This document shows positions 1 to 35,859 of a stretch of DNA of 35,859 nucleotides, in pieces. Made by a program: the position numbers and the translations under genes. The stretch covers positions 1 through 35,859 of the forward strand of contig CANRKB010000014.1 of assembly GCA_947631115.1 (NCBI GenBank). Direction: 5' to 3'. Position 1 is the stretch's first letter, and each line of letters begins with the position of its first letter. Under the pieces are notes generated by a model. That model searched no databases, was not told where the DNA came from, and saw only the letters and a program-made list of their open reading frames with translations. The DNA comes from an uncultured Clostridia bacterium (GTDB lineage Bacteria; Bacillota; Clostridia; Oscillospirales; Ruminococcaceae).

Positions 1-38
1 ATGACCCCTTTCGTTAAACTTTATTTCGTTATATCTCT

Positions 39-47
39 ATTATACCA
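39..47 (-). promoter_or_regulatory. Possible extended -10 promoter reading out of the window
   Basis: On the minus strand the sequence reads TGGTATAAT, an extended -10 element (TGN plus TATAAT). It would drive a gene left of position 1. A purine tract AAAGGGG follows on that strand near the window edge and could be its ribosome site. No convincing -35 box is present, so this is tentative. Confidence 0.35.
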
Positions 48-128
48 CATTGTCTAATAAAAGGGGTGCATTTCATTTTAAAAATCTTTTTTGTTAAGTT
101 TTGACATTTAGAAAGATATAAGAAGTAT

Positions 129-160
129 GAGGTTAGAATTTTTGCTCTAACCTCTTTTTT
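129..160 (+). terminator. Intrinsic terminator
   Basis: A perfect 9-bp stem, GAGGTTAGA (129-137) with TCTAACCTC (146-154), has an 8-nt loop and is followed by a run of T. No gene ends just upstream on the plus strand in this window. It either closes a short unannotated transcript or is a remnant. A TTGACA at about 103-108 lacks a good -10 box at the right distance. Confidence 0.75.
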
Positions 161-204
161 CTTATTCCTTTTCCCGCTCATAGATTTTTTCATACTAAAA
201 GTTG

Positions 205-490
205 TTCCCCGCTCAACACATCTCTATAAGATTGCCTTTTCAAAGCACGGCTTTGAAAAGGCAATGTGGGGAAAACTCTTGTTTTCCCCACATCCCCAGG
301 TTCAATGCCGCAGGCATTGAACCTGATGCGCTTAATTTGCGGATTGCGGGGGCGCTGCCCCCGCACCCCTGCCAGAGGGAAAAAATTTTTTGAAAAAAAT
401 TTTTTCCCTCTGGACTCCCTTTTCAAAAAACTTTCGTGCGACGCCTGAGAGGTGGTTTTGATTTTAAACGCTGTTCGCCGCTCGTAACAG
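205..490 (+). repeat. Family A modular palindromic repeat, copy 1
   Basis: This is a chain of five near-perfect hairpins separated by short conserved linkers. H1 is 231-265 (16-bp arms, 3-nt loop), H2 266-291 (11-bp arms, TCTT loop), H3 298-324 (12-bp arms), H4 345-365 (9-bp arms) and H5 372-413 (20-bp arms, 2-nt loop). The leading motif TTCCCCGCTCAA and the tail containing TTCGCCGCTC recur in the other copies. The element fills the gap before the antiporter stop codon. No gene is seen in 1-525. Confidence 0.85.
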
Positions 491-528
491 TTTCTAGCCT
501 CTAACTTCTAGCTTCTAGCCTCTAGTTA
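491..528 (-). repeat. CTAGAGG/CTAGAAG tandem (family C) at antiporter 3' end
   Basis: Short tandem units of CTAGAGG and CTAGAAG (read on the minus strand) begin directly at the TAA stop of the antiporter gene. The same units recur at 20446-20602, 21313-21340 and 28099-28117. Confidence 0.75.
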
Positions 529-1776
529 GTACTCCGCATAAACCTCATTCGTCTCATCAATGTCGAAATTTATCCCCTCGGGGTGCTTGTGGTCGGGCTT
601 ATCTTCGCCGTGATACAGGAGTTTCAGGAAAATCGGCGACATCACCGAGCTGCAGAGAATAAGCAAAATGACCGAGGTGAAATACTGCGGCGCCATCATT
701 CCTACCGAAAGCCCCTTCTGCGAAACAATAAGCGCAACTTCTCCGCGCGTCATCATTCCCACGCCGACTTTCAGCGAGTCTTTCCACTTCAGCTTCCAGA
801 TCTTCGCCATCAGTCCGCACCCTATCACCTTCGCCGCCATTGCTACCACTACAAACGCCAGCGAGAACCACAACAGCTGCAGCGTAAATCCGTCAAACGT
901 CGTTTTAAGCCCTATACTCGCAAAGAACACGGGTCCGAACAGCATATAGCTCGAAATGTCCATTTTTCCCGCGATATATTCCGCGTCGCGCAGATTGCAG
1001 AGAATTATTCCCGCTACATACGCGCCCGTTATGTCCGCAATGCCGAAGAATTTTTCCGCGCAGAACGCCATTATAAAGCACAACGCCAAGCCGAATATCG
1101 GTATTCTTCTGTGGTGGAACGAGCGCTTGTCGAGAAACTTGAACAGCAGATACATCAAAAATCCCACTACAACGCTGAACACCAAAAACAGCCCCGTCTT
1201 TATCAGCACTTCAACGGGCTTCGCGTCCGTGGACTTAAAGCCTATTACAAACGTCAGCACTATAATTCCGATTACATCGTCTATTATCGCCGAGCTTACT
1301 ATGATAGTTCCTATCTTGCTCTTTAAATGCCCCAGCTCGCGCAGCGTCTGAACGGTGATACTGACGGAAGTCGCGGTCATTATCGTTCCGATAAAAACGC
1401 CCTTGAAAAATTCGTCCGACCCAAACGGCGCAAACCCGAAGAACGCGCTGTACAAAAGCCAGCCGAGTATAAGCGGCACAATTACTCCCGCCGTCGCTAT
1501 CGTAAGCGCCACGGGTCCCGTCTTTACAAGCTCTTTCAGGTTTGTTTCAAGTCCCGCCGAGAACATCAGCAGCACCACGCCTATTTCAGCCATTATCGCT
1601 ATAAAATCGCTCTGCTGTACTATTCCCAGAACTGAAGGACCTATAAGAAGTCCCGCGGCTATCTGCCCCACGACCTGCGGAGCCTTCAGCTTTTTGGCAA
1701 TGATACCGCATATCTTTGCCGCGACGATAATTATCGCCAGGTCTTTAAAGTATTCAAACGCTTCCAAAAAACTCAC
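526..1776 (-). CDS. Cation:proton antiporter, CPA2 (Kef/NapA-like) family
   Basis: This 416-residue polytopic membrane protein is of the Na+/H+ or K+/H+ exchanger type. It covers the membrane domain only and has no C-terminal TrkA-N/RCK extension. The family pattern is clear: an early helix with GLLIGPSVLG, the segment VVLLMFSAGLE, and the paired-acid motif AIIDDVIG. In the CPA2 family those adjacent Asp residues bind the ion. The tail after the last helix is short, charged and His-containing (roughly the last 30 residues). GTG at 1776 is chosen as start because the first helix begins at once; the purine-rich site upstream is weak. It diverges from the 1877 gene, so promoters for both sit in about 100 bp. 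Physiology could be pH or salt homeostasis; the transported cation cannot be read from sequence. Confidence 0.9.
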   Translation of the reverse strand: MSFLEAFEYFKDLAIIIVAAKICGIIAKKLKAPQVVGQIAAGLLIGPSVLGIVQQSDFIAIMAEIGVVLLMFSAGLETNLKELVKTGPVALTIATAGVIVPLILGWLLYSAFFGFAPFGSDEFFKGVFIGTIMTATSVSITVQTLRELGHLKSKIGTIIVSSAIIDDVIGIIVLTFVIGFKSTDAKPVEVLIKTGLFLVFSVVVGFLMYLLFKFLDKRSFHHRRIPIFGLALCFIMAFCAEKFFGIADITGAYVAGIILCNLRDAEYIAGKMDISSYMLFGPVFFASIGLKTTFDGFTLQLLWFSLAFVVVAMAAKVIGCGLMAKIWKLKWKDSLKVGVGMMTRGEVALIVSQKGLSVGMMAPQYFTSVILLILCSSVMSPIFLKLLYHGEDKPDHKHPEGINFDIDETNEVYAEY

Positions 1777-1804
1777 TCTCTTATCTTGTTTTGATTTTTC
1801 CCGC

Positions 1805-1833
1805 TTGACACGGGGAATATAATCTGATATAAT
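1805..1833 (+). promoter_or_regulatory. Sigma-A promoter of the 1877 gene cluster
   Basis: TTGACA at 1805-1810 and TATAAT at 1828-1833 are separated by exactly 17 bp, a consensus promoter about 44 bp upstream of the ATG at 1877. Confidence 0.9.
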
Positions 1834-1876
1834 TTAATTAAACCCAAAGGTTTTTGTCAGAAGGTGGTAATTAAAA

Positions 1877-2863
1877 ATGCTCGAAAAAAATTATACAAAT
1901 CCCGAAGGCATCGGGCGTTTCAGCTTTTCCGAAAGCGGAAAATTCCGCGCGCCGTATAAAAGCGAGGGGCTTTATGTCTTTGCCGTCGCTTTAATCGCGG
2001 CTATACTCGAAACGGCGCTCCTTATCTTCGCGCTTAATTTTCTTCATAGCCTGCTAGGCGTTTATCAGGAACAGGGCGCGGTTTTTTCAGCAATGACCAG
2101 CGCCGTTGTCATAGGCGTAGGAACGGTCGTTATCCTCGTTGTTGCGGGGGTTATTATTGCAAATCTCCACACGGGAATTAAATGCTCATATTCCGCGACA
2201 GAGGACAAATTTGTCGTCACCATCGGCGGTGATACCCGTATCATAAATTATAACGAAGTGCAGTCTATTGTGTTTACTCCCCGTTATTTTTTGGGGAAGG
2301 TCAAGGGCTATGACGTTGACATAACCATTTTAAACAAATCCTACAGATACGCTGTTTGTTTCAGCGGACAATATCAGTCGGAAAAGACGACCCCGTTCTA
2401 CATAATAAAGGAACGCGTTGAGATGATACAAAGCCGCCGCAGCGACGAAGCCGCCCTCTATGCCCAGCAGAAGATAGGCGCCGACAAGCCCATTGACGAA
2501 AACGATATTGTGCTTGCACAGCTGCGTAAAAAACATTCGGACGACATTTTCCCGCCGACCGTGAGCCGCCAGCCTGTCGAAGAAGAAAAGCCCGCCCCCA
2601 CAATGGACAGCATAAAGCCGAAAACTTCTTCAAAGCCTTTGCAGAACACGGAGACAAAAACCGCCGTTTCCGACCAGATGCCCGCGCTTAAAGCCCGCAA
2701 GGCTTCGCCTGCTCCTGTAAATAACGAGCCTGCAAAGTCCGAAACGCCGAAAATGTCAATGGACGAAATAGCTCCCAGAAGCAAGCGTCCCTCGAGCGAG
2801 TTGTTCGATAAAACCGCAGAGCCTGAAACAGAAACCGAAGAGGACACTAAAAAAAACGGCTGA
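1877..2863 (+). CDS. Membrane protein, unit 1 of a repeated TM-plus-beta family, disordered tail
   Basis: The protein has 328 residues and I do not recognise a named family. The N-terminal part has two membrane helices (about residues 30-60 and 75-100). A beta-rich domain of about 85 residues follows, with a core like IINYNEVQSIVFTPRYFLG and a closing amphipathic helix (FYIIKERVEMIQ). The rest, about residues 195-328, is Pro/Lys/Glu-rich and looks disordered. The beta domain matches those of the next two genes, resembling small bacterial PH-like domains, though that fold is a guess. Start ATG has AAGGTGG nine bases upstream. The last sense codons are AAA AAA AAC GGC before TGA. This contains a -1 slippery heptamer that would join the protein to the next reading frame (see 2851-2857). 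Confidence 0.75.
   Translation: MLEKNYTNPEGIGRFSFSESGKFRAPYKSEGLYVFAVALIAAILETALLIFALNFLHSLLGVYQEQGAVFSAMTSAVVIGVGTVVILVVAGVIIANLHTGIKCSYSATEDKFVVTIGGDTRIINYNEVQSIVFTPRYFLGKVKGYDVDITILNKSYRYAVCFSGQYQSEKTTPFYIIKERVEMIQSRRSDEAALYAQQKIGADKPIDENDIVLAQLRKKHSDDIFPPTVSRQPVEEEKPAPTMDSIKPKTSSKPLQNTETKTAVSDQMPALKARKASPAPVNNEPAKSETPKMSMDEIAPRSKRPSSELFDKTAEPETETEEDTKKNG
2839..2863 (+). promoter_or_regulatory. Candidate programmed -1 frameshift site (A AAA AAC)
   Basis: The heptamer A AAA AAC lies at 2851-2857 in the reading frame of the 1877 gene, two codons before its TGA. A Shine-Dalgarno-like AGAGGA is at 2839-2844. Slipping back one base continues into the open frame of the next gene. That frame opens right after a TAA at 2848-2850. 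The layout resembles E. coli dnaX (internal SD, slippery A-rich heptamer). I found only a weak 5-bp downstream stem (TTCGT/ACGAA). The alternative is an indel or assembly error in the 8-A run 2849-2856. Confidence 0.5.
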
Positions 2864-2916
2864 TCGAACTTCGTGAGAAAAAGCTGTACGAACGAACCAT
2901 TATAGGACAAGGCGAG

Positions 2917-3939
2917 TTGCGCCGCGCTTTCTCGAAAAAACAAACGATATGGTTTTTAATGCCTATTGTGCTCATTATTTCATTCCTGACCGCGCTTTTT
3001 ACTGCAATAACAATATCGGCAAACAGCGGGTATTCGGCTAATTTAGTGATAACACTTGTTTTTGAACCAAAGACATGGATCTTTATGATCATCTTGCCTA
3101 TAGCGATAACAATTATATTGTTCAGAATTATACTTCGGGGATATTCCTGCCGATATAAGGCGAACAACATTGAATTTGTCATCTACCGCAAGGGCATTGC
3201 GATTATTGACCTTTTATATAAAGACGCGGTGAGCGTCGAATATAAGCCTCTTAAATTCCTTTGGTTCAGGCAGGGTTTTCGCGTTGTCATTACAATGAAG
3301 AAGTACACGCTCGAATTCGACTATGTAGAGCTTTCGTCCGCAAAACGACAGCACCCCGAGGATTTTCCGTTTGAAATTATCCGCCGAAAGATAGAGGAGC
3401 AAAACCCCGTAATTCCCACCACCGAACAGCGGGATATAACAGCTTACGGAACAATGCGCTGTGCTTATCGGAAGAAAACCGCCGTGCTTTTGATGATACC
3501 CGTTGCGGTTCTGGCGGTATACCTTTTGGTGATGGCGTTTCTTATCATTTTGACTTTCATAAGCAACGGACCTTTTTCTTACGGGCTTGTGTTTATGTGG
3601 ACGCTTATGTATATCCTGCCCGAAGCCGTTGTTGAAGTGCTTTTGTTCAAGACTGTCGTCAGGGGTTATGACTGCACCTATAAAGCCAACGACACCGAGT
3701 TTACGGTATACGGACGAAACGAAATTATAATGCACATATTATTTAAAGACGCAGTGGACGTCGAGTATAAGCCGATGAAATTTCTGTGGGTAAAACAGGG
3801 ACTTCACGTTTTTGTTAAAACCAAAAATAACACATACAGCTTCGATTACGTCACGCCCTCGCGCAGATATTTGCGCGAGCATGGCGACATTCCGTTTGAA
3901 CTGATACGAAGCAAAATGGGAGAGCAAAATGCCGATTGA
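2917..3939 (+). CDS. Membrane protein with two tandem TM-plus-beta units
   Basis: The 340 residues as listed begin at the only canonical start, TTG 2917, which has a poor ribosome site. Two homologous halves each have two membrane helices and a beta domain. The domains contain KDAVSVEYKPLKFLW and KDAVDVEYKPMKFLW, and each closes with a helix (PFEIIRRKIEEQ, PFELIRSKMGEQ). The frame is open back to 2851. The residues upstream of the TTG (ERTIIGQGE) match the linker before the second half (QRDITAYGT). Coding therefore extends upstream of any normal start, which favours a frameshift fusion with the 1877 gene or a sequence error. Its end overlaps the next gene's ATG by 11 bp. Function is unknown; gene duplication is evident. 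Confidence 0.75.
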   Translation: MRRAFSKKQTIWFLMPIVLIISFLTALFTAITISANSGYSANLVITLVFEPKTWIFMIILPIAITIILFRIILRGYSCRYKANNIEFVIYRKGIAIIDLLYKDAVSVEYKPLKFLWFRQGFRVVITMKKYTLEFDYVELSSAKRQHPEDFPFEIIRRKIEEQNPVIPTTEQRDITAYGTMRCAYRKKTAVLLMIPVAVLAVYLLVMAFLIILTFISNGPFSYGLVFMWTLMYILPEAVVEVLLFKTVVRGYDCTYKANDTEFTVYGRNEIIMHILFKDAVDVEYKPMKFLWVKQGLHVFVKTKNNTYSFDYVTPSRRYLREHGDIPFELIRSKMGEQNAD

Positions 3940-4732
3940 TTTAGACAAGCCGATAAATTCAAAGCTTGATATTCCCGAAAGCGACGTTGCGCCCGTTTCG
4001 GGTGTTGAATTTGAGCCTGCAATATCTGACATTGAGCCTGCAGCCGAAATGCCCGAAAAGCCTGCCGGGCAAAATAATAAACATCAGATGCCGTCGGTAA
4101 AAGCCCGGAGCCGCGCGGTCAAAAAAGTGCGGCTTAAAAAGAACGGGAAGAGAATGCCCGAGATAAGCGCAGAGGGACTGGAAGAACCCGTTGTGCCGTG
4201 GGAAAACGCGCCTGTTGATCCTTCGAGAGCCATTCCCCCGCAAAAGCTGAACTGCGGGAGAGGATATGTAAACTTTGCATTTTCGGACAAGGGGAACGTT
4301 ATAAGGCTTGTGATATCGGGCTTTGTGACGCTTGTTCTGACGGGGCTATTTTACAGGCTGTTGTTGCTTATAACAGACGGGTTTGAAGTGTCGATTACGG
4401 TCGTGATATTTGCGATAATAAGCTTTTTGATAGGCTTTAGAGCGACAAGGTTCGGCGAGCGGTGGAGGTATGAAGCGACGGGGCGGGAGATTATTTTCTC
4501 CCGAAAGGGCAGAGCCTCTTATATTATATTCTACAAGGACGTTGTGAGCGTCAGCTATGTGCCGTATAAATTTCTGAATTTTCTAAATTCGGGGTATGTT
4601 GTGACGGTTATAGCGAACGGCGAACGGCACGAATTTAGGTATGTGTTTCCGGTGCCGGAAAGGGCGTTGCCGTTTGATGAAACACCGTTTCAGATAATAC
4701 TGAACCATGTTGATCAACTTGGCGTTGATTAA
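3929..4732 (+). CDS. Membrane protein, unit 4 of the TM-plus-beta family
   Basis: This 267-residue protein starts with a charged, Pro-rich, probably disordered segment (about 1-105). Two membrane helices follow (about 125-150 and 152-172), then a beta domain with YKDVVSVSYVPYKFLNF and a final helix (PFQIILNHVDQLG). It is the mirror of the first gene in the cluster: disorder before the unit rather than after it. The ATG lies inside the end of the preceding gene, with GGGAG about 7 bases upstream, so translation is likely coupled. No catalytic residues are visible. A membrane scaffold or stress-sensing role is possible but unsupported. Confidence 0.8.
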   Translation: MPIDLDKPINSKLDIPESDVAPVSGVEFEPAISDIEPAAEMPEKPAGQNNKHQMPSVKARSRAVKKVRLKKNGKRMPEISAEGLEEPVVPWENAPVDPSRAIPPQKLNCGRGYVNFAFSDKGNVIRLVISGFVTLVLTGLFYRLLLLITDGFEVSITVVIFAIISFLIGFRATRFGERWRYEATGREIIFSRKGRASYIIFYKDVVSVSYVPYKFLNFLNSGYVVTVIANGERHEFRYVFPVPERALPFDETPFQIILNHVDQLGVD

Positions 4733-4802
4733 ACAATTAACCCTCTAGCTGTTTCATACGTGTAATCAGTGTACGCATTGAACGCTTTGCGTACAACGCT
4801 GG

Positions 4803-4978
4803 GTACAGTGTACAGTATTCAGTAGAATGTGTCCGCCTTTCGGCGGACATTTTTAGATTGTTATCGGACTGAAACGTTTTTGATTTGCTCGTGTGCCTAT
4901 CTGCTGAAAACAATCTAAATTATATCCGCAAAGCGGATACCTTTGCTGTACACTGTCCACTGTACACTGTATACTGTG
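4803..4978. repeat. Family B nested inverted repeat, copy 1
   Basis: Outer tandems (TACAGTGTACAGTATTCAGT left, ACTGTCCACTGTACACTGT right) flank a small hairpin, TGTCCGCC/GGCGGACA. Inside is a core of about 80 bp bounded by AGATTGTT and AACAATCT. A second hairpin (ATCCGC/GCGGAT) follows. The core contains CGGACTGAAACGTTTTT, which is found inverted in the other copies. The rest of the gap 4733-5022 shows no gene. Confidence 0.85.
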
Positions 4979-5022
4979 TCTGTGTCCGAATCAGTGTTTG
5001 TTCTAGTGTTCGCTTTTTATTG

Positions 5023-6300
5023 TCAATTACATGCAGTTTCCAAGTATGCCAGTCTGACACAGACACAAAACAGCTCCATTGCCTTTCTCAAATCGTCAAC
5101 CGACGGATATGTCGGAGCAATTCTGATGTTGCTGTCCTTGGGGTCTTTGCCGTAGGGGTATGTAGCTCCCGCGTTTGTCATGACAACGCCCGCTTCTTTT
5201 GCGAGGGCAACTATCCTCTTCGCGCAACCATCGGGAGCGTCAAACGAGATGAAGTAGCCGCCCTTGGGCTTTGTCCATTCTCCTATACCGAGCGGAGCAA
5301 GCTCCTTTTCGAGAATGTACTCTACGACTTCAAACTTCGGTCTGATTATCGCCGCATGCGCTTTCATGTGCTTTTTAATGCCCTCGAAGTTCTTGAAATA
5401 CTTTGCGTGGCGAAGCTGATTGAGCTTGTCGAAGCCTATGGTCTGATAGGTCATCTGCTCTTTGATAAAATCTATATTGTCTTTGGAACTGCAAATTACT
5501 GCAAGTCCGCCGCCCGGGAAAGATATTTTTGACGTCGATGAAAATTCAAAGACCATGTCGGGGTTTCCCGCTTTTTCGCACTCGCGGATTATGTTTAAGA
5601 GCTTATCCTGCTCGTCGTCGTAGAGATGATGAACGCTGTAGGCGTTGTCCCAGAAAATGCGGAAATCCTTTGCCTTGGGCTTTAAGTTTGCAAAGCGGCG
5701 CACAACTTCGTCCGAATAGGTTATGCCCGTGGGATTTGAGTACATTGGAACGCACCAGACGCCCTTTATCTCCTCGTCCTCGGCGACAAGCTTTTCTATC
5801 ATGTCCATGTCGGGACCGTCTTCCTTATAAGGCACGGTTATCATCTCGATACCGAGCGCCTCGCACATCGCAAAATGCCTGTCGTATCCCGGCGCGGGGC
5901 AGAGGAATTTAACCTTGTCATACTTGCACCAGGGCTTTTCGCTGTTGAGAACGCCGAGCTGCATGGCTCTGATGATGGTATCATACATCATCTGCAGCGA
6001 GGAGTTTCCGCCGACGATAACCTCGTTTTCATTTACGCCGAGCATTTCCATAAAAAGCTCTTTTGCCTCGGGAATACCGTCGAGAACGCCGTATGAACGG
6101 CAGTCCGTGCCGCTTATCGACCTGCAGTCTCCGTCAAGGCAGTGCAACAGCATATTTATCGACAGATCGAGCTGTTCTGGCGCGGGAACGCCTCTTGCCA
6201 TGGTGAGCTTCAGACCCTTAGCCTTAAAGCTGTTATAAAGCTCCGAAACCTTTTCTTTTTCGGAAGCGAGCTGTTCTTTGTTCATTTCACTGTATTTCAT
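5023..6300 (-). CDS. PLP-dependent aminotransferase, class Ic aspartate type
   Basis: The 425-residue fold-type I aminotransferase resembles the aspartate aminotransferase class Ic group (Pfam PF12897, formerly confused with MocR domains), not the common AspC type. Visible features are an N-terminal MARGVPAPEQLDLS, YGVLDGIPEAKELF, a cofactor loop GGNSSLQMMYD, and NPTGITY. The likely Schiff-base lysine is in STSKISFPGGG. The product would be a cytosolic enzyme moving an amino group between aspartate or a similar amino acid and 2-oxoglutarate. Exact substrate cannot be read. Start ATG has GAGAGG upstream and a consensus promoter at 6338-6366. It is probably a single-gene unit, because a family B repeat separates it from smpB. 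Confidence 0.9.
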   Translation of the reverse strand: MKYSEMNKEQLASEKEKVSELYNSFKAKGLKLTMARGVPAPEQLDLSINMLLHCLDGDCRSISGTDCRSYGVLDGIPEAKELFMEMLGVNENEVIVGGNSSLQMMYDTIIRAMQLGVLNSEKPWCKYDKVKFLCPAPGYDRHFAMCEALGIEMITVPYKEDGPDMDMIEKLVAEDEEIKGVWCVPMYSNPTGITYSDEVVRRFANLKPKAKDFRIFWDNAYSVHHLYDDEQDKLLNIIRECEKAGNPDMVFEFSSTSKISFPGGGLAVICSSKDNIDFIKEQMTYQTIGFDKLNQLRHAKYFKNFEGIKKHMKAHAAIIRPKFEVVEYILEKELAPLGIGEWTKPKGGYFISFDAPDGCAKRIVALAKEAGVVMTNAGATYPYGKDPKDSNIRIAPTYPSVDDLRKAMELFCVCVRLAYLETACN

Positions 6301-6337
6301 AACATAACCTCTCTTTCAGCCCTTTTTAACCAAAGTA

Positions 6338-6366
6338 ATTATATCACAACGCGTTCTTATTTGCAA
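6338..6366 (-). promoter_or_regulatory. Promoter of the aminotransferase gene
   Basis: On the minus strand TTGCAA (6361-6366) and TATAAT (6338-6343) are spaced by 17 bp, 37 bp before the ATG at 6300. Confidence 0.85.
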
Positions 6367-6511
6367 GAGCTTTTTAAAAATCCTGCAAAAATTCGTCAAA
6401 ATAAGCAAAAACCGCAGGAGATAACCGCCCTGCGGCTGAATTTTACACAAATTTTCTTTCAAACGTTGTCTGAAAATAAAACAATATTTCTCGGCTCACA
6501 CCGCGGGGCGG

Positions 6512-6711
6512 CAGTGTACAGTGTAGAGTGTACAGTAGTCAGTTATGGTGTCCGCTTCGCGGACGGATTTAGATTGTTTTTAGTCAATAAGCACACGAGC
6601 AAAACTTTTACGGTAGCGCTTAAAAACGTTTCAGTCCGATAACAATCAAATATCGTCCGCCGCAAGGCGGACACATTTTACTGAATACTGTACACTGTCC
6701 ACTGTATACTG
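6512..6711. repeat. Family B nested inverted repeat, copy 2
   Basis: Same plan as the copy at 4803, with the core in the opposite orientation: TTAGATTGTTTTT, then CACACGAGC, then AAAACGTTTCAGTCCGATAA. The flanking hairpins and ACTGTAC tandems are present on both sides. The rest of 6301-6751 holds the aminotransferase promoter and no gene. Confidence 0.85.
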
Positions 6712-6751
6712 CGCGAGAGCGGTAACAAACAACTGTCAATTGACAACGACG

Positions 6752-7210
6752 TTACCCTTTATTCCGTTCCTTTATTGCCCGATCAATCTCGCGCTCCGCT
6801 GCGCGCTTTGCCGCCGACTCGCGCTTGTCGTGGAGCTGCTTGCCCTTGCAAAGCCCGACTTGCACTTTAACGCGGCTGTCCTTAAAGTACATTGAGATCG
6901 GGATAAGCGTATAGCCGCCCTGCTTCACCTGCCCGTAGAGCTTCATAATCTCCTTTTTGTGCATTAAAAGCCTGCGGATACGGTAGGGGTCGCGGTTGAA
7001 AATATTACCCTTTTCATACGGCGCAATGTGCATTCCGCGTATAAACATCTCTCCGTTTTCAACAGAGATCCACGAGTCCTTTAAGTTCACGCCGCCCGCA
7101 CGGATAGACTTTACTTCCGTTCCGAACAACTCAATTCCCGCTTCATAGCTTTCAAGTATGAAATATTCGTGCCGCGCCTGGCGGTTTTCCGTTATCGTTT
7201 TTGTGTTCAT
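6752..7210 (-). CDS. smpB: SsrA-binding protein SmpB
   Basis: The 152-residue protein covers the whole SmpB family length. It binds tmRNA and brings it to stalled ribosomes for trans-translation. Diagnostic stretches are RQARHEYFILESYEAGI near the N terminus, LFGTEVKSIRAGGVNLKDS, HIAPYEKGN, and RIRRLLMHKKEI. The C-terminal tail is basic (KRAAEREIDRAIKERNKG), as expected for the part that enters the ribosomal A site. The ATG at 7210 has AGAGGAAC upstream. No tmRNA gene or rnr is in the window. The neighbours on both sides are repeats, so it is probably transcribed alone. Confidence 0.97.
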   Translation of the reverse strand: MNTKTITENRQARHEYFILESYEAGIELFGTEVKSIRAGGVNLKDSWISVENGEMFIRGMHIAPYEKGNIFNRDPYRIRRLLMHKKEIMKLYGQVKQGGYTLIPISMYFKDSRVKVQVGLCKGKQLHDKRESAAKRAAEREIDRAIKERNKG

Positions 7211-7261
7211 TTGTTCCTCTTTCTTTCAGACAATTGCGCTTGTCGGTATATCCATGTTATT

Positions 7262-7390
7262 ATTATATCATAAATTCGTAAGAATTTATGATATAATTGT
7301 CCATTACCGCACGGAGCAAAATTTTGAAAAAATTTTGCGGATGTGCGTGGACATAAGTGATATAATAATCGCTCTGCGATTATTATATCC
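7262..7390. repeat. Three consecutive perfect palindromes upstream of smpB
   Basis: ATTATATCATAAATTC (7262-7277) pairs with its complement at 7282-7297 around a GTAA loop. GCAAAATTTT pairs with AAAATTTTGC at about 7316-7338. GATATAATAATCGC (7359-7372) pairs with 7376-7389 around TCT. The intervening GTCC...CCGCAC and GTGCG...GGAC can also pair, giving a nested cluster. The first palindrome could carry the smpB -10 box (TATAAT on the minus strand), but no -35 box fits. Confidence 0.75.
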
Positions 7391-7603
7391 CAAAAGGTAA
7401 TAATTGTCAAGAAGCGCAGATAAATTTAACCGAAACCCAACTTTTCAATAATAAAAAATATTAAAGAAAATGATGAAAATTCTTCCTTCGTCACTCCGTC
7501 CTCCTGTCAATTCGCGCGAAGCGCGAAGGAGGATTGATGACTTTGGATTCTTTCTTTAGATTTATTACTTTAGTTTATATATATAGAATTTGCGACTTTT
7601 TTA

Positions 7604-7747
7604 CAAATTAATTTTCAACTTTTCAGCAAATTAATTTTCAACTTTTCAGCAAATTAATTTTCAACTTTTCAGCAAATTAATTTTCAACTTTTCAGCAAAT
7701 TGATTTTTGATTTTTTGAAAATTGATTTTCAACTTTTTTACAAATTG
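7604..7747. repeat. 23-bp tandem repeat, AT-rich
   Basis: The unit CAAATTAATTTTCAACTTTTCAG starts at 7604, 7627, 7650 and 7673 with essentially no change. Degenerate copies follow from 7696 to about 7747. There are no spacers, so it is not a CRISPR array. The rest of 7391-7760 is AT-rich, with one GC-rich hairpin (TTCGCGC/GCGCGAA at 7511-7527) and no gene. Confidence 0.9.
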
Positions 7748-7764
7748 CATTATAACGCCGTATC

Positions 7765-7793
7765 TTGACAATTTAGCAAAAATATGTTAAAAT
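7765..7793 (+). promoter_or_regulatory. Promoter of the 7848 DUF4430 gene
   Basis: TTGACA (7765-7770) and TAAAAT (7788-7793) are spaced by 17 bp, 55 bp before the ATG. The 7848 gene therefore need not depend on the riboswitch downstream. Confidence 0.9.
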
Positions 7794-7847
7794 CAATATG
7801 TTCGGCAAGACAGCCGACAGTACTTTAATGAACAAAAAGGTGACGAT

Positions 7848-8264
7848 ATGAACAAGACAAAAAAGACGATTTTGACTGTTGCGGGGGTGGTGCTGCTTGT
7901 TGCAATGCTCGCGGCAATGTGGCTGATTTATTGGTTTAACAGACCCGCCGCGAACGAAGGCACAAAGTCCGTAACGGTGAAAGTAATTTCCGAGCGCGAC
8001 AGTTATAACTTTGAAAAGCAATACGACACGGACGAGGACTTTCTCGGGGATTTCCTCGAACACGAGGGGATTATTGAATTTAACACCACTGATTACGGCA
8101 GGTTTATAACGGGCGTTATGGGCTATAAAGCGAACGACGAAGAACAGTCGTGGTGGAATATCCTCGTAGACGGAGAGTCCGTGCAAACGGGCGTTGACGA
8201 GATTGCTCTTTCAGACGGGGGAGAGTATACCTTACAGCTTGTTATCGGATATGATAATTTATAG
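7848..8264 (+). CDS. Membrane-anchored DUF4430 (transcobalamin C-terminal-like) protein
   Basis: The protein has 138 residues. An N-terminal signal-anchor helix (about 7-30) puts the rest outside the cell. A beta-rich domain of about 95 residues matches the DUF4430 pattern: VKVISERDSYNFEK, a middle stretch LGDFLEHEGIIEF, then SWWNILVDGESVQTGV and a last strand EYTLQLVIGY. DUF4430 (PF14478) is related to the C-terminal beta domain of animal transcobalamin and intrinsic factor, which caps cobalamin. There is no Cys lipobox. The ATG has AAGGTGA upstream. It lies 0.3 kb before a cobalamin riboswitch that controls two more DUF4430 proteins and an ECF transporter, so a role in corrinoid binding is plausible but inferred. 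Confidence 0.8.
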   Translation: MNKTKKTILTVAGVVLLVAMLAAMWLIYWFNRPAANEGTKSVTVKVISERDSYNFEKQYDTDEDFLGDFLEHEGIIEFNTTDYGRFITGVMGYKANDEEQSWWNILVDGESVQTGVDEIALSDGGEYTLQLVIGYDNL

Positions 8265-8270
8265 GCAAGT

Positions 8271-8467
8271 ATACAGTGTACAATGTACAGTATTCAGTTA
8301 TGGTGTCCGCCTTGCGGCGGACGATATTTGATTGTTATCGGACTGAAACGTTTTTGAGCGCTACCTTTAAAATTTAGCTCGTGTGCCTATCGTCCAAAAA
8401 CAATCTAATAATGTCCGCGAAGCGGACACATTCTACTGACTACTGTACATTGTACACTGTCAACTGT
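8271..8467. repeat. Family B nested inverted repeat, copy 3
   Basis: Same organisation as at 4803 and in the same core orientation (GGACTGAAACGTTTTTGAGC, then GCTCGTGTGCCTATC). It starts within 10 bp of the stop codon of the DUF4430 gene and ends about 45 bp before the promoter of the riboswitch transcript. Confidence 0.85.
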
Positions 8468-8510
8468 CTACAGGTTTCACTTTCGAAGTTCTAATTTTTT
8501 TAAAAACCCC

Positions 8511-8539
8511 TTGAAATTCCCGTGCGTTTGTGATAGAAT
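8511..8539 (+). promoter_or_regulatory. Promoter of the cobalamin-riboswitch transcript
   Basis: TTGAAA (8511-8516) and TAGAAT (8534-8539) with a 17-bp spacer place a start site near 8546, about 15 bases before the aptamer. Confidence 0.85.
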
Positions 8540-8560
8540 AGTTTTACAAACGAATAAAGT

Positions 8561-8736
8561 TGATACGGTTTGAAAGGCGCATTGCCGAGTAGATGAAAAG
8601 GGAATCCGGTCGGAATCCGGAACAACCGCCATTACTGTATTTGACGAGAGCGAACGCTGTGCCATTGGTTTTGCCGAGAAGGCGCGTTCTTTGCGGCTTT
8701 GCCGCTGTGTCATAAGTCAGGAGACCTGCCGTATTA
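8561..8736 (+). promoter_or_regulatory. Cobalamin (B12) riboswitch aptamer
   Basis: The B12 box AGTCAGGAGACCTGCC (8715-8730) fits the known consensus AGYCMGGAGACCKGCC. Upstream lie the other conserved blocks in order: AAAGGGAATCCGGT, GGAATCCGG, CCGCCATTACTGTA, and GCCATTG (8661-8667) in the L5 position. The closing helix P1 can form from ATACGG (about 8563-8568) and CCGTAT (about 8729-8734). The aptamer senses a cobalamin and is expected to switch off downstream genes when the vitamin is plentiful. The expression platform lies at 8786-8891. I cannot tell adenosyl- from aquo/methylcobalamin preference by eye. Confidence 0.95.
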
Positions 8737-8785
8737 TCAGAGGTTTAACACGCTTTGGTGGGAAGAGTGCAGCCGATTTATTGCT

Positions 8786-8822
8786 TGGTGGCTTTGCACT
8801 TTTCCGAATGCAAAGTTGTTTT
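8786..8822 (+). promoter_or_regulatory. Hairpin in the riboswitch expression platform
   Basis: CTTTGCA and TGCAAAG pair around a 10-nt loop and are followed by TTGTTTTTGG. It resembles a weak terminator, or part of an antiterminator between the aptamer and the stronger hairpin at 8854. Confidence 0.5.
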
Positions 8823-8853
8823 TGGTTTAGGTTATTCGCAATAGATCTGTTGT

Positions 8854-8891
8854 ACTCTTTTGACCCTTGTGTCAAAGGAGTTTTTTGTTTG
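8854..8891 (+). terminator. Riboswitch-controlled intrinsic terminator
   Basis: ACTCTTTTGAC (8854-8864) pairs with GTCAAAGGAGT (8871-8881), an 11-bp stem with one G-U, a 6-nt loop and a following T run. It sits just before the first gene's ribosome site, so the riboswitch most likely acts by transcription termination. Confidence 0.85.
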
Positions 8892-8908
8892 TGGGAGGAG
8901 GGAAAAAA

Positions 8909-9157
8909 GTGTCGTCTGAAGAAAAGAAGTTATGGGCAACGGAACTTTTGATTCAGAAAAATAACGAGCTTGGAAGACTGCCCGCAAAGGACGATTTCGA
9001 CGAAGTCACTCGCTCCCGTATAAAAGCTTATCTCGGTCCATGGCCGCGTGCGCTTGAAGCGGCAGGATTAAAAGCTCCGAAAAAGCCCGTTCCGAAGAAA
9101 AAACGTTCGGACGGGAAAAAGCTGCCCGAAAGCAATATCTCGGGCAATAACAAATAA
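8909..9157 (+). CDS. Small protein with a homing-endonuclease-associated repeat-like domain
   Basis: The product has 82 residues from GTG 8909, chosen because AGGAGG lies seven bases upstream (8896-8901). The longer frame from 8867 would start inside the terminator hairpin. The core, about residues 5-50, has the pattern LGRLPAKDDFDE...YLGPWPRALEAAGL. It resembles the helical repeat found beside HNH homing endonucleases (PF18780) and is probably a small DNA-binding helix bundle. The tail is Lys/Pro-rich. There is no nuclease motif. It is the first gene after the B12 riboswitch terminator and lies 19 bp before the large surface protein. It may be a local regulator; that is inference. Confidence 0.75.
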   Translation: MSSEEKKLWATELLIQKNNELGRLPAKDDFDEVTRSRIKAYLGPWPRALEAAGLKAPKKPVPKKKRSDGKKLPESNISGNNK

Positions 9158-9176
9158 ACAAGGAGCATTTAGAGTA

Positions 9177-12100
9177 ATGAACAAATTAAAAAGCATATTA
9201 GCGGCAGTGGTTTCGGCTGCCGTGATGTTGACGCTGTTTCCGAAAACGGCAATTGCCGAAGAAGATCTGCTTTTAATATCCTCTCCCGAGGAGCTTAAAG
9301 CATTCGCAGAGGACGTAAACGGCGGAAACGCCTACGAGGGCAAAACAGTAAAACTTGACGCGAATATTTATCCGGAAAGTTGGACGCCGATAGGCACTTC
9401 CGAAGCGCCGTTTAAAGGAACGTTCGACGGCGGTTATCACGTTGTCGCAGGCTTGAATATTACGGGTGACAACGCGGGATTATTCGGCTATGTGGACCAG
9501 GGCGTAATTAAAAATATCGTTGTCGAGGGAGAAGTAAACGGAAACAGCGCGGCGGGCGTTGTCGGCTATCTCAACGCGGGAACTGTCGAAAACTGCGCGA
9601 ACAGGGCGACTGTTTCGGGCGGCAGCGCCGTGGGCGGCGTTGTGGGAAACGCAAGCGGCGCGTTTACCATAGACGGCTGTTTTAACGAGGGCAATATAAC
9701 GGGAACAACAGGATATGTCGGCGGCGTTGTCGGTCAGGCTTTCGGCTCGGGCAATGTAAAGAACTGTTATAATCTCGGCAATATAACGGGTCCTGCGACC
9801 GTCGGCGGCGTAGGCGGCGGTCATAAAGGCGGCAGCGCGAATTTTGAAAACTGCTTTAATATAGGCACAGTCACGGACAGCGCGGGAAATAACAACAACA
9901 TCGGCGCCGTCGTCGGAAAGACAAGAGGAGAAGTTAAGGGTTGTCAGTTTTTTGCAGTTTCGGGCGTGAATAATTACAATTACACCGAGGCGAAAACTCC
10001 CGCAGACTTTGACCTTGAACGGTTAGGAAACGCGTTTACAAATGGCGCGGAACACCCCGTTCTAAGCTGGGAAAGTAAAATAAGCGCGGAAGAATTTGTA
10101 AAGCCGAAGTATGCCGAAAAAACCGAGCTTTCGGCAGAGCTTTCGGAGTACATAAAAGCCGCGGCAAACAGCGCGAAAGCAAACGCAGGGCTTTCCGCTT
10201 CGGATAAGCTTTTCAGCAGCGAGGGCTATCTTCAGGGCGCAAGCTCTACCGCTACGGACTGGCTTGTTTTAGCTCTGGGAAGATACGGCTATTATAACGA
10301 CAACGGCGATTATGTTTATTTAATTGACGAGGGTTATGACGAATATCTTTCGGCAATGAAAAGTTATATTGAAAACACCTATGCGCAAAACGGCGGTATT
10401 CTTCACCGCGTAAAAGCCACCGAATGGCATAGAGCGGTTGTTACAATAGCGGCTCTCGGCGGCGGCCCCACCGATTTCGGAGTTTACAACGAAGCTCCTA
10501 TAGACCTTATTGCAGACGGAAGCTATAACAACTCGGATCCCGGAAAGCAGGGCATAAACGGCTGGATTTGGGGGCTTATAGCGCTTGACGCGGGGCTTTA
10601 TGATGTCCCCGCAGACGCGAAGTTTACCCGCGAACAATTTATAACCGAGATACTTTCAAGGCAGCTCACCGACGGCGTAAACGGAAACGAATACGGCGGC
10701 TGGGTATTGGCGGGTTACGGCGCAAATTCGGACGTTGATATTACGGCTATGGCAATTCAGGCTCTCGCGCCTTATTACAATGACGAAACGGTCTACACCT
10801 ACACCAACGGCAACAGCAAGAAAGAGGTTTCAAAGACCGTGCGCGAGGCGGTAGACGAAGCGCTTGAAGTCCTTTCGGCGAAAATGGACGAAAACGGAAC
10901 GTTTTCTTCTTGGGGAACAAACAACGTCGAGGGCGTTTCGCAGGTGCTTGTGGCGCTTTGCAGCTTAGGCATTGACCCCGCAAAGGACGAAAGGTTCATG
11001 ACTGACAGCCAAAAGACCATTCTTGACGGCGTTTTGAAATTCCGTTTAAGCGACGGCGGTTTCTGCCATGACATAGGCGGCGGCTGGAACTCTATGGCGA
11101 ACGACCAAGCGACCTACGCGCTGGTGTCCTATTGGAGATTTGAAAGCGGAATGAGAGCGCTTTATGATATGCGCGATGATTTCACCGAAAGCGACAGAGC
11201 GGCAATAGAAAGGGCGGTTGAGACGATTAACGCCGTTCCCGCTCCTACGGATAAAAACTACAAAGCAAGTTTAAAAGCGGCTCTTGCAGAATTCAGAGCG
11301 GTAGAAGAAAGCGAGCGCAGGTATGTAAGCAATTACTCGGCGCTTGCAAAGGCGATTGAGCTTGTCGGCGGGGAAGACGCGCTCGACAGCGACGAAGCGT
11401 ATATTATTTCAATTTCCGTCAGCAAAGCTCCCGACAAGGTAAATTATCTTGAGGGCGAAATTTTCGACCCCGCGGGAATGACCGTTGTCGCAGTCTACAG
11501 CGACGGTACGGAAAAGCCCATCGATGATTACAAAATAACTCCCTCCGGAGAACTTGCCTTAGGCGACAGCGAGGTTTATATCACTTATGGAAATCTCAAA
11601 GCTAAGATAGACATAACCGTGTCGGAAAAATTCCCCTGGAGCGGCGAGGGTACGGAAAATTCTCCTTATCTTATAGAAAGCGCGGACGACCTTTCAGCCC
11701 TTGCGGATCGCGTAAACGGAAAAAAGAGCACGGAGGGCATGTACTTTGCTTTGACGGGTAATATTGACCTTAGCAATATAGAAAATTGGAAGCCCATAGG
11801 CGCTTCTTCAAGTTCTAATTTTAACGGCATATTTGACGGGCGGGGCTTTGCAATTGACAATCTTTATTCAACGCAGGGCGGTCTGTTCGGCTATGTCGGA
11901 AACGGCGCGGTTATCAAGAATGTCGGCGTTGCAAGCGGCGAAATAAACTGCAAGTCAAGCTTTGTCGGAGGAATTGTCGGCTGGAGCAACGGCGCGGACA
12001 TAATCAACTGTTGGAACGGCTTGGACATAACCGCGAGCGGCTACAGCGGCGGAATTGTCGGAACAGTTCGCGACGGAGAGAGCGTTATAAGCGGCTGTTA

Positions 12101-12995
12101 TAATGTCGGCAATTTAACGTCAACAGGCTCGACCGTCGGCGGAATTGTCGGACATCTCGCGGCAAACGTAGAAGTGACCGTGGAAAATTGTTATAACGCG
12201 GGAAGCGTTTCGGGGAAAAACAACGTCGGCGGCATAGCGGGTCAGATACAGGACGGACACGCCGTAAAGAACTGTTATAACATCGGGAAGATCATCTCCG
12301 ACAGCGAAAGCGCGGGAGGAATAATCGGCTATGCCACCCGCAAAAACGAAGTAACAGACGCTTATTTTGAAAAAGGCTCTGCAAGCGCGGGCATAGGCTA
12401 TAACGGCGACGAGACCGTTATTATTGCAGTAGAAAAGACAGCGGACGAAATGCAATCCGACGAACTTTTAAACCTCCTCGGAGAGGCGTTTAAGAAAGAC
12501 GGCTACGGGCTTGTAAACGGCGGTTATCCCATTCTTATCTGGCAGAACACCGAGCAAGCGGACGAAATAAACGCCGCGGCAGAAAAGATAGCGGCGATAG
12601 GCGAGGTAACTCTCGACAGCGAACAAGCAATAGCCGAAGCAAGAGCGGCATACGACGCGCTTGACGATGACCTTAAAGCGCTTGTGAGAAACTACGCTCT
12701 GCTTGAAGAAGCGGAAAAGAAGCTCGCGGAGCTGAAGAAGCCCGCTGAAAGCGAACCGGGCGAGAGTGAACCTAGCGAAAGCGAACCTAGCGAGAGCGAA
12801 CCTAGCGAGAGCGAACCTAGCGAGAGTGAACCTACTGAAAGTGAACCTAGCGAGAGCGAGCCGACTGAAAGCGAACCCGGCGCTCCGAGCGAAGAACAGC
12901 CCGACACGGGCGCGACAGCGGCGCTTCCTCTCTTTATCGCGGCAATAAGCCTTGCGGCAGTTGCGGCGGCAGGGAAAAGAAAAAACGTTAAGTAA
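9177..12995 (+). CDS. Cell-wall surface protein: GLUG repeats, alpha/alpha-toroid domain, Ig-like domain, sortase tail
   Basis: This 1272-residue secreted protein has a signal peptide at 1-27. GLUG-type repeats follow (about 60-300; GGVVG and NCYNLGNITG motifs). A helical domain at about 315-690 looks like the prenyltransferase/squalene-oxidase alpha-alpha barrel, with KATEWHR, PTDFGVYN, GINGWIWGLIALD, DVDITAMAIQALAPYYN and LSDGGF. Then come an Ig-like segment (about 741-818), more GLUG repeats (about 820-1058), a short helical part, an SEPSE linker (about 1189-1235), QPDTG, a hydrophobic helix and KRKNVK. The tail is a sortase signal with Gln for Leu. The toroid is the fold of the N-terminal half of transcobalamin. 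Terpene-cyclase DxDD motifs are absent. With the B12 riboswitch upstream I infer corrinoid capture at the wall. The RBS AAGGAGC fits the ATG. Confidence 0.85.
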   Translation: MNKLKSILAAVVSAAVMLTLFPKTAIAEEDLLLISSPEELKAFAEDVNGGNAYEGKTVKLDANIYPESWTPIGTSEAPFKGTFDGGYHVVAGLNITGDNAGLFGYVDQGVIKNIVVEGEVNGNSAAGVVGYLNAGTVENCANRATVSGGSAVGGVVGNASGAFTIDGCFNEGNITGTTGYVGGVVGQAFGSGNVKNCYNLGNITGPATVGGVGGGHKGGSANFENCFNIGTVTDSAGNNNNIGAVVGKTRGEVKGCQFFAVSGVNNYNYTEAKTPADFDLERLGNAFTNGAEHPVLSWESKISAEEFVKPKYAEKTELSAELSEYIKAAANSAKANAGLSASDKLFSSEGYLQGASSTATDWLVLALGRYGYYNDNGDYVYLIDEGYDEYLSAMKSYIENTYAQNGGILHRVKATEWHRAVVTIAALGGGPTDFGVYNEAPIDLIADGSYNNSDPGKQGINGWIWGLIALDAGLYDVPADAKFTREQFITEILSRQLTDGVNGNEYGGWVLAGYGANSDVDITAMAIQALAPYYNDETVYTYTNGNSKKEVSKTVREAVDEALEVLSAKMDENGTFSSWGTNNVEGVSQVLVALCSLGIDPAKDERFMTDSQKTILDGVLKFRLSDGGFCHDIGGGWNSMANDQATYALVSYWRFESGMRALYDMRDDFTESDRAAIERAVETINAVPAPTDKNYKASLKAALAEFRAVEESERRYVSNYSALAKAIELVGGEDALDSDEAYIISISVSKAPDKVNYLEGEIFDPAGMTVVAVYSDGTEKPIDDYKITPSGELALGDSEVYITYGNLKAKIDITVSEKFPWSGEGTENSPYLIESADDLSALADRVNGKKSTEGMYFALTGNIDLSNIENWKPIGASSSSNFNGIFDGRGFAIDNLYSTQGGLFGYVGNGAVIKNVGVASGEINCKSSFVGGIVGWSNGADIINCWNGLDITASGYSGGIVGTVRDGESVISGCYNVGNLTSTGSTVGGIVGHLAANVEVTVENCYNAGSVSGKNNVGGIAGQIQDGHAVKNCYNIGKIISDSESAGGIIGYATRKNEVTDAYFEKGSASAGIGYNGDETVIIAVEKTADEMQSDELLNLLGEAFKKDGYGLVNGGYPILIWQNTEQADEINAAAEKIAAIGEVTLDSEQAIAEARAAYDALDDDLKALVRNYALLEEAEKKLAELKKPAESEPGESEPSESEPSESEPSESEPSESEPTESEPSESEPTESEPGAPSEEQPDTGATAALPLFIAAISLAAVAAAGKRKNVK
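12743..12885 (+). repeat. 15-bp coding tandem repeat (SEPSE linker)
   Basis: About nine units of GAGAGCGAACCTAGC encode SEPSE/SEPTE. The linker spaces the binding domains from the sortase anchor. The near-identical units suggest length changes by slippage or recombination. Confidence 0.85.
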
Positions 12996-13046
12996 AGGCT
13001 GAAACAAGGTCTTTCCCGCTCAAAGGTTTTTCCACAATTTAAGAAC

Positions 13047-13322
13047 TTCCCCGCTCAAAACAACTTTTAGGATTGCCTTTTCAAAGCACGGCTTTGAAAA
13101 GGCAATGCGGGGAAAACTCTTGTTTTCCCCGCACCCCAGGTTCAATGCCATAGGCATTTAACCTGATGCGCTTTTGAGCGTTTGCGGGGACTCCGTCCCC
13201 GCACCCCTGCCAGAGGGCAAAAATTTTTTGAAAAAAATTTTTTCCCTCTGGACTCCCTTTTCAAAAAACTTTTGCGCGTCGCTCGTTTGGCGGTTTTAAA
13301 CGAAACGCGGTTCGCCGCTCAA
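13047..13322 (+). repeat. Family A modular palindromic repeat, copy 2
   Basis: It has the same hairpin order as copy 1: H1 13072-13106, H2 13107-13132, H3, a variant H4 and H5. Compared with copy 1, H2 carries GCGGGG...CCCCGC instead of GTGGGG...CCCCAC, a compensated change. It lies between the two large surface-protein genes, inside the riboswitch-controlled cluster. It accounts for most of the gap 12996-13353. Confidence 0.85.
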
Positions 13323-13353
13323 AAAAGCTTCTTACATTTCAGAGGTGATATTA

Positions 13354-16300
13354 TTGACCAAGAAAATTATCGCGCTTTTGCTCTGCGCTTTGTGCTTTAT
13401 CGGCGCTTTAACTTTCCCCTCTTTCGCCGCCGCAGGTCCTGTTATTGAAACCACCCTCGCCGACAACATGACCCTCTCGGGCAGCAAAAAGACCTTCGAC
13501 GTCTTTGCCCGAAACTCCTCGGGCGAGAAAATAAAGGCTGTCGTAAAGCTTAACGGCGAAACTTTAACTCCAACTTGGGACGACACCGACAAAGCAAGCT
13601 ACACCCTCCGCTTCACAAAAGAGGGCGAAAATATCGTCACCGTTTCCGCCACTTCCGACGGCGGAAAGAAAACCGAACTCACCTACCACATAACCTACCG
13701 CAAAGCCGCGCAGGGCGAAGCAATAGGTTCGGCGGTCTGGAGCGTGGAGCTGTTTACCGTCGGCGGCGGGTATCTTGTATATCCCGCCGAAATGCCGATC
13801 TACGAGGGCGAAACCGCAGCCGAACAGCTCATAAGGCTTCTCGCTGAAAACGGCTATGTCGGATATTACAGCGGAACTCCAAAGCAGAGCTTTTATCTCG
13901 GCTATATCGCCGACGGCGCTTCTCAAAACGAAAAGTACGACAATTATCAGAAAAGCTCCTCTCCGAAAGCCCCTAAAAGTCTTAACATAAAGACCGCTGT
14001 TCCCGAAATATTAAAGCCGTATCTCAAAAACACAATGACCTTCTTTGACGAGAGCGATTACGAGAAAAATTGGTTAGGCTATATTGGCGAATTTGTTTAC
14101 ACAAACGGCTCGGGCTGGATGTATTCGGTAAACAACCTCTTTCCGAATGTCGGCTTTTCGGACGAATACCTCTCGGACGGAGACGTCGTGAGAGTGCAGT
14201 TTACTTTGGGTTACGGCGCGGACATCGGCGGGCTTGGCGCTCTCGGAAACGGCGGTTTTTCGGGGAGCGGCGACATGCCCGAAAGCGGTTATTTTAAAGT
14301 CGCGGACAAGGACGACCTCACCGCGCTTATCGCAAAGGCGCGCGCCTCGGGGCTGCTTGACAGGGCGAATGTGAACAAGGCTTATCAAAACGCGCTTTCC
14401 GCCGCGCAGACTTTAGACGCTTCTCAGTCGGCTGTTGACAGCGCCTTAGGCGCTCTTTCAAACGCCCTTTTCTCGCCCGATAGTTCAAGTTCTTCAAGCT
14501 CTGTTTCAAGTTCAAGCTCTGCGGCAAGCTCCGTTCAGAGTTCGGCTTCAAGTTCAAGCTCGGCGGCAACTTCCGTTCAAAGTTCGGCTTCAAGTTCGAT
14601 TTCAAGTTCCGTTCAGAGTTCAAGTCCGGTTTCAAGCTCGGAGAGCAAATCGGCGCTTGAAATTGCCGAGGGCATTATAAATTGGAAGAAAACAGGCTCG
14701 GACAGCTTTCTTTTAAACAACTCGTTTCTGGAGCTTGCGGGCTCGACCGCGGGCGACTGGTATCCTATCGGGCTTTCAAGGCTCGGAAAGGACGATAATT
14801 TCGGCGGGTATCTTGCGGTATTAAAGGACAATGTGGAAGCGCGCTATAAGGAACAAGGAAAGCTAAGCTCGGCAAAAGCCACCGAATGGCACAGAATAGC
14901 CCTCGCGGTGCTTGCGGCGGGCGGCGACCCAACCGATTTCGGAGTTTACAACGGACAGCCCATAGACCTTATTGCCGACGGCGTTTATGACCGAGGGAAA
15001 ACGACTTCTCTCGGCAGGCAGGGTATAAACGGCTGGATCTGGGGGCTTATCGCTCTGGACAGCAAGCGTTATGAAATCCCCGAAAACGCTTATTATACCC
15101 GCGAGGATATTATAAAGGAAATTCTCGCTCAGCAGCTTTCGGACGGCGGCTTTGCCTTAAGCGGAAAAAACGCCGACCCCGATATAACCGCAATGGCTCT
15201 GCAGGCGCTTTCCCCTTATTACAACAGCGAAAAGCGCTATTCTTACACCTTGAAGTCCACGGGCGAAGAAGTGGAAAAGACGGTGCGCGAGGTCGCGGAC
15301 GGGGCGGTAGAGTGCCTGTCGGAACTGCAGCTCGGCACGGGGGATTTTAAGAGCTGGGGCACGGAAAATGTCGAAAGCACGGACCAGGTGCTTGCGGCGC
15401 TTTGCTGTTTAGGCATTGACCCGCTGAAAGACGAAAGGTTTATAAAGAACGGAAACACGCTTCTTGACGGTATCCTTAAATACAAAATGTCGGACGGCGG
15501 TTTTGCACATTCGTTTACATTCGACCCCGAAAATCCCGCTGCCGTTCCGAACAGCTCGAACTCAATGGCGGGCGAACAGACGCTTTATACAATGGCGGCG
15601 CTTTGGAGATTTGAAAACAACATGCGGAGGCTTTACGACTTCCGCCCCGAGCAGAGCGAAACGCTTAAAGAGCGGATTTCCCTGCTTGAATCGGGCATTT
15701 CGGAGATAACCGAAGATACGGACAGCGAAACGCTCGAAAGGCTTTTGACCGCGTTTTATTCGCTCCCCGAAAACGAAAGAAGCTATGTGGACGGATATTG
15801 GAAATTGTCCGACATGGCGAGGAAAAAGGGAATCGACATTGAGCAAATTGCGGAAAGCGCCGTTGTTGAAACCTTTGAAGAAAACAACGGGGAAACGGAA
15901 GACGTAATTTTTTCGGAAAGCGACAAGAGAACTGCCGAAGCCCTGCCGCAAAAGCTGACAACGGAGCAGTATGTGACGGTTACGGCGCTTCTAGACAAGC
16001 TGGAGCGCTCCAAAGACTTTGAGGGCAAGGCGCGGTATCTGGAAAAACTGACCAAAGCGAAAGCGGAAATTGCCGCTGTACAGAGCGAGATCGACAGCAT
16101 TAACGGCGAAATCTTAGAAAAGCTCTATCCCTATGACAGCATAACGCTTTCCGACAAGAAAACGGTCGATGAAATTTACGCGCGGTATGAAGCCCTGAGC
16201 GAATACGACAGGACGAAAATAACGGGAAGCGACGACCTCGTTAAGACCAAAACAAAGCTGGATAACATTCTTCGGGGGATAATAATCGCCGTTGTCCTCG

Positions 16301-16410
16301 GCGTTATCGCTATTATAACAGCCGTTCTTCTTATTTTAAGAATCCGCAGGCGCCGCAGAAAAAAGGAACGCGAAATGGAAGAATTGGCTCAGAGGTACGA
16401 GGACGAGTGA
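13354..16410 (+). CDS. Membrane-anchored surface protein with DUF4430 and alpha/alpha-toroid domains
   Basis: About 1018 residues from TTG 13354. AGAGGTG lies just upstream; a GTG at 13345 overlaps that site and is less likely. A signal peptide ends near FPSFAAAG. An Ig-like segment is followed by a DUF4430 domain (about 150-300) ending GSGWMYSVNNLFPNVGF and VVRVQFTLGYGAD. A short helical repeat and a Ser-rich linker (about 379-435) follow. A toroid domain (about 440-770) is closely related to that of the previous gene: KATEWHR, PTDFGVYNGQPIDLIADG, GINGWIWGLIALD, DPDITAMALQALSPYYN. A coiled helical region, one membrane helix (about 976-1000) and an Arg/Lys-rich cytosolic end close it. The domains are in reverse order to transcobalamin (barrel then beta). 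Likely a corrinoid-binding protein fixed to the membrane. Confidence 0.85.
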   Translation: MTKKIIALLLCALCFIGALTFPSFAAAGPVIETTLADNMTLSGSKKTFDVFARNSSGEKIKAVVKLNGETLTPTWDDTDKASYTLRFTKEGENIVTVSATSDGGKKTELTYHITYRKAAQGEAIGSAVWSVELFTVGGGYLVYPAEMPIYEGETAAEQLIRLLAENGYVGYYSGTPKQSFYLGYIADGASQNEKYDNYQKSSSPKAPKSLNIKTAVPEILKPYLKNTMTFFDESDYEKNWLGYIGEFVYTNGSGWMYSVNNLFPNVGFSDEYLSDGDVVRVQFTLGYGADIGGLGALGNGGFSGSGDMPESGYFKVADKDDLTALIAKARASGLLDRANVNKAYQNALSAAQTLDASQSAVDSALGALSNALFSPDSSSSSSSVSSSSSAASSVQSSASSSSSAATSVQSSASSSISSSVQSSSPVSSSESKSALEIAEGIINWKKTGSDSFLLNNSFLELAGSTAGDWYPIGLSRLGKDDNFGGYLAVLKDNVEARYKEQGKLSSAKATEWHRIALAVLAAGGDPTDFGVYNGQPIDLIADGVYDRGKTTSLGRQGINGWIWGLIALDSKRYEIPENAYYTREDIIKEILAQQLSDGGFALSGKNADPDITAMALQALSPYYNSEKRYSYTLKSTGEEVEKTVREVADGAVECLSELQLGTGDFKSWGTENVESTDQVLAALCCLGIDPLKDERFIKNGNTLLDGILKYKMSDGGFAHSFTFDPENPAAVPNSSNSMAGEQTLYTMAALWRFENNMRRLYDFRPEQSETLKERISLLESGISEITEDTDSETLERLLTAFYSLPENERSYVDGYWKLSDMARKKGIDIEQIAESAVVETFEENNGETEDVIFSESDKRTAEALPQKLTTEQYVTVTALLDKLERSKDFEGKARYLEKLTKAKAEIAAVQSEIDSINGEILEKLYPYDSITLSDKKTVDEIYARYEALSEYDRTKITGSDDLVKTKTKLDNILRGIIIAVVLGVIAIITAVLLILRIRRRRRKKEREMEELAQRYEDE

Positions 16411-16469
16411 GTAAAAGCCGGCTAAACGGTTATTTTTCCCGCTCTATCGTAATTACACATCAAAGGCGG

Positions 16470-16668
16470 TTCCCCGCTCAAAACCTCTTTTAGGATTGCC
16501 TTTTCAAAGCACGGCTTTGAAAAGGCAATGCGGGGAAAACTCTTGTTTTCCCCGCACCCTTTAGCGCCTTTGAAGCGGATTGCGGGGGCTTTGCCCCCGC
16601 GCCCCCACCAAAGGGCGCAATGCGCCCTTTGGAAACCCATATACCGCGCCTTACGGCGCGGTCGGAAA
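16470..16668 (+). repeat. Family A modular palindromic repeat, copy 3 (different module set)
   Basis: H1 (16494-16528) and H2 (16529-16554) are kept. H3 is missing and H4 is TGCGGGGGC/GCCCCCGC. H5 is replaced by CCAAAGGGCGC/GCGCCCTTTGG, and a new hairpin ACCGCGCC/GGCGCGGT is added. It lies between two cluster genes (gap 16411-16689). Confidence 0.85.
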
Positions 16669-16689
16669 GAGGAAAAGTAGACGATTATC

Positions 16690-17247
16690 ATGAAAAAAGA
16701 TCTTCTCGCCCTTCTGGGCATTATCCTGATTATCGCCGTTATAATCAACGGCACGGAAATTCAGTCCGTCGACGAGTATTACCTCACCCATATCGACGAC
16801 ATAACCCCCGAAAGCGAAACCGTTTTTATAACCATACGCTGCGATACCATTCTCGACAACTTAGACGCCCTCGACGAAAATCTCCGCGAGTTCGTACCGC
16901 CCGACGGCGTTATCCTCCCGAAAACGGAATACGTCCTCAGAAACGGCGACACCGTCTTTGACATTCTCGACAGAGCCGTCAGATACAACAAAATTCAAAT
17001 GGAATACCAGGGCGCAAAGCAAAACAGCTTCGGAAGCGTCTATATTCAGGGCATAAACTTCCTCTACGAGTTTTCCTGCGGTCCGCTTTCGGGCTGGATG
17101 TACCGCGTGGACGGGGAATTTCCAAATTACGGCTGCTCTAAATACGAGCTTAAAGACGGTCAGAGCATTGAATGGATATACACCTGCGACTTGGGTCGGG
17201 ACGTCGGCGCAGAATGGTTCAACAACCTTGGAGGTCAGAATAAATGA
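16690..17247 (+). CDS. Membrane-tethered DUF4430 protein coupled to the ECF transporter
   Basis: The 185-residue protein has an N-terminal helix (about 5-22), best read as a signal anchor because no lipobox Cys is seen. The extracellular domain of about 130 residues matches DUF4430: a strand VFITIRCDTI, a helical part GDTVFDILDRAVRYN, and the hallmark SGWMYRVDGEFPNYG with the last strand SIEWIYTCDLGRDVG. It is related to the DUF4430 part of the 13354 protein. Its stop overlaps the EcfT start (ATGA), so it is translated with the transporter. It probably hands substrate from the large surface proteins to the S component. That role is inferred from linkage and the riboswitch. Confidence 0.85.
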   Translation: MKKDLLALLGIILIIAVIINGTEIQSVDEYYLTHIDDITPESETVFITIRCDTILDNLDALDENLREFVPPDGVILPKTEYVLRNGDTVFDILDRAVRYNKIQMEYQGAKQNSFGSVYIQGINFLYEFSCGPLSGWMYRVDGEFPNYGCSKYELKDGQSIEWIYTCDLGRDVGAEWFNNLGGQNK

Positions 17248-18125
17248 AAGCTTTTTCCGATTATCACCCTCTTGTCCTGCTTGTTTACTTTTTGTCGGTT
17301 CTTGTAGCGGCAATGTTTGTAAACAACCCCGTTATCGGGCTTCTGGCGCTGCTTGGCGGGATATTGTTCTGTATCATGCTCTCAAAGCGCAGCGAAGCCG
17401 CGGGGAATATCGGCTTTTACGCGCCGCTGTTTTTTATGGTGGCAATCACAAACCCCCTCTTTTCCCATAACGGCGTAACGCCGCTGTTTTTCCTAAACGG
17501 AAACCCCGTCACGGTCGAAGCGTTTGCATACGGCGCTGCAATCGCGGTCATGGTGATAGGGGTAATGATGTGGTGTAAATGCTACAGCGCTGTAATGACA
17601 AGCGACAAGTTCCTTTATCTTTTCGGAAAGGCTGTCCCGAAACTCTCGCTCGTCCTCTCAATGGCGCTCAGGTTTATACCTATGTTCAAGCGGCAGACGC
17701 ACAAAGTGAGCCGCGCGCAGAAATCAATGGGCTTGTATTCTTCAAAAAGTTTTATTGACAAGATAAAAAGCTCAATGAGGGTGTTTATGGCTATGCTCTC
17801 GTGGTCGCTTGAAAATTCAATTGAAACATCGGCGTCAATGAAAGCGCGGGGCTATGGCCTAAAAGGCAGAACGAACTTTTCGCTGTTCAGGTTTTATCCG
17901 CGGGACGGGGTGTTGCTTTCGGTTTGCGCGGTTCTTCTCGGAGTTACCGTTGCGGGCATTATAACGGGCGATACGGCGTTTTATTACTACCCGAGGATAA
18001 GCGAACTTACGTTCACGCCGCTTGCTGTAGCGGTTTACGCGGCGTTCGGGATAATGTCGTTTTTGCCGTTTATGATAGAAGTTAAGGAGGCTTTAAAGTG
18101 GAAATACTACATATCGAAAATTTAA
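17244..18125 (+). CDS. ecfT: ECF transporter transmembrane component T
   Basis: EcfT of 293 residues is the membrane scaffold that couples the two ATPases to the S component. It has several hydrophobic helices in the first 110 residues, then a long cytosolic helical region. The conserved Ala-Arg-Gly motif appears in SMKARGYGLKGRT, and the coupling region includes FIPMFKRQTHKVSRAQ. One or two more helices end the protein. The gene overlaps the upstream DUF4430 gene by 4 bp and the downstream ATPase gene by 28 bp, so the set is one translational unit. Confidence 0.93.
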   Translation: MKAFSDYHPLVLLVYFLSVLVAAMFVNNPVIGLLALLGGILFCIMLSKRSEAAGNIGFYAPLFFMVAITNPLFSHNGVTPLFFLNGNPVTVEAFAYGAAIAVMVIGVMMWCKCYSAVMTSDKFLYLFGKAVPKLSLVLSMALRFIPMFKRQTHKVSRAQKSMGLYSSKSFIDKIKSSMRVFMAMLSWSLENSIETSASMKARGYGLKGRTNFSLFRFYPRDGVLLSVCAVLLGVTVAGIITGDTAFYYYPRISELTFTPLAVAVYAAFGIMSFLPFMIEVKEALKWKYYISKI

Positions 18126-19777
18126 CTTTCACTTATCCCAAAACAAAAAAGCCCGCGATTGAAAACATTGACCTAAAGATAAACAGCGGAGAATTTACGG
18201 TAATTTGCGGACAGTCTGGCTGCGGGAAAACGACGCTTTTAAAGCTCCTTAAAAAAGAACTCGCTCCCGCGGGCGAAAAAAGCGGAAAGATATTTTACTG
18301 CGGCGTTTTGCAGGAAGAACTCCCCGATAAAAAGAGCGCAAGCGAGATAGGCTATGTTCTGCAAAACCCCGACAGCCAGATAGTAACGGACAAGGTCTGG
18401 CACGAGCTTGCGTTCGGGCTTGAAAACTTAGGCGTGCCGACCGAGGTAATAAGGCGGCGCGTAGGCGAAATGGCGAGCTATTTCGGAATACAGGATTGGT
18501 TCAGGAAAAAGACCGACGAGCTTTCGGGCGGGCAGAAGCAGCTTTTAAACTTGGCTTCGGTCATGGTAATGCAGCCTCGGATACTTATCCTCGACGAGCC
18601 GACAAGCAGGCTCGACCCCATAGCCGCAACGGATTTTATTTCAACGCTCCAAAAACTCAACCGCGAGCTGGGGCTTACGGTAATTATCGCGGAACACCGC
18701 CTCGAAGAGGTTTTTCCGATTGCCGACAAAGCGGTGGTTATGGACGGCGGGAAGATAATCGCAGGCGGCGCGCCGAGGGAGATAGGCGAAAAGCTGTCCG
18801 AAATAAATAAAGAACACCCGATGTTTTTCGGGCTTCCGAGCGCCGTTCGTATCTACAACGCGCTGGGGATAGAGGACAGTTGCCCCCTTACCGTAAGAGA
18901 GGGCAGAGCCTTTCTCGAAAAGCATTTTTCCCCCGAAGCGGAGCTTGAAATGTTAAGCGAATATAAACATAGCGAAACCGTAGCGATAGAAATGAAAAAC
19001 GCTTGGTTCAGGTATGAAAAAGACATGCCCGATATTTTAAGAGGGACGAGCCTTAAAGTTTACGGCGGGGAGATCTACTGTATTCTCGGCGGCAACGGCG
19101 CGGGAAAGACAACGGCGCTGAATGTGATCTCGGGACTTGAAAAGGCATACAGAGGGAAGATAATCATAAACGGAAAGCCGATAAAAGACTACAAGGGCAA
19201 CTCGCTTTACAGAAAGCTCCTTGCGCTTTTGCCGCAGGAGCCGCAGACGGTGTTTATAAAAGACAGCGTCAGAGAAGACCTTTGGGATATGCTCGAAATT
19301 CTGGAAATTCCGAAAGCCGAGCGCGAAAAGAAGATAGCCGAAATTTCGCAAAAGCTGGGAATAACCGAGCTTTTGGACAAGCACCCCTATGACCTGAGCG
19401 GCGGCGAACAGCAAAAATGCGCTATTGCGAAGATACTGATGTCCGAGCCGAAGATACTGCTGCTTGACGAGCCGACAAAAGGGCTTGACGCGTTTTCAAA
19501 GCTTAATCTCAAAAAACTTCTGCGCGGACTTAAACAAGAGAGAATGACGATCATAATAGTAACGCACGATGTTGAATTTGCGGGAGAAACGGCGGACCGC
19601 TGCGCGCTGTTTTTTGACGGGGAGATATTGTCGGCGGACATTCCCGAGAGATTTTTTTCGGAGAACAATTTTTATACCACCGCCGCAAACCGTATGGCAA
19701 GAGGGCTTTGGAAATACGCGGTGACCTGCGGACAGGTGGTTGAAAAATGTAAGGAAAGCAAAGGAGAAGCGACATGA
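18098..19777 (+). CDS. ECF transporter ATPase, fused EcfA1-EcfA2
   Basis: The 559-residue protein carries two complete ABC ATPase domains in one chain. Domain 1 has Walker A GQSGCGKTT, signature LSGGQKQ, Walker B RILILDEPTSRLDP and switch His in IIAEHRLEEV. Domain 2 (from about residue 290) has GGNGAGKTT, LSGGEQQK, KILLLDEPTKGLDA and IIVTHDVEFA. Both look catalytically competent. In the ECF family two ATPases drive import through EcfT and a substrate-specific S component; fusion of the two is a known variant. The GTG start at 18098 lies within ecfT and has AAGGAGG seven bases upstream. The stop overlaps the S-component ATG. Confidence 0.95.
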   Translation: MEILHIENLTFTYPKTKKPAIENIDLKINSGEFTVICGQSGCGKTTLLKLLKKELAPAGEKSGKIFYCGVLQEELPDKKSASEIGYVLQNPDSQIVTDKVWHELAFGLENLGVPTEVIRRRVGEMASYFGIQDWFRKKTDELSGGQKQLLNLASVMVMQPRILILDEPTSRLDPIAATDFISTLQKLNRELGLTVIIAEHRLEEVFPIADKAVVMDGGKIIAGGAPREIGEKLSEINKEHPMFFGLPSAVRIYNALGIEDSCPLTVREGRAFLEKHFSPEAELEMLSEYKHSETVAIEMKNAWFRYEKDMPDILRGTSLKVYGGEIYCILGGNGAGKTTALNVISGLEKAYRGKIIINGKPIKDYKGNSLYRKLLALLPQEPQTVFIKDSVREDLWDMLEILEIPKAEREKKIAEISQKLGITELLDKHPYDLSGGEQQKCAIAKILMSEPKILLLDEPTKGLDAFSKLNLKKLLRGLKQERMTIIIVTHDVEFAGETADRCALFFDGEILSADIPERFFSENNFYTTAANRMARGLWKYAVTCGQVVEKCKESKGEAT

Positions 19778-20448
19778 AGAAATGGCTCTCTTACGGAATA
19801 TTATGCCTGCTTATACCTGCGGTAATAATAGGCGGGGCGCTTTTGTTCGGCGACAGGCAGTATGCGTGGATAAGTCTATGCGTGGCGGTTTTTTCCTGCG
19901 TGCCGTTTTTTATTCGGTTTGAGAAAAGCGCGACGGACATAAAAAGGCTTGTGCTTTTAGCGGTAATGGTGGCGCTTTCGGTGGTGGGGAGAATAATTTT
20001 CACGCCCATTCCGGGATTTAAGCCTGTGACGGCGTTTGTTATCATAACGGCGATGTATTTCGGGAGCGAAGCGGGATTTCTGACGGGAGCGCTGTCGGCG
20101 GTGATTTCGAATTTTTATTTCGGGCAGGGACCGTGGACGCCGTTTCAGATGTTCAGCTGGGGAATGATAGGGCTGTTGGCGGGGCTGTTTGCGGAGATAC
20201 TGAAAAAGAACAAGCTGGTTTTATGCATATTCGCGGTGGTATCGGGAGTGTTGTATTCGTTGCTTATGGACGTGTGGACGGTACTTTGGGCGGACGGTTT
20301 TTTCAATATTGAGCGGTATCTTGCGGCAATAATTTCCTCAATGCAGTTTACGCTGATTTATGCGGTATCGAACCTGATTTTCCTGTTATTGTTTGCAAAG
20401 CCGATAGGGAAAGTCCTGGAGAGGGTAAAGGAGAAGTACGGTATCTAG
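19774..20448 (+). CDS. ECF transporter S component, probably corrinoid-specific
   Basis: This 224-residue very hydrophobic protein has about six to seven helices. The pattern VGRIIFTPIPGFKPVTAFVI followed by GSEAGFLTGALSAVISNFYFGQGPWTPFQMFSWG is typical of S components; the small-residue face packs on EcfT. It overlaps the ATPase gene (ATGA). Location downstream of a B12 riboswitch, next to DUF4430 and toroid proteins, argues for cobalamin or a precursor such as cobinamide, comparable to the CbrT-type systems predicted by regulon analysis. The substrate is inferred. The stop TAG falls in the first CTAGAGG repeat unit. Confidence 0.88.
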   Translation: MKKWLSYGILCLLIPAVIIGGALLFGDRQYAWISLCVAVFSCVPFFIRFEKSATDIKRLVLLAVMVALSVVGRIIFTPIPGFKPVTAFVIITAMYFGSEAGFLTGALSAVISNFYFGQGPWTPFQMFSWGMIGLLAGLFAEILKKNKLVLCIFAVVSGVLYSLLMDVWTVLWADGFFNIERYLAAIISSMQFTLIYAVSNLIFLLLFAKPIGKVLERVKEKYGI

Positions 20449-20602
20449 AGGCTAGACGCATTATGCGCTTTGCGCATAACGCTGCCAGAAGCTAGAGGCT
20501 AGAAACTGTTTTGAGCGGCGAAGCGCTTTTCCGTTCAAACCACCAAACGAGCGGCGGCGCAACTAGAGGCTAGAGGCTAGAAGCTGGAGGCTAGAAACTG
20601 TT
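20446..20602 (+). repeat. CTAGAGG/CTAGAAG tandem clusters (family C)
   Basis: Several blocks of AGAGGCTAGA and CTAGAAGCTAGAGG occur at about 20446-20457, 20488-20505 and 20562-20600. They are separated by a repeated GAAACTGTTTTGAGCGGCGA segment. The first block contains the stop codon of the S-component gene. Confidence 0.75.
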
Positions 20603-20870
20603 TTGAGCGGCGAAGCGCTTTCCCATTCAAGCCACCAACCGGGCGGCGGCGCAAAAGTTTTTTGAAAGGGGAGTCCAGAGGGGAAAAATTTTTTTCAAAA
20701 AATTTTTCCCCTCTGGTCGCGGCGAAGCCGCGAAACGGCGCAAGCCAGCGCTAAAGGGTTTGGGGAAAACAAGAGTTTTCCCCAATTTTCCGTTTCAAAT
20801 GCTTGCATTTGAAACGGAAAACCGCTGGAGGGGGAGCGGGGGAACCGGCAGGTTCCCTCCGCGGTTTGGT
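20518..20870 (-). repeat. Family A modular palindromic repeat, copy 4 (reverse)
   Basis: In reverse order it holds H5 (CCAGAGGGG/CCCCTCTGG around an A/T core), GCGGC/GCCGC, and H2 as TTGGGGAAAAC/GTTTTCCCCAA. A lengthened H1 follows (TTTTCCGTTTCAAATGC/GCATTTGAAACGGAAAA). A duplicated block GAGCGGCGAAGCGCTTT starts it. The 20449-21332 gap (884 bp) contains only repeats and no gene. Confidence 0.8.
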
Positions 20871-21061
20871 TTATCTACAGTGGAAAATGAGAGAAGCTCA
20901 AAATGGTTGTGCGCGTTTCAGTCAAAGCAACGTAACAAAAAGGCGCACTCCTTTTGGAAATGCGCCTTTTGTTTAAAACCACTCAATAATGAGAGAATAT
21001 CATTCCCGCTCAAATGGGAGAATATCATTCCCGCTCCAAGGTAAATGCATTTCAAAGGTGG

Positions 21062-21310
21062 CTTCCCGCTCAAAACTTGTTTTAGGATTGCCGTTTCAAA
21101 GCAAGGCTTTGAAACGGCAATGCGGGGAAAACTCTTGTTTTCCCCGCACCCTTTAGCGCTTGCTAACGCGACGGGGACTCCGTCCCCGTACCCCTGCCAG
21201 AGGGGAAAAATTTTTTTCAAAAAATTTTTCCCCTCTGGACTCCCCTTTCAAAAAACTTTTGCGCCGCCGCCCGTCAGGTTGTTTGAACGGAAAGTCGCTT
21301 CGCCGCTCGT
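21062..21310 (+). repeat. Family A modular palindromic repeat, copy 5
   Basis: H1 (21087-21121) reads ATTGCCGTTTC...GAAACGGCAAT, where copies 1-3 have T/A instead of G/C at one pair. H2 is 21122-21147. A short GACGGGGACTCCGTCCCCGT hairpin replaces H4. H5 has an extra G matched by an extra C. A family C tandem follows at 21313-21340. Confidence 0.85.
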
Positions 21311-21332
21311 AACAGTTTCTAGCCTCTAGCCT

Positions 21333-23072
21333 CTAGCCCCCAGCCCTGCTCTTTATCAACTCCGCATAAAACCCTTCTTTTGCTATAAGCTCCGAATGCG
21401 TTCCTTGTTCAACTATATGCCCCGACTTCATAACGAGTATACAGTCCGCTTCTCTTATCGTCGAAAGCCTATGCGCGACAACAAAACTCGTTCTGCCTTT
21501 CGTCATCGCGTTAAACGCGCTTTGTATCTGCATTTCCGTTCTCGTGTCAATAGAACTCGTCGCCTCGTCAAGAATAAGCATCGGCGGCAGCGACAACATT
21601 ACCCTAGCTATCGACAAAAGCTGCCTTTGCCCCTGGGATAATTCCGCGTCGTTTGTAATTACCGTGTCATATCCGCTTTCAAGCTTTCTGATAAAGCTGT
21701 CCGCGTGCGCCGCTTTCGCCGCGGCAATTATTTCTTCGTCGGTGGCGTCGGGCTTTCCGTATGCGATATTCTCCCTGACCGTGCCTTTAAAGACCCATGT
21801 TTCCTGAAGCACAATTCCGTAGTTTTCGCGCAGGCTGTCGCGGGTCATTTCCTTAATCGGCACGCCGCTTACTTTAATTTCTCCGCCCGTAACGTCGTAA
21901 AACCGCATGAGCAGGTTTATAAGCGTCGTTTTACCGCAGCCCGTAGGTCCTACAATGGCTATATGCTGCCCGCTCTTTACTTTTAAGTTTAAGTTTTCAA
22001 TAAGCGGCTTTTCGGGTACATAGCTGAAATAAACATCGCAAAGCGAAACATTCCCGTCGCAGTCTTTAAGAGCAATTTTTCCCTCGTCGGGGCTTTCAGC
22101 CTTTTCGTCAAGTATCGCAAATATCCTCGAAGCCGAAGCAAGCGCGCTCTGAAGCTCGGTCATAACTCCAGAAATTTCATTAAACGGCTTTGTATACTGG
22201 TTTGCATACTGTAGAAAGCAGCTCAGGTCGCCTACCGTAAAACCGCCGCTTACGGCTTTTACCGCGCTCAATGCTCCGAAAATTCCCACTCCCGCATATA
22301 CCAGGGAGTTTACAAACCTCGTGCAGGGATTTGTAAGCGCCGAATAAAACTGCGCTCTGCGCCCGCATATATTTAACCGCTCGTTTATCTCGCCGAATTC
22401 TTCTTCCGAATTTTTTTCAAACCCAAACGCTTTTACAAGCCTCAGCGCGCCTATTCTTTCGTCGGTAAATCCCGTGAGTTCGCCTTTTATCGTGCTTTGC
22501 TCGCGGAATTTGTTGAAGCAGAGCTTTGAGATAATTCCCGCGACGGCAAACGAAAGCGGCGTTATTATAACGACCACGAGCGTTATCTGCCAGTTGAGGC
22601 TGAGCATAAACACAAGCGTTCCTATGATAGTGACAACGCCCGTAAACAATTGCTGAAAGCCCTGCAAAAGCCCGTCGCTCACCGCGTCAACGTCATTTAC
22701 CACGCGCGACAAAATATCGCCGTGAGAGTTGGAGTCGATATATGAAACAGGCATTTCCTGCAAATGCGCGAAAATGTCCGTGCGAAGCTGCTTTACGGTC
22801 TTGTGGGAGATCATGTTTGTGAGATAGTACATCAGCCACTGTAAGAACGCTACTATAGGTATGATTACGGCAATAGTAATAACGATAGGCTTCATTTTCT
22901 GAAAATCAACGCCGCTAAGTGAGATACAGTCCACCGCCCTGCCTATTAAAACCGTAGTATAAAGCGAAAGCAAAACGCTCCCTGCCGCGCATAAAAGGCT
23001 TATTATCACAAGCCCGAGCGAGGACTTTACATATTTAAGCAGGCGTATGAGCGCGTCTTTTTTGTTATTCAT
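21333..23072 (-). CDS. Heterodimeric ABC exporter, subunit with canonical Walker B
   Basis: A 579-residue half-transporter with an N-terminal six-helix domain (about 1-310) and a C-terminal ATPase. Walker A is GPTGCGKTT, signature LSQGQRQ (Gln for the second Gly position of LSGGQ), Walker B MLILDEATSSID and switch SFVVAHRLSTI. It overlaps the upstream partner gene by 8 bp, so the two form one exporter. Its catalytic Glu and His are intact, while its signature is altered. This is the usual asymmetry in BmrCD or TM287/288-type heterodimers. The substrate is unknown (drug, lipid or peptide). Its TAG stop is part of a CTAGAGG repeat. Confidence 0.93.
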   Translation of the reverse strand: MNNKKDALIRLLKYVKSSLGLVIISLLCAAGSVLLSLYTTVLIGRAVDCISLSGVDFQKMKPIVITIAVIIPIVAFLQWLMYYLTNMISHKTVKQLRTDIFAHLQEMPVSYIDSNSHGDILSRVVNDVDAVSDGLLQGFQQLFTGVVTIIGTLVFMLSLNWQITLVVVIITPLSFAVAGIISKLCFNKFREQSTIKGELTGFTDERIGALRLVKAFGFEKNSEEEFGEINERLNICGRRAQFYSALTNPCTRFVNSLVYAGVGIFGALSAVKAVSGGFTVGDLSCFLQYANQYTKPFNEISGVMTELQSALASASRIFAILDEKAESPDEGKIALKDCDGNVSLCDVYFSYVPEKPLIENLNLKVKSGQHIAIVGPTGCGKTTLINLLMRFYDVTGGEIKVSGVPIKEMTRDSLRENYGIVLQETWVFKGTVRENIAYGKPDATDEEIIAAAKAAHADSFIRKLESGYDTVITNDAELSQGQRQLLSIARVMLSLPPMLILDEATSSIDTRTEMQIQSAFNAMTKGRTSFVVAHRLSTIREADCILVMKSGHIVEQGTHSELIAKEGFYAELIKSRAGG

Positions 23073-24810
23073 CCGCCGCCTCCATTTCTGCTATTTCCTT
23101 TTCGGAATATTGCGTAAGGCATATCTCGCGGTATACGGGGCATTTTTTGAGAAGCTCCGAATGAGTTCCCGTTCCGACCGCTTTTCCGTCGTCAAGGACG
23201 AGAATCTTGTCCGCGTGAAGAATTGAATTAGCCCTTTGCGAAACAATAACGCAGGTCATGGAAAGCTCGCTTATCGCTTTTCTGAGTTTAAGGTCGGTAG
23301 CATAGTCGAGCGCGCTGGAGCTGTCGTCAAGAATAAGGATCTCGGGGGCTTGAGCTATCGCGCGTGCAATGGTAAGGCGCTGTTTTTGTCCGCCCGAAAA
23401 ATTCTTGCCGCCTTGGAGTATCTTTGCGTTAAGACCGTCTTCAAGCTCGTCGGTAAATTCCTTTGCCTGCGCGGCAGAAAGGGCGTTTTGTATCTGCTCG
23501 TCGGAAATATCGCGTCTTCCGAGGGTCATGTTTTCGCGGAGCGTTCCGCCCAGAAGTTCGGCTTTTTGCGGGACGGGAGCGATTATTTTTCTGAGGTCTT
23601 CGGACGGATAATCGCGTATATCCGCGCCGTTTATTTTAATACTGCCGCCCGACGCGTCATAAAACCTGCAAATAAGGTTTACGACAGTGGATTTTCCCGA
23701 ACCCGTGCCGCCTATTATGCCGAGAGTTTCTCCGCGCTTCAGCTCAAAGGAGATGTTTTCGAGGGCTTTTTCGCCTGCCGAATATGAAAAGCTGACATTG
23801 TCAAAAACAACGGCGGGAGAGTTTTTATCGGTTTTCGGAGAAACTTCGGGATAAGTCATAGAGGGCTTCGTTTCAAAGATCTCGTTTATTCTGGCAGAGG
23901 AAGCCGCCGCTTTTGTAAAAATAGTCACAAGATTTGCAACTACCACGAGCGCTAAAGAGATCTGCGTCATATAGTTTACGAGCGCAATTATTTTGCCCTG
24001 CGTAAGTCCGTCCGTTCCCGAGTCTGCAAACCCCCCGCCTATCAGAACGATGAGCAGATATGCGACGTTTACTACTATAAAGATCGAGGGATTTAAAAGG
24101 GCGTTTATTCTGCCCGCTTTTACGGCGAAACTGCGATAATCTTCCGCTTCTTTTTCAAACCTTTCCTTTTCATGCTCACGGCGTGAAAAAGCGCGGACGA
24201 CTCTTACTCCCGAAAGGTTCTCGCGGGTTATGCGGGAAATGCCGTCAAGCGACTTCTGCTGTTTTTTGAAGAGCTTTACGGTTGCTTTCATAATCGGGTA
24301 CATGATGAGAACGATAGCCGCCATTGAACCGAAAAAGATGAGGGAGAGGCGAGGGCTTATTGAAAACGACATTATTGTCGCGCCTATTACAAGAAACGGC
24401 GCTCTTACCACAAGCCTTATGAGCATTGCAACGGCGGTCTGAACCTGGTTTACGTCGTTAGTAATGCGCGTTATGAGAGCGGAAGTTCCGAGTCGGTCCA
24501 GTTCTTTGTAGGAAAGGGAGTTTATGTGGGAATATAGATCGGAGCGCAGGCGAGTTCCCACGCCCTGAGAGGCGGCGGACGCCATATACTGGCAAATGAG
24601 GGCGAACAAAAGGCCGCAGACGGCGAGGACAACGAGTATTATGCCGTTTTGGAGTATATAGCCCTCGTCGCGTTCGGCAATGCCGGTGTCGATAATTTCC
24701 GCCATGACGAGCGGGACGATAAGCTCAAAGATAGCCTCAGTGAGCTTGCAGAGGGGACCGAGGGTCACATTGAGCTTAAATTCTTTTAAATATCGAGCGA
24801 GTTTTAGCAA
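23065..24810 (-). CDS. Heterodimeric ABC exporter, subunit with degenerate ATPase site
   Basis: A 581-residue half-transporter with a six-helix domain (about 1-310) and an ATPase domain. Walker A GGTGSGKST and signature FSGGQKQ are intact. Walker B is ILILDDSSSALD, with Asp in place of the catalytic Glu. The switch region reads IVSQRANSI, with Gln in place of His. This domain should bind ATP but hydrolyse it poorly. The intact signature completes the active site of the partner subunit. The start is TTG at 24810 with AAAGGAAC upstream. It is the first gene of a two-gene operon. Confidence 0.93.
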   Translation of the reverse strand: MLKLARYLKEFKLNVTLGPLCKLTEAIFELIVPLVMAEIIDTGIAERDEGYILQNGIILVVLAVCGLLFALICQYMASAASQGVGTRLRSDLYSHINSLSYKELDRLGTSALITRITNDVNQVQTAVAMLIRLVVRAPFLVIGATIMSFSISPRLSLIFFGSMAAIVLIMYPIMKATVKLFKKQQKSLDGISRITRENLSGVRVVRAFSRREHEKERFEKEAEDYRSFAVKAGRINALLNPSIFIVVNVAYLLIVLIGGGFADSGTDGLTQGKIIALVNYMTQISLALVVVANLVTIFTKAAASSARINEIFETKPSMTYPEVSPKTDKNSPAVVFDNVSFSYSAGEKALENISFELKRGETLGIIGGTGSGKSTVVNLICRFYDASGGSIKINGADIRDYPSEDLRKIIAPVPQKAELLGGTLRENMTLGRRDISDEQIQNALSAAQAKEFTDELEDGLNAKILQGGKNFSGGQKQRLTIARAIAQAPEILILDDSSSALDYATDLKLRKAISELSMTCVIVSQRANSILHADKILVLDDGKAVGTGTHSELLKKCPVYREICLTQYSEKEIAEMEAADE

Positions 24811-24889
24811 AATATCAGTTCCTTTCAGGGATAAGAGATTAGAATCTGCACTCCCAAATCTTATTTCTTTTCAAACGCAATTTCTCTCA

Positions 24890-24985
24890 ATAACGCTCAT
24901 TCGCCCCATCCCCCTACCCCCTTCCCCAAAGGGGAAGGGGGAGAATGTGGGGCGCTGCGCGCCCCACGCCCCGCCATTTCAGAGA
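24890..24985. repeat. GC-rich hairpin modules between exporter and M23 genes
   Basis: CCCCCTTCCCC/GGGGAAGGGGG and TGGGGCGC/GCGCCCCA hairpins occur here, preceded by TCTCAATAACGCTCA, the same lead as at 27950. At about 25085-25140 a family B half-copy (AAAACGTTTCAG then ACTGCATACTGTCC) is present. The 24811-25201 gap has no gene. Confidence 0.75.
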
Positions 24986-25201
24986 TCAGAGTTTGAGAGG
25001 AAAAGTTATTTGCCTTAAAAATAACATTTCCTGTTCTGCCGATTACTATTCACTTATGCACTGACTTTCCGTAACTGCGGCAGAAAACGTTTCAGTCTGC
25101 TTACTGCATACTGTCCCCTGTATCCTGTCAACTGACAACGCCCCCGGATAAAGTCGCGGGGGCGTAAAGATCAGTTCACAAAAATCGGGTATTTCGGGCG
25201 C

Positions 25202-26971
25202 TTATGCGTGACTGGGCAGATACCCTATGGGATTTACGCGAACGCCGCCTACCATTACTTCAAAATGCAGATGGTTTCCGGTGGAGTCGCCCGTGCTTCC
25301 GACATAGGCTATGACCTGACCCGCCGTTACGCTTTGTCCGACGCTGATATTAGCGATGGCGCTGCAGTGCGCGTATTTCGTCGATATACCGTTGCTATGC
25401 TGGATAACGACATAATTGCCCCAGCCGCTGCCCCAGCCGCCGCCGGAGTAGATGCTTGTGACAACTCCCGATTCCGCCGCATAGATAGGCGTTCCGTAAG
25501 GCGCGATAATATCAAGTCCGCGGTGGTTCAAATAATCGGGCGCCGCAAATCCCGAACCCTTTCTGCCGCCGTTTCCTCCGACAGGCCAGATAAACTTTCC
25601 TGCTTCCGTTACTGTTCCGGGCGCGGATTCTACGGGGCGGGGAAGCGTTCCGACGTTTATGATCTCGTTTACGGGGTCTTTAACAGTCGTGCGAACGAGA
25701 ACATTCCTGCTTATTTCAATTCCGTTCAGGTACGAAACGCTTGCTTTAACCGCGCGCGTGCCGTTTTCGCCCTCGCGCTTTATGGCTTTCATTCCGACAT
25801 AGCGGGTGTTGTCCGAAACATATTCCGTTTCATAGGGAATACTCTCTTCGTAGTCTTCTTCGCGCGTCACTACAACGTTCATAAAAGGCTGTTCCTGAGT
25901 TATCTTTATCTCGTCGCCTATATGGATCATTGTAGACCTGTCGAACCAGGGGTTGAGCTGAGACAGCTCTTCTATAGTCATGCCGACTTTGGACGAAATG
26001 CGGTAGGGAGAATCGTCGTATACCGCCGTATAATATGTAGCTACCGACTTGTATGAAGTTACAAGGTCTATTATGTCGTTCTCGTCTACGAAACTGTCCG
26101 CAAGATAAAGCCCCGAAACAAATGACACTTCCTTGTCGAAAGCGACCGTTTCTGTCTCGTTTTCCGTTCTGTATTGGTCAAGAATACCTTCAAGCGTATT
26201 GTCAAGCCTTTCGTGGCTTAAAAGCGTTCCGTAATATTCGCCGCCGATATACAGCCCGTAGCCCTGCTCGATTTCTTCTCCCAAAAGCCTCAACATTCTG
26301 TCGGCTATCTGGTATTTAGTGGACGGGGCAGAACCGTAGCTCATGGGACTCAGCTCGTATTCATGCGTGAATGAAACGGCGTCGGTATGCGAGCCGGTAT
26401 AGTTTATTCTGTTTATTAAGAGCTGTTCCGCGTCTGTATAAACGGTTTCATCTTCTATATAGCCTATAAAGTTTCCGTTTACCGTGAGCTTCAGCGCATA
26501 AGTGCGGCTCGTAGCGTAGCCAACGATATTAAAAAGAAAGACGCAACAAACAATAGGCAACGCATAGTTAAACGCCGTTACCAAAATACCGCGCTTTCCG
26601 AACAAGATCCTGCCCACAAATTTAAATTCCGCCAGAACTCCCGCAAAGAACCCTTTGTCCTGCCTTATATGTTCGACCTCGGTTCTGCTGTTTCTGAGCG
26701 CTTTTCCATAGCGTCCGAACCGCTCTTTGAAAAACGAGCCTATCTTTATAAACAGCTTTTTCAGCGCGTCTTTTATTATAACAAACAGCTTCAGAAAGAG
26801 CGACGCCACAAACATAAGCGCCAGAAGCACGTATTCCGCAATAACCGCAAGCGCCGCATACAAACGGCACCCCAACATTGACGCATCGGCATAAAACCCT
26901 GTTGCGCCGTCGGGAATATCTCTTTCTAAACGTTTGGTTTTATATCTTAAAAATTTATCAAAGGAAGTCAA
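25202..26971 (-). CDS. Membrane-anchored M23 peptidoglycan endopeptidase with LysM and G5 domains
   Basis: This 589-residue protein has hydrophobic helices at about 33-66 and 130-152 that anchor it. A linker region follows, then a LysM peptidoglycan-binding motif (about 330-366; SKVGMTIEELSQLNPWF). A G5-like beta domain spans about 370-445. The C-terminal M23 metallopeptidase spans about 480-585. Zinc-site residues are visible in NHRGLDIIAPYGTPIYA (H, D) and HLHFEVMVGG (second His of HxH), with YAHCS as the other His. The product likely cuts peptide cross-links outside the membrane. Two N-terminal helices with a basic segment between are less usual than a signal peptide. A start at ATG is favoured; a family B copy lies just upstream. 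Confidence 0.9.
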   Translation of the reverse strand: MTSFDKFLRYKTKRLERDIPDGATGFYADASMLGCRLYAALAVIAEYVLLALMFVASLFLKLFVIIKDALKKLFIKIGSFFKERFGRYGKALRNSRTEVEHIRQDKGFFAGVLAEFKFVGRILFGKRGILVTAFNYALPIVCCVFLFNIVGYATSRTYALKLTVNGNFIGYIEDETVYTDAEQLLINRINYTGSHTDAVSFTHEYELSPMSYGSAPSTKYQIADRMLRLLGEEIEQGYGLYIGGEYYGTLLSHERLDNTLEGILDQYRTENETETVAFDKEVSFVSGLYLADSFVDENDIIDLVTSYKSVATYYTAVYDDSPYRISSKVGMTIEELSQLNPWFDRSTMIHIGDEIKITQEQPFMNVVVTREEDYEESIPYETEYVSDNTRYVGMKAIKREGENGTRAVKASVSYLNGIEISRNVLVRTTVKDPVNEIINVGTLPRPVESAPGTVTEAGKFIWPVGGNGGRKGSGFAAPDYLNHRGLDIIAPYGTPIYAAESGVVTSIYSGGGWGSGWGNYVVIQHSNGISTKYAHCSAIANISVGQSVTAGQVIAYVGSTGDSTGNHLHFEVMVGGVRVNPIGYLPSHA

Positions 26972-26984
26972 AATACACCCCCGT

Positions 26985-27190
26985 TGGCAGTTGACAGTTT
27001 AAAGTTTACAGTAGTCAGTTATGGTGTCCGCCTTCGGCGGACGTATTTAGATTGTTTTTGGTCAATATGCACACAAGCCTACCGTTACGGTTGCACTCAA
27101 AAACGTTTAAGTTTGATAACAATCCAATCTTATCCGCCGCAAGGCGGATACATTCTACTGTACACTGTACACTGTACCCTGTATACTTGT
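26985..27190. repeat. Family B nested inverted repeat, copy 4
   Basis: The most diverged copy: the core carries GCACACAAGCCTACCGTTACGG and AAAACGTTTAAGTTTGATAA. The GTCCGCC/GGCGGAC and ATCCGCC/GGCGGAT hairpins and the ACTGTAC tandems are kept. It fills most of 26972-27296. Confidence 0.85.
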
Positions 27191-27296
27191 ACTGCGTAAT
27201 GTAAACTCCATCACGCTTGTAGCTCTACCACTTAAAATAAAACAAAGAGGGCAGAGGATATTCCCCCGCCCCCGCTCAAGTTATGCTTCGCCAATA

Positions 27297-27560
27297 TTAC
27301 TCGGCAAATTCGCTGTCTACAAGCTTTACAAGACCGTCGATAGCAAGCTGCTCGTCAGAACCGTCAGCGATGATCCTTATCTTTGCGCCGCCAACAATAC
27401 CGAGGGAAAGAATACCGAGAAGCGACTTTGCGTTTACTCTGCGCTCTTCCTTTTCAACCCAGATAGACGATTTATACTCGTTCGCTTTCTGGATAAAAAA
27501 TGTTGCGGGTCTTGCGTGCAGACCAACCTGGTTTTTAACTTCAATGTCTTTAACGCACAT
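27297..27560 (-). CDS. ptsH: Phosphocarrier protein HPr
   Basis: From the ATG at 27560 the protein has 87 residues, the normal HPr length. A GGAGGT lies seven bases before this ATG; an ATG five codons upstream overlaps that site and is not the start. With this start the phosphorylation His falls exactly at residue 15 (GLHARPATFF) and the regulatory Ser exactly at 46 (NAKSLLGILSLGI), as in Firmicute HPr. It should carry phosphate from enzyme I to sugar-specific EII proteins. HPr kinase would phosphorylate Ser46 for CcpA-type catabolite control. No enzyme I gene is adjacent, and it has its own promoter. A Crh paralogue would lack His15, so HPr is preferred. Confidence 0.95.
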   Translation of the reverse strand: MCVKDIEVKNQVGLHARPATFFIQKANEYKSSIWVEKEERRVNAKSLLGILSLGIVGGAKIRIIADGSDEQLAIDGLVKLVDSEFAE

Positions 27561-27710
27561 AGTTGAAACCTCCATTTTTCAATCGTTTGTCTCAGCAGTA
27601 ACCATAATGTACTTTTGCTCTGCTTTTAGCATTTAAAAGGCGCCGAACCGTTTTTTCGGACTTATCTTTATTATCCGTTACGTTTTCGTTTCGGTCCCTT
27701 TCTGTATGTA

Positions 27711-27739
27711 AGTATAGCCCAAAAAACTTTTTTCGTCAA
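27711..27739 (-). promoter_or_regulatory. Promoter of ptsH
   Basis: On the minus strand TTGACG (27734-27739) and TATACT (27711-27716) are spaced by 17 bp. The spacer contains AAAAAAGTTTTTT. The 5' leader would be about 145 nt; I see no known riboswitch in it. Confidence 0.85.
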
Positions 27740-27949
27740 CAGTCATTTTTAATTTTTTGGGTAAATTTTTTTAAATTCGGCTGTTTTACTTATATTTGCA
27801 CAAAGCCAAAGCTCAAGATTAGCGACTTTGCACAAAAACTATTCAACTATGTATTCAACATAGACACAAGTTTTCAACATGTGCTTCCTGACGGAAGCTG
27901 ACAATATGTATTGCACATTCAGTGGTGTTCCTCTTCAAACGTTGTTTTT

Positions 27950-28115
27950 CTCAATAACGCTCACTCGCCCTATCCCCCTAACCCCCTTCCCCGATGGGGA
28001 AGGGGGAATATGCGGGGGCTGCGCCCCCGCGCCCCTGCCAAATACCGCGCCTTACGGCGCGGCGTATAGCGGAAACGTTGCTCTCCGCTCAAAACAGCTT
28101 CTAGTCTCTAGCCTC
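27950..28115 (+). repeat. GC-rich hairpin modules with family C tandem
   Basis: The modules are CCCCCTTCCCC/GGGGAAGGGGG, GCGGGGGC/GCCCCCGC and CCGCGCC/GGCGCGG, then CTCCGCTCAAAACAG and a CTAG tandem (28099-28117). A second tandem of TCTTACAT/TCTTACCT follows at about 28155-28193. The stretch 27745-27945 shows nothing recognisable. No gene is seen in 27561-28480. Confidence 0.75.
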
Positions 28116-28193
28116 TTTCTCTGAAAAACAAATCACTTTTTCTCCAAAAAGTTCTTTTACGCTCTTACCTCTTACATCTTACATCTTACCTCT

Positions 28194-28293
28194 AGAAGGG
28201 GAAGGGGGAGAGTGCAGGGCGCTGCGCGCCCTGCGCCTGCTTCGGGGGCTGCGCCCCCGCGCCCCCACCAAATACCGCGCCTTACGGCGCGGT
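28194..28293 (+). repeat. GC-rich hairpin modules abutting family B copy 5
   Basis: GAAGGGG, GCAGGGCGC/GCGCCCTGC, GGGGGC/GCCCCC and ACCGCGCC/GGCGCGGT follow each other. The last hairpin joins directly to the family B core at 28294, where the left outer arm of B is missing. Confidence 0.75.
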
Positions 28294-28446
28294 AGGATTT
28301 AGATTGTTTTTGAACGATACACACACAAGAAGCCTTTTCGGGTACATTCCAAAACGTTTCAGTCCGATAACAATCTAAAAAAATGTCCGCCGTAAGGCGG
28401 ACACCATAACTGTACACTGTACACTGTACAGTGTCAACTGACTACA
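28294..28446. repeat. Family B nested inverted repeat, copy 5 (left arm replaced)
   Basis: Core GATTTAGATTGTTTTT, GCCTTTTCGGGTACATTCC, AAAACGTTTCAGTCCG, then GTCCGCC/GGCGGAC and ACTGTACACTGTACACTGT. The left hairpin and tandem are absent; a family A-type module stands there instead. Confidence 0.85.
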
Positions 28447-28480
28447 GTTGTTTTTGGGAAGCGAAAACGTTATTTACCTT

Positions 28481-28957
28481 TCAAAGTATTGTTTCCATCG
28501 TGTACTTCTGCACCGACAGCCCCATGGTTTTGTAAAACGCTATCGCGCTTTCATTGCCCTCCCAGACATTGAGCGTGACATTATAACAACCGCTGTCCTT
28601 GGCAAACTGCAGAACATATTCATAAAGCGACTTTCCGATATGCCTGCCGCGCAATTTCTCGTCAACGCACAAGTCGTCTATATATACGGTATCATGCTCT
28701 TCAAGCGAATTGTCCCCGAAATGCTCCATAACGCAAAACGCATATCCCATAACGCTGTCGTCCTCATCAGCCGCCACAAATATCGGGCGCTCGCTGTCAG
28801 CTATTATATCGCGCAGCTCATCTTCCGTATACTTCTTCGAGCCTTTTCTGAAAAGGTCGGGACGCTTGTCCGAATGTACTTTGTGAACCTGTAAAAGAAG
28901 CTCCGTTATGCGCGGTATGTCTTTTACTTCCGCTTTTCTGATGTTGGTTATGTTCAT
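28481..28957 (-). CDS. GNAT-family N-acetyltransferase
   Basis: The product has 158 residues from ATG 28957, chosen because GAGGAA lies eight bases upstream. A TTG five codons earlier is within the end of the kinase gene. The fold is a single GNAT domain: N-terminal IRKAEVKDIPRITELLLQV, a central strand VYIDDLCVDEKLRGRHIGKSL whose R-G-R-H-I-G turn binds acetyl-CoA pyrophosphate, and the C-terminal NESAIAFYKTMGL typical of the family. The acceptor is unknown. It starts 4 bp after the kinase stop, so the two are cotranscribed, but a functional link is only suggested by that. Confidence 0.9.
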   Translation of the reverse strand: MNITNIRKAEVKDIPRITELLLQVHKVHSDKRPDLFRKGSKKYTEDELRDIIADSERPIFVAADEDDSVMGYAFCVMEHFGDNSLEEHDTVYIDDLCVDEKLRGRHIGKSLYEYVLQFAKDSGCYNVTLNVWEGNESAIAFYKTMGLSVQKYTMETIL

Positions 28958-28961
28958 TGTT

Positions 28962-30233
28962 TTATTCCTCAACCATAAATGAATTTTCGCCTATGGTAAT
29001 TTTCGTTCCCAGAAAGATAGGCACGGCGCCGCCGCTTTTCGCCGTCCTCTCCTCGCCGTTCGGGAGAATATAGCCCCAGTCGCTTTCCGAAAGGTTTTTA
29101 AGCCCCCAGAGCGCGGGGTTCTTTTTATTCCTGACAACTTCTCCGATAGGCTTTACATTGTCGTCGAACAATTTCGCGTTTTCCGAGAGCAAAATTCCCG
29201 CTTTCCCGCCTTTAAGCTCCAGCGGCTTTGAAAAGTGATTCTTGCATATGCACACAAGCTTTCCGTTTTCGTCGGCGTCCATTGCGGATAAGAAATTCTG
29301 TATGCCGCATGAGCATGAAACTATCTCTCCGCGCAGCCTTTTCAAAAGGTCGAGCCATTGTTTTTCAATAAGACGCTTCTGCGGTTCGCGAAGTCCTACT
29401 GTAAACGAAAAAATAAACGCCTCTTTTATGTAATCGGGCATTATCTGCCAAAATTTTATTATGTTGTTATGCACGCCGCGCACGGGGCGGTTTGAGTCGT
29501 CAACGGGATCATAGACAAAAACAGGCTCAAAGCCGTAATGTTTGCGCTCGGCTTCTTCGGTAAGACAAACGCTTTTAAGCACCTTGCAGCCCTCGAGCGG
29601 GTCGCCTCTCAGAAGCAGCCTGAACAAAACTACCGCCAGCGAATATCTGTCGGTATACTTATCGGGAGCTTTTTCGTCTCTGACGGTTTCGGGAGCCATA
29701 TATCCGGGCTTTCCCGCAATGCCGAGATGTTCGCCGTATGGGGCGATATTGTCGCAGTCGCAGATAAGAACGTCGCCGTCGGACGGGCGTATGAAAAAGC
29801 CGCCGTCGTTTATGTCCTGATAGCTTTTGCCGCTGTTGTGGAGGGTGCGGAAAGCGGAGGTTATGCGAATTGCCGAATTAACAACTGAGTAAAGCCCCTG
29901 GAGCTTAACGCGTGCGTTAAGAATATCGGAAAAGGGCTTGTATTCTTTGGGGATAAGGTCCATTAAAAAGCCGAAACTGCCGTCGATGTTATCCGTGAGC
30001 ATAAGGGGCATGAGGAACGCTCTGTCGGAATTTTTGTCCTCGGTGAGGGCGCGGAGATTTTCGCGGAATAGACCGGGGCTTTTTAGTTTGTTGGGGAAGT
30101 AGATTTTCAGGGCGTATTCCTTTCCCGAAAATTCGGCGCGATAGACGGTGCCTTGACCGCCCGAGCCGAGGATGTCGGTAATGGTTGCACGCCCGCCGCG
30201 TTCGAGCGGGACGGAATCGCCGATGTTGAGCAT
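28962..30233 (-). CDS. Serine/threonine protein kinase, TerY-associated-like, altered catalytic loop
   Basis: The product has 423 residues from ATG 30233 with AGGTGG upstream. An apparent extension to 30458 translates a repeat element and is rejected. The Gly-rich loop GSGGQG (23-28) and ATP Lys (YALKIY, K43) are present. The catalytic loop reads SYQDINDGG: D140 is kept, but the His-Arg before it is Tyr-Gln and the Asn five residues on is Gly (145). The metal motif is DCDN rather than DFG. MAPET and YSLAVVLFRLLL follow. The C-terminal 120 residues hold Cys residues (SCSCG, CICKNH) and a beta-rich end. This fits kinases found with TerY-C, vWA and PP2C proteins. Activity may be altered; an Asn at 142 might compensate. 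Confidence 0.85.
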   Translation of the reverse strand: MLNIGDSVPLERGGRATITDILGSGGQGTVYRAEFSGKEYALKIYFPNKLKSPGLFRENLRALTEDKNSDRAFLMPLMLTDNIDGSFGFLMDLIPKEYKPFSDILNARVKLQGLYSVVNSAIRITSAFRTLHNSGKSYQDINDGGFFIRPSDGDVLICDCDNIAPYGEHLGIAGKPGYMAPETVRDEKAPDKYTDRYSLAVVLFRLLLRGDPLEGCKVLKSVCLTEEAERKHYGFEPVFVYDPVDDSNRPVRGVHNNIIKFWQIMPDYIKEAFIFSFTVGLREPQKRLIEKQWLDLLKRLRGEIVSCSCGIQNFLSAMDADENGKLVCICKNHFSKPLELKGGKAGILLSENAKLFDDNVKPIGEVVRNKKNPALWGLKNLSESDWGYILPNGEERTAKSGGAVPIFLGTKITIGENSFMVEE

Positions 30234-30289
30234 TGTTTTAAGACCACCTTTGTTGTTAGTGTTATAGTAAGCCGAACAGCGTTTCGACC

Positions 30290-30515
30290 ATCCGACCGCG
30301 CCGTAAGGCGCGGCACGAAAGTTTTTTGAAAAGGGATTCCAAAGGGAAAAAATTTTTTTCAAAAAATTTTTGCCCTTTGGCGGGGGTGCGGGGGCAGCGC
30401 CCCCGCAAACGGCAAAAGGCGCTAAAGGGTGCGGGGAAAACAAGAGTTTTCCCCGCATTGCCGTTTCAAAGCCATGCTTTGAAACGGCAATCCTAAAAAG
30501 AGTTTTGAGCGTGAA
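30290..30515 (-). repeat. Family A modular palindromic repeat, copy 6 (reverse)
   Basis: ACCGCGCC/GGCGCGG, H5 as CCAAAGGG/CCCTTTGG around an A/T core (30339-30380), a GCGGGGGC/GCCCCCGC hairpin, H2 (30431-30456) and H1 (30457-30491, G/C variant). It ends in the TTTTGAGCGTG motif. It lies between HAD and kinase genes. A family B end (ACTGTACCCTGTACACTGTC, about 30607-30630) touches the HAD stop. No gene is seen in 30234-30633. Confidence 0.85.
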
Positions 30516-30633
30516 ACCGCCTTAAAAATGCATTTGCATAAGAGCGGGAAAGAAGAGCGTTAATGGTTTCAAACAGTGATAAATGAGAGAACTGCTTTTC
30601 GGCTATTACTGTACCCTGTACACTGTCAACTGA

Positions 30634-31263
30634 CTACAACATCTTCCCGCACACTTCCGTTAGCTCCGCAAACTCCGCTATCCTCTCGGTTTCGCGTAAT
30701 GTTTGCCCAAAGCCGTAGGCTGCGTGAATAAACGGCACTCCCGCGCTGTCCGCAGCGTCAAGGTCGCCCTGGGTGTCGCCGACATAGACCGCGCGAGCTG
30801 CATTGTTGCGCTTTAGAATGAGCTTTATGTTCTCGCCCTTTGAAAGCCCTGTCTTTCCAAAGCTCTCAAAGTCGCGGAAAATGCCCGAGCCTAACTGCCT
30901 GAGAAAAAGCTGTATATAGCCGTCCTGGCAGTTGCTCACTATCATAAGCGCGTATTTTTCCGAAAGCGCGCCGAGCGTTTCGGAAACCCCCGGATATAAA
31001 ACGGACTTGTGCGTTGAAAGATATTCAAGCTCAAAGTCCATACATTCGAGCATTATTTTCTTTCGGACGTTTTCTTCAATTTCCGGCATCATAAGCCGCG
31101 CTATCTCGTCCATCTGCTTTCCCATCAAACCGCGCATTTCGGCAACGCTTACCGCTTTACCGCGCGTTTCGGGGTGCTTTGCAAGAATAACGTTCCACGA
31201 ACCTGCGACTTGCTCGGAACTGTCCCAGAGCGTGCCGTCAAGGTCAAAAACTATAGCGTTCAT
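30634..31263 (-). CDS. HAD-family phosphatase (phosphoglycolate phosphatase-like)
   Basis: The product has 209 residues. HAD motif I is VFDLDGTLWDSS with the nucleophile Asp and acid Asp. A helical cap follows (about 20-85), then motif II IVSNCQDGY, a Lys in the GKTGLSKGENI region, and motif III/IV YVGDTQGDLDAADSAGVPFI. The subclass IA layout suggests small phosphate esters such as phosphoglycolate or sugar phosphates. Specificity cannot be read. Its ATG shares the A with the stop of the upstream gene (TGATG), so the two are translationally coupled. The TAG stop sits in a TGTAGTCAGTTGACAGTG family B end. Confidence 0.93.
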   Translation of the reverse strand: MNAIVFDLDGTLWDSSEQVAGSWNVILAKHPETRGKAVSVAEMRGLMGKQMDEIARLMMPEIEENVRKKIMLECMDFELEYLSTHKSVLYPGVSETLGALSEKYALMIVSNCQDGYIQLFLRQLGSGIFRDFESFGKTGLSKGENIKLILKRNNAARAVYVGDTQGDLDAADSAGVPFIHAAYGFGQTLRETERIAEFAELTEVCGKML

Positions 31264-31613
31264 CAGAACCCGCCGCCCGAAAGGCTTTCAAAGTTTTCCT
31301 CTGCGGAGGTCTCCGCAGCGTTTCCGCACCATTCGCAGACCGTTTCGCTCTCGCCGTTCCAGCAGGTGGTCTTTCCGCACTCGCTGCACTGGAAAAAGCC
31401 CTTTGCCCCGCAGTACGGGCAAGAGGGGTATTCCGTCGTTACGTAGACGTTACCCGAAATTTCCGTGTCGCCGAACTTCTCGCGCGAAGCCGTATGCTCC
31501 GAAACTTTAAACGCCCATGTCGCATACCATGCCTCGTCGTCGCGCTGCTCCGCGCGAATTCCGAAAAGCCCGTGGGTCTTTCTGCACTTTGTAAGAATTA
31601 CAGCCGCCTTCAT
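31263..31613 (-). CDS. TerY-C-like zinc-binding protein
   Basis: The 116-residue protein has an N-terminal half with MKAAVILTKCRKTHGLFGIR and ATWAFKVSE, and three Cys pairs in the C-terminal half: CPYCG, CSECG and CEWCG, plus a Cys in KTTCW. This matches the TerY-C metal-binding domain (PF15616) that occurs fused to or beside vWA (TerY) proteins and Ser/Thr kinases. A small stand-alone version here sits two genes upstream of a kinase of the associated type. It is probably a kinase partner or substrate adaptor; that is inference. RBS GGGAGG precedes the ATG. Confidence 0.8.
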   Translation of the reverse strand: MKAAVILTKCRKTHGLFGIRAEQRDDEAWYATWAFKVSEHTASREKFGDTEISGNVYVTTEYPSCPYCGAKGFFQCSECGKTTCWNGESETVCEWCGNAAETSAEENFESLSGGGF

Positions 31614-31685
31614 GTGGTTATCCTCCCGTTTTTTGGTTTTCTTCGGTTGTTATGTTAAAATAGGATTTTTGTTGATCATACAATC

Positions 31686-31889
31686 TACAGTGTACAGGGT
31701 ACAGTGTAAAGTATGCAGTAGTAGGTGTCCGCCTTACGGCGGACATTATTGGATTGTTTTTGGACGATAGGCACACAAGAAGCCTTTTTACGGGTACATT
31801 CCAAAACGTTTCAGTCCGATAACAATCTAAATTCTATCCGCGAAGCGGATACCTTTGCTGTCCACTGTCCACTGTCCACTGTACACTTT
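31686..31889. repeat. Family B nested inverted repeat, copy 6
   Basis: A complete copy: GTACAGTGTAAAGT tandem, GTCCGCC/GGCGGAC hairpin, GATTGTTTTTGGACGATAGG, CACACAAGAAGCCTTTTT, AAAACGTTTCAGTCCG, AACAATCTAA, ATCCGCG/CGCGGAT-like hairpin and ACTGTCCACTGTCCACTGT. It is very close to copy 5 in the core. It fills the gap 31614-31923. Confidence 0.88.
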
Positions 31890-31923
31890 CAATACCCCTC
31901 TGATTGAAAAAACAACGTTTCCT

Positions 31924-33195
31924 CTATTTCAACTTTTCCAGTATCTTCAACGCTTCCTCATGCCCTGCCGCCGCGGCAAGGGAAAAGTATTCACGCGCCT
32001 TTTCTATGTCTTTCGGAACGTAAACCCCTTTTAAGTACATAACGCCTAAATTGTATCTGGCAATATCCGAATTTCCGTCAGCCGCCATTTTGAAATATCT
32101 GAACGCCTCGGCAGGATCTTTCGCCGTGCCGTTTCCTGTGTACAGGCATTTCCCGTAGGAGCATTGCGCCTGGACGTGTCCGAGGTCTGCGGCGCGCTTG
32201 TAGTAGCTTGCCGCGCCGACGGGATCCTTGTTAGCAAGACACTGCCGCGCGTTTTGATACAATATCTCCCCGCTGTTTATTGCCATATCGGGAACTTCAA
32301 GCCCCGCCGTTTCCGAATACAGACCGCTTTCGGCGATATGCCTTCTCCATTTTTCGGCTACGCTCCTGTCGCGGTCTACGTAAATTCCCTTTTCATAACA
32401 CTTCGCGATAAGCTCGGCGGCTTCTTTACAGCCGCGCTCCGCGGCTTTCATAAAATGCTCGTAAGCTTTATGCTCGTCATGCTCGCAGGCAATGCCCTCG
32501 GTGTAAAAATAGCCTATGAAATAATCAGCCTGCGGTATGCCCTTTTCGGCGGCTTTTAATAACCATTCCCGCGCTTTTTGTGCGTCAGGCTCGCCGCCGC
32601 GTCCCTCAAGCCTGTAAATTCCCGCATAATAAGCAGCCTCGGCATGCCCCTGAAAAGCGGCGGCTTCAAACCGAAAAAGCGCCTTTTCATATTCTCCGAG
32701 CCTGTCCGAATGTCGCGCGAGGGCGTATTGCTCGCCCGCGTCGGTTATGCCCGCCGACTCCGTTTCTTTAAGCATTGACAGCGTTTTGCCGTCGAGAGTG
32801 AACTTGCACCCGACCGCTTTTCCGACCGCGCCGATCATGTTTATCGCAATATCCGCGCTTACGCCTATTTCATTGTGCAAGACCCTTATCTGCTTTTCGG
32901 CTTCGGCGCGGCGAATTTCCGCAGCATTATTGCGGACGGAGTAAAGCTTCTGCACGCAGCCGCAACATTCCGCAACGGCAAGATGTTTTCTATACGCGTC
33001 CTCTTTCGGGAAAAGATCGGCGAATAACGCATTAGCTTTTCGCTTGTCAAGGAGCGCCTCCGCGCCGAATTTATCGGCAATAAAGCTGAGCATGCCCTCA
33101 AAGTCCGAAACGGCGTTTCCGTCGGGAGTGTGAACGGTGCCGCAAAATTTACAGCAAAATCCCGAAATATTCTTTCCGCAGCGCTTGCAGATCAT
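31924..33195 (-). CDS. Zinc-ribbon protein with Sel1-like repeats
   Basis: The product has 423 residues from ATG 33195, with GGGGAGTGGTG upstream; codons further out are in the promoter. The N terminus is a zinc ribbon (CKRCG...CKFCG). A helical region follows, containing AECCGCVQKLYSVR. Sel1-type repeats start near residue 165 (GHAEAAYYAGIYRLEG, GIPQADYFIGYFYTEG, GHVQAQCSYGKCLYTG, IARYNLGVMYLKG). They form an alpha-solenoid that binds other proteins. It is most likely cytosolic, as no signal or membrane helix is seen. Its neighbours are a kinase/TerY-C group and another zinc-ribbon protein. Scaffold function is likely; the partner is unknown. Confidence 0.88.
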   Translation of the reverse strand: MICKRCGKNISGFCCKFCGTVHTPDGNAVSDFEGMLSFIADKFGAEALLDKRKANALFADLFPKEDAYRKHLAVAECCGCVQKLYSVRNNAAEIRRAEAEKQIRVLHNEIGVSADIAINMIGAVGKAVGCKFTLDGKTLSMLKETESAGITDAGEQYALARHSDRLGEYEKALFRFEAAAFQGHAEAAYYAGIYRLEGRGGEPDAQKAREWLLKAAEKGIPQADYFIGYFYTEGIACEHDEHKAYEHFMKAAERGCKEAAELIAKCYEKGIYVDRDRSVAEKWRRHIAESGLYSETAGLEVPDMAINSGEILYQNARQCLANKDPVGAASYYKRAADLGHVQAQCSYGKCLYTGNGTAKDPAEAFRYFKMAADGNSDIARYNLGVMYLKGVYVPKDIEKAREYFSLAAAAGHEEALKILEKLK

Positions 33196-33235
33196 TTTCA
33201 CCACTCCCCGATCTTTACTAAATACTTCACAATAT

Positions 33236-33264
33236 ATTGTACCACATATTTGAAAAAATGTCAA
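33236..33264 (-). promoter_or_regulatory. Promoter of the Sel1-repeat gene
   Basis: On the minus strand TTGACA (33259-33264) and TACAAT (33236-33241) are spaced by 17 bp, 40 bp before the ATG at 33195. It is divergent from the promoter at 33285. Confidence 0.92.
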
Positions 33265-33284
33265 CGAATTTTGAAGTTTAACTG

Positions 33285-33313
33285 TTGACAAAACCAAAGA
33301 TTTGTGATAAAAT
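33285..33313 (+). promoter_or_regulatory. Promoter of the 33416 gene
   Basis: TTGACA (33285-33290) and TAAAAT (33308-33313) with a 17-bp spacer. The start site near 33320 gives a leader of about 95 nt. Confidence 0.92.
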
Positions 33314-33363
33314 GGAAAATGACGGAAAAGGTCAATAACACAGGACTGTAGAAAAAGTCGGAT

Positions 33364-33400
33364 CTCGGGCTTTTATACAGCCCGAGAAAATTTTTTATTT
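33364..33400 (+). terminator. Attenuator-like hairpin in the 33416 leader
   Basis: CTCGGGCT (33364-33371) pairs with AGCCCGAG (33379-33386) around a 7-nt loop. AAAATTTTTTATTT follows, then AGGAGG before the ATG. It has terminator form and lies between promoter and gene, so it could limit read-through. No sensor sequence is recognised in the leader. Confidence 0.7.
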
Positions 33401-33415
33401 CAGGAGGATCTTTTT

Positions 33416-33946
33416 ATGAAAACTACATGGAGAAGAATTTTTTATGTTGTAATGATAGTAAACTTTCTTGTAGGCATTACGCTCACTATAATCAACACCG
33501 TAACCACAAAATATTTCCCCACATTCTTAAGCGGATTTATGGAGACGGTGCTCACGACGGCGTTCTTTTCGCTTATAATCGAGCATTTCCGCAATGTTGA
33601 AAAGGGAATAGACAGCGCGAACCGCAGAGCTTCGGGACAGCCCCAGCTCCCCGACAGCGCTTATTCCAGTACGCCTAATTTCATTCGCAAGTTTTTTGCA
33701 AGCCAGGCGGGAACTTCCCAGCCGAGTTACAACCAGTCTGCTCCGCGTCCCGCTCAGCCCGCACAGCCTGTTCAGCCTGTTCAACCCGCGCAGCCTGCGC
33801 AGCACGTTCAGCCTGTTCAACCCGCGCAGCCTGCGCAGCCCGTTCAGCCTGCCGCTCCTGCCGCAGACGCATGGACATGCAGCTGCGGAACGGTAAACGC
33901 AGGCGCGGCAAAGTTCTGCAAGAGCTGCGGAAAGCCGAAGCAGTGA
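33416..33946 (+). CDS. Membrane protein with proline-rich linker and C-terminal zinc ribbon
   Basis: The 176-residue protein has two predicted helices (about 8-28 and 38-60; IFYVVMIVNFLVGITLTI and FMETVLTTAFFSLII). A low-complexity stretch of PAQPVQP repeats spans about residues 112-145. The end WTCSCGTVNAGAAKFCKSCG is a zinc ribbon with two Cys pairs. The ribbon probably faces the cytosol on a flexible tether. The linker DNA repeats in near-identical 6- to 12-bp units, so its length may vary. Function is not known. The gene has its own promoter, an attenuator-like leader and a bidirectional terminator. Confidence 0.85.
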   Translation: MKTTWRRIFYVVMIVNFLVGITLTIINTVTTKYFPTFLSGFMETVLTTAFFSLIIEHFRNVEKGIDSANRRASGQPQLPDSAYSSTPNFIRKFFASQAGTSQPSYNQSAPRPAQPAQPVQPVQPAQPAQHVQPVQPAQPAQPVQPAAPAADAWTCSCGTVNAGAAKFCKSCGKPKQ

Positions 33947-34012
33947 TGGCAGTGTAGAGTATTCAGTAAAAGTATTCGCTTCGAGGATAGGATCTGATTG
34001 TTTTTAAATCAA
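33947..34012 (+). repeat. Family B fragment
   Basis: GCAGTGTAGAGTATTCAGT, then a degraded GTATTCGCTTCGAGGATA and GATTGTTTTT, are the left part of a family B element. They begin 1 bp after the stop codon of the 33416 gene. Confidence 0.65.
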
Positions 34013-34017
34013 AAGTT

Positions 34018-34055
34018 TTCCCTCTCAACGAAAATCATTGAGAGGGAATTTTTAT
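34018..34055. terminator. Bidirectional terminator between convergent genes
   Basis: TTCCCTCTCAA (34018-34028) pairs with TTGAGAGGGAA (34038-34048) around a 9-nt loop. T5 follows on the plus strand and CTTTTG on the minus strand. It overlaps the stop codon of the minus-strand gene at 34052. Confidence 0.88.
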
Positions 34056-34978
34056 TCATCAATTACCGTTTCTTCGGGAGCGTCAGTTGCTGCCTCTTTC
34101 GCTATTTCGTCGAAATTCAAAAGATCTTTTGCAGCGTCTGCGGTCATATTATTGTCGGTGTCCGAAGTTGTTGCAAGAGGCGTTGAACGCAGGTTTTTCT
34201 TTAACCGTGAACAGGACGGTGCAAAGGTTGCGAGAGTAAGTCCGCCGTTTACAACTCCGCCTACTATCGGAACGGCTTTTGAAACACCTTTTGCGAAGAT
34301 CTCTTTTGTCATATGTATGCCTATGGTAGTCGCAACTTTTTTTACTATCGGATAAATAACGCCCTTTGTCAGTGCCTTATGAACAAGGCTTTTAGCGACT
34401 TTTTGAGAAAACGCCGCAGCTATTTTCTGAACGGCTTGGTGAGCGGCATTAACTCCAAAGGCTACGCCTATCTGAAGAATAAGCAGATTGAGCGTTTCGT
34501 CGTTTATGTTTCCTCCCTCTGCGCGTACATCAAACTGTGGCCAACCGTAAATATATGCGACCTTCTGAAGAACTCTCAGCAAATGCCCGAAATATTGTAC
34601 AACATCAACGGGAATTGTAGCCGCCACCGCCACGCCGCCCGGAATTCCCGCGGCAACGGCAATAGCTGTTGTCTGCGTTGATTCGACCTTTACGGCGCTG
34701 TTTGCTATCCTATCCGCAAGTTTAAGCGGAATTCCTGCTTGTGCGGGTGTTGTGTCAATAGCTTTTTGGACTTGTTCTTCGGAATAGAAATTAGACAGCT
34801 CGTTTCTTAAATATTTTTCGCGGTCAATATATATCCCCGGCATGCTCATAACGTGCGCGATAATGTTCGGAAGATTATCGGCAATGGAGTCCTGCATATC
34901 TTCTATTTTTGTCTTTGTCTTTTGTTGAACATTTACAAATGTATCCTTGACATTTTTCGGCAATTGTTTTAATCCCAT
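34052..34978 (-). CDS. EcsC-family-like protein
   Basis: The 308-residue protein has a segment AAGIPGGVAVAATIPVDVVQYFGHLLRVLQKVAYIYGWP, which resembles the EcsC family (PF12787). That family takes its name from the third gene of the Bacillus ecs ABC locus but often stands alone. The protein is Ala/Val-rich, with several weakly hydrophobic helices (about 105-150, 165-190, 235-265), and has an acidic C terminus. It could associate with the membrane. The role is unknown. GGAGG before the ATG at 34978 is strong, and it lies 21 bp after the next upstream gene, so the two form an operon. Confidence 0.7.
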   Translation of the reverse strand: MGLKQLPKNVKDTFVNVQQKTKTKIEDMQDSIADNLPNIIAHVMSMPGIYIDREKYLRNELSNFYSEEQVQKAIDTTPAQAGIPLKLADRIANSAVKVESTQTTAIAVAAGIPGGVAVAATIPVDVVQYFGHLLRVLQKVAYIYGWPQFDVRAEGGNINDETLNLLILQIGVAFGVNAAHQAVQKIAAAFSQKVAKSLVHKALTKGVIYPIVKKVATTIGIHMTKEIFAKGVSKAVPIVGGVVNGGLTLATFAPSCSRLKKNLRSTPLATTSDTDNNMTADAAKDLLNFDEIAKEAATDAPEETVIDE

Positions 34979-34999
34979 TTTATCTTACCTCCGATTCTT

Positions 35000-35551
35000 T
35001 TATGATTTTGAAGCGCCCGATATTTTAGCTTTTTTACTTGCAATGATAAGCAAAACAGCTCCCACGAGCGTTACAGCCGCGCCAATAAAGAAGAAGTAAT
35101 TTCCATAGCCCCAGTCATACATACTGTTTTCAATCGTTCCCCTGTCTTTAAAGTCAAACCTCATTATAAAAATAACTATCAATGTCAGAACGTCAAAAAC
35201 CGCCAGAGGGATACCCTTTTTTATCAGCGCAAATATTGCACAAAGCAATGTGAAAACTGCATACAAGCAAAACAAGACTATACAGATAACAGAGATCGTT
35301 TGGTTCTGACCCGAATAATTTGACACCCCATATGCGTAGATCCTGAAAAATTCAAGCAGCGAAATGTCGGCAGCCTCGCCGTTTGTCATACCGACCTCTT
35401 CGGAATACATTCTATCGGCGTTGTTTGTCAGAAATTCTCTGTATTCGTCTTTTGCCGCCGCGAACGGCAGAAAGAAAGCCGCAATAAGCAATATCACGCC
35501 AAGCAGCGCTATAACCATAAAAACTATCCGATTTGTTTTACCTTTGCCCAT
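35000..35551 (-). CDS. Four-helix membrane protein of unknown function
   Basis: From ATG 35551 the product has 183 residues. GGAAAGGAAA lies upstream. An apparent extension to 35668 would translate a leader hairpin and is rejected. Helices are at about 9-30, 85-107, 113-133 and 152-174. A soluble loop of about 50 residues between the first two contains NNADRMYSEE. A short basic tail ends it (SKKAKISGASKS). I recognise no family. It is first in a two-gene unit with the EcsC-like protein. Confidence 0.8.
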   Translation of the reverse strand: MGKGKTNRIVFMVIALLGVILLIAAFFLPFAAAKDEYREFLTNNADRMYSEEVGMTNGEAADISLLEFFRIYAYGVSNYSGQNQTISVICIVLFCLYAVFTLLCAIFALIKKGIPLAVFDVLTLIVIFIMRFDFKDRGTIENSMYDWGYGNYFFFIGAAVTLVGAVLLIIASKKAKISGASKS

Positions 35552-35623
35552 AATTATTTTTCCTTTCCGTTGGTATTTCCAAGCCAACTCCCATAAAATA
35601 AAAAAATGCAAAGCTCCGATCGC

Positions 35624-35720
35624 TGCGACGCAATTTCTTTCCAAAGTATACGGAAATAGAGCATGCACTTTTACCTATAGGCAAAGTGTACACTTTGGAA
35701 AATATGAAATTACGTCGCAA
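35624..35720 (-). promoter_or_regulatory. Long imperfect hairpin in the 35551 gene leader
   Basis: TGCGACGCAATTTC...CCAAAGTATAC (35624-35651) is the inverted repeat of GTGTACACTTTGG...GAAATTACGTCGCA (35686-35720), with a 4-nt bulge and a 34-nt loop. It starts at about the transcription start. A perfect 16-bp palindrome, CAAAGTGTACACTTTG, is nested at 35682-35697. Confidence 0.75.
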
Positions 35721-35724
35721 TTGC

Positions 35725-35753
35725 ATTATATCATATTTGTAAATTCTTGTCAA
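35725..35753 (-). promoter_or_regulatory. Promoter of the 35551-34052 unit
   Basis: On the minus strand TTGACA (35748-35753) and TATAAT (35725-35730) are spaced by 17 bp. The start site near 35718 gives a leader of about 165 nt. The last 100 bases of the window show no gene. Confidence 0.92.
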
Positions 35754-35859
35754 TAGTTTTAAACCGAATACAGTAAATAACCGTGTACGTTTGTCAATGA
35801 TATGTTACACTTTTCTCAAAAAAATATGATGTTAATAACTTTGAACGAAATCAGCTGCT

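Follow-up and report, generated by a model that had tools for sequence, protein, structure and literature searches.

A predicted B12-controlled cluster of transcobalamin-related surface proteins and a B12 importer in a gut-type bacterium

RESULTS

Overview of the locus

The DNA analysed here (the window; 35,859 nucleotides from an uncultured Clostridia bacterium of the Ruminococcaceae) carries what can, with considerable confidence, be read from its sequence as an operon for scavenging corrinoids (vitamin B12). The cluster of this gut-type bacterium appears to be B12-controlled and to combine transcobalamin-related surface proteins with a B12 importer. A cobalamin riboswitch and a terminator are followed, all on the + strand, by a wall-type barrel protein, a membrane protein with a beta and a barrel domain, an anchored beta protein, EcfT, a double EcfA and an S component (Table 1). 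Corrinoid capture and import by the locus is very likely, given the riboswitch, the CbrT-like S component, the transcobalamin-type beta domain, the fusion of barrel and beta parts in relatives, the co-occurrence of these genes with riboswitches, a MetH-like gene in the host genome, and the failure to find CbiD or FecCD there.

The one-directional gene order that an earlier note on this DNA had described is borne out, with every gene on the + strand. The genes it listed are all present, but it overlooked a third DUF4430 gene (7848–8264) and a small HNH_repeat open reading frame (8909–9157), and it started gene 2 at 13354, where we place the start at 13345. The third DUF4430 protein, for which the best PDB match is 3u7z (E 1.2e-16), is encoded outside the riboswitch unit, and whether it is part of the system is uncertain. 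For the HNH_repeat gene the mechanical reading frame begins at 8867, and the GTG at 8909 was taken as the start; homologues lie between the riboswitch and the first barrel or DUF4430 gene in 17 other distinct loci, and occur in one further locus in which the upstream DNA is cut off.

Table 1. Features of the locus and of its flanks (positions in the window)
Feature	Position	Strand	Evidence and remarks
Small membrane-anchored DUF4430 protein, upstream	7848–8264	+	DUF4430 E 3.6e-9; own promoter-like site 7765–7793
Promoter-like site	8511–8539	+	TTGAAA-17-TAGAAT, TG before −10; 10/12 consensus matches; consensus match only
Cobalamin riboswitch aptamer	8549–8747	+	RF00174, 83.6 bits (gathering score 31.5), E 2.3e-19
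Predicted antiterminator hairpin (approximate limits)	8761–8862	+	Takes up terminator 5′ arm; RNAfold minimum-energy structure of leader, prediction only
Intrinsic terminator stem, then T run	8854–8881	+	Script criteria and leader fold
HNH_repeat ORF (PF18780), 82 aa from GTG 8909	8909–9157	+	E 1.1e-9; between terminator and gene 1
Gene 1, secreted barrel protein	9177–12995	+	GLUG repeats, toroid aa 360–665, Big_3, Glu/Ser/Pro-rich tract, sortase-like tail
Gene 2, beta and barrel protein	13345–16410	+	Signal peptide, DUF4430, Ser-rich linker, toroid, C-terminal TM, basic tail
Gene 3, anchored beta protein	16690–17247	+	N-terminal TM anchor; DUF4430/transcobalamin-type beta domain aa 86–171 (DUF4430 E 6.1e-19)
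EcfT (CbiQ family) transmembrane subunit	17244–18125	+	PF02361, E 1.2e-10
Fused double EcfA ATPase	18098–19777	+	TIGR04520, 374 bits (cut-off 315), two stretches
S component, CbrT-like	19774–20448	+	PF07155 E 3.1e-15; best PDB match 6fnp_A, E 3.4e-16
Terminator-like hairpin behind S component gene	20760–20785	+	11 pairs; consensus match only

Riboswitch leader

The aptamer contains the B12 box AGTCAGGAGACCTGCC at 8715–8730, precisely where the earlier note had read it, and is the only cobalamin riboswitch found in the genome; the three DUF4430 domains found in the genome also all lie within the window. The terminator stem and the T residues that follow it coincide with the terminator that had been drawn at 8854–8891, and together with the riboswitch match and the competing antiterminator predicted for the leader they agree with the proposed control by cobalamin. 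Riboswitches of this class answer to cobalamins. Among the 23 loci examined by the script criteria, the present one included, 13 have a terminator 66–138 nt behind the aptamer.

Beta domains

Of the two DUF4430 domains (PF14478) that the earlier note had listed, that of gene 3 is matched over the whole model, whereas that of gene 2 (aa 244–293; E 7.5e-7) is matched over its second half only (33–71 of 72). A relationship to the beta domain of transcobalamin had also been suggested and is upheld by a profile of 19 DUF4430 domains, for which the best PDB matches are transcobalamin-2 beta domains (5no0, E 2.3e-5; 4zrp, 7qbf and 2bb5, 3.6e-4). Hydrophobic N- and C-terminal segments mark the beta-domain proteins as secreted or surface proteins.

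Barrel domains

Gene 1 ends in a PDTG-hydrophobic-basic tail, which looks like a sortase signal. In gene 2 the toroid (aa 470–766) is joined in one chain, as read from sequence, to the beta domain and precedes a transmembrane segment (aa 979–997). In single-protein Pfam scans the toroid domains named in the earlier note are matched weakly and under cut-off (0.061 for gene 1 and 0.013 for gene 2), but of 81 barrels homologous to them, 61 are matched by PF00432 with E-values no higher than 1, the best being 1.9e-11.

On sequence grounds, the barrels are nearest to toroids of the squalene-cyclase type. Squalene-hopene cyclases are among the PDB matches of the barrel profile, and transcobalamin is absent both from the 45 PDB sequences which that profile matched up to E 10 and from the 52 matched up to E 1 by a profile of the fused protein. 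Three profiles in all were searched against the PDB, and each led to toroids of the cyclase type. The cobalamin-binding alpha domain (PF01122) is matched by neither window protein at E up to 0.1 and, with the limit set at E 1, by only 4 of the 81 homologous barrels; the best of these (1.8e-5; 24.3 bits, cut-off 25) has a stronger Prenyltrans match in the same protein. When 45 genomes were searched with PF01122, seven matches at E up to 1 came up, three in barrel genes (of loci L097, L089 and L098, with direct E-values of 1.8e-5, 0.059 and 0.21, respectively) and four elsewhere; one passed the cut-off, only with its neighbours in frame, and the B. subtilis control genome also gave a match below the cut-off.

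These relationships raise the question of whether the barrel is an enzyme, either terpene-cyclase-like or corrinoid-modifying, instead of a binder. Class II cyclases are its best sequence relatives, and nearly all 81 barrels keep a DxD acidic pair with a hydrophobic residue and then T behind it. The catalytic motif of class II terpene cyclases (SQHop) is DxDD. None of the 81 barrels has D directly behind DxD: 80 carry I, V, L or M there and one carries T. The cyclase motif is thus missing at this site (DxDD occurs anywhere in the sequence in only 2 of 81), and signal peptides and anchors place the barrel outside the cell. We therefore judge an enzymatic role to be unlikely, and indeed very improbable. 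H288 (aligned-barrel numbering) is conserved in 80 of the 81 barrels.

ECF transporter and B12 need of the host

The ECF importer described in the earlier note is present, with an EcfT, a double EcfA and an S component whose nearest relative among solved S components is CbrT: 6fnp_A stands far ahead of the next PDB match (0.056), and a profile of 12 S components again has CbrT as its best match (E 5.5e-16, next 6.2e-4). The genome also has a gene for a B12-dependent methionine-synthase-like (MetH-like) protein, whilst CbiD (the sole B12-biosynthesis marker searched) and a FecCD-type importer permease were not found in the 96%-complete assembly.

The ligand could be cobinamide, another cobamide or a lower-ligand base and not B12 itself, a reading we regard as unlikely but worth keeping in mind; nothing specific stands against it, beyond the response of the riboswitch class to cobalamins. 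In its favour, CbrT, a proven cobalamin and cobinamide S component, accepts both compounds (PMC5997447), and the observations made here do not discriminate between the forms.

Homologous loci

We found 63 homologous loci, 50 of which have examinable upstream DNA; the other 13 were excluded from the riboswitch count. Barrel, DUF4430 and EcfT genes are consecutive in 30 of the 63, and EcfT together with EcfA is present in 33. Barrel and beta domains do not occur barrel first in one chain in the window, where they are split and gene 2 has the order beta then barrel. Twenty-one distinct relatives, by contrast, match the gene-2 barrel and gene 3 in a single chain with the animal order, barrel then beta, in line with the split and permuted layout that had been proposed. 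One such fused protein (locus L093), which gives 44% over the gene-2 barrel and 60% over gene 3, is encoded ahead of EcfT, EcfA and S genes.

A cobalamin riboswitch lies upstream in 35 of the 50 examinable loci and none was detected above threshold in 15; in the survey of co-occurrence that had been suggested, homologous loci are thus not consistently without one. In locus L039 the place of the cobalamin riboswitch is taken by one of the AdoCbl-II type (38.7 bits against a cut-off of 36.5). Locus L045, outside the set of 50, combines beta, barrel-beta and ECF genes, and 20 kb of its DNA showed no riboswitch. The loci come largely from related metagenome-assembled genomes, so these counts are not independent. 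A search for close relatives in viral_contigs gave two stretches that matched a pattern, neither of which was confirmed.

Across 61 genomes, the present one included, those with a riboswitch hold 54 DUF4430 domains, 41 of them at most 10 kb downstream of a riboswitch on the same strand; in 16 genomes DUF4430 is present and no cobalamin riboswitch was detected. In a sample of 159 genomes of the phylum, 50 carry DUF4430, six of them without a detected riboswitch; DUF4430 is therefore not tied to B12 everywhere. Mere presence does not discriminate, as 148 of the 159 genomes have a riboswitch, and was rejected as a measure of the link; only adjacency is informative. In this sample at least 36 of 111 DUF4430 domains, in at least 17 of the 50 genomes, are adjacent to a riboswitch; among the 28 genomes with a riboswitch among the matches listed, at least 36 of 66 domains are adjacent, compared with at least 7 of 66 for which the riboswitch, also within 10 kb, has another orientation or lies on their downstream side.

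Eleven same-genus loci with the fused protein show no ECF genes in the 4–20 kb covered, which counts against the reading as an uptake operon. In same-genus relatives a riboswitch stands directly before two paired genes, one for DUF4430 and one for barrel-DUF4430, and the stretch covered contains no ECF genes. Cobalamin thus appears to control the surface proteins on their own. This bears on the proposal that the ECF transporter alone imports the corrinoid, and that the barrels and DUF4430 domains bind another surface ligand (wall sugars, for instance) or have a structural role. Purified Lactobacillus delbrueckii ECF-CbrT needs no such partners to transport cobalamin in proteoliposomes (PMC5997447), gene 1 has GLUG and Big_3 repeats, and the barrel sequence is closer to squalene cyclases than to transcobalamin; against these points, the same-genus pairs stand under riboswitches without ECF genes nearby, and transcobalamins are the best PDB matches of the beta domain. 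We consider this proposal improbable.

DISCUSSION

Proposed mechanism

When cellular cobalamin is low, the leader would fold as the antiterminator and the operon would be transcribed; bound cobalamin would allow the terminator to form. The wall-displayed barrel of gene 1 may concentrate corrinoid in the wall, and the barrel of gene 2 and the beta domain of gene 3 would clasp it at the outside of the membrane, then pass it to the S component, with which the dedicated ECF importer would carry it across. These two domains most likely function as halves of a split transcobalamin: in about twenty relatives both parts form one protein, barrel then beta.

A more elaborate picture, which we put forward tentatively and with less than even confidence, is that of a split, ligand-assembled transcobalamin: the two halves, each anchored in the membrane through a helix of its own, would close on corrinoid delivered by the wall-anchored gene-1 barrel and hand it to the CbrT-type S component. 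This would be a wall-to-membrane relay in Gram-positive gut bacteria, of the kind from which animal B12 carriers would descend, and H288 would be the counterpart of the cobalt-binding histidine of transcobalamin.

Novelty and significance

The main idea has already been published as a prediction. Burroughs et al. (2007; PMC1796856) described bacterial surface proteins in which this beta domain stands before or after alpha/alpha toroids, encoded in operons alongside CbiO/CbiQ, and proposed that they scavenge B12; binding of B12 or a precursor is a prediction there too. The earlier remark that no characterised Gram-positive system has this layout was, as a hint of novelty, too strong, since systems of this kind were predicted in that paper; our literature search found no experimental study of such a bacterial transcobalamin-like system. 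What the present analysis adds is the survey of riboswitches, the assignment of the S component as CbrT-like, the relationship between split and fused forms, the lone wall barrel and the conserved small HNH_repeat gene.

B12 capture at the gut-bacterial surface is known in Bacteroides (BtuG, BtuH), and the present locus offers a candidate from Gram-positive bacteria, under a riboswitch and with an importer of the CbrT type. Its relatives include Anaerovorax sp. IOR16, Desulfosporosinus sp. PR and Lysinibacillus alkalisoli, which look, from their names, like isolates and may serve for tests. Because the fused relatives show the animal domain order, the 2007 proposal that animal transcobalamin derived from such bacterial proteins becomes testable by binding and structure.

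Comparison with known systems

The closest parallel is with the SLBB-toroid systems of Burroughs et al. (2007; PMC1796856), the owners of which, according to that paper, usually lack B12 synthesis. In both, a transcobalamin-clade beta-grasp domain is combined with a toroid in secreted, anchored proteins, and the operon also encodes a second paralogue of the beta domain and a CbiO-like ATPase with a CbiQ-like protein. Compared with the systems as described there, the present locus also has a cobalamin riboswitch, a CbrT-type S component, a wall-type barrel-only protein and the HNH_repeat gene, and its barrel and C-terminal beta halves are separate genes. The L. delbrueckii ECF-CbrT complex (PDB 6FNP; PMC5997447) shares EcfT and ATPases with the locus and contains the nearest solved relative of its S component. 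Its cluster, however, is described as nrdJ-cbrS-cbrT-pduO, with an ECF module common to several S components, whereas here dedicated T and fused double A genes stand in the operon beside barrel/beta surface proteins.

A bacterial DUF4430 structure, PDB 3U7Z (RUMGNA_00854; deposited as a putative metal binding protein), is a relative of the upstream 7848–8264 protein and is a stand-alone domain. BtuG and BtuH of gut Bacteroides (PMC6143338, PMC8941943), which we liken to the locus by function, also capture B12 at the surface ahead of a transporter; they belong to a Gram-negative system, and the binding domain of BtuH is described in its paper as being without a known structural homologue. With animal transcobalamin, intrinsic factor and haptocorrin the locus shares a beta domain that is homologous by profile search, and the barrel-beta order is the same in the fused relatives. 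The relation of the barrel to the animal alpha domain is weakly visible in sequence, and the bacterial proteins differ from the animal carriers in being membrane- or wall-anchored and split over genes.

Operon architecture

All genes from the small HNH_repeat open reading frame (ORF) to the S component lie on the + strand. The earlier note had placed a cobalamin aptamer and a terminator ahead of same-strand surface-protein and ECF genes, and this layout stands; its list of DUF4430 domains holds for the operon, including a second, N-terminal beta domain in gene 2, but overlooked a further DUF4430 gene upstream.

Features of the window and of related loci (TM, transmembrane; TM and signal segments of window proteins called from hydrophobicity only)
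Feature	Position	Strand	Description
Stand-alone DUF4430 gene	7848-8264	+	membrane-anchored; own promoter-like site; 5′ of riboswitch
Promoter-like site	8511-8539	+	directly 5′ of aptamer
Cobalamin riboswitch aptamer	8549-8747	+	RF00174, 83.6 bits, E 2.3e-19
Predicted antiterminator hairpin	about 8761-8862	+	RNAfold
Intrinsic terminator	8854-8881	+	3′ of aptamer
Small HNH_repeat ORF	8909-9157	+	PF18780; between riboswitch terminator and gene 1
Gene 1	9177-12995	+	GLUG repeats, toroid, Big_3, sortase-like tail
Gene 2	13345-16410	+	signal peptide, DUF4430, Ser-rich linker, toroid, TM, basic tail
Gene 3	16690-17247	+	TM anchor and DUF4430
EcfT, then fused double EcfA, then S component	3′ of gene 3	+	
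Terminator-like hairpin	20760-20785	+	behind S component gene
About 500-aa gene, locus L048	11637-13178		3′ of pair
About 500-aa gene, locus L050	7409-8905		3′ of pair
About 500-aa gene, locus L051	2767-4263		3′ of pair
About 500-aa gene, locus L052	7245-8807		3′ of pair

The window riboswitch is the only RF00174 match found in the genome. In RNAfold models of 8549-8895 and 8730-8895 the 5′ arm of the terminator is taken up by the long alternative hairpin, and the two are predicted to form the usual antiterminator arrangement. By scripted criteria, a terminator lies 66-138 nt 3′ of the aptamer in 13 of 23 loci, the window counted in. Homologues of the HNH_repeat protein, possibly a DNA-binding regulator, occupy the equivalent place in 17 other distinct loci (among them L039, with an AdoCbl-II riboswitch); L067, where the upstream DNA is cut off, has one more.

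The closest PDB match of the upstream DUF4430 protein is 3u7z, a solved stand-alone bacterial DUF4430 (E 1.2e-16), followed by transcobalamins at 0.11 and 0.15. A gene of this type was also noted at locus L038 (12642-12815); relative G005 has a DUF4430 gene upstream of the riboswitch arranged as in the window, and G033 has a similar domain on another contig (C80). Tandem repeats with a unit like AAATTAATTTTCAACTTTTCAGC occupy the intergenic DNA 5′ of the window gene (about 7605-7725).

Transporter and surface domains

The best PDB-sequence match of the S component is 6fnp_A (E 3.4e-16), with 4hzu_S second (0.056); a profile of 12 S components, from 37 ORFs with an S match, gave the same ranking (5.5e-16, then 6.2e-4). 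6FNP is reported as ECF-CbrT of L. delbrueckii, for which transport of cobalamin and cobinamide was demonstrated (PMC5997447); the work cited for the CbrT prediction is Rodionov 2009. NCBIfam by itself would have pointed to folate (TIGR04518), but at 36.6 bits that match is under the model's cut-off of 60.

The DUF4430 profile comprised 19 of 40 domains from the first 21 loci and excluded gene-2-type domains, since those match just the second half of the model. Transcobalamin-2 was its best PDB match (5no0, E 2.3e-5; 4zrp, 7qbf and 2bb5, 3.6e-4); the 35 matches at E ≤1 include more transcobalamins at 0.021, 0.086 and 0.24, with unrelated proteins from 0.2.

Barrel profiles of 24 and 81 sequences (the latter 82 non-redundant barrels minus that of L094) matched squalene-hopene cyclases and other alpha/alpha toroids, and transcobalamin was absent from their PDB matches (22 sequences at E ≤1 and 45 at E ≤10, respectively). 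At E ≤1, PF00432 is matched by 61 of the 81 barrels and PF01122, the eukaryotic cobalamin-binding family, by four; for the best PF01122 match, the L097 barrel (E 1.8e-5), PF00432 is stronger (7.1e-7). These sequence comparisons give good support for a toroid and only a hint of special kinship between the barrels and the animal alpha domain. Across the aligned 81 barrels, D177, D179 and H288 are each conserved in 80 sequences and Q311 in all. D179 is followed by I, V, L or M in 80 barrels and by T in one, so DxDD, the motif of class II cyclases, is not present at this site. H288 may be a candidate counterpart of the histidine in the alpha7/alpha8 loop that is reported to bind cobalt in rat transcobalamin (PMC11107200).

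Split and fused forms

Twenty-one distinct relatives of 516-605 aa match the gene 2 barrel and then, C-terminal to it, gene 3; several contigs were listed twice under two locus names, and the count is of distinct proteins. The L075 protein, considered as a 22nd, matched gene 2 only. We read the fused proteins as signal peptide, barrel, linker, TM, short basic stretch, TM and beta domain, and the alignment as the end of gene 2 joined to the start of gene 3. The L093 protein, which has EcfT, EcfA and S genes behind its own, shows 44% identity to the gene 2 barrel and 60% to gene 3, the membrane-to-beta-domain segment also being covered. In the relatives G002, G005 and G009, the counterparts of the beta and barrel parts of gene 2 are two separate genes. 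Because the pieces are fused in some relatives and split in others, we argue that barrel and beta domain would work together.

Distribution and genome background

The named-genome scan gave 63 loci from 80 pattern-matching stretches, mainly in Clostridia MAGs, many carrying the label Lapin (presumably rabbit) or another gut sample name, and also in Anaerovorax sp. IOR16, Desulfosporosinus sp. PR and Lysinibacillus alkalisoli. The loci are not independent, since several are the same contigs as in the other relatives' set and many MAGs share one source study. Both EcfT and EcfA occur in 33 of the 63, and barrel, DUF4430 and EcfT are consecutive in 30. Riboswitches were assigned to loci from contig numbers and coordinates, unclear cases being scanned anew. 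Of the 63 loci, 50 had their upstream DNA examined and 13, some of them truncated there, fall outside this count: a riboswitch above gathering score precedes 35 of the 50, and none above that score was found at the other 15. For L085, one of the 15, a match below threshold (25.8 bits) may exist, at coordinates that fit but with a tentative contig assignment; in L083 such a match lies about 5 kb farther upstream. Outside the 63, L039 carries an AdoCbl-II riboswitch in place of RF00174 (38.7 bits), and at L045, which has ECF genes, no riboswitch was found.

Across 61 genomes (that of the window and 60 relatives), a same-strand DUF4430 domain follows 27 of 46 riboswitches within 10 kb; conversely, 41 of the 54 DUF4430 domains in riboswitch-bearing genomes are so placed behind a riboswitch; two counted domains (G001, G041) fall just under the Pfam cut-off. 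Sixteen genomes have DUF4430 but no detected riboswitch, and ten the reverse. Of 159 genomes sampled from the phylum, 50 carry DUF4430, six of these with no riboswitch match; 36 or more of the 111 domains, spread over at least 17 genomes, are placed no farther than 10 kb behind a riboswitch among the matches listed. DUF4430 was found in two of 14 control genomes, Lactococcus lactis and Methanosarcina acetivorans; the eight controls with a cobalamin riboswitch match include neither.

In the same-genus loci L048, L050, L051 and L052, the pair of DUF4430 and barrel-DUF4430 genes is followed by a gene for a protein of about 500 aa whose N-terminus is hydrophobic; for the two products scanned (L048, L051) Pfam gave no match at E ≤0.01. 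In Desulfosporosinus sp. PR another barrel protein (L076 13052-15064) bears CWB2 cell-wall-binding repeats, an alternative way to fix a barrel to the wall; a second EcfT and EcfA come next.

The window is contig C14 of a 2.06 Mb assembly (60 contigs, 96% complete), and the three DUF4430 domains found in the genome all lie within it. The host most likely needs a corrinoid, since one gene, on a piece open at its 5′ end, encodes homocysteine-methyltransferase, pterin-binding and two B12-binding domains. Neither CbiD, the sole biosynthesis marker searched, nor FecCD-type permeases, to which BtuC belongs, were found in this 96%-complete assembly.

Proposed mechanism and relation to known systems

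A cobalamin-class leader, a CbrT-like ECF importer, transcobalamin-type beta domains, toroids and anchors are repeatedly associated, and the role of the operon is very probably corrinoid uptake. Under corrinoid shortage the cell would display the wall barrel together with a barrel/beta pair bound to the membrane; these domains would bind corrinoid, and the S component would receive it. That the gene 2 barrel and gene 3 beta domain clasp the corrinoid together is the reading we moderately favour; a wall-to-membrane relay via gene 1 is a more tentative proposal, somewhat against the balance.

A Lacticaseibacillus rhamnosus protein is annotated as 'Additional lipoprotein component of putative cobalamin ECF transporter' in PMC9963975, which also names a DUF4430 protein encoded beside rtpR, possibly distinct from it. 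Given Burroughs et al. 2007 (PMC1796856), in whose main text the word riboswitch is absent, and an open-licence PubMed Central search that found no experimental study of such a surface protein, we assign the operon to a kind already known and predicted, apparently without experimental study in that literature. The window system varies this kind by its lone wall barrel, split carrier, small HNH_repeat gene and riboswitch; in its fused relatives the barrel precedes the beta domain, the same domain order as in animal transcobalamin.
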